Assembly: GCA_022794215.1 (NCBI GenBank)
Contig: JAAWEH010000021.1
Coordinates: 50,089 to 114,088 of the forward strand
Source of the DNA: Oscillospiraceae bacterium
Lineage (GTDB): Bacteria > Bacillota > Clostridia > Oscillospirales > Oscillospiraceae
DNA length: 64,000 bases
Reading direction: 5' to 3'
Below are positions 1 to 64,000 of this stretch, one piece after another. A program made the translations under genes and the position numbers. The stretch's first letter is position 1; each line of letters begins with the position of its first letter. The notes beneath the pieces were generated by a model. That model made no database searches. It saw nothing but the letters and a program-made list of their open reading frames with translations, and was not told the origin of the DNA.

Positions 1-800
1 ACCGCCCGGTCCACCAGCAGACACTCGGCGGCGTTGCAGACCGAGGGACGGGAACACTTGGCGTTATAAAGGATGCGGGCGGCCATGTCCAGATTAGCCC
101 CGGCGTGGACATAGATGTGGCAGACTCCCTCTCCCGTGCGGATCACGGGCACATGGGAGTTGGCCGTCACCGAACGAATGAGTCCGGCGCCTCCCCGGGG
201 GATGAGCACATCCAGGTATTGGGTCAGGTTCATCATCTCGTTGGCGGATTCCCGGCTGGTATCCTCCACCAGGGCCACACAGTCCCGGGGCAGGCCCGCC
301 GATTCCAGGGCGTCCCGCAAGATGGTGATGACCGCCTTGTTGGAGCGGAAGGCCTCCTTGCCGCCCCGCAGAATACAGGCGTTTCCTGCTTTGAGGCACA
401 GGGCGGCGGCGTCCACCGTCACATTGGGCCGGGCCTCGTAAATGATGCCGATGACTCCCAGGGGGGTACGCCGCTGTTCCAGCTTCAGACCGTTGGGCCG
501 CAGGGTGGTTTTTACCACCTGGCCCACAGGGTCGGGGAGGGCGGCCACCTGGCGAACCCCTTCGGCAATGCCGGCAATGCGCGTTTCATCCAGGGCCAGC
601 CGATCCAGAAGAGAGGGGCGCATCCCGCCGGCTTTGGCGGCCTCCAGGTCGGCGGCATTGGCCGCCAGCCACTCTTTCTGCCGGGAGATGAGGGCGTCGG
701 CCATGGCGAGAAGGGCGGCGTTTTTGACTGCCTCTCCGGTAACGGCCAGCCGCCGGGCGGCGTGTTTGGCCGCCAGACCCTGGGTTTCCAAAATAGTCAT
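1..800 (-). CDS. proA: Glutamate-5-semialdehyde dehydrogenase (gamma-glutamyl phosphate reductase), 3' end outside window
   Basis: Minus-strand translation MTILETQGLAAKHAARRLAVTGEAVKNAALLAMADAL...GVIGIIYEARPNVTVDAAALCLKAGNACILRGGKEA is ProA-like; no stop in window; located downstream of proB. Confidence 0.93.
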   Translation of the reverse strand, partial: MTILETQGLAAKHAARRLAVTGEAVKNAALLAMADALISRQKEWLAANAADLEAAKAGGMRPSLLDRLALDETRIAGIAEGVRQVAALPDPVGQVVKTTLRPNGLKLEQRRTPLGVIGIIYEARPNVTVDAAALCLKAGNACILRGGKEAFRSNKAVITILRDALESAGLPRDCVALVEDTSRESANEMMNLTQYLDVLIPRGGAGLIRSVTANSHVPVIRTGEGVCHIYVHAGANLDMAARILYNAKCSRPSVCNAAECLLVDRA

Positions 801-843
801 CTGAAAGACTCCCTTCCAATGAAAAGTCTTCGGTACATATTTC

Positions 844-1542
844 CTAAATATTGCTCAGGCCTGTGCCGTCCCATATTTCAACGGCGCCGACGGCGTCTCT
901 GAGGGGCTTTTCCGGCGGGGCTTCAGTAGCCGCGCTCCAAAGGAGCAGCCCGATGAGCAGGATAAGCGCCGCAACTGCCGGCAGAAGGAGCCACCGGGGG
1001 ATGCCGGGGGTGGGCAGCTCCGGCCCGGTTCGCTCCGAGGGGGGTGTTCTTTCAAAGGCCGCCCGCCCCGGAAGGGAGCGTTTCTCCGCAGAGGGGTTCC
1101 AAAGGTCGGGGGTGGCCGTTTTGCCTCTATGGGCATACGGAGCCGGCGCCGACGGGCCGGCGGGGGGAGGGCTGCGCCATTGTCCCTGATGGATCTCATT
1201 CAAGATTTCCGTGATCCAGGGGATCAGGGAGAAGCACTCCACCATGGAGGAAAAATAGACGGCCAGGGGGACGGGCCGTCCGGTTACGATGTCCAGCAAG
1301 GCGGAGACCCCCATGGCGAAGCCGGACATCAGAAGCTTGCGGATGCGGGGCCTGTTTCCCGTCCAATAGGGCCTGGTGACCAGGGCAAAGCCCAAAAGCC
1401 CCAGCAGATTGAACACAAGCAGACCCCGCTCCAGGGAACGCCAAAAGACAGCCCCTGCCGCAATGCCGACTAAAGGGGAGATGATCAGGAGGATCAGCGC
1501 GATGAACATGCGCTGAAGGTTAGGCCAATCTTTTCGTTTCAT
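844..1542 (-). CDS. Hypothetical membrane protein between proB and proA
   Basis: 232-aa ORF with N-terminal hydrophobic helices and one C-terminal helix; its start overlaps the proB 3' end. Confidence 0.65.
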   Translation of the reverse strand: MKRKDWPNLQRMFIALILLIISPLVGIAAGAVFWRSLERGLLVFNLLGLLGFALVTRPYWTGNRPRIRKLLMSGFAMGVSALLDIVTGRPVPLAVYFSSMVECFSLIPWITEILNEIHQGQWRSPPPAGPSAPAPYAHRGKTATPDLWNPSAEKRSLPGRAAFERTPPSERTGPELPTPGIPRWLLLPAVAALILLIGLLLWSAATEAPPEKPLRDAVGAVEIWDGTGLSNI

Positions 1543-2339
1543 TTCTGCTGTCCGGACAGGAACCGGGTACCCACGTCCTTCCCCTCCGTGATGTCATAAA
1601 GGGCGTCCAGGTTGTTGGAATTGGCGATGACCATGTCGATGCCGTGGGCTATGGCCCGCTTGGCGGCGGTGAGCTTGGTGGCCATGCCGCCGGTGCCCCA
1701 CTGGCTGCCGCCGCCACCGCCCAGGGCCTCTATTTCCGGGGTAATGGCGTCCACCCGGTGAATGAGTCTGGCGTCGGGATGCGTTCTAGGATCGGCGTCA
1801 AAGAGTCCGTCAATGTCGGTGAGCAGAACCAACAGGTCGGCATGGCACAGGCCGGCCACAATGGCGGACAGGGTGTCGTTGTCGCCCAGAACCTTTCTCT
1901 GACCGGTTTCGATCTCGCTGGAGGAGACCGAGTCGTTTTCGTTCACCACCGGAATACAGCCCAGCTCCAACAGGGCCTCGAAGGTGCCGGACAGGTGCTC
2001 GGCCCGAACAGGGTGATCCACATCTTCGTCGGTAAGGAGGATCTGGGCCACCGTCTGGCCGTATTCTCCAAAAAATTTATCATAGAGATGCATCAGCTCA
2101 CACTGGCCCACCGCGGCGGTGGCCTGCTTGAAGCGCAGGTCGGAGGGGCGGCTCTTCATCCCCAGCTTGCCCGAGCCCACGCCAATGGCTCCCGAGGAGA
2201 CCAGGATCACCTGATGGCCCATGTTTTTCAGATCCGAGAGAACCCGGGCCAGAGCGTCCATTTCCCGCAGATTGACCCCGCCCCCCTGCCGAAGGAGGGT
2301 GGAGGTACCCACCTTGACCACCAGCCGTTGTTTGTTCAT
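1539..2339 (-). CDS. proB: Glutamate 5-kinase (short form without PUA domain)
   Basis: MNKQRLVVKVGTSTLL...ILVSSGAIGVG...NENDSVSSSEIETGQRKVLGDNDTLSAIVAGLCHADLLVLLTDIDGLF; amino acid kinase motifs. Confidence 0.95.
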   Translation of the reverse strand: MNKQRLVVKVGTSTLLRQGGGVNLREMDALARVLSDLKNMGHQVILVSSGAIGVGSGKLGMKSRPSDLRFKQATAAVGQCELMHLYDKFFGEYGQTVAQILLTDEDVDHPVRAEHLSGTFEALLELGCIPVVNENDSVSSSEIETGQRKVLGDNDTLSAIVAGLCHADLLVLLTDIDGLFDADPRTHPDARLIHRVDAITPEIEALGGGGGSQWGTGGMATKLTAAKRAIAHGIDMVIANSNNLDALYDITEGKDVGTRFLSGQQK

Positions 2340-2646
2340 AGGAGAAGGCCCCTTTCCAGTATCTTTCTATGGGTACACTTGTCTTTGCAGATCGAAGTTA
2401 TCATACCATATTTGTGATAGGAAGCAAAGGGGAAGGAGACAAAAATGCAGGAAAGAAAATTCCTTTTGGAGAAAATGTACAATCTGCGCCCTGGAATGTG
2501 AAAGGTTTGACAAGTAAAATGAAAAACGTACGAAATTTCTTCATTCTTTCCAATTTTGGTTGAAATTCTCTCCCAAATGGGGTACAATACTTTTGCTTTT
2601 CGGATAAAGCAGGGGCGGCAGACAGCCCTGCGAAGGAGGGGGATCT

Positions 2647-3141
2647 ATGCTCAATATCGTCCTGGTGGAGCCGGAGATCCACCCCAATACCGGCAATGTG
2701 GCCCGCACCTGCGCCGCCACCGGGATCCGCCTTCACCTGGTGGAGCCTTTGGGCTTTGATATCAGTGACAAGGCCGTAAAGCGAGCGGGGCTGGACTACT
2801 GGCACCTGGTGGATCTCCACGTCTGGCACAACCTGGCCGAGCTTTTTGAGGCGGAGAAGCCGGAGGATATCTGGCTGGCCACCTCCAAGGGGGCCAAGAG
2901 CTACGTGGATCCTACGGTTCAGTTTCGGGACGGCTGCTGGCTCTTTTTCGGGAAAGAGACCGCGGGACTCTCAGAACAGTTCCGAAAGGCCTATTCTGAG
3001 CGCTGTATTCGTATCCCCATCCGGGCGGAGGCCCGGTGCCTCAATTTGTCAAATTCCGTGGCCATCCTTGCCTATGAAGCCCTGCGTCAAACCGGATTTT
3101 CGGGGCTGAAGGCAGCGGGAGAAATGGCCGAAGAAACCTGA
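2647..3141 (+). CDS. trmL: tRNA (cytidine(34)-2'-O)-methyltransferase (SPOUT family)
   Basis: [37 protein letters not shown]...[12 protein letters not shown]...[19 protein letters not shown]. Confidence 0.93.
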
Positions 3142-3170
3142 CAGCCAATATGCAGAAGGAGGTCAAAGTT

Positions 3171-4442
3171 ATGAATTACAACAAAAAAACCGTGAAAGAC
3201 GTGGACGTGAAGGGGAAAAAGGTGCTGCTGCGCTGCGACTTCAATGTGCCCCTGGCCAAGGATGGCAGCGGTGTGATTACCGACGATAAGCGGATCCGGG
3301 CGGCCCTGCCCACCATCCAGTATCTGCTGGATCAGGGGGCGGCCGTCATTGCCTGCTCCCATATGGGCAAGCCGGTGGCCAGCTTTGACAAGTGGGTGCA
3401 GAAGCAGACCGAGAAGGGGAAGGATCCCGCTACCCTCACCGAGGAGAAGTGGAAGAAGTCTTTGGCCGACCTGTCCCTGAAGCCCGTGGCCGCCCGCCTT
3501 TCCGAGCTGCTGGGCAAGAGTGTGACCCTGGCCGCCGACGTGGTGGGCCCCGACGCCACCGCCAAGGCCGCCGCGCTGAAGGGCGGCGAGGTGCTGCTGC
3601 TGGAGAACACCCGCTTTGAGAAGGGGGAGACCAAGAACGATCCGGAGCTTGCCAAGAAGATGGCCGCCATGGCGGAAGTCTATGTGTCCGACGCCTTCGG
3701 AGCCGTCCACCGTGCCCACGCCTCCACCGCCGGCGTGGCCGCCTATCTGCCCGCCGTCAGCGGCTTCCTGATTCAGAAGGAGCTGGAGGTCATCGGCGGC
3801 GCTCTGGCCGCTCCCAAGCGTCCCCTGGTGGCCATTCTGGGCGGCAGCAAGGTTTCCTCCAAGATCGGCGTTATCAACAACCTGCTGGAGCTGGCCGACA
3901 CCATTATTATCGGCGGCGGCATGGCCTACACCTTCTCTGCCGCCCAGGGCGGCAAGGTGGGCAACTCCCTGCTGGAGGAGGATTGGAAGGACTACGCCAA
4001 CGAGATGGTGAAGAAGGCCCAGGCCAAGGGCGTGAAGCTGCTGCTGCCTGTGGACACCGTGGTGGCCGACGCTTTTGCCCCCGACGCCAACAGCCAGGTG
4101 GTCAAGTCCGGCGAGATCCCCGACGGCTGGGAGGGCCTGGACATCGGCCCCGAGACCGTGAAGCTCTACTGCGACGCAGTGGCCGACGCGGGCACCGTGA
4201 TCTGGAACGGCCCCATGGGTGTGTTTGAGTTTGATAAGTTCGCCGTGGGCACCAAGGCGGTGGCCGAGGCGCTGAGCAAGACCAGCGCCATCACCATCAT
4301 CGGCGGCGGCGACAGCGCGGCCGCGGTGCAGCAGCTGGGCTACGCCGACAAGATGACCCACATCAGCACCGGCGGCGGCGCTTCCCTGGAGTTCATGGAG
4401 GGAAAAGAACTTCCCGGTGTGGCTTGCCTGTTGGACAAATAA
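3171..4442 (+). CDS. pgk: Phosphoglycerate kinase
   Basis: [28 protein letters not shown]...[46 protein letters not shown]; start chosen at 3171 with GGAGG upstream. Confidence 0.96.
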
Positions 4443-4450
4443 GCACAAAC

Positions 4451-4620
4451 AGGCACCGGCGGCAGTGCTCTGGAACCCCACAAAATCGAAGATTTTGTGG
4501 GGAGAGGAGGAGCAAGGGAGCGAGCGCAGTTTTCGCCAAGGGCGAAAACGGAGTAAGCGGACTTTGCTCCGACGACATGGGAGGCAAGGAGCTGCCGGGC
4601 ACTGCCTGCTGGACGCCTGA
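4451..4620 (+). pseudogene. Decayed second copy of the pgk 3' end, interrupted by a hairpin-containing insert
   Basis: aggcaccggcggcagtgctctgga (4451-4474) and atgggaggcaaggagctgccgggcactgcctgctggacgcctga (4577-4620) realign to pgk ...[24 protein letters not shown]. Confidence 0.75.
4476..4570. repeat. Structured insert with nested hairpins inside the pgk scar
   Basis: ccccacaaaatc-gaa-gattttgtgggg (4476-4502), gttttcgcc-aag-ggcgaaaac (4529-4549), ggagcaa/ttgctcc (4509-4515 / 4564-4570). Confidence 0.7.
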
Positions 4621-4666
4621 GAAGGCACTTTTCGCAAATATGTCGATAGTTTAGGAGAAATCAATC

Positions 4667-5440
4667 ATGAATCGTCGTTATCGGAAAACCATCATTGCCG
4701 GCAACTGGAAGATGAACAAGACCCTCACCGAGACCAAGGCCTTCGCTGAGGAGCTCAAGCCCCTGCTGGGCCGGCCCAAGTGGTGTGAGGTGGTGCTGTG
4801 CGTGCCTGCGGTCAACCTGCAGGCGGCCATCCGCCTGTTTAAGGACAGCCGGGTGTCCATCGGCGCGGAGAACTGTCACTTTGAGTCCTCCGGCGCCTAC
4901 ACCGGGGAGATCTCCGCCGAGATGCTTAAGGACATCGGCGTGAAGTACGTCATCATCGGCCACTCTGAGCGCCGGCAGTATTACAATGAGACTGACTTCA
5001 CCGTCAACAAGAAGGTGAAGGCCGCGCTGGAGGCGGGCCTGCGGCCCATCGTCTGTGTGGGCGAGAGCCTGGAGCAGCGGGAGCTGGGGGTGACCATGGA
5101 TCTCATCACCTATCAGGTCAAGTGCGCTCTGGCCGGGGTGCCCGCGGAAAAGATGCGGCATGTGGTCTTTGCATACGAGCCCATCTGGGCCATTGGCACC
5201 GGCAAGACGGCCACCTCTCAGGAGGCCCAGGAGGTCTGTGAGGGGATCCGTACCATTGTCCGCAAGCTGTACGGCGCGCGGGTGGCCCGGGCGGTCACCA
5301 TCCAGTACGGCGGCTCCATGAACCCCAAGAACGCTTTTGAGCTGCTGGGTCAGCCCGATGTGGACGGCGGACTCATCGGCGGTGCGGCCCTGAAGCCGGA
5401 GCAGTTCCTGGAGATCGTCAACGCGGCCAATCAGGACTAA
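4667..5440 (+). CDS. tpiA: Triose-phosphate isomerase
   Basis: [14 protein letters not shown]...[15 protein letters not shown]...[24 protein letters not shown]...[12 protein letters not shown]. Confidence 0.97.
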
Positions 5441-5550
5441 AAGAAGCGCGGGGGAACGGACGCTTTTGCGGGCAGTCCGGTTCGCAGCGTGACAATGCCG
5501 CCTGAAGGCAGCGTATATAAGGGGTCACCCTTTGAGAATAGAGGTATTTT

Positions 5551-7074
5551 ATGAGCAAAACGCCTACTACTTTGATTATTATGGACGGCTTCGGGCTCCG
5601 GGAGGAGAGCAAGGGCAACGCCATTGCCAATGCCCGAAAGCCTTTCCTGGAGAAAGTTTTCCAGGAAAGCCCCTGGTGTAAGCTGTCCGCCTCCGGATTG
5701 GATGTGGGCCTGCCCGACGGTCAGATGGGCAACTCTGAGGTGGGCCATACCAACATCGGCGCCGGCCGGGTGGTGTTTCAGGATTTGCCGAAGATCACCA
5801 AAGCCATTCAGGACGGCACGTTCTTTGAAAACAAGGCCTATAAGGACGCCATGCTTGCCGCAAAGGAGGCGGGCAGGGCGGTTCATATCTACGGTCTGAT
5901 GTCCAACGGCGGCGTCCATAGCCACACTGCCCATATCCAGGCGGCGGTGAAGATGGCCCATGATCTGGGCTGTCCCAAGATCTTCGTCCACTGCTTTATG
6001 GATGGCCGGGACGTGCCTCCCACTTCGGGCAAGGGCTTTGTGGAGGAGATGAAAAAGACCTGCGACCAGTACGGCGCACAGATCGCCACCATCTCGGGCC
6101 GCTACTACGCCATGGACCGGGACACCAACTGGGATCGGGTGGAGAAGTCCTACAAGGCCATGGTATACGGTGAGAGTGAGCAGCGCTTCATCGGCGATCC
6201 CGTGGGGGCCATGCAGGCCAGCTACGACGCCGGCGTCACCGACGAGTTCGTGATCCCCGTCATCACCGCGGAAAACGCGGAGATTGGCGAGGGGGACTCC
6301 ATTATTTTCATGAACTTTCGTCCCGACCGGGCCCGGGAGATCACCCGCGCCTTTGTGGATCCTGATTTCACCGGTTTTGAGCGGAAAAAGGGCTTTTTCC
6401 ATGTCAACTACGTGTGCACCACATCCTATGACGCCTCCATGCCCAATGTGGAGATCGCCTTTCCCAAGGAGAGCCTGCACAATATTTTCGGTGAGTATAT
6501 TTCCCGGCTGGGCCTGACCCAGCTGCGCATTGCCGAGACGGAGAAGTACGCCCACGTCACCTTTTTCTTTAATGGCGGTGTGGAGACGGTATTTCCCGGG
6601 GAGGATCGGTGCCTGATCCCCTCCCCCAAGGTGCCCACCTATGATATGAAGCCGGATATGTCTGCCCGGGAGGTGGCTGCCGAGGCGGTGAAGCGCATCG
6701 AGAGCGGGGAGTACGACGTGATCATCCTCAACTTTGCCAACTGCGATATGGTGGGCCACACCGGGGTTTACGAGGCGGCCCGCCTGGCGGTGGAGACGGT
6801 GGATGAGTGCGTTTCCCGGGTGGTGGAGGCCACCAGCAAGATGGGGGGCGTCAGCCTCATCACCGCCGACCACGGCAACGCCGACCGGATGCTGGAGGAT
6901 GACGGGGTGACCCCCTACACCGCCCATACCACCAACCTGGTGCCCTTCTGCATCGTGGGCGCAGACGTAAAGCTGCGGGACGGCAAGCTGTGCGACATTG
7001 CCCCCACCATGCTGGATCTTATGGGGCTGAATAAGCCGGGGGAGATGGACGGGGAGACCCTGATCGTCCGCTGA
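5551..7074 (+). CDS. gpmI: 2,3-bisphosphoglycerate-independent phosphoglycerate mutase
   Basis: LIIMDGFGLREESKGNAIANA...GLPDGQMGNSEVGHTNIGAGR...ITADHGNADRMLEDDGVTPYTAHTTNLVPF. Confidence 0.97.
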   Translation: MSKTPTTLIIMDGFGLREESKGNAIANARKPFLEKVFQESPWCKLSASGLDVGLPDGQMGNSEVGHTNIGAGRVVFQDLPKITKAIQDGTFFENKAYKDAMLAAKEAGRAVHIYGLMSNGGVHSHTAHIQAAVKMAHDLGCPKIFVHCFMDGRDVPPTSGKGFVEEMKKTCDQYGAQIATISGRYYAMDRDTNWDRVEKSYKAMVYGESEQRFIGDPVGAMQASYDAGVTDEFVIPVITAENAEIGEGDSIIFMNFRPDRAREITRAFVDPDFTGFERKKGFFHVNYVCTTSYDASMPNVEIAFPKESLHNIFGEYISRLGLTQLRIAETEKYAHVTFFFNGGVETVFPGEDRCLIPSPKVPTYDMKPDMSAREVAAEAVKRIESGEYDVIILNFANCDMVGHTGVYEAARLAVETVDECVSRVVEATSKMGGVSLITADHGNADRMLEDDGVTPYTAHTTNLVPFCIVGADVKLRDGKLCDIAPTMLDLMGLNKPGEMDGETLIVR

Positions 7075-7095
7075 GTCGGCGTTTGCCAACCGTGA

Positions 7096-8460
<1,365 letters not shown>

Positions 8461-8476
8461 GAGTTTGATAAAGGAA

Positions 8477-8515
8477 AGAGAGACCGGAGCTGGGAGGCTT
8501 CGGTCTCTTTTTTTG
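8477..8515 (+). terminator. Intrinsic terminator after eno
   Basis: agagaccggagctgggaggcttcggtctcttttttt: GC stem plus T-run. Confidence 0.8.
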
Positions 8516-8573
8516 TTTAGGGTGGAGGGTTGTTTTACATCCAGTTTGCTATATTGATAGGTTTGTGCAATCC

Positions 8574-8704
8574 TGGGGGGCCATTCTTTGAGCGGCAAAG
8601 AATGGCCCCCCAGACCCCCCAAGAAACCGCCAGAGGGGGATTTCGATTTCCCCCTCTGGACTCCTCCTAAACGACCAAAGGGAGGGCGTTAGCCCTCCCT
8701 TTGG
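8574..8704. repeat. Three-hairpin structured repeat, copy 1
   Basis: tggggggccattctttg/caaagaatggcccccca (17 bp), ccagaggggga/tccccctctgg (11 bp), ccaaagggagggc/gccctccctttgg (13 bp); compare copy 2 at 44299-44490. Confidence 0.85.
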
Positions 8705-9131
8705 ATTCCCTCCCCGAACGTGGGTGGGGATACTTCAGTTTTACTCCTATTTTGCGTTTTGAAACAGCAGATTTGCCGGGTTTGTCGTGTGTACCCGTGC
8801 AAGTTATGGTGATGTGGGTGTTGAGTTGCCGGCTTGGTGATGCTTTCGACCCCTGGTTCCTCTTGCCTGCTCGCCCGCTGGTTTTGGGAACACTGTAGTG
8901 AGTTCGTTGTTCCCACTTCCGCCTTTGCGTGTTCTATTTTAGGAGGAGGTACGCTCTGGTCTGGCGGCCCCGCCGCCAACCCAACAAGGCTGCTGTTTCC
9001 AGGCGTTTCCCGGTCAGCGGCAATTCTCTGCCTCTTTGCTGGTCGGTAGCGGCAGCGGGGCTGGAGGAGCTATCCTAACTTTACGTATAAGCCGGAAACA
9101 CTATCGTCAGAAAGCTTTTCTTGGGGAGCGC

Positions 9132-9171
9132 GAGGGGCTATTCTTTTCTCGAAAAGAATAGTCCTTCGCAT
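9132..9171. repeat. Hairpin related to HP1 of the three-hairpin repeat
   Basis: gcgaggggctattctttt-ctcg-aaaagaatagtccttcgc, with core ctattcttt shared with HP1 copy 2. Confidence 0.55.
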
Positions 9172-9172
9172 T

Positions 9173-9220
9173 CACGCAACGTATAGTTTTAATCGCAACC
9201 ACCAAACAAACGGCAAAACC
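9173..9220. repeat. 48-bp dispersed repeat, copy A
   Basis: cacgcaacgtatagttttaatcgcaaccaccaaacaaacggcaaaacc; about 40/48 identical to 15125-15172, no gaps. Confidence 0.75.
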
Positions 9221-9391
9221 TCACTTCAAAGAAATCTCCCCATGCTCCCGCTCAAACGCATCCACATACGCAATAATCGACCGCCGCACCACACTACTGG
9301 CACTTCGACAATCATACTGGGCAATATATTTCAATTTTTCCAGTAGTTCTTCTGAGATAGAAAATCCCAAATGCTTTTTTGCTTTTGCCAT
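9221..9391 (-). CDS. Small ribbon-helix-helix (CopG/Arc-like) protein, 56 aa
   Basis: Translated by hand (below the ORF track cutoff): MAKAKKHLGFSISEELLEKLKYIAQYDCRSASSVVRRSIIAYVDAFEREHGEISLK*. Confidence 0.7.
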   Translation of the reverse strand: MAKAKKHLGFSISEELLEKLKYIAQYDCRSASSVVRRSIIAYVDAFEREHGEISLK

Positions 9392-9457
9392 AAGAATCAC
9401 CCCTGCTCATTATAGTCATAATTATGAGTATAGTCAAGTAAAAACCAGCCGTTTATC

Positions 9458-9688
9458 ATGAATATATGGAAAGGTTGGGTGAGTGGTGTGATTTCTTATG
9501 ATCCCTTTTGGCGGACACTGAAAGAAAAAGGAATATCAACCTATACCCTGATTGATAAACACGGGATCAGCAGTGCCACGATTCAAGGTCTGCGGGAGGG
9601 CAAAGGAATCAGCACCATGAAAATAGATGACTTTTGCCGCATCCTCCACTGCCGGGTAGAGGATATCATCGAATATATAGAAGAATAA
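9458..9688 (+). CDS. Small XRE/Cro-CI-type helix-turn-helix regulator
   Basis: VISYDPFWRTLKEKGISTYTLIDKHGISSATIQGLREGKGISTMKIDDFCRILHCRVEDIIEYIEE; true start may be the GTG near 9488. Confidence 0.8.
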   Translation: MNIWKGWVSGVISYDPFWRTLKEKGISTYTLIDKHGISSATIQGLREGKGISTMKIDDFCRILHCRVEDIIEYIEE

Positions 9689-9727
9689 AAACGTGCTGAA
9701 AGCCTTGGCTTCCAGCACGTTTCATTT
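9689..9727. terminator. Hairpin between the convergent HTH gene and nadE
   Basis: aaaacgtgctgaaagccttggcttccagcacgttt. Confidence 0.7.
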
Positions 9728-9739
9728 TCCGGAAAGGGA

Positions 9740-11686
9740 TCACTCCAACCCTTCCAGCTCTTCCGTCCAAAGGGACGCCGCTGCGTCGGACGGCATCCGC
9801 CAATCCCCCCGGGGGGAGAGGGTCACGCTGCCCACCTTGGGGCCGTCGGGCAGGCAGGAGCGCTTAAACTGCTGGGAGAAAAACCGGCGGTAGAAATTTT
9901 TCAGCCATTTGAGCAGGGTGGAGCGGTCATAGCTTCGGCCAAAGGCATACTCTGCCAGACGGAGGATCTTTTTGGGCGGGAAGGCCCAGCGGACGGCGTA
10001 GTATAGGAAAAAGTCGTGGAGCTCATAGGGGCCCACAATGTCCTCGGTTTTTTGAGCGATCTGACCTTCGATGGCAGGCAGCAGCTCGGGGGAGACGGGG
10101 GTGTCTAAAATATCCTCCAGCACGTGGGACAAAGCCTCGTCCTCCCCGGCCTTGTCCCCCGCTACATAGGCCACCAGGTGGCGCACCAGGGTCTTGGGGA
10201 TGGAAGCGTTGACGGCGTACATGCTCATGTGGTCGCCGTTGTAGGTACACCACCCCAGGGCCAGTTCGCTGAGATCCCCGGTGCCGATGACCAGGCCGTT
10301 TGTCTGGTTGGCCATGTCCATCAGTACCTGGGTTCTCTCCCGGGCCTGGGCGTTTTCGTAGGTTACGTCCTGGTTCTCCATGGCCTGGCCGATGTCCTGA
10401 AAGTGGCAGGTTACAGACCGGGTCAGATCCACTACCTTCAAGGTGGCGCCCATCCGCTCGGCCAGGATCTCGGCGTTGGAGCGGGTGCGCTGGGTGGTGC
10501 CGAAGCAGGGCATGGTGACGGCGATGATATCGCTGGCGGGGCGCTCCAGCATCCCCATGGCAATCCCGGTAATCAGAATGGCCAGGGTGGAGTCCAGCCC
10601 CCCGGAAAGGCCGATGATGGCCGTTTTTGCGCCGGTGTGCTCCAGCCGTTTCTTCAGACCCAGGGCGGCGATCTTCAGAACTTCGTTGCACCGCTGCGCC
10701 CGGTGCTCCTGATCCTGGGGGACGAAGGGGGTGGGGGAGATGGGCCGGGTGAGGGCGGTGGTGGTGGGCTCCAAGGGAAAGAAGGAGCGGCCGACGCCGA
10801 TGGCGTGGGCCTCCTTCATGGGATCCCGTTCCGGAGGGGTGAAGGTATTCATCCGCCGGCGCTGGTAGACCAGCTTGTTTACGTCGATCTCGCTGACGGT
10901 GAGGCCGGTGGAAAACCGCCGTTGGGAAAGAAGGACTCCGTTTTCGGCAATCAGATCGTGCCCGGCAAAGACCAGGTCGGTGGTGGACTCCCCCTCCCCG
11001 GCGTCGGCATAGACATAGCCGCAGACGCATCGGGCCGACTGCCCGGTCACCAGCTGCCGGCGGCACTCGGCTTTGCCCACCACCTCGTCGGAGGCGGACA
11101 GGTTCAGAATAAGGGTGGCCCCGGCAGCAGCCAGGGCGTTGGAGGGGGGCTCCGCCGCCCAAAGATCCTCGCAGATCTCCACGCCGATGACCAGGTTGGG
11201 CATATTTTCGCAGGCCCAGATCAGGCTGCTGGACAGGGGCACCTGCTGTCCGCACAGCTCCAGTATGGTGTCCAGATCCTTGCCGGAGGTGAACCAGCGC
11301 CCTTCATAAAACTCCCCATAGTTGGGGATATAGGTCTTGGGGACTACACCCAAAATCTCTCCTTTTTGTATTATTGCAGCGCAATTATACAATTTGTTGT
11401 CGCCGGGATTCCGGACGGGCAGGCCCACCGCTGTGACCATATCCAAGCTCCTGGTGGCCTCCAGGATGGTGGTAAGGCCCTCCTCCGCCCCGTTCAGGAG
11501 GGTGGGCTGAAGGAACAGGTCGCCGCAGGTATAGCCGGTGAGACACAGCTCGGGCAGACACAGCACCCGTACGCCCTGGTGGGCGGCCTGGCGCATGAGG
11601 GTAAAAATCTGTTCGGCGTTATGGCGGGGATCGGCCACCTTGATCTTCGGGGTGCCGGCGGCTACTTTGATGAATCCGTCACGCAT
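9740..11686 (-). CDS. nadE: NAD(+) synthase, glutamine-dependent (nitrilase-like domain plus NAD synthetase)
   Basis: RVLCLPELCLTGYTCGDLFLQPTLL...VIGVEICEDLWAAEPPS...AIIGLSGGLDSTLAILI...GTGDLSELALGWCTYNGDHMSMY. Confidence 0.95.
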   Translation of the reverse strand: MRDGFIKVAAGTPKIKVADPRHNAEQIFTLMRQAAHQGVRVLCLPELCLTGYTCGDLFLQPTLLNGAEEGLTTILEATRSLDMVTAVGLPVRNPGDNKLYNCAAIIQKGEILGVVPKTYIPNYGEFYEGRWFTSGKDLDTILELCGQQVPLSSSLIWACENMPNLVIGVEICEDLWAAEPPSNALAAAGATLILNLSASDEVVGKAECRRQLVTGQSARCVCGYVYADAGEGESTTDLVFAGHDLIAENGVLLSQRRFSTGLTVSEIDVNKLVYQRRRMNTFTPPERDPMKEAHAIGVGRSFFPLEPTTTALTRPISPTPFVPQDQEHRAQRCNEVLKIAALGLKKRLEHTGAKTAIIGLSGGLDSTLAILITGIAMGMLERPASDIIAVTMPCFGTTQRTRSNAEILAERMGATLKVVDLTRSVTCHFQDIGQAMENQDVTYENAQARERTQVLMDMANQTNGLVIGTGDLSELALGWCTYNGDHMSMYAVNASIPKTLVRHLVAYVAGDKAGEDEALSHVLEDILDTPVSPELLPAIEGQIAQKTEDIVGPYELHDFFLYYAVRWAFPPKKILRLAEYAFGRSYDRSTLLKWLKNFYRRFFSQQFKRSCLPDGPKVGSVTLSPRGDWRMPSDAAASLWTEELEGLE

Positions 11687-11827
11687 GGGGAGACCTCCTT
11701 GTCAGGGGCGCGGCGCGCCGCTGTTCGTTGTACCATAGCGTAGGGTTTGACTGCTTGAAGGGGAGTATAGGCTTCCCCAAACGTACGGTTCTATTGTACC
11801 CCGATTGCCGCCAAAAGGCAAGAGGGC

Positions 11828-11872
11828 CCAAAAAGCCCCCGGCATTCACCGGGGGCTTTTTGGGTGTGTGTT
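11828..11872. terminator. GC-rich hairpin in the nadE / PAS-regulator divergent intergenic region
   Basis: ccaaaaagcccccggcattcaccgggggctttttgg. Confidence 0.6.
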
Positions 11873-12114
11873 TGTCTTAAAGAGAGAGTTGGAGAGGGAT
11901 TCTTGGGAGGATGTTGTCTTGGCTTTTTCCTGTGTCCATGATTAAAATAACAGATAATTACGACAAAACTTTGACCGAAGTGTGAATAAACTGTAAATGT
12001 GCAAAGCCCTGGGGCGGCAAGGGCGCAAATATGGTTGCAGGGACGGAAATCCCTTGATTTTCCGGGAAGAGGATGGTAAGATATCCATATTACGAAAAGG
12101 GAAGGTGAACGCCT

Positions 12115-12759
12115 GTGACCAGGGAAGAGGCCTTTGAATTTTTGGACCGTACCGCCAGGGGAATTGCGGAGATGTTTGGCCCTTCCTGCGAGACTTTGGT
12201 GCAGGACATGGGGGACGCAAGCCACCCCATCCTTTCCATCTACAACGGCCAGGTATCCGGCCGGGAGGTGGGCTCCACCCAGGATATCCTGGGTTCGGAC
12301 AAGGTGCTGGACGCCGCCACCCTCTCCAACGACTTTGTGAACCTGTATGCCACCACACCCTCGGGCTCCCAGGTAAAATCCTCCACCTTTCACCTGCGGG
12401 GGGAGGGCTTCGACCTGGCGCTGGGCATCGACTTCGATTTTACCTCCCTGGCCTACGCCAACCGAACCCTCATGGGGCTGATGAGCGCTGACGCCGATTT
12501 GCAGAGCGCCCTGTGGAGCGGCGGCGCGGGGCAGCTTTACCAGATCTTTGAGGAATGTTTGGCCGCTCTGGGCAAGCCGGCGGAAGGGCTGAGCAAGAAG
12601 GATCGGATCCGCCTGGTGGCCCTGATGGATCAGAAAAACGCCTTCTCCTTCCGGAAATCGGTGCCCTTTGTGGCGTCCCGGCTGAAGGTGTCCCGGTATA
12701 CCGTTTATAAATATTTGGACGAGCTGGCCAAGGAAAAGGCCGCCGCGAAGAAAGAGTGA
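12115..12759 (+). CDS. YheO/DauR-like PAS-HTH transcriptional regulator
   Basis: FGPSCETLVQDMGDASHPILSIYNGQVSGREVGS...C-terminal FVASRLKVSRYTVYKYLDEL HTH; GTG start. Confidence 0.85.
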   Translation: MTREEAFEFLDRTARGIAEMFGPSCETLVQDMGDASHPILSIYNGQVSGREVGSTQDILGSDKVLDAATLSNDFVNLYATTPSGSQVKSSTFHLRGEGFDLALGIDFDFTSLAYANRTLMGLMSADADLQSALWSGGAGQLYQIFEECLAALGKPAEGLSKKDRIRLVALMDQKNAFSFRKSVPFVASRLKVSRYTVYKYLDELAKEKAAAKKE

Positions 12760-14177
12760 TGGATATGTACGAAAAGGAAATCAGCGCGTATTTCGACGAT
12801 CCCGCCCGCCGGGAGGAACTGGTAAAGGCCGTTTCCCGGCTGGTGGGGGTGAAGAGCGTGAAGGGGGAGGCCGCCCCCGACGCCCCCTTCGGCCCCGGCC
12901 CCCGGGCCGCTTTGGACGAGGGGCTGAAGCTGTGCGGGGAGATGGGCTTTTCCGTTCGGGACTATGACCACTATGTGGGCCTTGTGGATCTGAACGACAA
13001 GCCCACCCAGCTTCATATCCTGGGCCACCTGGATGTGGTGGGGGAGGGTACCGGCTGGGACACCGACCCCTATACCTGCGTGGAGAAGGACGGGATGCTT
13101 TACGGCCGGGGGGTCAGCGACGACAAGGGCCCTGTCTGCGCCGCGCTCTTTGCCATGAAAGCGGTTCGGGATCTGGGGCTGCCGGTGAGCAAGAACGTCC
13201 GGCTGATCCTGGGCACCGATGAGGAGTCGGGCTCGGAGGACATCGCCTATTACTATGCCAGGGAACCTTATGCGCCCCAGGCCTTTACCCCCGATGCGGA
13301 CTTCCCGGTGATCAACGTGGAAAAGGGGCATTATCACCCCGATTTTGGCGCTTGCTGGGACAAGGAGACCGCGGAGCCCAGGGTGACGGCTCTGCAGGGC
13401 GGCTTCCGCGTCAACGTGGTGCCTCCCGAGGCGGCGGCCACTGTGCTGGGGGTGAGCGCTGACCAGGCAGAGGCGCTGTGCATGGGGATGGAGAAGAGAT
13501 CGGGGGCAAAATTCACCCTGACCCAGGCGCCGGGGGGTGTGAGCATCCACTGCATGGGAAAGAACGCCCATGCCGCCAGCCCCGACGACGGCATCAACGC
13601 CATCTCCGCCCTGCTGGAGGTGCTGGCGGAGCTTCCCCTGGCCGACTGCCCCTCCACCAAGGCGATCCGGTCAATGGCGGGGCTTTTCCCCTTCGGGGAT
13701 ACCCGGGGCAAGGCCCTGGGCATTGCCCAGAGCGACGCCGAAAGCGGCGAACTGACTTTGAACCTGGCCCTGATGACCCTGGATGAGGCGGGCTTTACCG
13801 CCAAGTTTGATGCCCGGGTGCCCATCTGCGCCACCAAGGAAAACTGCGCCCAGGCATGTGAAAAGGCCCTGGCTGCCCAGGGCATCCAGGTGACCGGCGC
13901 CAGGGAGATGACCCATGTCCATGTGGTGGAGGCCGACTCCCCCCTGGTCAAGACTCTGCTCAAGTGCTATGAGACATACACCGGCGTCAAGGACGCCAAG
14001 CCCCTGGCCATCGGCGGCGGCACCTATGTCCACGATATCCCCGGCGGCGTGGCCTTTGGCTGCGACTTTCCCGGCTTCGATCCCAAGATGCACTCCGCCA
14101 ACGAGCAGGCCAGCGTAGACAACCTGTTGCTCAGCGCCAAGATCTTTGCCCTTGCCATTGCGGAGCTGTGTCGGTAA
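12756..14177 (+). CDS. M20 family dipeptidase (PepV/Sapep-like)
   Basis: LHILGHLDVVGEGTGWDTDPYTCVEKDGMLYGRGVSDDKGPVCAALFAMKAV...LGTDEESGSEDIAYY; overlaps the upstream stop by ATGA. Confidence 0.92.
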   Translation: MMDMYEKEISAYFDDPARREELVKAVSRLVGVKSVKGEAAPDAPFGPGPRAALDEGLKLCGEMGFSVRDYDHYVGLVDLNDKPTQLHILGHLDVVGEGTGWDTDPYTCVEKDGMLYGRGVSDDKGPVCAALFAMKAVRDLGLPVSKNVRLILGTDEESGSEDIAYYYAREPYAPQAFTPDADFPVINVEKGHYHPDFGACWDKETAEPRVTALQGGFRVNVVPPEAAATVLGVSADQAEALCMGMEKRSGAKFTLTQAPGGVSIHCMGKNAHAASPDDGINAISALLEVLAELPLADCPSTKAIRSMAGLFPFGDTRGKALGIAQSDAESGELTLNLALMTLDEAGFTAKFDARVPICATKENCAQACEKALAAQGIQVTGAREMTHVHVVEADSPLVKTLLKCYETYTGVKDAKPLAIGGGTYVHDIPGGVAFGCDFPGFDPKMHSANEQASVDNLLLSAKIFALAIAELCR

Positions 14178-14198
14178 ATTCCCAGAGGAAGTAGGAGA

Positions 14199-14894
14199 AT
14201 GAGGATGAAAAAGCATTGGAAGGCCGGGGCGCTGGCCCTGGCCATGACCCTGGCCCTGACCGCCTGCGGCGGGGAGAGCGGAGAGATCACCAAGTTTGAC
14301 GCCGCCGCCTATGTGGACGGACTGCTCCAGGAAAATTACCTGGGACAGTTTGAACAGAGCTACCTGGAGCTGGTGGGAATTGACGAGGAGATCGCCCAGG
14401 ATACCCACGAGCACTGCATGGAGCAGGAGGTGGGCTACTTCACCTACTATTTTGACGTCAGCGAGCCCACCGATGAAATTCGGGAAGAGTTCCAGACCCT
14501 TTTGGAGGAGATCTATTCCCACACCCGGTATGAGGTGATCTCCGCCGCCGAGCAGGAGGACGGCTCCTTCTCGGTGAAGGTGGAAGTGGAGCCCATCGAC
14601 ATTATCCAGTTGGTGAGAAGCGATTGGGACAAGAGCACCGAGGATTTTTATGAGGAGTACCCGGTGGAGCGGATCAACGCCATGAGCGACGCCGAATATG
14701 AAAAGATGGATCAGGAGTGGGCGCAGCTGATCCTGGAGCTGGTGCGGGAAAAGATGCCGGAGATCGGCAACCAGACCAGCCAGTCCATCGTGGTGCAGGT
14801 GGAGAAGAACGAGGACGGCTACTACAGCATCGTCAGCGACGACTTTTCCAAGCTCCATGATCTGATCCTGGACTACTCTGGTACAGAAGCATAA
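14199..14894 (+). CDS. Hypothetical lipoprotein
   Basis: MRMKKHWKAGALALAMTLALTACGGESG: signal peptide plus LTAC lipobox. Confidence 0.75.
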   Translation: MRMKKHWKAGALALAMTLALTACGGESGEITKFDAAAYVDGLLQENYLGQFEQSYLELVGIDEEIAQDTHEHCMEQEVGYFTYYFDVSEPTDEIREEFQTLLEEIYSHTRYEVISAAEQEDGSFSVKVEVEPIDIIQLVRSDWDKSTEDFYEEYPVERINAMSDAEYEKMDQEWAQLILELVREKMPEIGNQTSQSIVVQVEKNEDGYYSIVSDDFSKLHDLILDYSGTEA

Positions 14895-14929
14895 AAAAGG
14901 GCCGCGTTGGGCGGCCATGAGGAAACGAG

Positions 14930-14963
14930 CACCCGCTGAAAGCATTTGCTTTTCAGCGGGTGT
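14930..14963 (+). terminator. Strong hairpin after the lipoprotein gene
   Basis: cacccgctgaaagcatttgcttttcagcgggtg. Confidence 0.65.
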
Positions 14964-15124
14964 GGCTTTATAAAGGGCTTTACCAACAAAGTGCCATTTA
15001 TGGAAGTGGCTTTCCGTTTGTAAAAAAGTGTTCTGGTCTCCCGGCCGGGGGCACAGCCCAGCCGTTGGCGGCTTTGCCGCTTAGTGGCTCTTATGCTTTA
15101 GTAAAAGAATGGGCTTTCAGGATC

Positions 15125-15172
15125 CACGCAACGCAGAAATTTGATCGCAACCACCGACCAAACGGCACAACC
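15125..15172. repeat. 48-bp dispersed repeat, copy B
   Basis: cacgcaacgcagaaatttgatcgcaaccaccgaccaaacggcacaacc; see 9173-9220. Confidence 0.75.
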
Positions 15173-15215
15173 GATAAATTTTAAGTTTATCCCTCTTGCC
15201 CTGCAGACCTCTTTT

Positions 15216-15836
15216 TTATGCCGAGGTTTGACTGCCCACAGGTTCCAGAGAGAGGACGGAGATCTCAAAGGCGGTGCGCTCCTCCTCCCGGTCTCCCTGT
15301 ACCTTCCGGTATTTGCGGCTTTGAAGCCGGCCGGTAAGGTGAACGGTGTCCCCGATTTCCAATTCTCCGCAGCTCCGGGCCAGAGCCCCCCAGGTGATGC
15401 AGGGCAGATAGTCCGCCCGGCCGTACCGCCGGTTCACCGCCAGCAGCAAATCGCAGATCTCCCGGCCCAGAGGGGTGCGGCGCAGGGTGGGGGCCCGGCA
15501 TAAAACCCCCACCAGCTCCAGGTGGTTTTCATGGCTTCCCTGGGCGGGGGCAAGTGTCTTGGCAAAAAAAGTGATGACCAGCCGGCTGCCCACCCCGGAG
15601 CGGTTGTTGAAGGAGCGGATCTCCCCGGTGACCTGGTAGCCCTCTCCGGGGAGTATGGGACAGGCGGCGAGCATCTCCTCCGAAACCACCACGTTGAGGG
15701 TGTCTGTGGCTCCGCTCAGCCGCTCCACCTCCAGGGGAAAGAGAAAGTATGTAACGCCGTGATTGACGTGGGAGGGCCCCGCAGGGCCCGCCGCCCGGCC
15801 CCGGAGGGCGGCTTGATTGACGGTGTAGCTCTCCAT
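15216..15836 (-). CDS. Single-stranded DNA-binding (OB-fold) family protein
   Basis: MESYTVNQAALRGRAAGPAGPSHVNHGVTYFLFPLEVERLSGATDTLNVVV...GRLQSRKYRKVQGDREEERTAFEISVLSLEPV. Confidence 0.7.
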   Translation of the reverse strand: MESYTVNQAALRGRAAGPAGPSHVNHGVTYFLFPLEVERLSGATDTLNVVVSEEMLAACPILPGEGYQVTGEIRSFNNRSGVGSRLVITFFAKTLAPAQGSHENHLELVGVLCRAPTLRRTPLGREICDLLLAVNRRYGRADYLPCITWGALARSCGELEIGDTVHLTGRLQSRKYRKVQGDREEERTAFEISVLSLEPVGSQTSA

Positions 15837-15899
15837 TGCTGTCACTCTCCTGTTCTTTGAGTACAGGAGAGTATATGAGACGAGCTGTCTGTATATGAC

Positions 15900-15937
15900 A
15901 CAAAGACGCCGCGGGTGCACATCCCGCGGCGTCTTCG
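15900..15937 (-). terminator. Hairpin 3' of the membrane hydrolase gene
   Basis: aagacgccgcgggtgcacatcccgcggcgtctt perfect GC stem. Confidence 0.65.
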
Positions 15938-15962
15938 CATGAGAAAGGAGGATTGGAAAGAA

Positions 15963-17858
15963 TTACAGACCGGAACCCAGCAGGGTGGCGGAGTTCATAC
16001 ACATACACAGGGTCACCAGCACACCGTTGATAATGCCGCCGATATAGGGGTTCTTGGTGCGCTTGTAGATGGCCCGGGTAATGTAGGGAGTGATGAACAG
16101 CACCAGCACGCTGGTGTGGAGCCAGGTGGGGATCCGGGCCAGAGCGCCGGCACCCCACATCTGGTAACCGCTGGAGAAGAAGGTGGTATACTGAATGACA
16201 ATGATGATAAGGGGAGACAGGCAGTTGAGCAGAGCCAGCAGGAACAGGTTGATGTGCTCGTTTTTGCTCATAGAGTCTGTATAGCCCTGAACATTGATGG
16301 CGATAGAGTTAACAATGTAGAACCAGAGGAACAGGGGCAGGAAGGGAAGGATGGGGGGGATCTTCTTGGCGGTGAAGGCCTTGACAGACCACTGCCAGAA
16401 CCGGAAGTCGGTCTGGAAGAAGTAGTCGGCGAAGAACACAATGCCCCAGGCAAAGACCACAGTCACCAGAGCGATGCCGATGGTCTTCAGAACTTCCTTC
16501 TTGGGCAGGATCAGGCCGGCCTCCCGCAGGTCGATGTCCTTTTTCTTGGCGTAGCCGAACCACCAGGCGATGAGGGTGGCGGCGATGATAAAGCCGTTGA
16601 TGGCGGCCCAGCCTGCGATACAGAAGGTGTTTTTCTGCTTCCAGATGGGGTCGATGCGGCTATACATGGTGCTATTCATGATCTGCCAGATGATAAAGAT
16701 GGAGCAGCAGATCTTGATGGCGGAGGTGGCCAGGGACCAGCACAGATCTTTCTTGTCGCTGCCGGTGCGCATAACGGCCTCCCCCTTGAGGGACTCAAAG
16801 GTGCGGGTATCCAGCAGAGCAATGGCAAAGAAGGCCAGGAACATCCAGAAGCCGATGAGACCCAGGGCGCCAAAGGCGGACTTCACAGGCCAGCGCTGGC
16901 TGTCAGGGGAGAGGGTGTTGACCCCGGAGGGATAGAAGGCGTCCAGGAAGGTGGCGCCCGCCGCCACAGCGTCGGTGGACAGCCAGGTGGAGGCATGGAT
17001 GGTGGCGGGGTTGTAGACCACCCGGACGGTCTCTTTGCCGTCCACAGTCTCCATGTAGAACTTACCGGGCTCCACGGCAGTGCCAGAAAAGGCGTCGGGC
17101 CCCTTTCCAAAGGTGACGAAGGCCTTGGCCATGGGGGTGCTGAGATACTCCCGGGTGGCGGTGAGGGGCTGAGCGCCCTCCTTGACGGTGAAGAAGTAAT
17201 CGTCGTACTGCCCGGCGATAAGGGCTACGTCACGGCTGCCGTAGATGTTGTTGTAAGCGCCGTTGCTGCCCACCTTCACACCGAAGGTATCCTTGTTCTC
17301 ATTGGAGTTATCCATGACCACAGGGTCATAGGAGATGAGGATACAGGCTTTGATCAGGTTGGTTTCCTTGGTGTTGTCGATAACCACCGCCTTGCTGCAG
17401 GCATTGGAGCCGGCAGAGTGGCCGCTGATGATGATGGCGTTGGGATCCACATAGGGGAGGGTGGACACATAGAAGGCGGCGTCATACATGCCGTTGCCGC
17501 CGTCGTAAGCCCGGACATTGTCCAGATCCTCGGAGTTGCCGTGGGAGTACATATCGTAGGCCAGGACAACATAGCCCCGGCGGGCATACTCCACAGCGTA
17601 GGAATCGCCGTTTTCTTTGCTGTTATACCAGCCGTGGGCGTAAACCACAGCCGGGGCCGGAGTGTCGGCCGTAGCGTTGGCGGGGATGTACAGTTTGGCG
17701 CTCATGGTGTGGCCGGAGATGCTTTCCAGGGTCAGAGTTTTGACATTTACGTTGCCACCGTCGGTTTGGATGAAATTGGTGACGATCATGCTCAGAAGCA
17801 TCAGGGCCAAAGAGATCACTAACATTCGTTTCGCCTTGTCGCGCAGCCAGGTAAGCAT
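15963..17858 (-). CDS. Alpha/beta hydrolase fused to a multi-TM C-terminal region
   Basis: APAVVYAHGWYNSKENGDSYAVEYARRGYVVLAYDMYSHGNSED...IIISGHSAGSNAC nucleophile motif, followed by several hydrophobic segments. Confidence 0.8.
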   Translation of the reverse strand: MLTWLRDKAKRMLVISLALMLLSMIVTNFIQTDGGNVNVKTLTLESISGHTMSAKLYIPANATADTPAPAVVYAHGWYNSKENGDSYAVEYARRGYVVLAYDMYSHGNSEDLDNVRAYDGGNGMYDAAFYVSTLPYVDPNAIIISGHSAGSNACSKAVVIDNTKETNLIKACILISYDPVVMDNSNENKDTFGVKVGSNGAYNNIYGSRDVALIAGQYDDYFFTVKEGAQPLTATREYLSTPMAKAFVTFGKGPDAFSGTAVEPGKFYMETVDGKETVRVVYNPATIHASTWLSTDAVAAGATFLDAFYPSGVNTLSPDSQRWPVKSAFGALGLIGFWMFLAFFAIALLDTRTFESLKGEAVMRTGSDKKDLCWSLATSAIKICCSIFIIWQIMNSTMYSRIDPIWKQKNTFCIAGWAAINGFIIAATLIAWWFGYAKKKDIDLREAGLILPKKEVLKTIGIALVTVVFAWGIVFFADYFFQTDFRFWQWSVKAFTAKKIPPILPFLPLFLWFYIVNSIAINVQGYTDSMSKNEHINLFLLALLNCLSPLIIIVIQYTTFFSSGYQMWGAGALARIPTWLHTSVLVLFITPYITRAIYKRTKNPYIGGIINGVLVTLCMCMNSATLLGSGL

Positions 17859-17909
17859 TGTCTCTCCCTCTTTCTTCTCAATGATTTTATTAACAGAGAT
17901 GAATTCCCA

Positions 17910-19064
17910 TTAATAAACAGATCCAAAGGATATGCCTTCTGTTTTCAGCCGGTGGAACAGGTTGAAGGCGGTATCTTCAATCAACTCTCCGGCCCGGGCG
18001 ATGGACTCCTCTATGGTCAAAGTGCCATCGTTAATGGGAATAATGGCATCCAGCCCGTGCTCGTACATGGCCTCAGCTCCCTGTCCCACGCAGCCTACGA
18101 TGGCGACCACAGGAATGTCCCGGATACTCTTGGTGCGCCGGGTCACGCCGTAGGGCACCTTGCCCCGGGCGGACTGGAAGTCAATGCGGCCCTCTCCGGT
18201 GATGACCAGATCGGCGTCCGCCACGTGGGTATCAAAGTGGAACAGATCCAAAACCGTCTCGATACCCGAGTGGAGGGAAGCTTGGCAGAAGGCCATGAGC
18301 CCCGCTCCCAGCCCTCCGGCGGCGCCTGCGCCGGGGCGGTCAGAGACGTCGGCCCCCAGCTGCTCCTTCAGAAGCGCGCCATAGTGGGCAAGGGCGGCGT
18401 CCAAAAGCGGAATGTCCTGCTGTTTGGCGCCCTTTTGGGGGCCATAGACCGCCGCCGCCCCTGTGGGGCCGCAGAGCACATTGTCCACGTCGCTGGCAAC
18501 CAGGAAGGTGGACTCTCTCAGCCGGGGATCCATGTGCTGACAGTCGATGCGCTCCAACCGGGAGAGGGCCCCGCCGCCGGGCGGGAGGGGGCGGCCCTCC
18601 TTATCCAGCATCCGCACGCCCAAGGCCTGGGCCATGCCGGAGCCGCCGTCGGTGGTGGCGCTGCCGCCCACGCCTACAATGAAGCGGCGGCAGCCCTGAT
18701 CCAAGGCGTGACGGATCAGTTGGCCGGTGCCGTAGGTTGAGGCGGCAAGGGGGTCTAACTCGTGAGGCTTCAAAAGAGGCAGGCCGCTGGCCTGGGCCAT
18801 CTCAATGACGGCGGAGCCGTCGGGGAGGATGCAGTATTGGGCGGAGATCTCCCGGCCCAGGGGATCCAGGACGGGAACGGTATGGAGCGTTCCGCCGGCG
18901 GCGGTGGCGAAGGCCTCCACCGTGCCCTCCCCCCCATCGGCAATGGGGAGGCAGACCAGCTGGGCCTCCGGCAGCACGGCGGAGAGGCCCCGGGCGATCC
19001 GGTGGACCACCTGGGGAGAGGAAAGGCTTCCCTTGAAAGAATCCGCGGCGATCACGATTTTCAT
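17910..19064 (-). CDS. Glycerate kinase
   Basis: MKIVIAADSFKGSLSSPQVVHRIARGL...DGGEGTVEAF...GVGGSATTDGGSGMAQALG...ITGEGRIDFQSARGKVPYGV. Confidence 0.95.
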   Translation of the reverse strand: MKIVIAADSFKGSLSSPQVVHRIARGLSAVLPEAQLVCLPIADGGEGTVEAFATAAGGTLHTVPVLDPLGREISAQYCILPDGSAVIEMAQASGLPLLKPHELDPLAASTYGTGQLIRHALDQGCRRFIVGVGGSATTDGGSGMAQALGVRMLDKEGRPLPPGGGALSRLERIDCQHMDPRLRESTFLVASDVDNVLCGPTGAAAVYGPQKGAKQQDIPLLDAALAHYGALLKEQLGADVSDRPGAGAAGGLGAGLMAFCQASLHSGIETVLDLFHFDTHVADADLVITGEGRIDFQSARGKVPYGVTRRTKSIRDIPVVAIVGCVGQGAEAMYEHGLDAIIPINDGTLTIEESIARAGELIEDTAFNLFHRLKTEGISFGSVY

Positions 19065-19177
19065 AAGATTAAAACCTCTGATTCGGCTTTTGTTGTGTAC
19101 TTTTCACATAAAGGATACCAGATCTGGAGCGCTTTGGAAATGTTACCGGAGACAAAAGGGGGGATGGATTTTTGGCC

Positions 19178-20329
19178 TTAGAGCCAACTGCCCCACCGTT
19201 CCTCCTCCAGAATGGCCAGGGCCAGACAGTAGAGGCAGCCGCCGGTATAGGTGCGGGGGTTAATCCCGGTAAGACCGGAGAGCTTGTTGAGCTTATATTG
19301 AAGGGTGTTTTTGTGTAGGAAAAGCTGCTCGGAGGCCTGCTGGATGGAGCCATTGCAGCCATAAAAAACCTTCAGAAGCTCCACGTAGCTCTCCCGCTCC
19401 TTGGGAGTGCAGTTTTGAAACACCTTGTCCACGTACTCGCGCTTAAGGGGTTCCGGGATCTCGTGGACAAAGATCTCCAGATGGACGTCCCGGTAAAAAA
19501 CGGGCTGGCGCTGGGGGCCGGAGACGCTGCTGTACAGCGCCTTTTCCGCCCGGAGACAGGCCTGGTGCATGGTTTCGCCAAAGGCGGGGCAGGAATCCAG
19601 TCCGGCGGCCAGCTCGGTCTGATGCTCCTGCCGCACCCGCTGGCAGATGGACTCCACCGTGGTGAGCAGACGTTTGTCCGACCAATCGGGGAGCAGGCAG
19701 ATAAATTTCTTTCCGGAGGGGATGACCAGAGCGTCGGGATAGGAGCTGATGGATTTGCGCAGGGTCTTTTCGATCCGATCCAGCAACCGCTGAGATTCCA
19801 GAGTGTCGTCCATGTCCGTCAGGGGCAGGAGCAGAACCGCCCGGCGGGACAGCCGGATGTCGATGCCCAGGGACAGGCCCCGCCGGACAAAGGCCTCCTG
19901 CCGGGCCGCGGCGGGATCCAGCACCCACTCCTGGATATACCCGGTACGCAGGCTTTTTTCCAGCCGTTTTTGCTCTTTGAGATAATCGTCCAGCAAAAGG
20001 ATCTCGGTCATTTTTTTGATGATGCGCCCGTGCTCCTTGATGACCTCGTAGTCCCCGGTGATGCCGATGGCGCCGATGTATTTTCCGTCCATCTCCACAG
20101 GAAAATTGACCCCCTGGCGGCTGCCGGGGTATTCGTCGTCGGAGTTGATGATGAGAACCTCCAGGTGATTTTCGATGAGCTGGCGGCTTCCCTCGTGGAC
20201 GGTGCCGATGCGCTTTTCATCGGTGCTGGCGATGACCACGCCGTTTTCGTCCATCAGATTGACCTTTTGGCGGATAATGTCGCTGAGATCGGTGACGATC
20301 CGCATGGCGGTTGCGCTGCTGATGTGCAT
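19178..20329 (-). CDS. CdaR-family sugar diacid-type regulator (PucR C-terminal HTH)
   Basis: MHISSATAMRIVTDLSDIIRQKVNLMDENGVVIASTDEKRIGTVHEGS...ASEQLFLHKNTLQYKLNKLSGLTGINPRTY. Confidence 0.93.
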   Translation of the reverse strand: MHISSATAMRIVTDLSDIIRQKVNLMDENGVVIASTDEKRIGTVHEGSRQLIENHLEVLIINSDDEYPGSRQGVNFPVEMDGKYIGAIGITGDYEVIKEHGRIIKKMTEILLLDDYLKEQKRLEKSLRTGYIQEWVLDPAAARQEAFVRRGLSLGIDIRLSRRAVLLLPLTDMDDTLESQRLLDRIEKTLRKSISSYPDALVIPSGKKFICLLPDWSDKRLLTTVESICQRVRQEHQTELAAGLDSCPAFGETMHQACLRAEKALYSSVSGPQRQPVFYRDVHLEIFVHEIPEPLKREYVDKVFQNCTPKERESYVELLKVFYGCNGSIQQASEQLFLHKNTLQYKLNKLSGLTGINPRTYTGGCLYCLALAILEEERWGSWL

Positions 20330-20341
20330 GGTTTGCTCCTT

Positions 20342-21616
20342 TCAGCGGGGGGAGACGATGGTGGAGACCCCCTCGGGTATCACGGTGAGCTTTCCCTCCC
20401 GGCCCAAAAGACGGCGGGCGATGGTCAGGGCATCCTCCAGGTTGGCGGCAGGCTCCATCTGGAGGCCCCGAACCAGATCGGGGTCGGCCTGGCTGATGAG
20501 CACCACCCGGTGGTGGGCCAGGATGCGGGCAAAGATCTGACTTTGCCACTGGTCGGGCTGAGTCTGGTGGGCGGGGGTGGCCTGGATCTCCGCCAGGATC
20601 TCTGCCGGGGCGCGGCCGGAGAGGAAGGTGCGGGCAAAGACCTCTCCGCCGTGGCCGTCGCCACAGGCGGCGGCAATGACGATGACGGCGCCGGGGGCGC
20701 AGGCGGCTTCGGCGGTGCACATGCCCTTCACCGCCTGGTAAATGTTCTGATCCAGGGGGTGGCCGTTGTTGGAAGTGATGACGATATCTCCGGGCACCCG
20801 GGGAACGGCGCAGAGCTGCCGTACCAGCTCGGTGCCCTCCCGGTGGGCCTTTTCGCAGTCGCCGGCAAAGGCGCCTACCACCTCATGGCGGGCATTGATG
20901 ACCACGTTGAGCACAAAGGCCAGCTTTGCCGCTTGGGCGGCAAAGAGCATATCTTTGTGGATGGGGTTGCCCTCCAGAATACCGGAGCGGGAGAGGGGAT
21001 CCTGAATGAAGGCGGCGTTGTGGTTCCAATAGACCGTCTCCCGGGCGGCGATGCCGGGCAGTACGCTCTTGCGCCCGCCGGAAAAACCGGCGAAGAAGTG
21101 GGGTTCGATAAAGCCCTCGCTGATGAGCAGATCTGCTTGGGCCGCAAGACGGTTGATGCGGAGAACTCCGCCGGAGGGCAGGGTGCCCAGGGTGACCAGC
21201 TGGTCTTCATCGGCGCAGTCGTGGACGACGATGGGATACCGCTCCACGATCTCCTCACCAAACTTTTCCACCAGCTCGGCCCGGGTGGTACCCCGGTGAC
21301 AGCCGGTGGCGATCAAAATGGTGACCCTGGCCTTGGGATTGCCCCGGTGGATGGCCTCCAGCATGGGTGGAACCAAAAGCCGGCTGGGAACGGGCCGGGT
21401 GTGGTCGCTGGCGATGAGGACGATATTTTCCTTGCCCCGGGCCAGCTCCTCCAGCGTGGGGGATCCGATGGGCCGGGCCAGGGCCTGGGCGATCAGCTCC
21501 GCTTCCCCCGCGGGGGGCACATATTCCTCCAGACGGCCCCGGAGCACGGCGTTGACCTGCTCCTCCGGAACCTGGGCGGTAAGGTGATCCTTTCCATAGG
21601 GGAGAGAGATTTTCAT
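20342..21616 (-). CDS. LarA-like nickel-dependent lactate racemase family protein
   Basis: NIVLIASDHTRPVPSRLLVPPMLEAIHRGNPKARVTILIATGCHRGTTRAELVEKFG...GFIEPHFFAGFSGGRKSVLPGIAA. Confidence 0.9.
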   Translation of the reverse strand: MKISLPYGKDHLTAQVPEEQVNAVLRGRLEEYVPPAGEAELIAQALARPIGSPTLEELARGKENIVLIASDHTRPVPSRLLVPPMLEAIHRGNPKARVTILIATGCHRGTTRAELVEKFGEEIVERYPIVVHDCADEDQLVTLGTLPSGGVLRINRLAAQADLLISEGFIEPHFFAGFSGGRKSVLPGIAARETVYWNHNAAFIQDPLSRSGILEGNPIHKDMLFAAQAAKLAFVLNVVINARHEVVGAFAGDCEKAHREGTELVRQLCAVPRVPGDIVITSNNGHPLDQNIYQAVKGMCTAEAACAPGAVIVIAAACGDGHGGEVFARTFLSGRAPAEILAEIQATPAHQTQPDQWQSQIFARILAHHRVVLISQADPDLVRGLQMEPAANLEDALTIARRLLGREGKLTVIPEGVSTIVSPR

Positions 21617-21767
21617 GGCGGGCCCCTCCTTGTGATCCCCGGCTGCGGCGGGGAGGTTGTTGATTTAAGTGTACCATACCAAAACAAACCCCATATATGT
21701 TACCGGTAACAAAAAACGGCCTGCTTTTTTGGGTAAGGGGACAAAAAGGAAGACCGTCAAAAGCAAC

Positions 21768-21802
21768 AAAAGGGGCCCCCCAACGGGAGGCCCCTTTTTC
21801 CG
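21768..21802 (-). terminator. pyk terminator
   Basis: aaaaggggccccccaacgggaggcccctttttc. Confidence 0.65.
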
Positions 21803-21811
21803 GGGGGAAAC

Positions 21812-23266
21812 TCAGACCGGGGCCTCTACCACCTGGGCCCTGATGAGGTTGGTGGTTCCCCGGACGCTGAGGGGAACGCCGGCGGTAAGCACCACAATGT
21901 CCCCCGGGACGATGAGGGATTCCTTCCGGGCGGTGTCCAGACACAGGGAGAACAGCCGGTCGGTGGAGTCCACCGCCCCGCACAGCAGGGGGCAGACGCC
22001 CCAGGAGATGGCCAGCTGCCGGCGGATCTTTTCCTTGGTGGTCAGAGCGACGATGGGGCAGGCCGGACGGAACCGGGAGATGGCCCGGGCGGTGTGGCCC
22101 GAGGTGGTGGCCGCCAGGATAGCGGCGGCGTTAAGATCCATGGCGGTCATACAGCAGGTGTGGCTGATGGCCTGGTTGATGGCTTCGCCGGTGCTGGAGG
22201 GATCGCCGCAGGTATACTCCCCCTGGCGGCGGAACCGGCCCCAATAGTTGGTGGCCTTTTCCGCGGCCATGACCGTGCGAACCATGGTCTCCAGGGCCTC
22301 CACCGGATATTTGCCCGAGGCGGTCTCCCCCGAGAGCATCACACAGGAGGTGCCGTCAAAGACGGCGTTGGCCACATCGCTGACCTCCGCCCGGGTGGGC
22401 CGGGGGTTGCGGATCATAGAGTCCAGCATCTGGGTGGCGGTGACCACGTTTTTCCCTGCCCGGTAGCATTTGGTGATCATGTCCTTCTGGATCACCGGCA
22501 CCTCGTAGGCGGGAATTTCCACCCCCAGGTCGCCCCGGGCCACCATGGCCCCATCGGAGACAGCCAGGATCTCGTCAAAGTTCTCCACGCCCTCCCGGTT
22601 TTCAATTTTGGAAATGATGCGGATGCCCTCTCCGCCCCACTTGGCAAGCTCCGCCCGGATGTCCTGCACATCGCTGGCCTTGCGGATAAAGGAGGCGGCC
22701 ACAAAATCAAAGTCATGCTCGGCGGCAAAGCGCAGATCCTCCCGATCCTTGTCGGTGAGGGCGGGCAGCTGGATCTTGGCGTCGGGAATGTTGATGGATT
22801 TGTTGTTGCTGAGGCTGCCGCCGGTGACCACCACACAGTGGATCTGATGATCCTCAATGCTCTCCACCCGCAGCTCCACCAGTCCGTCGTCAATAAGGAT
22901 GCGGGTGCCGGGAGTGACCTCGTTATGAAGGTTCTGATAGGTCACCGACACCCAGTTTTCATCCCCCTCCCCCTCCCAGGTGGAAAGGGTGAAGCTCTGC
23001 CCTTCCCCAAGGGTAATGGGGCCGTTTTTGAATGTTCTGATGCGGATCTCCGGGCCTTTGGTGTCCAGCAGGGAGGCGACCGGCCGGCCCAACTCGTCCC
23101 GCATCCGGCGAAAACGGTTATAGGTGGCCAGGTGGCTTTCGTGGGTGCCGTGGGAGAAGTTGAACCGGGCGCAGTCCATACCGGCCAGGATCAAGCGGCG
23201 GAGCATTTCCTCACTGTCCACAGCGGGGCCTAAGGTGCAGATGACCTTGGTTTTTCTGATTTCCAT
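21812..23266 (-). CDS. pyk: Pyruvate kinase
   Basis: MEIRKTKVICTLGPAVDSEEMLRRLILAGMDCARFNFSHGTHESH...DGAMVARGDLGVEIPAYEVPVIQKDMI...MLSGETASGKYPVEA; internal start chosen with GGAGG upstream. Confidence 0.97.
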   Translation of the reverse strand: MEIRKTKVICTLGPAVDSEEMLRRLILAGMDCARFNFSHGTHESHLATYNRFRRMRDELGRPVASLLDTKGPEIRIRTFKNGPITLGEGQSFTLSTWEGEGDENWVSVTYQNLHNEVTPGTRILIDDGLVELRVESIEDHQIHCVVVTGGSLSNNKSINIPDAKIQLPALTDKDREDLRFAAEHDFDFVAASFIRKASDVQDIRAELAKWGGEGIRIISKIENREGVENFDEILAVSDGAMVARGDLGVEIPAYEVPVIQKDMITKCYRAGKNVVTATQMLDSMIRNPRPTRAEVSDVANAVFDGTSCVMLSGETASGKYPVEALETMVRTVMAAEKATNYWGRFRRQGEYTCGDPSSTGEAINQAISHTCCMTAMDLNAAAILAATTSGHTARAISRFRPACPIVALTTKEKIRRQLAISWGVCPLLCGAVDSTDRLFSLCLDTARKESLIVPGDIVVLTAGVPLSVRGTTNLIRAQVVEAPV

Positions 23267-23345
23267 AAAAGAGTACCTCCATATGGGCCGTTTCATTTCG
23301 TTACCTTTTTGACGGGGCCATCATACTATATCCTTCCAAAAATAA

Positions 23346-23388
23346 AAAGCGGCAAAACCACCAAAAATGATTTTGCCGCTTTTTCTTT
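23346..23388 (-). terminator. Terminator of the DHHW-family gene
   Basis: aaaaagcggcaaaaccaccaaaaatgattttgccgctttttc. Confidence 0.6.
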
Positions 23389-24793
23389 ACTTTTTATCCT
23401 CCTCCTGCCGCTCGGCTGCCTTGGCTGCTCTGGCGTCGGCCCGGGCGGTGGGGAGATAGGGGAAGAGCTTATCCACCTTCAAGGAGCCGGTGGAGTTCAT
23501 CACAATGACCAGATCGGGCTCCAGCCAGTCGATGTAGTCCATCATGGTGTCCTGGTTGCCGTTGAAGTTCCGGGGATCGATGGCCATGACCTCCTGGGCC
23601 GTCAGAGCCAGGAAGGGGGTCAAAGCGCAGCCGAAGGAGTCCCGAAGGATCAGGATCCGCTTGCCCCTGGGGTTGTTTTCGTTCAAAGCCCGGGAGAGAA
23701 GGTAGTCATCCCCGGAATAGATGGTGTAGGGGTTGGTGTCGTAATACCCGGTGTCGGCCAGCCGCTCCGGAAAGAGAAGGCTCACCACAAAGGGCCCCTC
23801 CCGCTCAATGCCCACAATGGGTACCGTGTAGGTAAAGTCGGTGGAGAATTTGGGAGACCAGATCTCCAAATCGTCCAGCCCCCCGTACAGGGAACCCACC
23901 CGGCGGCCCTGGGAGCCCAGAAACACATCCTCAAATCGATACTGCTCAAAGGAATCCGGATCGGTCAGTTCCTCGTCAATGGAGAAACGGAAGCGGCTGC
24001 GCAGCTCATCACAAAGGCGCTGATAGCCCAGGAAGGCGCCCGCAGGAGTCCAGTGGTGGTCGGTCTGGAAGAAGAGGGAGACGGCCTCCTGCGGATCCTC
24101 CTGCGCGGCCTGCCGGAAGACGGGGCGAAGATCCAGGGTGGGAACCTTGTTCTCCTGAAGAATGGACAAAAACTGATCGGCCTCCGCGTCGGCGGTGTCG
24201 ACAATGCCGTCGGGCAGTTGGGCCACATCCAGCTTGGAGGGGGCCTGCACATAGAGCAGGGGGATCCGGTATTCCTTGGAGATTCGCTGGGAAAACTGGA
24301 TCATCTCCTGGGCCCGGGTGGTCATGTCGGTCTGCTGGGTCTCCAAATCGGCAAAGACCAGAAGGCCGTCGGTGAGCTTGACCACCGTGTATTGGGGGTC
24401 GGGATCCTCCACCAGCTGCCGGCCCATAAGCCGCTGCAGTCCGCCGTAAAGTTCAATAAAGGTGTGCTCCCGATCCAGAAGCTCGTTGATGGCAGGGTCG
24501 GCCTCCTGGGTGAGGGCGAGAGCGGCGCCGGTCAATTCCTGATAGGAGGGAATGGAGAGGCCCGAAGAGCCTTGGATGGCGTGGGGCGCCGTTTGAGGCC
24601 GGAGCCGGGGATCCTCCCCTTTGACCCGATCCCGGAGAGGGGTTTTAAGCCGGAATGTCCGGGTGGAGTGGGAGGGCACGGCATCCTGAAAGCCTTTGTT
24701 CTGGGGGACGAGCCCAAGGCCCAGATAGATAGAGGATGCCGTCAGCCCGGCCAGGAAAAGCAGGGCGGCATAGCTGTTGCGCCGCTGGGACAT
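23387..24793 (-). CDS. DHHW/AlgX-J-like SGNH-type O-acetyl-transfer associated protein
   Basis: SLFFQTDHHWTPAGAFLGYQRL; KRILILRDSFGCALTPFLAL. Confidence 0.85.
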   Translation of the reverse strand: MSQRRNSYAALLFLAGLTASSIYLGLGLVPQNKGFQDAVPSHSTRTFRLKTPLRDRVKGEDPRLRPQTAPHAIQGSSGLSIPSYQELTGAALALTQEADPAINELLDREHTFIELYGGLQRLMGRQLVEDPDPQYTVVKLTDGLLVFADLETQQTDMTTRAQEMIQFSQRISKEYRIPLLYVQAPSKLDVAQLPDGIVDTADAEADQFLSILQENKVPTLDLRPVFRQAAQEDPQEAVSLFFQTDHHWTPAGAFLGYQRLCDELRSRFRFSIDEELTDPDSFEQYRFEDVFLGSQGRRVGSLYGGLDDLEIWSPKFSTDFTYTVPIVGIEREGPFVVSLLFPERLADTGYYDTNPYTIYSGDDYLLSRALNENNPRGKRILILRDSFGCALTPFLALTAQEVMAIDPRNFNGNQDTMMDYIDWLEPDLVIVMNSTGSLKVDKLFPYLPTARADARAAKAAERQEEDKK

Positions 24794-24827
24794 GGGATCA
24801 TCTCCTTTCATTGGAATGGAACAGCAT

Positions 24828-26252
24828 TCAGAATCGGAAGTAGATAAAGGGGTTGTAAGTGCCCTTTACCAGGTAGCAGGCGCACAGCACGCCCACGGCG
24901 GCAAGCCCTGCGGCGTAGAGGAGATCCCACAGGGGGGACAGATCCAGCCCGAAGGGGCGGAAGGTCTCCAGCTTCTTGCTCAGCCAGGGGGCCAGAGGGA
25001 AGGAGAAAACCAAAGCCAGCACCAGCAGCAGGGCGTTTTCGCGCAGGTAAAGCCCGCACAGCGCATCCACCGTCCCCGTGCCCTGGAAGCCCAGCATGGT
25101 GAGGAAAAAGCTGCCGGCATAGGCAAGGGTGTCCGAGCGGAAGAGCATCCACAGGAAGTTTACTGCCAGCAGGGTGTAAAGCCGCCGGAAGGGGGAGAAC
25201 CAGCCCCGGGCCAGCTTATGGAATTTTTCCAGGTAGAGCAGCAGGAAGTAGAAAAGCCCCCACAGCAAAAAGGTCCAGTTGGCTCCGTGCCACAGGCCTG
25301 TCAGAACCCAGACCAAAAACAGGTTGCGGACGTGGACGTTCCGGGGCACCCGGTTGCCCCCCAGGGGAATGTATACATAGTCCCGGAACCAGGTGGACAG
25401 GGAAATGTGCCACCGGCGCCAAAATTCGGTCACAGTCCGGGAGGCGTAGGGATGATCAAAGTTTTCCCGGAAGCGGAAACCGAACATCTGCCCCAGGCCG
25501 ATGGCCATGTCGGAGTAGCCGGAGAAATCGTAGTAGATCTGGAAGGTGTAGCACAGCGAACCCAGCCAGGCCATGGGGGTGGACAGGGCGGTGGGATCCA
25601 GGGCAAAGACCCGGTCGGCCACCACGGCCATCTGGTTGGCCAGCAAAACCTTTTTGCCCAGGCCGGTAAGGAACCGGCTGCATCCGGTGGAAAAGTCCGC
25701 CCAGTTCTCCTTCCGGTCCCGGATCTGCTGGGCAACGTCGGAATACTTTACAATGGGGCCGGCAATGAGCTGGGGGAAGAAGGAGATATAAAGCCCCAGA
25801 TCCAGCACCGAGCGCTGAACCTCCGCCTTGTCCATGGCCACATCCAGCACATAGCTCAGGGCCTGGAAGGTGAAAAAGGAGATGCCGATGGGCAGCTCAA
25901 TGACCGGAATTTGCCAACCCAGCCCCAAGGCATTGATGGATTCCAGGGTAAAGGTCAGGTATTTGAACACAAAGAGCAGGGCCAGGTTGCAGCCCACCGC
26001 CGCAGCCACGGGCCCGGTGAGGTAGCGGCACTGGAACCGCCGGCGGTGAACCCAGCGGCCAAAGCCGTAGTTCATAAGGATAGAGACGAGCATAACGGGC
26101 AGGAACCGAGGCTCTCCCCAGGCGTAGAAGAAGAGGGAGGCCAGGAGAAGGAAAATATTCTGGGCCTGCCGCATCCCCCGAAGGGGGACGTAGTACCCCA
26201 CCAGCATCACGGGGAGAAAGATGAATAAAAATGTAGAGCTGGAAAACAACAT
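24828..26252 (-). CDS. MBOAT family O-acyltransferase (AlgI/PatA-like)
   Basis: GISFFTFQALSYVLDV...QLIAGPIVKY...FGFRFRENFDHPYASRTVTEFWRRWHISLSTWFRDYVYIPLGGNR...LTGLWHGANWTFLLWG. Confidence 0.95.
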   Translation of the reverse strand: MLFSSSTFLFIFLPVMLVGYYVPLRGMRQAQNIFLLLASLFFYAWGEPRFLPVMLVSILMNYGFGRWVHRRRFQCRYLTGPVAAAVGCNLALLFVFKYLTFTLESINALGLGWQIPVIELPIGISFFTFQALSYVLDVAMDKAEVQRSVLDLGLYISFFPQLIAGPIVKYSDVAQQIRDRKENWADFSTGCSRFLTGLGKKVLLANQMAVVADRVFALDPTALSTPMAWLGSLCYTFQIYYDFSGYSDMAIGLGQMFGFRFRENFDHPYASRTVTEFWRRWHISLSTWFRDYVYIPLGGNRVPRNVHVRNLFLVWVLTGLWHGANWTFLLWGLFYFLLLYLEKFHKLARGWFSPFRRLYTLLAVNFLWMLFRSDTLAYAGSFFLTMLGFQGTGTVDALCGLYLRENALLLVLALVFSFPLAPWLSKKLETFRPFGLDLSPLWDLLYAAGLAAVGVLCACYLVKGTYNPFIYFRF

Positions 26253-26297
26253 CTGGGGCCGTTCCCCCCTTTTTTCAGTGTTTTAGAATAGGGACGT

Positions 26298-27368
26298 TTA
26301 GGTGAGCCAGCGGCCCAGGAAGGGAATTTTGGAAAACAGCCAAGCCACGCCGAAGGCGCACAGGAACACCACCGCCGTCAGCGCCGGTACCGAGGCCACC
26401 GGAGCAAAGGACAGGGTGGTCACCCCCAGGGAGCGGAGGATCATGATGAAGAGATCGTGAACCAAGTAGATGCCAAAGGCGATCCGGGCCACCCCGCCCA
26501 GCCGCTGCCGGCGGGAGCGCTCCTCGCTGACCCCCAGGACATAGCGAAACAGCACCACCACCGCCACCGAAAAGGCGCACACGTTGGGGGAAAAGTAGCC
26601 GTAGAGGGTGTCCACCAAGCCCCCGGCCCGGGTGGAGAGCACTGCGGTGCCCCATACGGTGACCACGGCGCCCAAAACCCCCAAAACGTAAACGATGGCC
26701 TCGGCCAGACGGCTGATGGTGTACTCCCGCAGGTAGTACCCTGCCACATAGTAGCCCACATAGCCCATGACCATCTTTACCTCCAGCCGGTCATACCAGA
26801 GGTGAAGAACGGCGGTGGCGTTGGGCCAGAGCTGAAAAGCCACCGGCAAAACCGAGGCAAAGAGAAAGCACAGCAGGAAAAACCAATGGAAATCCCCCTG
26901 GGAGGCCCCCCGGCAGAAGGCCCGGAGGATGGGGGTGACCAGGTAGAGGCCCAGGATCATGTAGAGGAACCACAGGTGATAGTGGGTGCTGCCCTGAAGG
27001 GCGGCCAAAATACTCCTCCACAGCCCCAGCCAGGTAAAGGCGCCTCCGGCAGCCACATACTCCACCACCGCGTAGACCCCGCTCCAGAACAGAAGGCATA
27101 CCAAGATCCGCAAAGCGTTGTGGAACAGCAGCTTGGACAGGGGCAGAGAACGCCTGGCGTCCAGCATGAACATGCCGGAGAGCATGACAAAGACCGGCAC
27201 ACACCAGCGTACCAGTCCGTCGTAAAGATTAAAGACCCGCCATGCCTGACTGGTCACAGCCACCTGTCCCATCTGGCTGCCTGCCAGGTGGAGGACAATA
27301 ACGGCAATGGTGGCAAAGACCCGCAGCAGGTCGGCATAGGCCACCCGCCCATCTATTTTCTGCGCCAT
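26298..27368 (-). CDS. Membrane acyltransferase (Acyl_transf_3 / OatA-like)
   Basis: RVAYADLLRVFATIAVIVLHLAGSQ...LVRWCVPVFVMLSGMFMLDARRSL; about 10 hydrophobic segments. Confidence 0.9.
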   Translation of the reverse strand: MAQKIDGRVAYADLLRVFATIAVIVLHLAGSQMGQVAVTSQAWRVFNLYDGLVRWCVPVFVMLSGMFMLDARRSLPLSKLLFHNALRILVCLLFWSGVYAVVEYVAAGGAFTWLGLWRSILAALQGSTHYHLWFLYMILGLYLVTPILRAFCRGASQGDFHWFFLLCFLFASVLPVAFQLWPNATAVLHLWYDRLEVKMVMGYVGYYVAGYYLREYTISRLAEAIVYVLGVLGAVVTVWGTAVLSTRAGGLVDTLYGYFSPNVCAFSVAVVVLFRYVLGVSEERSRRQRLGGVARIAFGIYLVHDLFIMILRSLGVTTLSFAPVASVPALTAVVFLCAFGVAWLFSKIPFLGRWLT

Positions 27369-27372
27369 TTCC

Positions 27373-27753
27373 TCACCGCTTTTCCGGGATGATCTCAATC
27401 CAGTAGCCGTCAGGATCTGTAATAAAGTAGACCCCCATGGCCTGATTTTCATAGCAAATACAGCCCATCTTCTCGTGGAGGGCGTGGGCTTTGGTCAAAT
27501 CGGGGACAGAAAAGGCCAGATGGAACTCACACTCTCCAAGATCATAGGGCTTGCTCCGGCCTGACAGCCATGTCAGCTCCAACTGAAAGTCGGTGGAACC
27601 ATCCCCAAGAAAGGCCAGGCGAAAAGGGCCGTCGGGATTCTCCCCGGCCTTTTCCCGTACCACATGAAGCCCCAAGGCCTCCCGATAAAAAGCGATGGAA
27701 CGATCCAAGTGAAGAACGTTGAAATTGAAATGATTGAAAGCAAACAAAACCAT
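27373..27753 (-). CDS. VOC-family (glyoxalase I-like) protein
   Basis: FNHFNFNVLHLDRSIAFYREALGLHVVREKAGENPDG...GVYFITDPDGYWIEIIPEKR. Confidence 0.9.
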   Translation of the reverse strand: MVLFAFNHFNFNVLHLDRSIAFYREALGLHVVREKAGENPDGPFRLAFLGDGSTDFQLELTWLSGRSKPYDLGECEFHLAFSVPDLTKAHALHEKMGCICYENQAMGVYFITDPDGYWIEIIPEKR

Positions 27754-27874
27754 CGCCTCTTTCCGAAAAAATAAACCAAAATATTTTACCATAAAATGAA
27801 AGGGGAGACAAGGGAAAGAAATCAGAAAGGGAAAAAAGAAGCACATTTGGGAGCGAAAAGAGAGAAAGGGGGCT

Positions 27875-29188
27875 TTACAGAAGAGTACCTAGCAGGGAAG
27901 ATTCCCGGACGCCGGTGATCCGCACTGCCTTTTCGGTATTATGTAAACTTTTCGAAGAATCCACCCAGACCTCCACATAGTTGGGGGCATGGCCCCGCCA
28001 CAGGTGGTCCTTCTCCTCCTCAAAGAGGATGGGCAGCTCCTGCCCCACCCAGCTTTCAAGGTATGCCTGCTGCAGTGCCTGGGCGACCTGGGCGGCCCGG
28101 TGAGCCCGCTCCTGCTTCGTTTGATTGGGAACCTGATCGGGCATTTTATCCGCCGGAGTTCCGGGTCTGCGGGAGTATGGGAAGATATGCATGGCAGTGA
28201 AAGCGCACTTTTGGAGGAACTCCAGGGTCTGCCCAAACTCCTCCTCAGTCTCCCCAGGGAAGCCGACGATGAGATCGGTGGTGATTCCTGGGTTGACATA
28301 ATATTTTCGGAGCAGCTCCACACTCTCGTAGTACCGGGCGGTGTCATATTTGCGGTTCATGCGTTTCAGGGTGGCGTCACAGCCCGACTGCATGGAAAGA
28401 TGGAAGTGAGGACACAAATTATGTAAACCAGAAACCCGCCGGCAGAACTCCTCCGTCACCGTCCGGGGTTCCAGAGAGCCCAGCCGGATCCGGCAATGGG
28501 GAACGGCGGCGCAGAGGGCCTCCACAAGGTCGGTCAGCTCCAGAGCATTTTTTAGATCCCGCCCCCAGGAGGAGATCTCAATGCCGGTGAGGACGATCTC
28601 CTTATAACCCTTTTCTGCCAATGCCTTGGCCTCTTCCACTGCTTTTTCCGGAGGCAGGGAGCGCACCGGCCCCCGGGCATAGGGGATGATGCAGTAGGAG
28701 CAGAAATTGACGCACCCGTCCTCCACCTTCAGCATGGCCCGGGTTCGTCCCTCCAGCCCGCCGGCGGGCAGCTCCTCAAAGATTTTGGTTGACATAATAT
28801 TTCCGACGGTAATCTTAGGCGCCGGCTGTGCGCTGCCGGTCTCCGCCCGTGCCGCCGCAAGCTGCTCCAGCTCGTCCAGAAAGGCCATCCGCCGATCTGG
28901 GCCGGAGACCAGATCCACCCCCAGCGACCCTACCGCCTTGGGGTCGGTCTGGGCATAGCAGCCGCAGACGGCCACCAGTCCGGCCGGGTTCTGCTTTTTG
29001 CACCGGCGGACGATCTGCCGGGATTTGTGTCCGCTCATGGCGGTAACGGCACAGGTGTTGACGATGTAGACGTCGGCCCTCTCCTCAAAGGGAACCAGTT
29101 GGTGTCCCCGCCGCAGAAGCTCGGCCTCCATAGCCTGGGTCTCATATTGGTTCACCTTGCAGCCCAGAGTGTAGATGGCAATTTTCAC
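27875..29188 (-). CDS. mtaB: tRNA (N6-threonylcarbamoyladenosine-37-C2)-methylthiotransferase MtaB
   Basis: MKIAIYTLGCKVNQYETQAMEAEL...VNTCAVTAMSGHKSRQIVRR...VEDGCVNFCSYCIIPYARGPVRS radical SAM CxxxCxxC. Confidence 0.95.
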   Translation of the reverse strand: MKIAIYTLGCKVNQYETQAMEAELLRRGHQLVPFEERADVYIVNTCAVTAMSGHKSRQIVRRCKKQNPAGLVAVCGCYAQTDPKAVGSLGVDLVSGPDRRMAFLDELEQLAAARAETGSAQPAPKITVGNIMSTKIFEELPAGGLEGRTRAMLKVEDGCVNFCSYCIIPYARGPVRSLPPEKAVEEAKALAEKGYKEIVLTGIEISSWGRDLKNALELTDLVEALCAAVPHCRIRLGSLEPRTVTEEFCRRVSGLHNLCPHFHLSMQSGCDATLKRMNRKYDTARYYESVELLRKYYVNPGITTDLIVGFPGETEEEFGQTLEFLQKCAFTAMHIFPYSRRPGTPADKMPDQVPNQTKQERAHRAAQVAQALQQAYLESWVGQELPILFEEEKDHLWRGHAPNYVEVWVDSSKSLHNTEKAVRITGVRESSLLGTLL

Positions 29189-29313
29189 GCTTTTCCCTCC
29201 CGGCCCGCTCTTTTTTCTTGAAGAGAGGGCGGTCTTGTTGTATAATAACCTAACTTACTTATTATAAAAGAGAAACGGGCGTTCGTCCAGAGGAAAACGC
29301 CAAGGAGGGGCCT

Positions 29314-29892
29314 ATGTCCTACAACTTTTTTGCCCTGTTGGGCCGGATGAAATACATTGACCGCTGGGGGCTGATGCGCAACACCCAGGTGGAGAATATC
29401 CAGGAGCACTCCCACATGGTCTCGGTGCTCTCCCACGCCCTGGCTGTCATCGGCCGGGAGAGGTTCGGCGCCCAGGTGGATCCGGGCCAAGCTGCCATCG
29501 CCGGGCTCTACCATGACGCCTCGGAGATTCTCACCGGAGACCTGCCCACCCCGGTAAAGTACGATAACCCCGCCATCAAAGAGGCATACAAGGCGGTGGA
29601 GCGGGTAGCGGCGGATAAGCTTCTCTCCCTCCTGCCCCGGGAGCTGCAGGGGGAGTTCGCCCCCTACGTCCGGGAGGAGCTGGAGCCCGAGCTGCTCGCC
29701 GTCGTAAAGGCCGCCGACAAGCTCTCCGCCCACATCAAGTGCCTGGAGGAGGTAAAGGCGGGCAACAACGAGTTCCGCTTGGCGGCAGAGCAGACCAAGG
29801 CCGCCCTGGAAAAGATGGATCTGCCCGCGCTAAGCTACTTTATGGAGCATTTCCTCCCCGCCTTTGAACTTACTTTAGACGAGCTGCAATAA
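29314..29892 (+). CDS. 5'-deoxynucleotidase (YfbR-like HD phosphohydrolase)
   Basis: MKYIDRWGLMRNTQVENIQEHSHMVSVLSHAL...GLYHDASEILTGDLPTPVKY. Confidence 0.9.
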   Translation: MSYNFFALLGRMKYIDRWGLMRNTQVENIQEHSHMVSVLSHALAVIGRERFGAQVDPGQAAIAGLYHDASEILTGDLPTPVKYDNPAIKEAYKAVERVAADKLLSLLPRELQGEFAPYVREELEPELLAVVKAADKLSAHIKCLEEVKAGNNEFRLAAEQTKAALEKMDLPALSYFMEHFLPAFELTLDELQ

Positions 29893-29905
29893 GGAGGTTT
29901 TATTT

Positions 29906-30175
29906 ATGAGAGCCATCGTCACTGTGATCGGAAAAGACCAGGTGGGCATCATCGCCCGGGTCTGCGCCCTTCTGAGCGACCAAGGGGTCAATGTGCTGGA
30001 CATTAGCCAAACCATTCTCCAGGAGTATTTCACCATGATCATGCTGGTAGACGCCTCAGGCGCCAAAGTGCCCTTTGCCCAGCTGGTGAAGCTGCTGGAG
30101 GAGGCGGGGAAGGAGCAGGGCCTGACCATCCACGCCCAAAGAGAGGACATATTCAATGCGATGCACCGCATTTGA
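29906..30175 (+). CDS. ACT domain-containing protein
   Basis: MRAIVTVIGKDQVGIIARVCALLSDQGVNVLDISQTILQEYFTMIMLVD. Confidence 0.92.
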   Translation: MRAIVTVIGKDQVGIIARVCALLSDQGVNVLDISQTILQEYFTMIMLVDASGAKVPFAQLVKLLEEAGKEQGLTIHAQREDIFNAMHRI

Positions 30176-30178
30176 GAG

Positions 30179-31552
30179 GTGATAGCCATGCCCATGTTCA
30201 ATTCCAATGAAATTTTAGATACCATCCATATGATCGACCAGCAGCACCTGGACGTGCGCACCATCACCATGGGGGTATCCCTGCTGGACTGCTGCGACCC
30301 GGATCCCAGGGCGGCCTGTGAGAAGATCTATGAGAAGATCGTCCGCTCCGCCAAGGATCTGGTGAAAACCGGGGAGGACATCGAGGCCGAGTTCGGCATC
30401 CCCATCGTCAACAAGCGCATCTCGGTGACCCCCATGGCTCTGGTGGCGGGGGCCTCCCGGTGTGAGGACTATACCCCCTTTGCCGTGGCCCTGGACAGGG
30501 CCCGGGCCGAGACGGGGGTCAACTTTATCGGGGGCTTCTCCGCCCTGGTGCAGAAGGGAATGACCCCTGCCGACGAGCGGCTCATCCGCTCCATCCCCTC
30601 CGCCCTCAGCGAGACTGAGCTGGTCTGCGGAAGCGTCAATGTGGGCTCTACCCGGGCGGGGATCAATATGGACGCGGTGGCCCTCATGGGCCGGACGATC
30701 AAGGAACTGGCGTCCAAAACCGCCGATGCCGCCGGCTTTGGCTGCGCCAAGCTGGTGGTGTTCTGCAACGCCGTGGAGGACAATCCCTTCATGGCCGGCG
30801 CCTTCCACGGGGTCAGCGAGCCCGACAGGGTCATCAACGTGGGGGTCTCCGGCCCCGGGGTGGTGTACCACGCCCTCCAGAGCGTAAAGGGGGAGCGCTT
30901 CGACGTGGTGGCCGAGACGGTGAAAAAGACCGCCTTCCGCATCACCCGGATGGGCCAGCTGGTGGCCCAGGAGGCCTCCCGCCGGCTGGACGTGCCCTTT
31001 GGCATCGTGGATCTCTCCCTGGCCCCCACCCCCGCCGTGGGGGACAGCGTGGCCCGGATTTTGGAGGAGATGGGGCTGGAGACCTGCGGCACCCACGGTA
31101 CCACCGCCGCCCTGGCCCTGCTCAACGACGCGGTGAAGAAGGGAGGCGTCATGGCCTCCTCCCATGTGGGCGGGCTCTCCGGAGCCTTTATCCCGGTGAG
31201 CGAGGACGAGGGAATGATCGCCGCCGCCCAGTCGGGAACCCTCACCCTGGACAAGTTGGAAGCCATGACCTGCGTGTGCTCGGTGGGACTGGACATGATC
31301 GCCGTCCCCGGGGACACCACCGCCGAGACCCTCTCGGCCATCATCGCCGACGAGGCGGCCATCGGCATGGTCAACTCCAAGACCACCGCCGTGCGGCTCA
31401 TCCCCGCCCCCGGCTGCAAGGTGGGGGACATGGTGGAGTTTGGAGGGCTGCTGGGCTCGGCCCCGGTGATGCCCCTCCACGGCGCCTCCAGCGCTGATTT
31501 TGTCCACCGGGGCGGGCGCATCCCGGCCCCCATGCAGAGCCTGCGCAACTAA
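30179..31552 (+). CDS. PFL-like / UPF0210 (DUF711) family protein
   Basis: [26 protein letters not shown] region; [45 protein letters not shown]; adjacent to its usual ACT-domain partner. Confidence 0.9.
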
Positions 31553-31702
31553 AAAGCACCGTCGGCAATCGCTGGTTGCGGAACTTCCAGCCTAAGCTGG
31601 TGGAGCCGCAACCAGGCATTTTGGTATATTGAGTGAGGGGCAGGGAAGCTTTCCCGGCCCCTCGCCGTCTATGTATGGGCGGATAACAGATACCAAGGAG
31701 GA

Positions 31703-32374
31703 ATGAAAATGACATTGGGCGAAAGCATCTATTATTACCGTAAGCGCTCCGGTATGTCTCAGGAGGCTCTTGCCGAGCGGGTGGGTGTGTCCCGGCAGGC
31801 GGTATCCCGCTGGGAACTGGGGGACACCACCCCGGAGGTGGGCAAGCTGATGGCCCTGGCAGAGGCCTTTGGCATCACCACCGACCAGCTGCTCAGCGGC
31901 AAGGAGCCGGAAGAGCCCTCCCCGGGAGAGGGGCCCGTCCCCAATTCGGAATGGGATAAACTTCCCGGCTTTTTGGCGCGGATGATCCGCCGCCACGGCT
32001 GGCTGGCGGGGGTGTACATTGCCCTCCAGGGTTTGGGGGGCATCCTGGTGGGCGGGGTCGCCCGGTTTGCCTTCGGACGAATGTTCCGGGTGGCGGCAGA
32101 CAGCTTCCAAAATTTTGGCGGCTTTGGCGGCTGGGGCGTTTCGGCGGTAGACAGCGCGGGAAATGCGATAGAACTGCCCCCGGAGGCCCTGGAGCAGCTC
32201 ATGGAACAGGTCGGAGGCGGAGCCTTCGGTTCCGGGCAGGTGACGGCAGTGTCCGGTATGGGGGAGGTCTTTATGACCATCGCCACCGTTATCATGGTCA
32301 TTGGGCTTTTGACCGCCATCGCCGGCACCATACTGGCGGTGATATTATACCGAAAGGGACGAAAAGAAGCTTAA
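31703..32374 (+). CDS. XRE-family HTH regulator with C-terminal TM region
   Basis: MTLGESIYYYRKRSGMSQEALAERVGVSRQAVSRWELGDTTPEVGKLMALAEAFGITTDQLLSG. Confidence 0.9.
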   Translation: MKMTLGESIYYYRKRSGMSQEALAERVGVSRQAVSRWELGDTTPEVGKLMALAEAFGITTDQLLSGKEPEEPSPGEGPVPNSEWDKLPGFLARMIRRHGWLAGVYIALQGLGGILVGGVARFAFGRMFRVAADSFQNFGGFGGWGVSAVDSAGNAIELPPEALEQLMEQVGGGAFGSGQVTAVSGMGEVFMTIATVIMVIGLLTAIAGTILAVILYRKGRKEA

Positions 32375-32498
32375 AAAATCCGCATAGCCGCCTCATCCTC
32401 TTGAACTTGGGGGTGGAGCGGAGTACAATAAAGGAAAAGGCGGCTTTTTTAAGACAAAAACCTATTTGGCGAAACACACCGGAAAGGGAGCGAAGATC

Positions 32499-35156
32499 AT
32501 GGAGGCAAAACGGATTTTGCGGGCGGCGCTGGCACTGACATTGACGGCAGGGGCCTGTACCCTCCCGGCTTCGGCGGCAGGGGTCAAGTGGGAGAAAGAG
32601 CCCGCTTCCTGGGCCGTTGAGCAGATGGAGGATCTGGCCGGCGCCGGGATCCTGGGGCAAGGAACCTACAATCCCACCGTCATCATGAACCGGGGAGGGT
32701 TTTGCTATTTCATGGTCAATATCATCCACCGGGAGGGCAGGCGGGATCTTTTGAGCGCGGCCACCCCCGTGGCGGTAGACTATTTCAGCGATGTGACCAG
32801 TCCCGACGGCTTCGGCGGACGGTATAACATGTATACGGCGGCGGCCTACGGCCTTACCGAGGGAGCTTTGGTGGACGGCAAGCGGCTGGCCGACTGTGAC
32901 AGCAATCTGACCCGGGAGCAGGCCGCCAAGATGATGTGTGCTCTGGTGGACGCGCTGGAGATGTATACCGGGGCCGAAATTGAGGAGGTAAACGGATCCA
33001 GGAGCTTTGCGGATGCGGACGCCATTAGTCCCTGGGCCGCAGCCTCGGTGAACCGGGTCTCCGCGTTGGGACTTTTGAAGGGGGACGAGGCCGGACGCTT
33101 CAACCCCCAGGGGATCCTTACCTTCCAGGAGGCCTGCGTTATGCTGGATCGGGTCTTTCGGGCGGCGGAGGCGGCCAATTGGAACCGGGAGGAGGCTTTG
33201 GGCATCGGACACCTGAACTCTGCGCTGGAGGTGGAGACAGAGTGGGCGGTTCACACCACCGGAGAACTATACCTGCTGGGGCGGAACGGAGAGCAGTCAG
33301 TCCTTCAGATCAGGGGCCGGGATGGGGAGAACCCCTGTGTCCGGGTGGAGCGCTTTGACGAAAACGGCCATTCCGCCGGCATCCAGGACATCCCCGTGGA
33401 GCTGGACTTCTGCGCCGGCTTCTATGAGGGGGAGGAGGCCTACTACCTGGCCTTCGGGCAGGACAACATGGAGGAGGACGACGGTAAGGAGGTCTACCGC
33501 ATCGTCCGCTACGACAAAAGCTGGAACCGGCTTGCCGCCGCCTCTGTGACAGGCGGAGAGAGCTATACCACCCAGCCCTACCGTTCCACCAGCCATGTAG
33601 CCATGGCGGAGGAGGACGGAGTTTTGATCCTCCACACCTCCCGGCTGCGGTACCTCACGCCAAAAGACGGTCTGCGCCACCAGTCCAACATCACCATCAA
33701 GATCAGCACTCCGGACATGCGCGTTTTGTCTGTGAGTCCTCCCTTTCCCGGCAACCACGTGAGCCATTCCTTCGCCCAGTATGTGGCCTTTGACGGGGGC
33801 GAGCCGGTCTATGCCGACCACGGAGACGCTTATCCCCGGGGCTTTGCCCTGAATCTGGACGCCGCCACCGGATACGGCAAGGAGCTGAACTTTTTCCCCT
33901 TCTCCGGCGAGATCGGGCAGAACGCCACCTACGCCATCCCCGGCGGCCTGGGTATCAGCGGAGACAACTACCTCTTTGCCGGGGCCTCCTCCCCCCAGAA
34001 GGGGAACGACAAGCTGGAGTACGCCAACGCTTTTCTGGCGGTGATTCCCAAGGAGGGCTATCCCAACAGCCGGCCGGAGATCAAGTGGCTCACCGGCTTC
34101 CCCGCCGACGGGGAGGAATATGTGGATCAGGTCAGCATGGTGGAAATGAATAACAATACCTTTGTGGTCATGTGGCAGACGGTCAAGAAGTCCGGCCGAA
34201 CCACGGTGGGAGATTTCGGTGACTTCTGCTACGCCGTCTTTGACGGCCAGGGGAACCAGATCGGCCAAACGAAGGCCCTGCCGGACTTTATGATCCCTAA
34301 TGCAGACCCCCTGGTGGAGGGCGGCAGCATCCGCTGGGTTCGGCCCGAGGCGGGGCCCTACGGGGTGTTCGGAAGCTATCCCTCCCGGCATTTGAAGGCC
34401 TACGGGCTGGAGATCGATCTGAACGATGAAAGCCAGGGGCGGCCCGCCATCATTCAGCCGGAGGCGTCCGTCCCAGCCGCTTTTACGCTGAACAGAACGG
34501 ATATGACCTTCAGCGCTCCCGGGGAGACTTTTGTTTTAAAGGTGGCTTTGACCCCGGAGGACGCCAAGGCTGACGTGACCTGGAGCTCCAGCGATCCCTC
34601 GGTTGCGTCTGTCTCCTGGAACGGGGTGCTTACCGCCGTCAGCAAGGGAACCGCTACGATCCGTGTGAAAGTGGAGGGAGTGGGAACCAAGACGTGCATC
34701 GTCCGCTGCAATTTTGTGGACAGCGAAGTGCCCACCAGCCCCTCCGCCGGCGGCTCCAGCAGCACCCCCCTGCCCGCCGACGGCAGAACCGACTACTACC
34801 GCGCGGACTGGGACAACGGAAAGTGGATGGCCCTGGAGGTGCTGGAGGGCAAGACCATCCGCCTGACCGGCTGTATGCCCGATCTGCCGGATTACTACAA
34901 CTATGTGGTCCTCCAGGCCTATGAGGAGCAGGCCGAGGTGCCCCTGATCCCCGGGCGGGATTTCGCCTTGGAGGTGACTGTGGACACCGCCCGGTTCCGG
35001 GAGGAGGATCAGAGCAAAATGTACTATATTACCCCCATGGTCTGCCAGAACCATGTGCCGGGGAAAAAGAACCTGGCGGGCTTTTCCTTTGATGGGGCCA
35101 AAGTGTTCCTGACCCTTAACGACGAGGGAGAGTGCACCTTCCGGGTGGTGGAATAG
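32499..35156 (+). CDS. Secreted S-layer-homology plus Ig-like (BIG2) domain protein
   Basis: Signal peptide MEAKRILRAALALTLTAGACTLPASAAG; SLH-like SFADADAISPWAAASVNRVSALGLLKGDEAGRFNPQGILTFQEACVML; VTWSSSDPSVASVSWNGVLTAVSKGTATIRVKVEG. Confidence 0.85.
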   Translation: MEAKRILRAALALTLTAGACTLPASAAGVKWEKEPASWAVEQMEDLAGAGILGQGTYNPTVIMNRGGFCYFMVNIIHREGRRDLLSAATPVAVDYFSDVTSPDGFGGRYNMYTAAAYGLTEGALVDGKRLADCDSNLTREQAAKMMCALVDALEMYTGAEIEEVNGSRSFADADAISPWAAASVNRVSALGLLKGDEAGRFNPQGILTFQEACVMLDRVFRAAEAANWNREEALGIGHLNSALEVETEWAVHTTGELYLLGRNGEQSVLQIRGRDGENPCVRVERFDENGHSAGIQDIPVELDFCAGFYEGEEAYYLAFGQDNMEEDDGKEVYRIVRYDKSWNRLAAASVTGGESYTTQPYRSTSHVAMAEEDGVLILHTSRLRYLTPKDGLRHQSNITIKISTPDMRVLSVSPPFPGNHVSHSFAQYVAFDGGEPVYADHGDAYPRGFALNLDAATGYGKELNFFPFSGEIGQNATYAIPGGLGISGDNYLFAGASSPQKGNDKLEYANAFLAVIPKEGYPNSRPEIKWLTGFPADGEEYVDQVSMVEMNNNTFVVMWQTVKKSGRTTVGDFGDFCYAVFDGQGNQIGQTKALPDFMIPNADPLVEGGSIRWVRPEAGPYGVFGSYPSRHLKAYGLEIDLNDESQGRPAIIQPEASVPAAFTLNRTDMTFSAPGETFVLKVALTPEDAKADVTWSSSDPSVASVSWNGVLTAVSKGTATIRVKVEGVGTKTCIVRCNFVDSEVPTSPSAGGSSSTPLPADGRTDYYRADWDNGKWMALEVLEGKTIRLTGCMPDLPDYYNYVVLQAYEEQAEVPLIPGRDFALEVTVDTARFREEDQSKMYYITPMVCQNHVPGKKNLAGFSFDGAKVFLTLNDEGECTFRVVE

Positions 35157-35300
35157 TAAAAAGGGTTCAGGTATTATGGGGGCTGTCTTAGGACAGCCCC
35201 CATAAATTTTGGGACAGCCCCCATAAAATTCTTTCCAAATTTCTCCGGTTGGTATATACTATAGCCAACCCTTAGAGAATTTGTACAGGAGGTCATTTTC

Positions 35301-36635
35301 ATGTTGAATCTGGATCTTTCCAATGTTTCCCCCTTCCTTCCCATGGGCTGGCGCACCGGGGAGGAGAAGGCCCTGGAGAAGGCCCACGACCATGTGATGA
35401 ACGGCACCGGCGCGGGCAGCGATTTTCTGGGCTGGGTTCGTCTTCCCGCCGATTATGATAAAGAGGAGTTCGCCCGGATCCAGAGGGCGGCGGAGAAGAT
35501 CCGCTCCGATTCCAAGGCCCTGGTGGTCATCGGCATCGGCGGAAGCTACCTGGGAGCCCGGGCAGTCATCGAGACCCTGACCTCCAACAACTTCAATCTG
35601 ACCCGGAAGGAGGGCCCGGCCATCTATTTTGCCGGCAACGGCCTGTCCTCCGACGGCATCAACGAGGTCATCGACCTTGTGAAGGACGTGGACTTCTCGG
35701 TGAACGTCATCTCCAAGTCGGGCACCACCACCGAACCTGCCATCGCCTTCCGCATTTTTAAGGCCCTGCTGGAGGAGAAGTACGGCAAAGAGGGGGCCCG
35801 GGAGCGCATTTACGCCACCACCGACGCCAAGCGGGGGGCATTGAAGGGCCTTGCCGACAAGGAGGGCTACGAGGAGTTCGTGGTGCCCGACAACGTGGGC
35901 GGGCGTTACAGCGTCCTCACCGCCGTGGGCCTGCTGCCCATCGCCGCCGCCGGCATCGACATCCGGGCTCTCATGGACGGGGCGAAGGAGGAGATGGAGC
36001 TCCTGGCCAAGCCCGGCATGGACAACCCCGCCTGGCAGTATGCCGCCGCCCGCCACGCCCTCTATGAAAGCGGTAAACGGGTGGAGATCCTGGCCGGCTA
36101 CGAGCCCGCCTTCCGTTTCTTTGCCGAGTGGTGGAAGCAGCTTTACGGCGAGAGCGAGGGGAAGGACGGCAAGGGCCTGTTTCCCGCCAGCGTGGAGTTC
36201 ACCGCCGATCTTCACTCCATGGGCCAGTTCATCCAGCAGGGCGAGCGGATCATGTTCGAGACGGTGATCCGCTTTGACAAGGGTCACACCCAGCGGGTGA
36301 TCCCCGACGATCCGGAGAATGTGGACGGACTTAACTTCCTGTCGGGTAAGACCCTGGACTTTGTGGCCGAGCGGGCTCTCCAGGGGGTGACCCTGGCCCA
36401 TGTGGACGGCGGCGTGCCCAACATTCTCATCACCGTCCCCGCCCGGGACGAAAAGAGCCTGGGAGGGCTGATCTATTTCTTCGAGTTTGCCTGCGGGATC
36501 TCGGGCTATCTCCTGGGGGTCAATCCCTTTGACCAGCCCGGAGTGGAGGCCTATAAAAATAATATGTATGCCCTCCTGGGCAAGCCCGGCTATGAAAAGC
36601 AGAGGGCGGAATTAGAAAGACGGCTGGAAAGTTAA
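35301..36635 (+). CDS. pgi: Glucose-6-phosphate isomerase
   Basis: [19 protein letters not shown]...[19 protein letters not shown]...[23 protein letters not shown]. Confidence 0.96.
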
Positions 36636-36860
36636 ATCTCTGCAAAAGGCGGTTGCATTTCAGGGGGAAAAATGGTAATATAATACCAGGAAGCAAAAAT
36701 GCTTGCTGGCAAAGGCATTTTTGCGAGACCGTCAATCCCGTGGCCGCGCGCAGCGCGGAAGGGCGATAGCCCTCTGGCTTGCACAGCAAGACTGACTGCG
36801 GATATCATACCATAGACCGGAAAAATCTGTCCGGCGGACAAAGTGAAGGAGTGATTCATC

Positions 36861-37274
36861 ATGGTGCGAGTGATCATGGGAGTCAAAGGAACGGGCAAGA
36901 CCAAGCAGATGATCGAACTCATCAACTCCGCGGCCAAGAGCGAGGCCGGCAGCGTGGTGTGCATCGAGCATGGCTCCAAGCTGACCTACGACATCCACTA
37001 TCAGATCCGGCTGGTGGAGGCGAAGGAATACGCCATCAGCAGCTTCGATATGCTCAAGGGCTTCATCAGCGGCCTCCATGCGGGCAACTACGACATTACC
37101 CACGTGTTCGTGGAGAGCCTGACCAAGATCGTCGGCGTAGAGGCTGAGGATCCCAGTGTGGAGCAGTTCCTGGATTGGCTCAACCTCTTCGGGGAGAAGA
37201 ACGGCATCAAGTTCACCGTCACCATCAGCGCCGATACCTCTCTGGCGTCCGATGGGGTAAAGAAGTATTTCTAA
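36861..37274 (+). CDS. Small P-loop protein of unknown function
   Basis: MVRVIMGVKGTGKTKQMIELINSAAKSEAGSVVCIEHG: Walker A GVKGTGKT. Confidence 0.75.
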   Translation: MVRVIMGVKGTGKTKQMIELINSAAKSEAGSVVCIEHGSKLTYDIHYQIRLVEAKEYAISSFDMLKGFISGLHAGNYDITHVFVESLTKIVGVEAEDPSVEQFLDWLNLFGEKNGIKFTVTISADTSLASDGVKKYF

Positions 37275-37288
37275 GGGAACAAAAATCA

Positions 37289-37326
37289 AAAACGGCCCGT
37301 CAGGATTTTCCTGACGGGCCGTTTTT
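37289..37326. terminator. Bidirectional terminator between the P-loop gene and bioB
   Basis: aaaaacggcccgtcaggattttcctgacgggccgtttttt. Confidence 0.8.
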
Positions 37327-37358
37327 TGGAGGGAGATAATTTCGTATAAAGGGTGGGC

Positions 37359-38333
37359 TCAGCCCCGGACGGGATCGGGAACCTCCGGGTGAAAGCCCAG
37401 GCGCTCAATAAGTTCCAGGTCGCCGGTGATGGTGGTGCCCTCAATGGTGAGCATGTTTCCGGTAATGGCGGCGTTGGCCCCGGCCCGGAAGAACTTCTCG
37501 CCCCCGTCGGGGAACCGGTCCCGGCCGGCGGCAATGCGGATCCAGGCAGTGGGGTTGAGGTACCGGAAGATAGCCGTGGCGCGGATCACATCCTCCTCGG
37601 AGATAAGCTCCACATTCTCCAAAGGGGTGCCGGGAATGGGCCGCAGCAGGTTCAGGGGGATGGAATCCACCTCCAGTCCGGCAAGCTCCAAAGCCAGATC
37701 CAGCCGATCCTGCCAGGTTTCCCCCAGCCCCAGGATCCCGCCGGAGCACACCTTCAGCCCCGCTTCCTTGGCCCGCAATACGTTGTCCACCTTGTCCTGA
37801 TAGGTGTGGGTGGAACAGATCTGGGGAAAGTACCGCCGGGAGGTCTCCAGGTTGGAGTGGATCTGGGTTACGCCGGCTTCCTTCAAGGCCCGCATTTCCT
37901 CCACGCTCTGCAGCCCGTGGGAGACGCACAGGGCCAGGTTGGTCTCCTTGCGCAGCAGCCGGTAGGCCTCCAGCGATTTTTCCAGATCCTTCCCGTGGAC
38001 GCCCCGGCCCACGGTCACCACAGAGTAGCGATAGATGCCCGATTCCTCGTTGCACTTGCCCTCAGCCAGGATATCCTGGGCCGGCAGGAAGGGGTGGGCC
38101 TCCACCGGGGCATGGCTGCACCGGGATTGGGCGCAGAACCGGCAGTCCTCGCTGCACCGCCCGCTGCGCCCGCTGATCACGCTGCAAAAATCAAAACCAT
38201 CTCCGCACAGGGCCCTGCGGATCTGATCCGCCCCCCGGCTCAGTTCCTCCAGATCGGCGGTGAGCAGCCGCTCCAAGTCGTCTTCCCGGGTCAGCCGACG
38301 GCCCTGAGTGATCTCTTGTGCCAGTTGCTGCAT
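37359..38333 (-). CDS. bioB: Biotin synthase
   Basis: SVISGRSGRCSEDCRFCAQS radical-SAM CxxxCxxC; NLETSRRYFPQICSTHTYQDKVDNVLRAKEAGLKVCSGGILGLGE. Confidence 0.95.
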   Translation of the reverse strand: MQQLAQEITQGRRLTREDDLERLLTADLEELSRGADQIRRALCGDGFDFCSVISGRSGRCSEDCRFCAQSRCSHAPVEAHPFLPAQDILAEGKCNEESGIYRYSVVTVGRGVHGKDLEKSLEAYRLLRKETNLALCVSHGLQSVEEMRALKEAGVTQIHSNLETSRRYFPQICSTHTYQDKVDNVLRAKEAGLKVCSGGILGLGETWQDRLDLALELAGLEVDSIPLNLLRPIPGTPLENVELISEEDVIRATAIFRYLNPTAWIRIAAGRDRFPDGGEKFFRAGANAAITGNMLTIEGTTITGDLELIERLGFHPEVPDPVRG

Positions 38334-38371
38334 AGACGACCCCTCCAGGTTGTAAACCAATTATGGAAATA

Positions 38372-38423
38372 AGTATACAGCACACCTGTTAGAATGTCAA
38401 CTAATTTTGGAATTTGGTTGACA
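38372..38423 (-). promoter_or_regulatory. bioB promoter with overlapping BirA-like operator
   Basis: Minus strand TTGACA-N17-TATACT (38400-38395 / 38377-38372); inverted repeat tgtcaac-N15-gttgaca at 38395-38423 overlaps the -35. Confidence 0.7.
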
Positions 38424-38455
38424 AAAGAGAGGAGACAGCCCGCCGGCTCCGGGCA

Positions 38456-38493
38456 AAAAAAGCCCTTCGCCTTTTGGCGAAGGGCTTTTTTAA
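38456..38493 (-). terminator. Terminator downstream of lepB copy 1
   Basis: aaaaaagcccttcgccttttggcgaagggcttttttaa. Confidence 0.8.
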
Positions 38494-39098
38494 TCAATGG
38501 CGCCAAAATTCTGGAAGGGAGAGATCACCCACAGCGCTCGTCCAAGGACATAACGCTCGTCCACAGGCCCCAGCAGCTGGTGGCGGCTGTCCGAGGAGTG
38601 GTTGCGGTTGTCGCCCAAAACGTAGACAGAGCCCTCCGGCACGGTGAGATCCAAATAGATCAAAGCGGAATCGGTGGGCTGTTCCATGATTCCGTTGATA
38701 TAGGGCTCATCCAAGGCGACGCCGTCCACATAGACGCAGTGGGCGTCGTAGTCCACCCGCACGTGCTGCCCCTCCACGGCGATGACCCGTTTGACCACGG
38801 GGGCGGTCTCAGGCCAAGGGAAGTCGGGCTTGCGGAGAACCACCACATCCCCCTGCTTGGGGGTATAGCCCACCGATTGGAGCAGCAGCAGGTCTCCCTC
38901 GTGAAGGGTGGGAAGCATGGAGGAGCCCACCACGCCGATGATCCGCCCTACCAGGGTAAAGACCAAGATGAGGCATACCAGGGCCATCACCAGGGCCTGA
39001 ACCCAAAAATAGAGATCCAGCCGAAAGGAGCCCTTCTCCTCGTTGGGATTTTCCCCCGGCCCCTGATTTTCAGTTGGGAGTATGGTTTCGTCGGACAT
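38490..39098 (-). CDS. lepB: Signal peptidase I, copy 1
   Basis: GVVGSSMLPTLHEGDLLLL...VKRVIAVEGQHVRV...VYVLGDNRNHSSDSRHQLLGPVDERYVLGRALWV. Confidence 0.93.
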   Translation of the reverse strand: MSDETILPTENQGPGENPNEEKGSFRLDLYFWVQALVMALVCLILVFTLVGRIIGVVGSSMLPTLHEGDLLLLQSVGYTPKQGDVVVLRKPDFPWPETAPVVKRVIAVEGQHVRVDYDAHCVYVDGVALDEPYINGIMEQPTDSALIYLDLTVPEGSVYVLGDNRNHSSDSRHQLLGPVDERYVLGRALWVISPFQNFGAID

Positions 39099-39188
39099 GG
39101 GATCAACTCCAAAGGTTTGATTTTGTTATTATAGCCCAATTGGAGAAAAAATGCAACGGGGCAGTCAAAAGGTTCGGCCAAGCCGCAC

Positions 39189-39734
39189 TCAGGGCCCCAT
39201 GTTCCAAAGGGCCTTGCCCCACACGCCGCTGACATGGACGCAGCCCAACTGCTCATGCCGGCTGTCGAAGGAATGGTTCCGGTTATCCCCCAGAACATAG
39301 ACCCGGCCCGGGGGCACCGTCACGTCCAAAAGGCGTATGGCAGGGTTCCGGGTATCCGTCATAGCCTCTGGAACATAGGGTTCGTCCAGAATGACCCCGT
39401 CTACGGTGACCGTGTTGGCGGCATAGTCCACAACCACGTGCTGCCCCTCCACGGCGATGACCCGTTTGATGACCATTCCCAGCTCGCCGGCGGAGAGGAT
39501 GACCACATCCCCGCTCCGGAAAGAAGCTCCCATTTGGAACAGGATCCGGTCACCCTCCTGAAAGGCAGGAGCCATGGAGCTTCCCGCCGCCTCATAAACC
39601 CGAAGGGAAGAGCAAAAGTTCAGCGCCAAAGAGAGAACAAAGACCAGAAAAAAGGTGAGCAGAAATATTTTGGGCCGGGACAGAGATTTTTTGGCTTTTT
39701 CCTCCATTGCCTCATTCCCCCAAGATGGTGACAT
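39189..39734 (-). CDS. lepB: Signal peptidase I, copy 2
   Basis: VYEAAGSSMAPAFQEGDRILFQ...VIKRVIAVEGQHVVV...VYVLGDNRNHSFDSRHEQLGCVHVSGVWGKALWN. Confidence 0.92.
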   Translation of the reverse strand: MSPSWGNEAMEEKAKKSLSRPKIFLLTFFLVFVLSLALNFCSSLRVYEAAGSSMAPAFQEGDRILFQMGASFRSGDVVILSAGELGMVIKRVIAVEGQHVVVDYAANTVTVDGVILDEPYVPEAMTDTRNPAIRLLDVTVPPGRVYVLGDNRNHSFDSRHEQLGCVHVSGVWGKALWNMGP

Positions 39735-41994
39735 TTTTCCCTGCCAGCAGCGTCTTTTCCCGGCTGTGGCAGGTGAAAAGAAGAACCTGCCGGGTTTTTG
39801 CCGTCTCCAACAGGCAGGTTAGAGCAAGGCTTGCCCGCTGGTCGTCAAAGGCGTCCAGAGCGTCATCCAGCAGAATGGGGCAGGGCTCTGCCTGGGGCAG
39901 GGCCAGCTCGCACATGGCAAGGCGCACCGCCAGATAGAGCTGCTGAGCAGCGCCCCCGGAGAGGGCCAGATCCTGCCGGGGGGCGGCCTCTCCCGTTTCC
40001 TGGGCCAGGGCCTGGAACTGCCGGGTCAGGGCGGCCTTGTTATACTTCCCTCCGGTGAGGGCGGAGAGGTAGGCCCCTGCCTTGTCGTTGACGGCGGGGG
40101 AAAACCGCTCCCGGAGAAGGGAATCGGCGGTTTTCAGGCTTTCCATGGCGGCGGTGATGGCGTCATATTCGCCCCGCCGCAGCTCCAGCTGTTCCAAGAG
40201 CTGACTGCGCCGGGCCTCCAGCTCCGCCGGGTCGCCCAGGGACCGGAGCTCCCCCTGGAGCCGGGCGGCGGCGTCGCTGACGCGGGTCAGCTCCCCGTTC
40301 ACCGCGCCCAGCTGGGCGGCGAGATGGGTGGCGTCCCCCTGCGGGGCCACGGTGAGCAGAGGCCGGCTTTCCCCGGAAGCGGGAGAGGGGAGGGCGGAGA
40401 GAAGCTTTTCCGCGGCCTGGGCCTTTGTCTTGGCAAGATGATACCGCTCCCCCTGCTGCAGGGCCCGGCTAAGGGCGGCGGAGATGCCGAAGCGGTCGGT
40501 GACCTCCGGGGCGAAGGGGTGGACGAAGAGGAGAAGCTGGGCGGTGAGCTCCTCCTTTTGGGCGGAGAGCTTATCCCGCTCGGCATTCACGGCTTGAAGC
40601 TCCCGTTGGGCCTCCTGGGCGGCGGAGACCTTCCGGCTGTATTCCGTGCTGCGGTGAAGGATGTCTTGGGGGGTCTGGGTTCCATATTGGGAGAGAATGG
40701 CATGGAGGGCTTTTGCCCGGCTTTTATCCCGCAGCAGGCAGGCCAGCCCGCCCGCCAAAGCCCCCAGAAGGGCGCAGGGCAGAAGGATCCACAGCATGGT
40801 GACAGGGCTGACGATGCACCCCTCCATAAGCCCAAGGGAGAACCCCAGCTGAACCAGGGGCTGGGGGGCGGCAAAGGCCAGAAGAAGCCCCGGCACAGCC
40901 CCCAAAAGAGCGCCCAGAAGAAGGAAAAGGGGCAGAGAGGGTTTCTTTTCCAGGCGCAGGGCCTGGTCGTGATCCAACTGGGCCTTGGCAGCGGCCTGGG
41001 CCGTTTCCCAGCTGCTGAAAAAGGGGTCGTCCCCGACTGCTTTTTCCGCGGCCTCCGCCCGGTCTTTGGCTTCCGGCACCGCCTTTTCCGCCAGTTTCAG
41101 GTTGGCGATAAGGGTGTTTAAGTAGGCCAGGTCTCCCTGGGCCTGCCGCAAAGCCTCGGTGGAAGGCAGCGTATGGGCGGCTTTTTCCGCGCTTTGAAAG
41201 TCGGTGAGGGCCGCGGCATACTCGGCCTGGGCCTGCTTGTGCTTTTCGGCCTGCTGTGCCTGATCCGCCGCGGCGTGGGCCTGGAGCTGGGCTTCCAGCC
41301 GGGCTTTTTTGGCCTCCAGAGCCTCCTTCTCCTGCTGGGCTTCCTGGGCTTGGCGCAGGAGGGAGCCCTGGCGGGCAAGGGCGGATTCCACGGTGGAAAG
41401 CTCCCCTTCCAATTCGGGGATCAGGCCGAAGCGGGCGTTGGCCCGACGGCGGTTGAGCCAGTCCTTCAGCCGGCGCTCCACCTGGGAGTAAGATACGTCC
41501 TCCTCTCCGGAGGTGGCCAGGGCCGCCACCCGCTTTTCCAGGTCGCCGCTGGGGGAGAGGGCGATCTCTCCCTGGCTCACAAAGGCGGTGCGCTCAAAAA
41601 CCTCCCGGGAGACGCCCAGCAGCGTTTCCCCGCAGTTTTCGGCGGTCAGCTCCGCCACCGGCTCTCCGGTGGCGGCCCAGACGGCGGAAAAGGCGCCCCA
41701 GGGGGTGGTTCCTTTGGGGCCCCGGTAAAGGGTGAGCTCCCGGCCCTGCCATTTCAGGGTCAGGGTACCCTCCATGGGTGCGCCGGACCAGGGCTGATAG
41801 CGGTTTTTCTCCGCCAGGTAGCCGGATTTGTCCCGGTCACGCTGGGGGAAGCCGTAGAGCATGGCCCGGAGGAAGGCGCACCAGGTGGATTTTCCTGCTT
41901 CGTTGGAGGCCATGATAAGGGTGAGGCCCGGCCCGGGGCGGAGGGCGGCCTTGTGAAGCTTGCCGAAGGTGGCGGTCATCTCGATGATTTTCAT
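39712..41994 (-). CDS. SbcC/YhaN-like AAA/SMC ATPase
   Basis: MKIIEMTATFGKLHKAALRPGPGLTLIMASNEAGKSTWCAFLRAMLYGF; coiled-coil; C-terminal DLALSGGAAQQLYLAVRLAMCELALPQAEPCPILLDDALDAFDDQR. Confidence 0.88.
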   Translation of the reverse strand: MKIIEMTATFGKLHKAALRPGPGLTLIMASNEAGKSTWCAFLRAMLYGFPQRDRDKSGYLAEKNRYQPWSGAPMEGTLTLKWQGRELTLYRGPKGTTPWGAFSAVWAATGEPVAELTAENCGETLLGVSREVFERTAFVSQGEIALSPSGDLEKRVAALATSGEEDVSYSQVERRLKDWLNRRRANARFGLIPELEGELSTVESALARQGSLLRQAQEAQQEKEALEAKKARLEAQLQAHAAADQAQQAEKHKQAQAEYAAALTDFQSAEKAAHTLPSTEALRQAQGDLAYLNTLIANLKLAEKAVPEAKDRAEAAEKAVGDDPFFSSWETAQAAAKAQLDHDQALRLEKKPSLPLFLLLGALLGAVPGLLLAFAAPQPLVQLGFSLGLMEGCIVSPVTMLWILLPCALLGALAGGLACLLRDKSRAKALHAILSQYGTQTPQDILHRSTEYSRKVSAAQEAQRELQAVNAERDKLSAQKEELTAQLLLFVHPFAPEVTDRFGISAALSRALQQGERYHLAKTKAQAAEKLLSALPSPASGESRPLLTVAPQGDATHLAAQLGAVNGELTRVSDAAARLQGELRSLGDPAELEARRSQLLEQLELRRGEYDAITAAMESLKTADSLLRERFSPAVNDKAGAYLSALTGGKYNKAALTRQFQALAQETGEAAPRQDLALSGGAAQQLYLAVRLAMCELALPQAEPCPILLDDALDAFDDQRASLALTCLLETAKTRQVLLFTCHSREKTLLAGKNVTILGE

Positions 41995-43073
41995 GGCGTG
42001 TCCTCCCCGTTTTCCAGGGCGGTGAGGCCGAAGCGTACCGCCCGCTCCAGGGTGGCCTTTTCCTCGCCGGCGGCAGAGTCGATGCGGCGGCGCATATCCC
42101 GGAGGAAGAGCCCGGTGAGGCTGTCCTCACCCTCCCGGCCCCAAAGGTTTTGAGGGATGCGGGTATGATCCCGAACCGTCACCGCCCAGCGGTAGGGAGC
42201 GGCGGTTTGGGCGAGGGCGGAGAGATCCAGGTCTTTTGCCTCCCCGGTGAGGATCAGGCGGCAGATATCGTCCTTATTTCCCTGGGAGAGAGCGGAAACC
42301 ACGGCTTGGGCCGGGTCGCGGCCGGTCAGGTCGCACTCCAGGATCTCATAGCGGCGGCGGCACAGGGGGAGAAACTCCGCCGTTACGGTACGCTCACCGG
42401 AGATGGTGACCCAGAGGGCGCCCTTGTCCCCCAGCTCGTCAAAGCCCCGGCCCTCGGTACAGCCGGGGTAGGCCCAATAGGTATTGCCCTCTTTTTGAAG
42501 GCCCGAGCAGGCGTGGATATGCCCCAGGGCCAGGTAGGTCAGGCCGCTCTGGGCGATGTGATCCCGGGGGATGGATCCGTAGCGGCCGGCGCCGTCCACG
42601 TCCCCGTGGAGGGCCATGACCGCGGGCTTGCCGGTATCCGGGGCGTGGAAGCCCGCCAAGGGCGAGCCGTCCCGGAACTGTCCGGTGAAGGCGGAGCCGT
42701 AGAGGGTCACGTTGGGAAGTTCCACGCTTTGGATGGCGCCCTCCCGGAAGATGAGGACATTTTTGGGCCAGATGGGGGCGGCGTAGAGGGAGCCGGGGCC
42801 GTAGAAATCGTGGTTGCCGGGGGCGATGACCACGGGGGTGGGGATGCGGCCCAGGGCGGCGGCCAGAGCCTGGGCGGTCTCCCGGTAGGTCTGGTGAGAG
42901 TCCAGAAGATCGCCGGAGAGGAGCACCAGGTCGGCACAGCGCTCAATGGCGGTATCGGCCAGGGCATCCAGCAGAAGCCGCTGTTCGGAGCGGCGCTGGC
43001 GGGCCTGCTCCGCTGTGAGGGCGGCGAAGGGGGCGTCCAGATGGAGATCGGCGGCATGGAGGATATGGAGCAT
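41991..43073 (-). CDS. SbcD/YhaO-like metallophosphoesterase (DNA repair exonuclease family)
   Basis: MLHILHAADLHLDAPFAALTAEQARQRRSEQ...DLVLLSGDLLDS...VVIAPGNHDFYGPGS...ALGHIHACS; ATGA overlap with the ATPase gene. Confidence 0.9.
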   Translation of the reverse strand: MLHILHAADLHLDAPFAALTAEQARQRRSEQRLLLDALADTAIERCADLVLLSGDLLDSHQTYRETAQALAAALGRIPTPVVIAPGNHDFYGPGSLYAAPIWPKNVLIFREGAIQSVELPNVTLYGSAFTGQFRDGSPLAGFHAPDTGKPAVMALHGDVDGAGRYGSIPRDHIAQSGLTYLALGHIHACSGLQKEGNTYWAYPGCTEGRGFDELGDKGALWVTISGERTVTAEFLPLCRRRYEILECDLTGRDPAQAVVSALSQGNKDDICRLILTGEAKDLDLSALAQTAAPYRWAVTVRDHTRIPQNLWGREGEDSLTGLFLRDMRRRIDSAAGEEKATLERAVRFGLTALENGEDTP

Positions 43074-43107
43074 GGGAGGATCTCCTTTCAAGGATATATA
43101 GAACATT

Positions 43108-43123
43108 TGTTTCACGTGAAACA
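43108..43123. promoter_or_regulatory. parS chromosome-partitioning site (ParB/Spo0J binding)
   Basis: Exact 16-bp palindrome TGTTTCACGTGAAACA. Confidence 0.93.
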
Positions 43124-43361
43124 AGGGTTGGACGTTTTTTGGATGGAGATTCCAAAAATGGAAAATCATTCTGGTACAAAAAGAAGGGATAAGGTACGCT
43201 TTCTGCCCCGGAAGGGAGGGAAAAGGGAGGATAGGGGAGGGGCGGGGGGATGCAATTTGGGTACAACAAGAGTTTGGTGTACCGGAATGTGCAACAGGGA
43301 TGCAACTATGGGAGAGAATACATTGCGGGAGAAAGGAATTGGGCTTTTGGAGGGGACTTGG

Positions 43362-44141
43362 TCAGTCGAGCAGATCCACCCGTTCCACCGAGAGGCACTT
43401 TTTTGCCTGGGCGTCGATGGTGAAGAGGACGGCGTTGAGCTTGGAGGGGCCTTCCGCTTCCTGGTAGCGCTGGGGCAGGCCGCCCAGGAAAAGGTTAATG
43501 GACTGCTCCGGCTTGATGCCCAAGACAGAGCGGGAAGGGCCGGTCATGCCCAGGTCGGTGACAAAGCCCAGCCCCTGGGGGAGGAGCTGACAGTCGGCGG
43601 TGGGCACATGGGTGTGGGTGCCCCAGAGGGCCTGGACGCGGCCGTCCAGATAGTAGGCCAGGGCGCCTTTTTCGCTGGTGGCCTCGGCGTGAAAGTCCAC
43701 CACCACAAGGTCGGCGCCGGGGTTTTTCAGGATGGCGTCGGCGGTGAGGAAGGGGTTTTCGTTGTGGGGGGACAGTTCCAGACGGCCAATGAGGTTCATG
43801 ACGCCGATGCGCAGTCCCCGGGGGCCGTCGTAGACGCCGTAGCCCCGGCCGGGGAGACGGCTGGGGTAGTTGGCGGGGCGGAGGATATAGGGGTTTTCCT
43901 CCAGAAAGTCGGCGATCTGCAGCCGGTTCCAGGTGTGGTTGCCCAGGGTGATGACGTCAGCCCCGGCGTCGAAGATGGTCTGGGCCTGCTTGGGGGTGAG
44001 GCCCACGCCGGAGGCGTTTTCCCCGTTGACCACGGTGAAGTCCACGTTATGCAGCTTTTTCAGGGTGCGCAGGCGGCGGGTAAGGCAGTCCAGGCCGCCC
44101 TGCCCCACCACATCGCCCACGGCGAGAAGGTGAAGAAGCAT
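43362..44141 (-). CDS. ymdB: YmdB-family metallophosphoesterase
   Basis: MLLHLLAVGDVVGQGGLDCLTRRLRTLKKLHNVDFTVVNGENASGVGLTPKQAQTIFDAGADVITLGNHTWNR. Confidence 0.93.
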   Translation of the reverse strand: MLLHLLAVGDVVGQGGLDCLTRRLRTLKKLHNVDFTVVNGENASGVGLTPKQAQTIFDAGADVITLGNHTWNRLQIADFLEENPYILRPANYPSRLPGRGYGVYDGPRGLRIGVMNLIGRLELSPHNENPFLTADAILKNPGADLVVVDFHAEATSEKGALAYYLDGRVQALWGTHTHVPTADCQLLPQGLGFVTDLGMTGPSRSVLGIKPEQSINLFLGGLPQRYQEAEGPSKLNAVLFTIDAQAKKCLSVERVDLLD

Positions 44142-44298
44142 GGGGATCATCCTTTCTGATGGGTCTATTATACGGTATTTTGCCGGAAATGGCAATGATC
44201 GGTGGGGGTGAGGTTTCTGTTCCGGGGTGGGGATGGTTTCCCCTCCGGGGGTGGTATCGTTTTGCTGATGATTGATTTCTATACTATCAGTGCGTGAA

Positions 44299-44490
44299 CT
44301 GGGGGACTATTCTTTGAGGCCAAAGAATAGTCCCCCAGGTCTCGCCTGCCGGCTCGGTCGTGCGGTGGACGCCCGCCACCGGCGGACACCGCCCCCCCAA
44401 GAAAGCCCCAGAGGGGGGATTTCGATTTCCCCCCTCTGGACTCCCCCTTGAAACGACCAAAGAGGGGCCACTGCGGTGGCCCCTCTTTGG
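44299..44490. repeat. Three-hairpin structured repeat, copy 2
   Basis: ctgggggactattctttg/caaagaatagtcccccag (18 bp), ccagagggggga/tcccccctctgg (12 bp), ccaaagaggggccac/gtggcccctctttgg (15 bp); same hairpin order and linkers as copy 1. Confidence 0.85.
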
Positions 44491-44620
44491 AAACTCCCCA
44501 TAGTCCTTCTCTTTCCGCTGGGATGGCCCCAGCCCCTTACTTCGTAACGGGGTTGGGGCGCGGGAGGTTAAGCGATATTCGAAACGTGTTCATGCCCCAA
44601 AGAGCAAAAAGGCCAGTTCG

Positions 44621-44821
44621 TCAGGGGGCGGCGGGGGGGCGGCCTCCTGCGGCTTCATAGCCGGCGAGGAAGGCGAGGCGGAGGGCGGCGGCAAAATCGT
44701 CTTTTAGAGCGTCGACAAAAGGATCCAGAGCACGGCTGGCGTAAAAATCGCGAAAGGCGTTGTCAAGGGAAGCCTCAAATTGCTCCTGCAGGCTTTTGTG
44801 GTCTATCGCATCTTCATACAT
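44621..44821 (-). CDS. Hypothetical small protein
   Basis: MYEDAIDHKSLQEQFEASLDNAFRDFYASRALDPFVDALKDDFAAALRLAFLAGYEAAGGRPPAAP, preceded by GGAGGTGG. Confidence 0.55.
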   Translation of the reverse strand: MYEDAIDHKSLQEQFEASLDNAFRDFYASRALDPFVDALKDDFAAALRLAFLAGYEAAGGRPPAAP

Positions 44822-44917
44822 AATGTCCACCTCCAGATACACTAATTTACACGAATTACCACGAATTGTCAAATGAAGATAGCGAATCATAGTATTATCT
44901 CATATAGAGGTGATATT

Positions 44918-45076
44918 ATGAAGCCTTTGAAAAAGTCTATCAGTATTACGTTGGATGACCCGGTTTTGGAGAAAATCAAGGAGTTGGCAGAGATACGGGA
45001 TCGCTCTGTTTCCAGCTGTATCAATATCATCCTGCGGGAATATCTGGAAAAGAACAAGCCCGAGGAGAAATTGTAA
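44918..45076 (+). CDS. Small ribbon-helix-helix (CopG-like) protein
   Basis: MKPLKKSISITLDDPVLEKIKELAEIRDRSVSSCINIILREYLEKNKPEEKL; preceded by AGAGGTG. Confidence 0.75.
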   Translation: MKPLKKSISITLDDPVLEKIKELAEIRDRSVSSCINIILREYLEKNKPEEKL

Positions 45077-45122
45077 ATTTTTTTCGAACAGCCTTGAAAT
45101 TTATGGCTCCAGGGATTATCAT

Positions 45123-45157
45123 AGGGTTAGCACTCTCTTTCGTCGAGTGCTAACCCT
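45123..45157 (+). promoter_or_regulatory. CIRCE element (HrcA operator) upstream of htpG
   Basis: TTAGCACTC-N9-GAGTGCTAA exact consensus at 45127-45153, arms extended by aggg/ccct. Confidence 0.95.
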
Positions 45158-45201
45158 ATTTTGTTTTCAAAAAATGGAATATATATGGAGGCGCACAGAA
45201 G

Positions 45202-47115
45202 ATGGCAAAGAAGCAATTCAAGGCGGAGAGCAAGCGGCTGCTGGATCTGATGATCAACTCGATCTACACCCACAAGGAGATCTTTTTGCGGGAGCTGCTG
45301 TCCAACGCCAGCGACGCGGTGGACAAGCTGGCCTACCGGGCTCTCACCGATGACAAGGTGGGCATCAAGCGCAAGGATTTTCAGATCACCCTTGTGCCGG
45401 ACAAGGCCGGACGCACCCTGACCATTGCGGACAACGGCATCGGCATGACCCGGGAGGAGCTGGAGAAGAACCTGGGCACCATCGCCCGGAGCGGCTCGCT
45501 TCAGTTCAAGCAGGAGATGGACAAGGCGGAGAAGGCCAAGAATGTGGACATTATCGGGCAGTTCGGCGTTGGGTTCTACTCCGCTTTTATGGTGGCGGAT
45601 ACCGTGACGGTGCGCTCCAGGGCTTACGGCAGCGACGAGGCCTGGGAGTGGAAAAGCGACGGGGCCGACGGGTACACGGTGGAGAGCTGCGACAAGGAGA
45701 CCGTGGGCACCGAGGTGATCCTGCACATCAAGGCGGATACTGAGGAGGAGCACTACAGCGAATATCTGGAGAGCTACCGGCTCCAGGAGCTGGTGAAGAA
45801 GTATTCCGACTATGTCCACACCCCCATTCGCATGGAGCTGGAGGTCACCGAGAGGAAGGAGCGGCCGGAGGACGCGGGGGAGGACTATAAGCCCGAGTAT
45901 GAGACCCACCGGGAGTGGGCCACCCTCAACTCCATGGTTCCCCTGTGGCAGAGGGCCAAGAGCAAGGTGAAGGAGGAGGAGTACGGGCAGTTTTACAAGG
46001 AGAAGTTCGGAGACTGGGAGGAGCCGCTGGCGGTGATCCATGTGGCCGCTGAGGGACAGATGGAGTATAAGGCCATGCTGTTTATCCCGGGCCACGCCCC
46101 CTATGATTACTACTCCAAGGACTATGAGAAGGGGCTGCAGCTCTACTCCTCCGGGGTGCTTATCATGGACAAGTGTCCCGAGGTAGTGCCGGATCACTTC
46201 TCCTTTGTAAAGGGCGTGGTGGATTCCCCGGATCTGCCGCTGAACATCTCCCGGGAGACTTTGCAGCACACCAGGGCGCTCCACATCATCGAGAGCAACG
46301 TGGAGAAGAAGGTGAAGGGGGAGCTTTTGAAGCTCCAGAAGGAGGATCGGGAGAAGTACCTGAAGTTCTGGAAGGGCTTTGGGCGGCAGCTGAAGTACGG
46401 GGTGGTGAGCCAGTACGGAGCCAAGAAGGAGGTTTTGCAGGATCTGCTGCTTTTTGCCTCCTCCGACAGTGACAGGCTGACCACCCTGGGCGAGTACGTG
46501 GAGCGGATGAAGGAGGATCAGGGCGGCATCTTCTATCTCTGCGCCGAGAGCGTGGAGATGGCCAAGGCCCTGCCCCAGGCCGAGCGGGTGCTGGACAAGG
46601 GGTACGAGATCCTCTATTTCACCGACGAGGTGGACGAGTTTGTGGCCCAGACCCTGATGCAGTACGGGGAAAAGCCGTTTCGGAACGCGGCCAGCGCCGA
46701 TGCGCTTCCTGAGAGCGAGGAGGAGAAGGCGGAGAGCGAAAAGAAGGCCGAGGCCAACCGGCCGGTGCTGGATTTTGTGAAGGAGACCCTGGGAGACAAG
46801 GTTTTTGACGTGCGGCTTTCCAAGGTGCTGAAGTCGGCGCCGGTGTGTCTGAGCGCCGACGGGCCCATGAGCTTGGAGATGGAGAAGTATTTCCAGCGCA
46901 TGGGAGAGGCTATACCGGGGATGAAGGCCCAGCGGGTGCTGGAGCTGAATGCGGACAGCCCGGTTTATTCCGCCCTGTGCCGGGCGGTGGCCCAGGAGCC
47001 GGAGAAGGCGAAAAAATATGCGCAGCTGCTCTACGACCAGGCTCTGATCATTGCGGGGCTGGGTGTGGAGGATCCGGCGGGGTACACTGAGCGGGTATGC
47101 TCGCTGATGATATAA
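45202..47115 (+). CDS. htpG: Molecular chaperone HtpG (Hsp90)
   Basis: MAKKQFKAESKRLLDLMINSIYTHKEIFLRELLSNASDAVDKLAYRAL...ADNGIGMTREELEKNLGTIARSGS...GQFGVGFYSAFMVADTVTV. Confidence 0.97.
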   Translation: MAKKQFKAESKRLLDLMINSIYTHKEIFLRELLSNASDAVDKLAYRALTDDKVGIKRKDFQITLVPDKAGRTLTIADNGIGMTREELEKNLGTIARSGSLQFKQEMDKAEKAKNVDIIGQFGVGFYSAFMVADTVTVRSRAYGSDEAWEWKSDGADGYTVESCDKETVGTEVILHIKADTEEEHYSEYLESYRLQELVKKYSDYVHTPIRMELEVTERKERPEDAGEDYKPEYETHREWATLNSMVPLWQRAKSKVKEEEYGQFYKEKFGDWEEPLAVIHVAAEGQMEYKAMLFIPGHAPYDYYSKDYEKGLQLYSSGVLIMDKCPEVVPDHFSFVKGVVDSPDLPLNISRETLQHTRALHIIESNVEKKVKGELLKLQKEDREKYLKFWKGFGRQLKYGVVSQYGAKKEVLQDLLLFASSDSDRLTTLGEYVERMKEDQGGIFYLCAESVEMAKALPQAERVLDKGYEILYFTDEVDEFVAQTLMQYGEKPFRNAASADALPESEEEKAESEKKAEANRPVLDFVKETLGDKVFDVRLSKVLKSAPVCLSADGPMSLEMEKYFQRMGEAIPGMKAQRVLELNADSPVYSALCRAVAQEPEKAKKYAQLLYDQALIIAGLGVEDPAGYTERVCSLMI

Positions 47116-47129
47116 GGACGAAAAGATCG

Positions 47130-47166
47130 ACCCCCTCTCATTTTCACGGGTGAGAGGGGGACTTTT
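47130..47166 (+). terminator. htpG terminator
   Basis: ccccctctcattttcacgggtgagagggggacttttt. Confidence 0.75.
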
Positions 47167-47269
47167 TGCAAGAAAAATTGCACGGATCCATTCAAAGCTA
47201 TTGTAATTATTTCAAAAATGTGCTAAAAATTTAACAAAATGCCAATTTAAGGAAAGAAAGGGGGGAAAA

Positions 47270-48181
47270 ATGAAAAAAGCAAAGCTCGCAGCGCTGTCTC
47301 TCAGCGCGGCGCTCCTGCTGTCCAACTGTGGGAGCCCCGCTGCCAAGGAGACAAATCCGCCGGCTCCCCAGGAGGGCGCCTATGTGGCAGGTACTTATGA
47401 AGCCAGCGCCGACGGCAGAAACGGCCCGGTGAAGGTGTCGGTCACCTTTACCGTCGACGCCATCGAGAAGGTGACGATCGTTGAGCACGCCGAGAGCAAC
47501 GGCATCAGCGCCCCCGCCATCTCCGGCATTCCCGAGGCCATTGTGACGTATCAGAGCCTTGGCGTGGACGTGGTGTCCGGCGCCACCATTACCTCCGAGG
47601 CCATTTTGACGGCCGTGGCCGCCTGTGTGGAGCAGGCCGGCGGCGATGTGGAGGCGCTGAAGGCCGTTCCCGCCGGTGAGGGGGAGGCGGAGACCCTCCA
47701 GAATGCCACCGTTGACGTGCTGGTGGTGGGCGGCGGCAAGGAGGCCACCCTCCGTATGGCTCAGGAGGCTTTGGACGCTCAGGTGCAGTACGGCATGATC
47801 TCCAAGGGTGAGACCCTGACCGAGCTGGCCGAGACCATCGGCGTGCCCGCTGAGACTCTGGAGCAGACCATTTCTGAGTTCAACGACCTGGTGAAGGCCG
47901 GCCAGCCCGACGAGTTTGGCCGCAGAACCTGGGAGAGCACCATCGAGGAAGGACCCTTCTACGCCGTGGCCTTCTCCCCCTGCGTCCACCACACCATGGG
48001 CGGTCTGGAGATCGATTCCGAGGCTAAGGTGCTGAACACTGAGGGACAGGTCATTGAGGGCCTGTACGCCGCCGGTGAGGTCACCGGAGGCATCCACGGC
48101 ACCAACCGGGTGGGCGGCAACGCCGTGCCCGACGCGCTGACCTTCGGCAAGATCGCCGGCGAGAACGCCGCGAAGAAGTAA
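47270..48181 (+). CDS. FMN-binding lipoprotein / internally deleted fumarate reductase-type flavoprotein
   Basis: Lipobox-like LLSNCGS, FMN-binding domain (GVDVVSGATITSEAIL), VDVLVVGGG fused directly to a flavoprotein C-terminus (HHTMGGLEIDSEAKVLNTEGQVIEGLYAAGEVTGGIHGTNRVGGNAVPDALTFGKIAGENAA). Confidence 0.8.
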   Translation: MKKAKLAALSLSAALLLSNCGSPAAKETNPPAPQEGAYVAGTYEASADGRNGPVKVSVTFTVDAIEKVTIVEHAESNGISAPAISGIPEAIVTYQSLGVDVVSGATITSEAILTAVAACVEQAGGDVEALKAVPAGEGEAETLQNATVDVLVVGGGKEATLRMAQEALDAQVQYGMISKGETLTELAETIGVPAETLEQTISEFNDLVKAGQPDEFGRRTWESTIEEGPFYAVAFSPCVHHTMGGLEIDSEAKVLNTEGQVIEGLYAAGEVTGGIHGTNRVGGNAVPDALTFGKIAGENAAKK

Positions 48182-48192
48182 GAGGACAAAAG

Positions 48193-48230
48193 AGAAGGGG
48201 ATCGGCTTTTTAGCCGATCCCCTTTTTTGT
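48193..48230 (+). terminator. Terminator of the flavoprotein-like gene
   Basis: aaggggatcggctttttagccgatcccctttttt. Confidence 0.75.
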
Positions 48231-48240
48231 TTGGGAAAGG

Positions 48241-49233
48241 TCAGGCCAGGATTCGGAGCAGGAGGGACATGGCCTTTTCTTTGTCGAGCTGATAGGCTAC
48301 CTGCACGTCCCCCTCCAGGGGGACATAGACCCGGCTTTCCACCACCATGCGGCCGTCGCAGAGACTGCCGCCGAAGTCTACGTCCACGTTGCGGCGGCGC
48401 AGGTCGGTGACCAGAGTGGGATCCAGGAGGTAGAGGATGCACAAAGCGTCGTGCATGGCCATGGAGAAGTCGTTGGGGTCGTCCTTGTAGGCGATGCCCA
48501 GCAGGCGCAGGCGCTCAATGAAGTGGAGGAGCAGGTCGGCATAGAAGCGGGCGCAGGGGTTGTCCAGGGCCATGATCTGCTCGGCGTCGTGCTCCCGGAA
48601 AACGATGGAGGTGGTGGCGTCCAGGGGGAAGATGACGATGGGGCAGGGGGCGTGGACTACGATCTGGGCGGCCTCGGGATCCTTGAAGAAATTGAGCTCG
48701 GCCGCGGAGGTCAGGTTTACGTCCCGGTCGCCGCCCCCCATGAGGATGAGCCGCTTGATGTTTTTGGCGATGTCGGGGGCCATGCGCAGGGCCATGCCCA
48801 GGTTGGACAGGGGGCCCACCGAAACGATGGTGATGGGCTCGGGGGTGTTGCGCAGGGCGTCTACCAGAAAGCTGACGGCGTGCTGAGACTGGGGTTTCAG
48901 GGAGGTGGGGGGCAGGGGAAGGTAGGGGGCGTGGACGCAGACCTCCTCCCCGTCGATGATCTGGACATACTTCTGGTGGCGCTGGTTTCCGTGGCGGCCG
49001 GGCATGAGATCCTGCACCATGGGGCCGGGCATACCGCCGTAGACGGGCACGCCGCCCCCCATGAACTCCACCACCCGCAGGGTGTTTTCCAGGGTGTTGT
49101 GCAGAGGCTGGTTGCCGTGGGTCACGGTGATGGCCAGGAGCCGATCCTTCAGCGCACGCATGGCCAGGATGATGGCCATGGCGTCGTCGGTGCCGGTATC
49201 TACGTCCAGGATAATTTTAGAAGTGTCGGTCAT
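48241..49233 (-). CDS. Nucleoside hydrolase (inosine-uridine preferring family)
   Basis: IILDVDTGTDDAMAIILAMRAL...VTHGNQPLHNTLENTLRVVE...HDALCILYLLDPTLV. Confidence 0.94.
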   Translation of the reverse strand: MTDTSKIILDVDTGTDDAMAIILAMRALKDRLLAITVTHGNQPLHNTLENTLRVVEFMGGGVPVYGGMPGPMVQDLMPGRHGNQRHQKYVQIIDGEEVCVHAPYLPLPPTSLKPQSQHAVSFLVDALRNTPEPITIVSVGPLSNLGMALRMAPDIAKNIKRLILMGGGDRDVNLTSAAELNFFKDPEAAQIVVHAPCPIVIFPLDATTSIVFREHDAEQIMALDNPCARFYADLLLHFIERLRLLGIAYKDDPNDFSMAMHDALCILYLLDPTLVTDLRRRNVDVDFGGSLCDGRMVVESRVYVPLEGDVQVAYQLDKEKAMSLLLRILA

Positions 49234-49264
49234 AAGGGGAGCCTCCTTTGAAAAAATAGGGCGG

Positions 49265-49507
49265 TCAGCGCAGCTCTTCGTACATGCCGGCGGCGTCGGC
49301 CTTGCCCACGATCTCTTGAACGGAAAGGACTTTTACCTTGGTGAGACGTTCGCCGAATTTCAGCTCCAGCACGTCCCCGGGTTTTACGTCGTAAGAGGCC
49401 TTCACGGGCCGGCCGTTGGCAGAGACCCGGCCGGCGTCGCAGGCTTCGTTGGCCACGGTACGCCGCTTGATCAGGCGGGAGTTTTTGAGCCACTTATCTA
49501 AACGCAT
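49265..49507 (-). CDS. rqcP: S4-domain RNA-binding protein RqcP (YabO)
   Basis: MRLDKWLKNSRLIKRRTVANEACDAGRVSANGRPVKASYDVKPGDVLELKFG; adjacent to hup-mazG-spoVB. Confidence 0.92.
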   Translation of the reverse strand: MRLDKWLKNSRLIKRRTVANEACDAGRVSANGRPVKASYDVKPGDVLELKFGERLTKVKVLSVQEIVGKADAAGMYEELR

Positions 49508-49737
49508 AGAGATACCACCTTTGTCAGACTGGCTTTATTGTATCATACCGGCACAAAATTGCATAGACAAAACAGCAAAAAGGGATGCAGGGGATGGAAA
49601 AGGGAAAACAGCCGTTTTGATCCGCGGTTTTTCCCCGGAATACCGGAGCATCCGGGGAAGGGGGAAAAGAAAAGTGCCTTTCCAACAGGGAAAGGCACTT
49701 TTAAGAAGCGAAAAGGGGAGGGAAAAGAGGCAAAAAC

Positions 49738-49772
49738 GGCTCCGGGATTCCCGGAGCCGTCTTGTTTTTCCT
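49738..49772 (-). terminator. hup terminator
   Basis: Minus strand acggctccgggaatcccggagccgttttt. Confidence 0.7.
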
Positions 49773-49783
49773 TTGGGTGCAGC

Positions 49784-50059
49784 TTATTTCGCCACGACGT
49801 CCTTCAGAGCCTTGCCGGGCTTGAAAGCGGGAACCTTGGAAGCGGCGATCTTGATGGTCTCCTTGGTCTTGGGGTTGCGGCCCACGCGAGCGGCGCGGCT
49901 GCGAACCTCGAAAGAACCGAAGCCAACCAGCTGGACCTTGTCACCATCGGCCAGAGCCTTGGCGATCACGTCGATGACGGCATTGACAGCGGTCTCGGTG
50001 TCCTTCTTGGACAGGCCGGCCTTTTCGGCGGTAGCATTGATGAGTTCAGCTTTATTCAT
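49784..50059 (-). CDS. hup: HU family DNA-binding protein
   Basis: [87 protein letters not shown]. Confidence 0.97.
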
Positions 50060-50120
50060 GGATGTTTCCTCCTATTTTTCTCGGCGGTTACCCGCCAAAT
50101 ATACTTAAGGCCAGCGGCCG

Positions 50121-50909
50121 TTAAGTCTGTTTTGCGCTCTCCCAAAGCTTGTCCAGCTCTTGAAGAGACATTTGGGCCATGTCCTTGCCCTGGCTGAGAG
50201 CCATCTGCTCCACCTTGGCAAAGCGGGAGATGAACTTGTCCGTGGCGGCGCTGAGGGCCTCCTCCGGATCGGTGTTCAGGAAGCGGGAGACGTTTACGAC
50301 GGAAAAGAGAAGGTCGCCCAACTCTTCCTCAATGTTGCTTCCCTGGGCCATGGCCTCCTTCAGCTCCCCCAATTCCTCGGAGAGCTTGTCCACTGCGCCG
50401 GAGGCGTCGGGCCAGTCGAAACCGGCCTTTTTCGCCTTTTTCTGCACCTTCTCCGCCCGCCAGAGGGCGGGGAGAGATCTGGCCACAGAGGTGAGGGTGT
50501 CGGTATAGGTCTCCTGGGCCTTCTCCTGGCGCTTCAGAGCGTCCCAGTTTACCAACACCTCGGCGCTGTCTGCTACGCTCACGTCCCCAAAGACATGGGG
50601 GTGGCGGAAGATCAGCTTTTTGGAGATGCCGTCGGCCACGTCATCTAAATCGAAGCGGCCGGCCTCCTGCTCGATGTCGGCATGGAAAACCACCTGGAGC
50701 AACAGGTCTCCCAGTTCCTCCTTCAAGTGGTCGGGGTTTTCCTCGTGGATGGCCTCGATGACTTCGTAACACTCCTCCAGGGTGCCCCGGCAAAGGCTCT
50801 CGTGGGTCTGCTCGGCATCCCAGGGGCAGCCCCCCGGCGCCCGGAGGATGGAGACGATTTTTTTCAAGTCGTTGAGGCCGTAGGATTCTTTCCTTACAAA
50901 ATCTATCAT
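50121..50909 (-). CDS. mazG: Nucleoside triphosphate pyrophosphohydrolase MazG
   Basis: LRAPGGCPWDAEQTHESLCRGTLEECYEVIEAIHEENPDHLKEELGDLLLQVVFHADI. Confidence 0.96.
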   Translation of the reverse strand: MIDFVRKESYGLNDLKKIVSILRAPGGCPWDAEQTHESLCRGTLEECYEVIEAIHEENPDHLKEELGDLLLQVVFHADIEQEAGRFDLDDVADGISKKLIFRHPHVFGDVSVADSAEVLVNWDALKRQEKAQETYTDTLTSVARSLPALWRAEKVQKKAKKAGFDWPDASGAVDKLSEELGELKEAMAQGSNIEEELGDLLFSVVNVSRFLNTDPEEALSAATDKFISRFAKVEQMALSQGKDMAQMSLQELDKLWESAKQT

Positions 50910-50946
50910 ATTTTACCTCTCTCTGCAAGGGCTTTTTTCAAAAAAA

Positions 50947-52581
50947 TCATTGAATTTTCAGGATTTTGGCAATTTTGTCCCCTTTGGGCATCAAAGCGAG
51001 GTCATCTTTGGAGATGACGCGAAGGGCCAGCACCAAAATCAGGTAGACAACGACCCCCACCAAAATGGCTCCCACCGTGGACAGGGAGTTGCCCAGGAAG
51101 CGGTGGAGCAGGCCGTAGGAGCCCCAGGCGGCAGCGGCCATGAGCGCGGAGGCCAGGAAGGGCTTGAGGAAGGCCCGCAGGAAGCTGGGGGGCTTGGGGA
51201 TGGCACGGCGGATGATGAAGATCTCCAGGGCGGAGATGACGATAAAGCAGCACAGGGTGCCCACGGGGGCGCCGTTGATGCGGATGTCCGGGTTGCCCAC
51301 CAGATTGTAGTTGACCACTACCTTGGTAATGCCGCCGACGATCACCGCCAGGATGGGCAGGTTCACCATGTTGTTGGCCTGGAGGATGGAGTTGCACAGC
51401 AGCTGCAGGGCCACGAAGATGGAGGCCAGGCCCAGGACGGAGAGGAGGGGGCCGGCGATGGTTACGTCGATGGCGGGGAAGAGCAGACCCATGATGGGGC
51501 CGCCCAGGGCGAAGAGGCCCATGCCCATGGGGAGGGCCAGCAACAGGCCCACCCGGAGGGCGGACTCGCTGACCCGCTGAGCCTCCCGGTGGTTCTTCCG
51601 GGCCAGGGCTCCCGATACGGCGGGGATGATACAGGCGGTGAGGGGAACCATCATGGAGAAGGGCAGGTTGTAGATGGACATGGTTTTGGAATAGATGCCG
51701 TAAAGGGTGCGGGCGGCGTCCAGGGCGGGGCCGGTACCGTCGGGGTTCAGGAGAAGGCCGTCCACTGTTTGGAAGATGCCGGTGAGCTGGCCCATGACCA
51801 GCTTGGTGTCGATGAGGGTCACCAGAGAGGTAGCTGCCGAGCCCAGGGTAATGGGAACGGCCAGACGCAAAAGATTGGCCAGAATGGCGCCGGCGGAATC
51901 CGGGGAGTCGGAGGCCGATTCCCGCTTTTGTTCCCGGCGGGACTTTAAGAACAGGGTGATGATATAGCACAGGGCCACAACGCTGCCGCAGGAAACACCG
52001 ATAATGGCGCCCACCGAGCCGAAGTCCGGCTTTTGGAGGACATAGACGGCGTAGAAGGCCAGGGCCAGACCGATGACCAGCTTAAAGCCGGCCTCAATGA
52101 CCTGTGAGATGCCGGTGGGAACCATGTTGAAATGGCCCTGGAAATAGCCCCGGAAGGAGGACATGATGCACACGCACAGCACCGAGGGGGCCAAGGCCAC
52201 CACACAGTAGACGGCCTTGGGGTTTTCCAGCACCACCGAGGCCATGAAGCCGGAGAGCACCGTCATGCAGAAAAAGCTGATGAGGCCCATGGCCAGGAAG
52301 GTGTTGAAAGCCACCCGGAAGATCTTGTTTACCTGGTTTTTCCGGCCCAGGGTGTTGGCCTCCGAGATGGTCTTGGAGAGGGCCACAGGCAGACCTGCGG
52401 TGGAGATGGTGAGGAAAAAGTTATAGATGTTGTAGGCGGCGTTGTAGTCTCCCATCACTTCATCCGGGAGGATATTTCCCAGAGGGATGCGGTAAAGGGC
52501 GCCGATGCCCTTTACCAGGAGGGCGCTGGCCGCAAGAATGGCCGCCCCGCCGAAGAAGGTGCTTTTTTTGGATTCAGACAA
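50947..52581 (-). CDS. SpoVB/MurJ-like polysaccharide flippase (MOP superfamily)
   Basis: FFGGAAILAASALLVKGIGALYRIPLGNILPDEVMGDYNAAYNIYNFFLTISTAGLPVALSKTISEA; about 14 hydrophobic segments. Confidence 0.92.
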   Translation of the reverse strand: MSESKKSTFFGGAAILAASALLVKGIGALYRIPLGNILPDEVMGDYNAAYNIYNFFLTISTAGLPVALSKTISEANTLGRKNQVNKIFRVAFNTFLAMGLISFFCMTVLSGFMASVVLENPKAVYCVVALAPSVLCVCIMSSFRGYFQGHFNMVPTGISQVIEAGFKLVIGLALAFYAVYVLQKPDFGSVGAIIGVSCGSVVALCYIITLFLKSRREQKRESASDSPDSAGAILANLLRLAVPITLGSAATSLVTLIDTKLVMGQLTGIFQTVDGLLLNPDGTGPALDAARTLYGIYSKTMSIYNLPFSMMVPLTACIIPAVSGALARKNHREAQRVSESALRVGLLLALPMGMGLFALGGPIMGLLFPAIDVTIAGPLLSVLGLASIFVALQLLCNSILQANNMVNLPILAVIVGGITKVVVNYNLVGNPDIRINGAPVGTLCCFIVISALEIFIIRRAIPKPPSFLRAFLKPFLASALMAAAAWGSYGLLHRFLGNSLSTVGAILVGVVVYLILVLALRVISKDDLALMPKGDKIAKILKIQ

Positions 52582-52605
52582 GGTTATGACACAGCCTTTC
52601 CGGGG

Positions 52606-53910
52606 TTATTTGCCGAACAGAAGGGGCACGGCGTATTCCTTCACTTCAGAGAGGGTCTTTTCCCGGTCAATGGTGAGGAATTCCCCGTTTTCATATATGA
52701 CCTTGCCCCGGCACATATTCAACACCACGTTGCCGCCGTGGGCGGCATAGGCGATGTTGTTGGCGGCGTCGTGGCAGGGGATGAGGTTGAGAGCTTCGGC
52801 GTCCAGCAGGACGAGGTCGGCCCAGAGGCCGGGGGCGATGGATCCCGTCTCCCGGCCCAGGGCCTTGGCCCCGCCGACGGTGGCCATCTCCAGAGCGTCC
52901 CAGGCGGTGAGGGCCAGGGGGTCATGGCGCACGCCGTTTTGGAGGATGGCGGAGAGCTTCATGTCCTCGAACATATCGGTGGTATTGTTGGAGGAGACGC
53001 CGTCGGTGCCCAGGGCCACGTTGACCCCGGCCTTGAGAAGTTCCGGGACGGGGGCTACCCCGGAGCCCAGCTTCAGGTTGGACACCGGGTTGTGGACGGC
53101 GGTGACATGCTTTTCGGCCATAATGGCCCAGTCCTGGGGCTCGGTCCAGACGCAGTGGGCGGCATAGGCGCGGGGGCCGTCCCAGACGCCGTGGCGGTTC
53201 AGGATCTGGATGGGGGTGAGGCCGCCGTGGCGGGCTTTGCACTCCTCATGCTCCTTTTTGGTCTCGGAGACGTGGACGTGCATATTGAGGCCGTGGGTCT
53301 GAGCAAAGGCGGCCATCCACTCCCACAGTCCGGCCTTGGAGGTATATTCTCCGTGGATGGAGGCATCCACCTGGATGCGGCCATGGTCATAGCCGTGCCA
53401 GGCCTCAAACAGGGCCTCCTGGTTTTTGCAGTCGCCGCAGGCGTCGGGGGAGAAGGTCTCCCCAAAGAACACCCCGCCGCAGCACAGGTTGGCGGAGAGG
53501 CCGGCGTCGGCCACCGCCTGACCCACGGTAAGGGTGTGCATATACATGTCGGTGAGGCAGGTGACCCCCGAGGCGATCATCTCCATAAGTCCCAGGTCGG
53601 CGCAGGAGCGGACAGCCCGGTCGTCCCACTTGGCCTCCACGGGGAAGATGAAGTCGCTGAGCCAGGTCTGGAGGTCATGGCCGTCCCCGTAGCCCCGCAT
53701 GGCGGTCATGGGCACATGGGTGTGGCAGTTTACCAGCCCGGGCATGAGGATGCCCCCTTTGCCGTCGATGACCCGGTCAAAGACGCCCTGGGGACGGGTG
53801 GAGGAGACGGCGGTGATCCGGCCGGAGTCCACAGCCACAAAAGCGTTGGGCAGGACGGTGTGGGCGGCGTCCATGAGGACGGCGGTGACATTTTGGAAGA
53901 GAACAGACAT
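52606..53910 (-). CDS. MtaD-like amidohydrolase (5-methylthioadenosine/S-adenosylhomocysteine deaminase family)
   Basis: GILMPGLVNCHTHVPMTAMRGYGDGHDLQTWLSDFIFPVEAKW...NMHVHVSETKKEHEECKARHG...LGTDGVSSNNTTDMFEDMKL. Confidence 0.9.
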   Translation of the reverse strand: MSVLFQNVTAVLMDAAHTVLPNAFVAVDSGRITAVSSTRPQGVFDRVIDGKGGILMPGLVNCHTHVPMTAMRGYGDGHDLQTWLSDFIFPVEAKWDDRAVRSCADLGLMEMIASGVTCLTDMYMHTLTVGQAVADAGLSANLCCGGVFFGETFSPDACGDCKNQEALFEAWHGYDHGRIQVDASIHGEYTSKAGLWEWMAAFAQTHGLNMHVHVSETKKEHEECKARHGGLTPIQILNRHGVWDGPRAYAAHCVWTEPQDWAIMAEKHVTAVHNPVSNLKLGSGVAPVPELLKAGVNVALGTDGVSSNNTTDMFEDMKLSAILQNGVRHDPLALTAWDALEMATVGGAKALGRETGSIAPGLWADLVLLDAEALNLIPCHDAANNIAYAAHGGNVVLNMCRGKVIYENGEFLTIDREKTLSEVKEYAVPLLFGK

Positions 53911-53932
53911 GGAAAGCTCCTTTCAAGGGGGG

Positions 53933-54202
53933 TCATTTACCCTGGGCGTCCCGCTGGGCGCGCACCTGGGAGAGGACGCGGCGGGCCTGATCCGCGTCCT
54001 TTTTGTTTACATAAATCACATATTCGGGGGCGGCGGGTTTGCCCAGGGCTCCCAGAGTGGCCTGGTCATAGGATTGGAAGTTGGGATCCCAAAGCTTGAC
54101 GGCGTAGTCGATACCGGCGGATTTTAGGGCGGACTGAACGGCTTGGAAGTGCTCGCCGCTCTGGGTCAAAAGCAGCTCGGTACGGTTTAGAACAGTTAAC
54201 AT
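53933..54202 (-). CDS. Hypothetical small protein
   Basis: 89-aa ORF packed between the purine nucleoside phosphorylase and amidohydrolase genes. Confidence 0.7.
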   Translation of the reverse strand: MLTVLNRTELLLTQSGEHFQAVQSALKSAGIDYAVKLWDPNFQSYDQATLGALGKPAAPEYVIYVNKKDADQARRVLSQVRAQRDAQGK

Positions 54203-54204
54203 AA

Positions 54205-55029
54205 TTACATCTTCTCCAGGCAGGACAGAATGAGTTTCGAGAACTTGCCCTTGCTGGCCTCGGCGGTGGCGTTGACCTCCTCCCCGGAGAGGGGCTGATC
54301 CAGGATACCGGCGGCCATGTTGCTCAGAAGGGTGAAGCCCAGGATATTCATGCCCGCGTGGGCGGCGGCGGTGGCTTCGGGGGCGGTGGACATACCGCAG
54401 GCGTCGGCGCCCAGAATCCGGGCGGCCCGAACCTCGGCAGGGGTCTCAAACTGGGGGCCGGGGAAGTAGCAGTAGACGCCCTGGCGCAGGGTCAGGCCCA
54501 GCTCCTTGGCGCTTTGACGGGCCACCTCCTGAAGGGCGGGGGTGTAGACATGGGACATATCGGGGAAGCGGGTGCCGAACTGGGGGAGGTTCTCCCCCCG
54601 GAGGGGAGACTCCAGGAAAAACTTGATATGGTCGGTGATGAGCATGATATCGCCCACCTCCCAGTCCATGTTGGTACAGCCGGCGGCATTGGTGACCACC
54701 AGGGTGGAGCAGCCCACCAGACGAAGAACCCGGACTGCGTAGGACACGTCCTCAAAGGAGTAGCCCTCGTAGTGGTGCATCCGGCCCTGCATGACGGCCA
54801 CCTTCTTGCCCCCCAGGGTGCCGCAGACCAGCTGACCCTTATGGCCGGGAGCGGTGGAGACCTTGAAGTGGGGGATGTCCCCGTAGGGGATGACGATGGG
54901 GTTCTCCACCAGATCCCCCATGAAGCCCAGGCCGGAGCCCAGAACCATGACTACGTCGGGGGTGAAGCCGTCCAGCTTGGAGGTGATGTAATTGGCGCTG
55001 GCCTGATACTGGGAGAAGGGATAGCTCAT
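54205..55029 (-). CDS. Purine nucleoside phosphorylase
   Basis: DVVMVLGSGLGFMGDLVENPIVIPYGDIPHF...GRMHHYEGYSFEDVSYAVRVLRLVGCSTLVVTNAAGCTN...GPQFETPAEVRAARILGADACGMST. Confidence 0.95.
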   Translation of the reverse strand: MSYPFSQYQASANYITSKLDGFTPDVVMVLGSGLGFMGDLVENPIVIPYGDIPHFKVSTAPGHKGQLVCGTLGGKKVAVMQGRMHHYEGYSFEDVSYAVRVLRLVGCSTLVVTNAAGCTNMDWEVGDIMLITDHIKFFLESPLRGENLPQFGTRFPDMSHVYTPALQEVARQSAKELGLTLRQGVYCYFPGPQFETPAEVRAARILGADACGMSTAPEATAAAHAGMNILGFTLLSNMAAGILDQPLSGEEVNATAEASKGKFSKLILSCLEKM

Positions 55030-55294
55030 AATGATACCTTCCTTTCTAATGTGTGTGAAATAAAAAAGATCAGTATTTTTATTTTACACTCTTTTAGACG
55101 AAATTGCAATGTAAGAGGCGGGTTTTTCAGGCAAAAAAGGAAATATTTGCCCGCCCCCGGGGCGGGGTGTCCTTTTTGGTAAAAAAGGACAATATCCATT
55201 GAAATGGAGGGGAGGCCTTGCTTTTTGGAGGGAAAGGTTTATAATAATAAAATAAGATCCCCCAAGGGGGTATTGACAAAAAGGAGGAAACATC

Positions 55295-55939
55295 ATGAAG
55301 AAAATGACACGCTTTTTGACGGCGGCCGCTCTGTCCGGCGTGCTGCTGGTGGGCGGCACGGCCGCCTTTGCCGCGGAGGGCGGCATTTCCGTTCAGTTGG
55401 ACGGGCAGGAGCTGAGCTTTACCGACGCGGTTCCCCAGGTGAAGGATCAGCGGACTTTCCTGCCCTTCCGGGCCGTCTTTGAGGCCATGGGCGCCGAGGT
55501 ATCCAACGAGGGCAGCGTTATCACCGCCACCCGGGACGGCAAGACCCTGACCATGACCCTGAATGAGACGGCCGCCACGGTGACCGAGGGAGACAAGACC
55601 ACCGCCATCACCATGGACGTGGCCCCCTATGTGGACAGCGAGACCTGGCGGACTTACGTGCCTGTCCGGTTTGCGGCTCAGGCCTTCGGCTGCGCCGTGG
55701 GCTGGGATCAGGAGAAGAGCACCGCCGTTATTGTGGACGCAGGCAAGGTGGTGGACGAGGCCCTGGAGGGAAAGAGCTTTACTTACCTGGAGAAGCTGGT
55801 GGAGTACAGCGAGAAGTACAACGAGGGCATCTGGGATATGGAGGCCGGCTTTGACGCCAACCTGACCATGATGGCTATGCCCATGACTATGAGCGGTACC
55901 CTCTCCGGCACCGTTGCCGACAATGAAATGAGAAGATGA
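55295..55939 (+). CDS. Copper-amine-oxidase N-terminal-like stalk domain protein, 5' part of an apparently frameshifted gene
   Basis: Signal peptide; QVKDQRTFLPFRAVFEAMGAEV...WRTYVPVRFAAQAFGCAVGWDQEKSTAVI; stops at ATGA shared with the next ORF. Confidence 0.85.
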   Translation: MKKMTRFLTAAALSGVLLVGGTAAFAAEGGISVQLDGQELSFTDAVPQVKDQRTFLPFRAVFEAMGAEVSNEGSVITATRDGKTLTMTLNETAATVTEGDKTTAITMDVAPYVDSETWRTYVPVRFAAQAFGCAVGWDQEKSTAVIVDAGKVVDEALEGKSFTYLEKLVEYSEKYNEGIWDMEAGFDANLTMMAMPMTMSGTLSGTVADNEMRR

Positions 55940-56799
55940 GCATGGACATGAACATGAAGATGGATCTCACCGAGTACATCAAGTCGGTGAATCTGCTGAT
56001 GGCTCAGATGGGCGGAGAAGGAGTAGAGCTCTCTGCCGAGGACCAGGCCATGCTGGACGCCCTCAAGACCGACGGCTTTGACCTTGCCCTGCGGGGGGAT
56101 ATGGCCGAGGGTACGCTTTATATGAACATGAAGGGCGATATTATAGCCGCTGCCGGCATGAACGGTGAGGATTGGTATAAGCTGGACATGGCCACCCTGA
56201 TGGATCAGATGGGTATGGATTGGGCCGAGCTGATGGCCGCCTCCAAGAACCTGGACTATACCGCTTTGGCAAAGAGCGCCATCGGTTCGCTGAGCCTGAA
56301 TGATTCCACCACTGCCTATACCCAGGTGAAGGAGACGGTGGAGAAGATCGTGAATGCGGTTTCTGACGAGGGCTTTGTGAAGGAAGGAAACGAGTATACC
56401 GCGATCGTTGCTATGGAGGAGGACGACGCCGTTGTTATGATGGTGCTCGTCATGACCATGGAAAAGGATGCCGTGACCGGGTATGTGATGGGAGTGTCTA
56501 TGGAGGCTACGGAGGATGAGATGACCGTGTCTATGGACATGACCGTCTCCGTGGACGACAAGGATCAGATGACCGCTGAGATGCACATGGACGCGGCGGG
56601 ACTCATGACGATGGAGATGACCATGGACGGCAGCTACACCCAGGGTAAGACCGCCCCGGCCACCGAGCCCCCCGCCGGGGCCAATGTGGTGGATCTTATG
56701 GAGCTGATGTCTGAGGAGATGAACGCTGAGGAAAAGGCGGCTCTGGGCATCATCGGCGGCGCCGACGGCCCCACCAGCACCTATGTTGCCGGATCTTGA
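55936..56799 (+). CDS. Met-rich hypothetical protein with C-terminal GIIGGADGPT tail, 3' part of the same gene or coupled ORF
   Basis: MSMDMNMKMDLTEYIKSVNLLMAQMGG...ALGIIGGADGPTSTYVAGS; begins in the -1 frame at the upstream stop. Confidence 0.75.
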   Translation: MSMDMNMKMDLTEYIKSVNLLMAQMGGEGVELSAEDQAMLDALKTDGFDLALRGDMAEGTLYMNMKGDIIAAAGMNGEDWYKLDMATLMDQMGMDWAELMAASKNLDYTALAKSAIGSLSLNDSTTAYTQVKETVEKIVNAVSDEGFVKEGNEYTAIVAMEEDDAVVMMVLVMTMEKDAVTGYVMGVSMEATEDEMTVSMDMTVSVDDKDQMTAEMHMDAAGLMTMEMTMDGSYTQGKTAPATEPPAGANVVDLMELMSEEMNAEEKAALGIIGGADGPTSTYVAGS

Positions 56800-56818
56800 T
56801 TTTGAAAAAAAGAAGTGG

Positions 56819-56851
56819 AAAGGCGGGGGCTTTGCCCCCGCCTTTTCCTTA
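56819..56851 (+). terminator. Terminator of the stalk-domain gene
   Basis: aaggcgggggctttgcccccgccttttcctt. Confidence 0.75.
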
Positions 56852-56926
56852 GGGCGGCAAGGAAAACGAGGGGAAAAGCGTTTCCCAATGGGGGTACAGG
56901 CAGGGGACAATTTGAAAAATTTTCTA

Positions 56927-56955
56927 TTGACAGGCTGGGAATGAAATGGTAATAT
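56927..56955 (+). promoter_or_regulatory. Sigma-70-type promoter of the met leader
   Basis: TTGACA (56927-56932) - 17 nt - TAATAT (56950-56955). Confidence 0.85.
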
Positions 56956-56990
56956 AACGAAAAATCACTCAGGAAGGAGGCGCGTTGAAA

Positions 56991-57083
56991 ATGACTCACG
57001 GTTATGGCATGATGATGCGGAGCATGGACATGGCGATGATGCCGATGCCCACGATTTTGCGCGCCTCCGCACAGATGTTCTGA
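56991..57083 (+). CDS. Putative 30-aa methionine-rich leader peptide
   Basis: AAGGAGG at 56974-56980; MTHGYGMMMRSMDMAMMPMPTILRASAQMF*, 10 of 30 residues Met; between a strong promoter and an intrinsic terminator, upstream of metN. Confidence 0.75.
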   Translation: MTHGYGMMMRSMDMAMMPMPTILRASAQMF

Positions 57084-57113
57084 GAAATCACGGTCTTTGG
57101 GCCGATTTCAGAA
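57078..57113 (+). promoter_or_regulatory. Leader hairpin overlapping the leader-peptide stop codon
   Basis: ttct(ga)gaaatc(ac)gg-tctttggg-ccgatttcagaa. Confidence 0.5.
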
Positions 57114-57115
57114 AG

Positions 57116-57149
57116 CGGGAAGCGCGTAGGCGTTTCCCGTTTTTGTTTT
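57116..57149 (+). terminator. Intrinsic terminator (attenuator) upstream of metN
   Basis: cgggaagcgc-gtag-gcgtttcccg followed by tttttgtttt: 10-bp stem (one G-U), tetraloop, U-tract. Confidence 0.88.
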
Positions 57150-57210
57150 GCAAAGAAGGCCGGGGTACCCAACGGCCTGCCGGTATATAAGCCCACTTTG
57201 GAAAGAGGGA

Positions 57211-58245
57211 ATGAACGTGATAAAACTGGATCACATCAGCAAGACCTTCGGCAGCGAGGAGGCCGGAGTCCACGCCGTTCGGGACGTAACATTGCAAATC
57301 GCCCCCGGCGAGATCTTCGGTATCATCGGTTACTCCGGGGCGGGCAAGTCCACCCTGGTTCGATGTATCAACCTGCTGGAGAAGCCCACCGCCGGCACCG
57401 TGACGGTGGATGGACAGGAGCTGACACGAATGCCGGCGCGGGAGCTGCGTCAGGCCCGGAAGAAGATCAGCATGATCTTCCAGCTTTTTAACCTGATGCC
57501 CTCCCGCACCGTGGCCGAGAACGTGGCCTTCCCCCTGAAGGGTTCCGGGCTCTCCAAGGAGGAGACCAAGGCCAAGGTAAACGAGCTTTTGGAGCTGGTG
57601 GATCTGCCGGACAAGGCGGAGGCCTACCCCTCCCAGCTCTCCGGCGGACAGAAGCAGCGGGTGGCCATCGCAAGGGCCCTGGCCAGCGATCCCAAGGTGC
57701 TCCTGTGTGACGAGGCCACCTCTGCCCTGGATCCCCAGACCACCCGATCCATCCTGCGGCTGATTCAGGATATCAACCGGAAAACGGGGATCACAGTGGT
57801 GGTCATCACCCACGAGATGGCGGTGGTGAAAGAGATCTGCCACAGAGTGGCGGTGATGGAGCTGGGCCGGGTGGTGGAGCTGGGAAGCGTGTTTGACATC
57901 TTCTCCAACCCCCAGCAGAGCGTGACCCGATCCTTTATCGCAACCACCTCTAACCTGGGCAAGATCGATGAGCTCATCGCCGCAGATGACCCCCTGGTGG
58001 CGGTGAAACCGGGGGCGGTGGTGGCCCGGCTCAACTATAGCCAGAGCAACACCGGCGAGGCCACCATTTCCGAGATCTCCCGGAAATTCAATGTGGATGT
58101 GAGCATTGTGTTCAGCAATGTGGAGATCATTGAGGGCCAGCCCTTGGGCGGCCTGGTGGCCATCATCAGCGGAGACAGAGTGACCGAGGCCATCGGATAC
58201 TTAAGCGAGAAAAACGTGATGGTGGAGGTGCTCAAGCGTGGCTGA
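57211..58245 (+). CDS. metN: Methionine ABC transporter ATP-binding protein with NIL domain
   Basis: [59 protein letters not shown]...[16 protein letters not shown]-terminal NIL-like region. Confidence 0.95.
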
Positions 58246-58918
58246 TTTTCTCTATTCGATCATCCCCAACGTGATGGATAAGCCGGAGCAGCTTTGGCAG
58301 GCCTTTGTGGAGACCATCCAGATGGTGGGGATTTCCGGCATCATCTCTCTGGCTCTGGGCATCCCCTTCGGAGTGCTGCTTTACACCACCAAGACCGGAG
58401 GGATCCTGGAAAACAGGCCCATCCACTTTGTCCTGGGCAAGATCTGCGACGTGTTCCGCTCCATCCCCTTCATTCTGCTGGCCATTTTGCTCATCGGCCT
58501 GAGCCGGCTGATCCTGGGAACGGGCATCGGCGTGAAGGGCGCCATCATCCCCCTGCTGTGCGCCACCATCCCCTATCTGGGCCGGCAGGTGGAGGGAGCT
58601 TTGGCGGAGGTTCCCGACGGCCTTGTGGAGGCGGCGGAGGCCATGGGCTGCTCCCCCTGGGAGATCATTTGGCGGATCTACTTAAAGGAGGCCATCCCCG
58701 GGATTGCCCGGGGCGTGACCATTACCCTGATCTCCCTTATCAACTTCACCGCCGTGGCGGGGGCTGTGGGCGCCGGAGGACTGGGCAACTTCGCCATCTC
58801 CTACGGCAGCAACCGCCGGCAGACCGACATTGCCGTGGTGGTGGTCATCATCATTATTATTATGGTCAGCATCATCCAGACCATCGGCTCCACCGTCGCT
58901 AAGAAAGCGACCCATTAA
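58238..58918 (+). CDS. metI: Methionine ABC transporter permease
   Basis: FVETIQMVGISGIISLALGIPFGVLLYTTKTGGI...AAEAMGCSPWEIIWRIYLKEAIPGIARGVTITLISLINFTAVAGAVGAGGLG. Confidence 0.96.
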   Translation: MADFLYSIIPNVMDKPEQLWQAFVETIQMVGISGIISLALGIPFGVLLYTTKTGGILENRPIHFVLGKICDVFRSIPFILLAILLIGLSRLILGTGIGVKGAIIPLLCATIPYLGRQVEGALAEVPDGLVEAAEAMGCSPWEIIWRIYLKEAIPGIARGVTITLISLINFTAVAGAVGAGGLGNFAISYGSNRRQTDIAVVVVIIIIIMVSIIQTIGSTVAKKATH

Positions 58919-58985
58919 ACCGTAAGCTCTTGTACTTTCCCTCGGGAAAGCCAACATTGCAATTCACTTTTAGGAGGAACGTAAC

Positions 58986-59870
58986 ATGAAAAAGAAGAAT
59001 ATCATCGCCCTGACCCTTACCGCCACTTTGAGCCTCAGCCTGCTGGCTGCCTGCGGCGGCGGTTCCGCCACCACTCCTGCTCCCCAGGAGTCCACTCCCG
59101 CTGAGGAGACCGCTCCCGTGGAGACCGGGGCTCCCGAGACCACCGTGGTTACCGTGGGTGTGGTTGGCGCCAACAACGACCAGTGGATCACTGTCAATGA
59201 GCTGCTGGCGGCGGAGAACATTGAAGTGGAGATCAAGGAGTTTTCTGCCTACAACATTCCCAACGACGCTCTGAACGCTGGGGAGATCGACCTGAACGCC
59301 TTCCAGCACAAGGCTTACCTCAACAATGAGATCGAGGCCCAGGGCTATGACATCACCGTTTTGGGCGACACCATTATCGCTCCCCTGTCCCTCTACTCCG
59401 ACAAGATCACCTCTGTCGGAGAGCTGAAGGAGGGCGACCAGATCGCCGTACCCCAGGATCCCACCAACGAAGGCCGCTGCCTTAAGATCCTGGAGGCCCA
59501 GGGTGTGCTGAAGGTGGACCCCGCCGCCGGGTATATGCCCGAGCTGAAGGACATCACCGAGAACCCCCTGAACCTGAAGTTCGTCGAGGTGGAAGCCGCC
59601 CAGACCTCCACTATGCTGCCTGACGTGGCCGCCGCCTTTATCAACGGCGCTCACGCCTCTGACGCCGGCCTGACCCCTGACGACGCCATCTGCACCGAGA
59701 CCGTGGAGCCCGGCAGCGACAACCCCTACATCAACATCATCGCCTGCCGCACCGCCGACCTGGAGAACGAGACCTACCTGAAGGTGCTGGCTGCCTATCA
59801 GTCCGCTGAGACTGCCCAGGCTATCAAGGACATCTACAAGGGCCTGTATATCCCCGCTTTCCAGTACTAA
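58986..59870 (+). CDS. metQ: MetQ/NlpA-family substrate-binding lipoprotein
   Basis: Lipobox LLAAC; VGVVGANNDQWITVNELLAAENIEVEIKEFSAYNIPNDALNAGEIDLNAFQHKAYLNNEI. Confidence 0.95.
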   Translation: MKKKNIIALTLTATLSLSLLAACGGGSATTPAPQESTPAEETAPVETGAPETTVVTVGVVGANNDQWITVNELLAAENIEVEIKEFSAYNIPNDALNAGEIDLNAFQHKAYLNNEIEAQGYDITVLGDTIIAPLSLYSDKITSVGELKEGDQIAVPQDPTNEGRCLKILEAQGVLKVDPAAGYMPELKDITENPLNLKFVEVEAAQTSTMLPDVAAAFINGAHASDAGLTPDDAICTETVEPGSDNPYINIIACRTADLENETYLKVLAAYQSAETAQAIKDIYKGLYIPAFQY

Positions 59871-59879
59871 GACAGATTT

Positions 59880-59922
59880 TAGGGTGGCCCTTCCGTTTGA
59901 AAGAACGGCAGGGCCGCCCTTT
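59880..59922 (+). terminator. Hairpin between metQ and its paralog
   Basis: agggtggcccttccgtttgaaagaacggcagggccgccctttt. Confidence 0.7.
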
Positions 59923-59948
59923 TGACCTGCAAAAGGAGGCGCGTTTCC

Positions 59949-60782
59949 TTGGAGGCATTGGGTTTGGCCATGAGCCTTGCCGCAGCCCTTGCGCTGGGTG
60001 TCTGTGGGGGAATGATAGCCCCTGTGGATACGGGGCAAGAGCCTGACGGCGTTACTGTGGTTAAAGTGGGTGTGACAGGAGATCGCAATCCCCAGTGGGA
60101 TACGGTGAATGCTTTGCTGGAAGAGGAGCATATCCGGGTAGAGCTGATAGAGTTTATGTCCTATGAGCTGCCCAACCGGGCTTTGGCGGCTGGGGAGATC
60201 GACCTGAATGCCTTTCAGCATAAGGTATATCTGGAGCGAGAGGTAGAAACCTGGGGCTATGACATTGTCTCTTTGGGGGATACCCTGATGGCTCCTTTTG
60301 GGCTTTATTCTGAGAAGCTCACCTCCATAGAAGAGTTAAAGTGGGGCGGCAGGATCGCTCTTCCCAACGACCCCGGAGGGGAAGGCCGCTGCTTTAAGAT
60401 TTTGGAGGATATGGGCGTGCTGGAGCTGGATCCCGCTGCCGGATACACCCCGGGGGTGGCGGATATCACGGAAAACCCGCTGAACCTGATGTTTGTGGAA
60501 GTTGAGGCCCACTACACTGCCCGTATGCTGCCGGATGTGGATGCTGCCTTTGTGGGAGGGGCTTTTGCACTGGACAACGGTTTGTCCCTTTCAGACGCCA
60601 TATATACCGAAGCGGTTCGGCCCGGCGGGGACAATCCCTATGTCAATGTGATTGCCTGCAGAGCGGAGGATTTGGAGAATGAGATCTACCTGAAGGTGCT
60701 GGCTGCCTACCAGTCTCCGGAAACGGCCAGAGCCATTTTGGAGGCATATGGGGGCGTCTATGTCCCCGGGTTTTCATATTGA
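59949..60782 (+). CDS. Divergent MetQ paralog, probably TTG start
   Basis: LEALGLAMSLAAALALGVCGG...VGVTGDRNPQWDTVNALLEEEHIRVELIEFMSYELPNRALAAGEIDLNAFQHKVYLEREV; AGGAGG 9 nt upstream of the in-frame TTG. Confidence 0.85.
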   Translation: MEALGLAMSLAAALALGVCGGMIAPVDTGQEPDGVTVVKVGVTGDRNPQWDTVNALLEEEHIRVELIEFMSYELPNRALAAGEIDLNAFQHKVYLEREVETWGYDIVSLGDTLMAPFGLYSEKLTSIEELKWGGRIALPNDPGGEGRCFKILEDMGVLELDPAAGYTPGVADITENPLNLMFVEVEAHYTARMLPDVDAAFVGGAFALDNGLSLSDAIYTEAVRPGGDNPYVNVIACRAEDLENEIYLKVLAAYQSPETARAILEAYGGVYVPGFSY

Positions 60783-60832
60783 GCAGGAAAATAGAATTTC
60801 GATCATGAAGTAGGATCAAAGGAGGTTCCACC

Positions 60833-62020
60833 ATGGATTTTCGCAAAGAAGCGCAGGCCCTGGCCCCCTACCTCTCCGGCCTGCGCCGGGAGTTTCATAT
60901 GCACCCGGAGGTGAGCCGGCAGGAGTTCTGGACGGCGGAGCGCATCGAGAAGGAGCTGGACGCCATAGGGATTGCCGATCACAGGCGGGTGGACGGCAGC
61001 GGGGTCTACGCCGTGTTTCACGGGGAGAAGCCGGGAGACCGGGTCATGACCCTCCGGGCGGACATCGACGCCCTGCCCATTCAGGAGGAGAATACCGCCC
61101 TGCCCTACTGCTCCAAGGAGCCGGGAGTGATGCACGCCTGCGGCCATGATGGACACGCCGCCGGACTTTTGGGCGGGGCCAGGCTGCTCTACAGCCACAA
61201 GGCGGAGTTTGGCGGAGAGGTGCGGCTGTTCTTCCAGCACGCCGAGGAGATCGGCTACGGTGGCCGGGTGTTTGTGAAGGAGGGACTGCTGAAGGGTTCT
61301 GGGCGGGTGTTTGGTATCCACATGGCCCCCGACCTGAAGGTGGGCACCGTGGGGGTCAAGACGGGGCCCAACAACGCCAGCGTGGATCACTTCACCATTC
61401 GGGTGAAGGGGGTGGCCTCCCACGTGTCCAAGCCGGAGCAGGGGGTGGACGCCCTTTACATTGCCAGCCAGATCGTGGTGGGGCTCCAGGCACTGGTTAC
61501 CCGGCGAACTTCTCCGGTGGATCCGCTGGTCATCGGGGTGGGTAAGCTGACGGCGGGCACGGCCTATAACATTGTGGCGGAGAACGCTGTGCTGGAGGGT
61601 ACCGTCCGGGCCATGACCGCTGAGACCCGGAAGAACGCCCAAAAGTGGATCAACGCTCTGTGCGCCCAGACTGCCCAGCTCTACGGGGGCACGGCGGCGG
61701 TGGAGTGGATCGACTTTGCCACCCCCCTGGTGAATCCGGAACTGGGCTGTAAGGAGGCCGGACAGGTGGTCACCGACCTCTTTGGGCCCCAGGCCCTGGT
61801 CACTGACCGGGAGCTGTCCCTGGGGGGAGACGACTTCGCGGAATTTCTGCTGACGGTTCCCGGCTGCTATGCCTATGTGGGCAGCGCCAGCGACAGCCGG
61901 CCCGAGACCCGGCGGCCGCTGCACAACGACGGGATGGACCTGGACGAGGGGGCCCTCACCGTGGCGGCGGTCCTTCACGCGGAGTACAGCTGGAGGTACC
62001 TCACGGGGGCATTTGATTGA
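60833..62020 (+). CDS. M20D amidohydrolase (hippurate hydrolase / N-acyl-amino acid hydrolase type)
   Basis: LRREFHMHPEVSRQEFWTAERI...VMTLRADIDALPIQEENTALPYCSKEPGVMHACGHDGHAAGLLGGARLL. Confidence 0.94.
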   Translation: MDFRKEAQALAPYLSGLRREFHMHPEVSRQEFWTAERIEKELDAIGIADHRRVDGSGVYAVFHGEKPGDRVMTLRADIDALPIQEENTALPYCSKEPGVMHACGHDGHAAGLLGGARLLYSHKAEFGGEVRLFFQHAEEIGYGGRVFVKEGLLKGSGRVFGIHMAPDLKVGTVGVKTGPNNASVDHFTIRVKGVASHVSKPEQGVDALYIASQIVVGLQALVTRRTSPVDPLVIGVGKLTAGTAYNIVAENAVLEGTVRAMTAETRKNAQKWINALCAQTAQLYGGTAAVEWIDFATPLVNPELGCKEAGQVVTDLFGPQALVTDRELSLGGDDFAEFLLTVPGCYAYVGSASDSRPETRRPLHNDGMDLDEGALTVAAVLHAEYSWRYLTGAFD

Positions 62021-62323
62021 CATAATATTAGAAAAGACTTTTGCGTAGAGTGCTGTCTCAATAAGATGATTCTTTTTAGAAAAAGTTTTGGTTTTAATTG
62101 TATTGGTGGATGAAACATATAGAAACCGAGAAAAATATAGAAAAAGGGAAAAATGGAGCGAAAGATGCTTGCCAAGGATGGTAGAACGTGGTAAACTAAA
62201 CTTGAACATTGGAAGCGCTTTTGGCCTTCCGTTTTTTTGCCCTCGAATTTACAAAATTTGTAAATTTTGAGTAGTATAGTGAAGAGAGTATGCATTCATT
62301 ATCCTATGCGGAGGGCAAATCAA

Positions 62324-62953
62324 ATGGGAAAGATCATTCCTTTTACCAGACAGGATCGTAATAGCAGTAGGGGTGAAAGAGATATGACAGAAGTAATAAG
62401 GGAAATTCGGGCCTTGCCCCGAGACGGGGCTCTAATCAAAACTGCGGTTGATTTGATTTTAAAAAAGATGGGGCTTACAGATAAATACCCTATCCCCATT
62501 GTTCGGATTGCCCAGGAGATGGGTTTTGCAGTTTATCAGCAACCAATTTCTGATAAAAATCTGTCTGGATATATTGCAATTTCTGGGGATTTAAAAGAGC
62601 GCTATCCCAGTGATAAAATCATCAGCGTTTCCCAAGATGAGAGCCTGGGGCATAAGCGGTTCACCATTGCCCATGAGTTGGCCCATTTCCTCTTTGATTT
62701 TGACCCCGGAGAGATGAGCGAGTATTATGACACTTATCAGACTGATGCGATTCATGCGGAAAGTCCGGAGGAAAAGAGAGCAAACCAGTTTGCTGCGTAC
62801 CTGCTTATGCCAGAAGACATATTTAACAAAGTCAATGATCATGTAAAAGTAGAGGGAGATCTTTACGAGACGGTAAACCGCTTGGCAAAAGAATTCCAAG
62901 TCTCTGCTACGGCGGCAAGACTCCATATAGATGAAGTAAAATCGAAACAGTAA
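62324..62953 (+). CDS. ImmA/IrrE-family metallo-endopeptidase
   Basis: HKRFTIAHELAHFLFDFDPGEMSEYYDTYQTDAIHAESPEEKRANQFAAYLLMPEDIF: HExxH-type HELAH motif plus EKRANQFAAYLLMP. Confidence 0.9.
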   Translation: MGKIIPFTRQDRNSSRGERDMTEVIREIRALPRDGALIKTAVDLILKKMGLTDKYPIPIVRIAQEMGFAVYQQPISDKNLSGYIAISGDLKERYPSDKIISVSQDESLGHKRFTIAHELAHFLFDFDPGEMSEYYDTYQTDAIHAESPEEKRANQFAAYLLMPEDIFNKVNDHVKVEGDLYETVNRLAKEFQVSATAARLHIDEVKSKQ

Positions 62954-62988
62954 AAATACGGGTCTTACTTTAAGTGTGGTGAGCAACA

Positions 62989-63507
62989 ATGGGAGAGAGC
63001 GAGCAGTATCAGCCCCCTACGATTGATAAAGCCGCCGAGGATACCATAAAAAAGGATAAGGAAAAGGCAAGTCGGCTTTTGAATAGTGTCCAAGAGCAGT
63101 TGCCGTTGGGGAATGACCAGGAATTGTCGGAGAGCGATAAGTCCTCTATAATGAGTCATAATGAGGCATTTACAAAGTTGCTGAATTCCTATACAGACAA
63201 TTTAGAGGGAAGCTTGGCTCAAAAGAGGGTGTTTAAGAGTGCGTTTTTTCTCGGTGTATGTGGAGTGCTGTGGAAAATTTTAGATTTGACAACCATGGTA
63301 GTGACACAGGGAGTTAACGGAAATCTGTCCGGAGAAAATATGGGACTTTACCTTACCGCAATGGGAACTTTCTTAACTAGCTTTATTGTGTTGCCAAAGG
63401 TGATTACAAAATATTTGTTCAACCCTGAGGAAGAGAAGGGGATGGCGGACATTGTAAAGGCCATCCAGGAATATGATACAAAAATTCGAGATAACAGAAA
63501 GCGGTAA
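62989..63507 (+). CDS. Hypothetical two-TM membrane protein paired with the ImmA/IrrE gene
   Basis: Soluble N-terminus, two hydrophobic segments (VFKSAFFLGVCGVLWKILDLTTMVV; MGLYLTAMGTFLTSFIVLPKVI), charged C-terminal helix. Confidence 0.8.
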   Translation: MGESEQYQPPTIDKAAEDTIKKDKEKASRLLNSVQEQLPLGNDQELSESDKSSIMSHNEAFTKLLNSYTDNLEGSLAQKRVFKSAFFLGVCGVLWKILDLTTMVVTQGVNGNLSGENMGLYLTAMGTFLTSFIVLPKVITKYLFNPEEEKGMADIVKAIQEYDTKIRDNRKR

Positions 63508-63559
63508 ACATAGAAAGTCCGGCACCCATCGAAAGGGGGTGCCGGACTTTCTATGTTTT
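63507..63559 (+). terminator. Very long terminator hairpin after the membrane protein gene
   Basis: aaacatagaaagtccggcaccc...gggtgccggactttctatgttt, about 22-bp stem. Confidence 0.8.
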
Positions 63560-63574
63560 AGAATATATTTCTCA

Positions 63575-63612
63575 AAAAAGTACCACCCTTTCGAGGGTAG
63601 TACTTTTTGATG
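63575..63612 (-). terminator. rpsI terminator
   Basis: aaaaaagtaccaccctttcgagggtagtacttttt. Confidence 0.7.
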
Positions 63613-63625
63613 AAGCAGAATAAGA

Positions 63626-64000
63626 TCAGCGCTTGGAGAACTGAGGAGCGCGGCGGGCGGCTTTGAGGCCGTACTTCTTCCGCTCCTTCATACGAGGGTC
63701 GCGGGTGAGGAAGCCGGCGGCCTTCAGAGCCGGGCGGTACTCGGGGTTGACCTCCAGCAGGGCCCGGGCGATGCCGTGCCGGATGGCGCCGGCCTGACCG
63801 GTGACGCCGCCGCCGGTGACGGTGGCGGAGATGTCCACCTTGCCCAGCAGGTCGGTGGTGACCAGGGGCTGACGGACGATGAGCTTCAGGGTATCGAGAC
63901 CAAAGTAGTCGTCGATGTCACGGCCGTTGATGGTGATGGCGCCGGTGCCGTTGGGGAAGAGATGCACCCGGGCCACGGAGGACTTCCGGCGGCCGGTGCC
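63626..64000 (-). CDS. rpsI: 30S ribosomal protein S9, 5' end outside window
   Basis: [34 protein letters not shown]...[62 protein letters not shown]. Confidence 0.97.

Follow-up and report, generated by a model that had tools for sequence, protein, structure and literature searches.

The window analyzed here, a stretch of 64,000 nucleotides from an Oscillospiraceae bacterium (contig JAAWEH010000021.1, positions 50,089 to 114,088), carries on its forward strand a methionine importer operon, metNIQ. The operon begins with metN (57211-58245), which encodes the methionine ABC transporter ATPase with its C-terminal NIL domain (TIGR02314 at 4.6e-118, a match below the curated cut-off of that model; NIL PF09383 at 8e-17), followed by the methionine ABC permease gene metI (58238-58918; PRK10782, 6.2e-55) and the substrate-binding lipoprotein gene metQ (58986-59870; PRK11063, 5.6e-59). 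Downstream and on the same strand lie a second metQ-like gene for a substrate-binding protein (59922-60782; PRK11063, 2e-48) and, after it, an amidohydrolase gene (60833-62020; TIGR01891). These last two genes may share the operon with metNIQ, and their predicted products suggest that a methionine derivative is taken up and hydrolyzed.

On the other side of the operon, also on the forward strand, an open reading frame at 55936-56799 encodes a Met-rich protein of secreted type that ends in LGIIGGADGPTSTYVAGS. Only its last 25 residues match the sodium-pump decarboxylase beta subunit (TIGR01109, PF03977), and the IGGADGPT tail is also present in one relative (L070). Immediately before it, a forward-strand reading frame with a Cu_amine_oxidN1 domain (55295-55939; PF07833) overlaps it by a few bases (ATGA), such that the two may represent either one frameshift-split protein or a translationally coupled pair.

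Between these genes and metN, the window holds a compact leader region. A sigma-70-type promoter at 56927-56955 (TTGACA, a 17-nucleotide spacer and TAATAT, with TG ahead of the -10 hexamer; 10 of 12 positions agree with the consensus) precedes a Shine-Dalgarno core, GGAGG, at 56976-56980 and a short reading frame, MTHGYGMMMRSMDMAMMPMPTILRASAQMF, that runs from the ATG at 56991 to the TGA ending at 57083 and is predicted to be translated. Ten of its 30 codons are Met, and this Met codon cluster sits ahead of an operon for handling methionine. Between the leader reading frame and metN we found an intrinsic terminator, a hairpin at 57111-57144 with a folding energy of -24.2 kcal/mol (z = -6.56 against shuffles) and a following U tract, TTTTTGTTTT.

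Folding of this region revealed three competing helices, arranged as in trp. Region 2 (57058-57070), which lies within the leader reading frame, can pair with region 3 (57115-57128), which doubles as the terminator's 5' arm and a portion of its loop, and the resulting antiterminator (2:3) excludes the terminator (3:4). The first-pass annotation had listed these base pairs one by one, together with a separate hairpin at 57078-57113 over the leader stop codon, and both hold: the pairs agree with the sequence, and the hairpin forms nested inside the antiterminator in the ribosome-masked folds described below. The region 2 duplex with the terminator arm has an energy of -20.6 kcal/mol, which only 1% of shuffled leaders equal or better, and when shuffling was restricted to the stretch that separates the stalled ribosome from the terminator, the antiterminator of the window ranked at 0.05 by energy and at 0.08 by pairing probability. 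The annotation had missed a third partner, however. In the minimum free energy fold, region 2 (57059-57068) also pairs with the leader's own Shine-Dalgarno segment, GGAGGCGCGT (56976-56985), which makes this segment region 1 and region 2 an anti-Shine-Dalgarno strand as well as the 5' strand of the antiterminator. Without a ribosome, this protector (1:2) forms with a probability of 1.0 and the terminator follows, so that the computed fold of an untranslated leader is one of termination.

We then evaluated how the position of a translating ribosome would set the balance among these helices, using folds in which only the 5' arm of the terminator had been transcribed, the A site was placed at a given codon and three ribosome footprints were assumed. 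With the A site at Met codon 7, 8, 9, 12, 14, 16, 17 or 19 (57009-57047), region 2 was left free and the mean antiterminator probability was 0.75-0.76, falling to 0.65 only for codon 19 with the longest footprint. It dropped to 0-0.17 from codon 22 on and was zero at codon 24 and all later positions through the stop. The boundary thus falls right after codon 19, and every internal Met codon except codon 29 lies on its permissive side. Competition of this kind in ribosome-masked folds is what the first-pass annotation had staked its proposal on, and the antiterminator came through it, at about 0.76 for codons 7-19 against 0 at the stop.

At full length, the picture is different, as at equilibrium the terminator wins in every ribosome state (0.91-0.92), and with the ribosome at codon 19, forcing the antiterminator yields -27.9 kcal/mol where the unconstrained fold reaches -37.9 kcal/mol. 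Because the terminator beats the antiterminator once both of its arms exist, the switch must be kinetic and operate during transcription. The identical calculation on Escherichia coli trpL gave the same pattern, with region 3 paired upstream at 0.62 in the stalled state and, in the full-length RNA, the terminator at about 0.85 whatever the ribosome state, and a proven attenuator therefore looks like this in such folds.

The leader is conserved within the genus, which named records identify as Pseudoflavonifractor-like Oscillospiraceae. The leader was present in all 16 genus genomes examined, each time with a Met-rich reading frame, and TATTGACA and the -10 region were seen in most of these loci. 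Both the frame and its Met codons persist between flanks that have diverged, and a peptide core of YGMMMxxMDMAMMPMP is nearly fixed across the genus, with a variable peptide end.

The pairing is kept as well. Against segment shuffles, the pairing probability ranked at or below 0.1 in 13 of 15 genus loci, and native 2:3 duplexes averaged lower energies than duplexes with swapped strands (-18.4 versus -17.6 kcal/mol; 335 of 20,000 permutations were as good). Of 195 alignment cells in helix 2:3, 149 were paired, compared with 61-126 when the strands were slid, and five cells carried double changes, although one slid control also reached five. For helix 1:2, the 15 genus loci had 131 of 150 cells paired (50-99 when slid) with zero double changes, and the swap test was not significant in the genus (2752 of 20,000); folds of several relatives also gave a mixed ribosome-free state. 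Taken over the genus, with relatedness among the genomes left in, these alignments point to modest covariation of the antiterminator: of the covariation in homologs that the annotation had looked to, pairing above the slid controls stands, but double changes are few.

One genome, G015, contains a second leader copy, MANQLCKYGMTLRLRTLDMAFAMPMLRRASAVIPKLG (L019; G015:C54, about position 9335; L034:1619-3685), located before a gene for an SBP_bac_5 oligopeptide-binding protein. This copy is Met-poor, with most Met codons replaced, several of them by Leu codons, and may be a retargeted or decaying attenuator.

Beyond the genus, a DNA similarity search found leader copies in none of 44 genomes, and we therefore located more distant relatives through MetN. 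In one scan, 28 of 41 clostridial or other Bacillota loci (ten of the 28 from the genus) had a Met-rich reading frame with a Shine-Dalgarno sequence before metN, as did none of the 37 other loci of the same scan; the background rate of such Met-rich reading frames was 0.0092 per 400 nucleotides. Met-rich leaders also occurred in further genomes of the order, and at least 20 distinct loci in other clostridial families combined a Met-rich leader with a terminator before metN. A terminator stood near the leader stop in all 36 leaders that had enough downstream sequence, a set that includes a paralog and near-duplicates, and in three more from a second set. The pattern ATGTGYATGNNNATGNNNATGCCN, which is blind to metN, matched four times in 392 genomes of the class, two of these being Met-rich leaders with a terminator before metN. 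Another pattern, ATGNNNATGGAYATGGCNATG, matched once in 151 genomes of the family, at a site that carries an in-frame stop.

In stalled-state folds of the distant loci, arm 3 was paired upstream in most, and less so with the ribosome at the stop, with 8 of 20 distant loci exceeding segment shuffles on stalled-state pairing. For roughly half of the distant loci, the antiterminator does not clearly surpass chance expectation, and one locus, L044, does not fit the layout. Because helix 2:3 was significant against whole-leader shuffles in only 13 of 37 loci, the case for an antiterminator rests mainly on the genus together with L046, L052, L056, L061, L063, L064, L112, L144 and L147.

The peptide core itself invites another explanation, namely that the nascent leader peptide is a sensor of a ligand such as methionine or S-adenosylmethionine, with arrest near its end, or release, setting the terminator. 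The conserved Met-rich core (MDMAMMPMP or MCMxMxMP) would be the sensing part. In line with such a role, the Mets are separated by a small set of residues (C, A, D, P) that reappear in different families under varying codons, while both ends of the peptide diverge. As a sign of peptide arrest, however, these conserved residues are suggestive only. Met codon number and spacing vary, the Asp-Ala-Pro part is missing in several families, and the clustered Met codons sit exactly where a starved ribosome would free region 2. With T-boxes for Met-tRNA replacing the leader elsewhere (see below), we consider ligand sensing by the nascent peptide distinctly improbable.

Across 28 leaders, 7.3% of the residues are cysteine, which frequently adjoins Met or lies between Mets. 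Cys codons, mostly TGC, occur beside Met codons in the leaders of L040-L064, L112, L135, L136, L144 and L147, and a C-A/S-H motif after the Met core recurs in several families (L045, L052, L060, L144, L147). This composition would fit a dual sensor of sulfur amino acids in which stalling at either Met or Cys codons antiterminates, as would the CMCRRMCAF ending of the leader proposed for Streptomyces lividans metL. The window leader is Cys-free, which makes such a sensor inapplicable here, and we give it very little credence. A broader possibility is that the Met-rich, often Met/Cys-rich, core is read both as a peptide and codon by codon, with the nascent chain joining in the stall, and that it senses methionine or sulfur amino acid status widely among clostridia by coupling attenuation to an effect of the nascent peptide. 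We hold this to be unlikely, though if true, the combined reading would help explain how attenuation by Met can work although starvation should block initiation.

The leader region could also be an RNA element that acts independently of translation (a riboswitch, a T-box or a protein-bound antiterminator) and happens to contain a reading frame. Both SAM riboswitches and T-boxes do occur elsewhere in these genomes, but at the window leader there was no Rfam match, either by gathering score or at E values up to 5, and a T-box leader (RF00230) and a SAM riboswitch (RF00162) were both rejected there for want of a match. The protector and terminator formed by the ribosome-free RNA, and the preservation of frame and Met codons between diverged flanks, likewise speak for translation, which leaves a coincidental reading frame highly improbable.

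T-boxes are instead informative about the signal. In relatives, T-boxes occur before metN in the same place as the leader, with an AUG specifier in seven loci (L043, L153, L154, L159, L160, L162 and L163), the specifier codon having been identified from the family alignment and from a pattern match. Within the family of one genome (G454), the Met-rich leader occurs in one genus (g250) and a T-box precedes metN in several genomes of another (g154), and in the MetN tree leader-bearing and T-box-bearing rows fall in different clades, implying at least two changes. Because T-boxes with an AUG specifier replace the leader at these genes, the signal at these metN genes is very likely the charging of Met-tRNA, as judged from the specifier sequences. 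Elsewhere, most genomes from the genus of the window retain a single SAM riboswitch; in G011 it lies just upstream of a MetK-like reading frame (L166:2405-3586, reverse strand). The SAM riboswitch and the Met leader thus seem to divide the work in this genus.

Together, the layout, its conservation, the computed fold states matching trpL, the gene context and the Met T-boxes at orthologous metN genes support the multi-state attenuator that the first-pass annotation had proposed, with two amendments: the antiterminator cannot beat a complete terminator, which makes timing essential, and the Shine-Dalgarno protector has to be added. We consider it highly probable that the leader regulates metNIQ by ribosome-mediated transcription attenuation in response to charged Met-tRNA; that the ribosome stalls on uncharged Met-tRNA, that region 3 is captured kinetically and that regulation runs in the direction given below is what we infer. 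When Met-tRNA is ample, the ribosome would reach the stop codon and cover region 2, allowing the terminator to form. When it is scarce, the ribosome would stall at one of the Met codons 7-19 and region 2 would stay free to capture region 3 once transcribed, which would forestall the terminator and let transcription proceed into metNIQ. In a leader that goes entirely untranslated, region 2 would pair with the Shine-Dalgarno segment and the terminator would form by default.

This last state bears on a point against the attenuator, which is that methionine starvation should also deplete initiator Met-tRNA, and could halt translation of the leader and favor the protector. Eight closely spaced elongator Met codons could, we infer, respond before initiation fails. 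Since the codon used for regulation also serves for initiation, the switch could function only by telling the charging of elongator tRNA apart from that of initiator tRNA.

Attenuation mediated by the ribosome has been described for Trp, His, Leu, Thr, Phe, Ile/Val and a small number of further cases, and in low-GC Gram-positives T-boxes usually do the job of leader attenuators. In Gram-positives, the regulation of methionine genes is ascribed to SAM riboswitches, T-boxes and DNA-binding regulators. Compared with E. coli trpL, the window has the same short leader reading frame with regulatory codons, the same 1:2, 2:3 and 3:4 pairing, and the same behavior in our calculation, in which the antiterminator is available only during the stall and the terminator wins at equilibrium. 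It differs in that the regulatory codons are Met, region 2 lies inside the reading frame and the role of region 1 falls to the Shine-Dalgarno sequence of the leader itself, and in preceding importer genes in a clostridium. A Met T-box at metN occupies the same position before the same gene and presumably answers to the same signal, uncharged Met-tRNA, but reads the tRNA directly by RNA pairing, and the window has no T-box match.

Leader-peptide attenuation in low-GC Gram-positives has itself been described for other amino acids, with his leaders in Firmicutes (PMC2965389) and branched-chain amino acid leaders in Staphylococcus aureus (PMC5794164) and Listeria (PMC5864092), while no conserved RNA structure emerged at the methionine operons in a survey of Actinobacteria (PMC1262725). 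For methionine, the only precedent we found in the open-access literature is metL of S. lividans, a leader before metNIQ proposed from RNA-seq (MSTTSDRTPATEATTTPGARCMCRRMCAF; PMC8079986). Like the window leader, it is a proposed Met-codon leader peptide ahead of the same genes, but its transcript is leaderless, it has only three Met including the start and it lacks a typical Rho-independent terminator (PMC8079986), whereas the window has a Shine-Dalgarno sequence, a Met cluster, an antiterminator and a terminator. Attenuators for other amino acids are long known, and what is new here is a complete putative Met-codon attenuator, with the Shine-Dalgarno sequence as region 1, in several clostridial families. 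A complete methionine leader common to several families of gut clostridia, and swapped with Met T-boxes at the same gene, would add a missing amino acid to these known systems.
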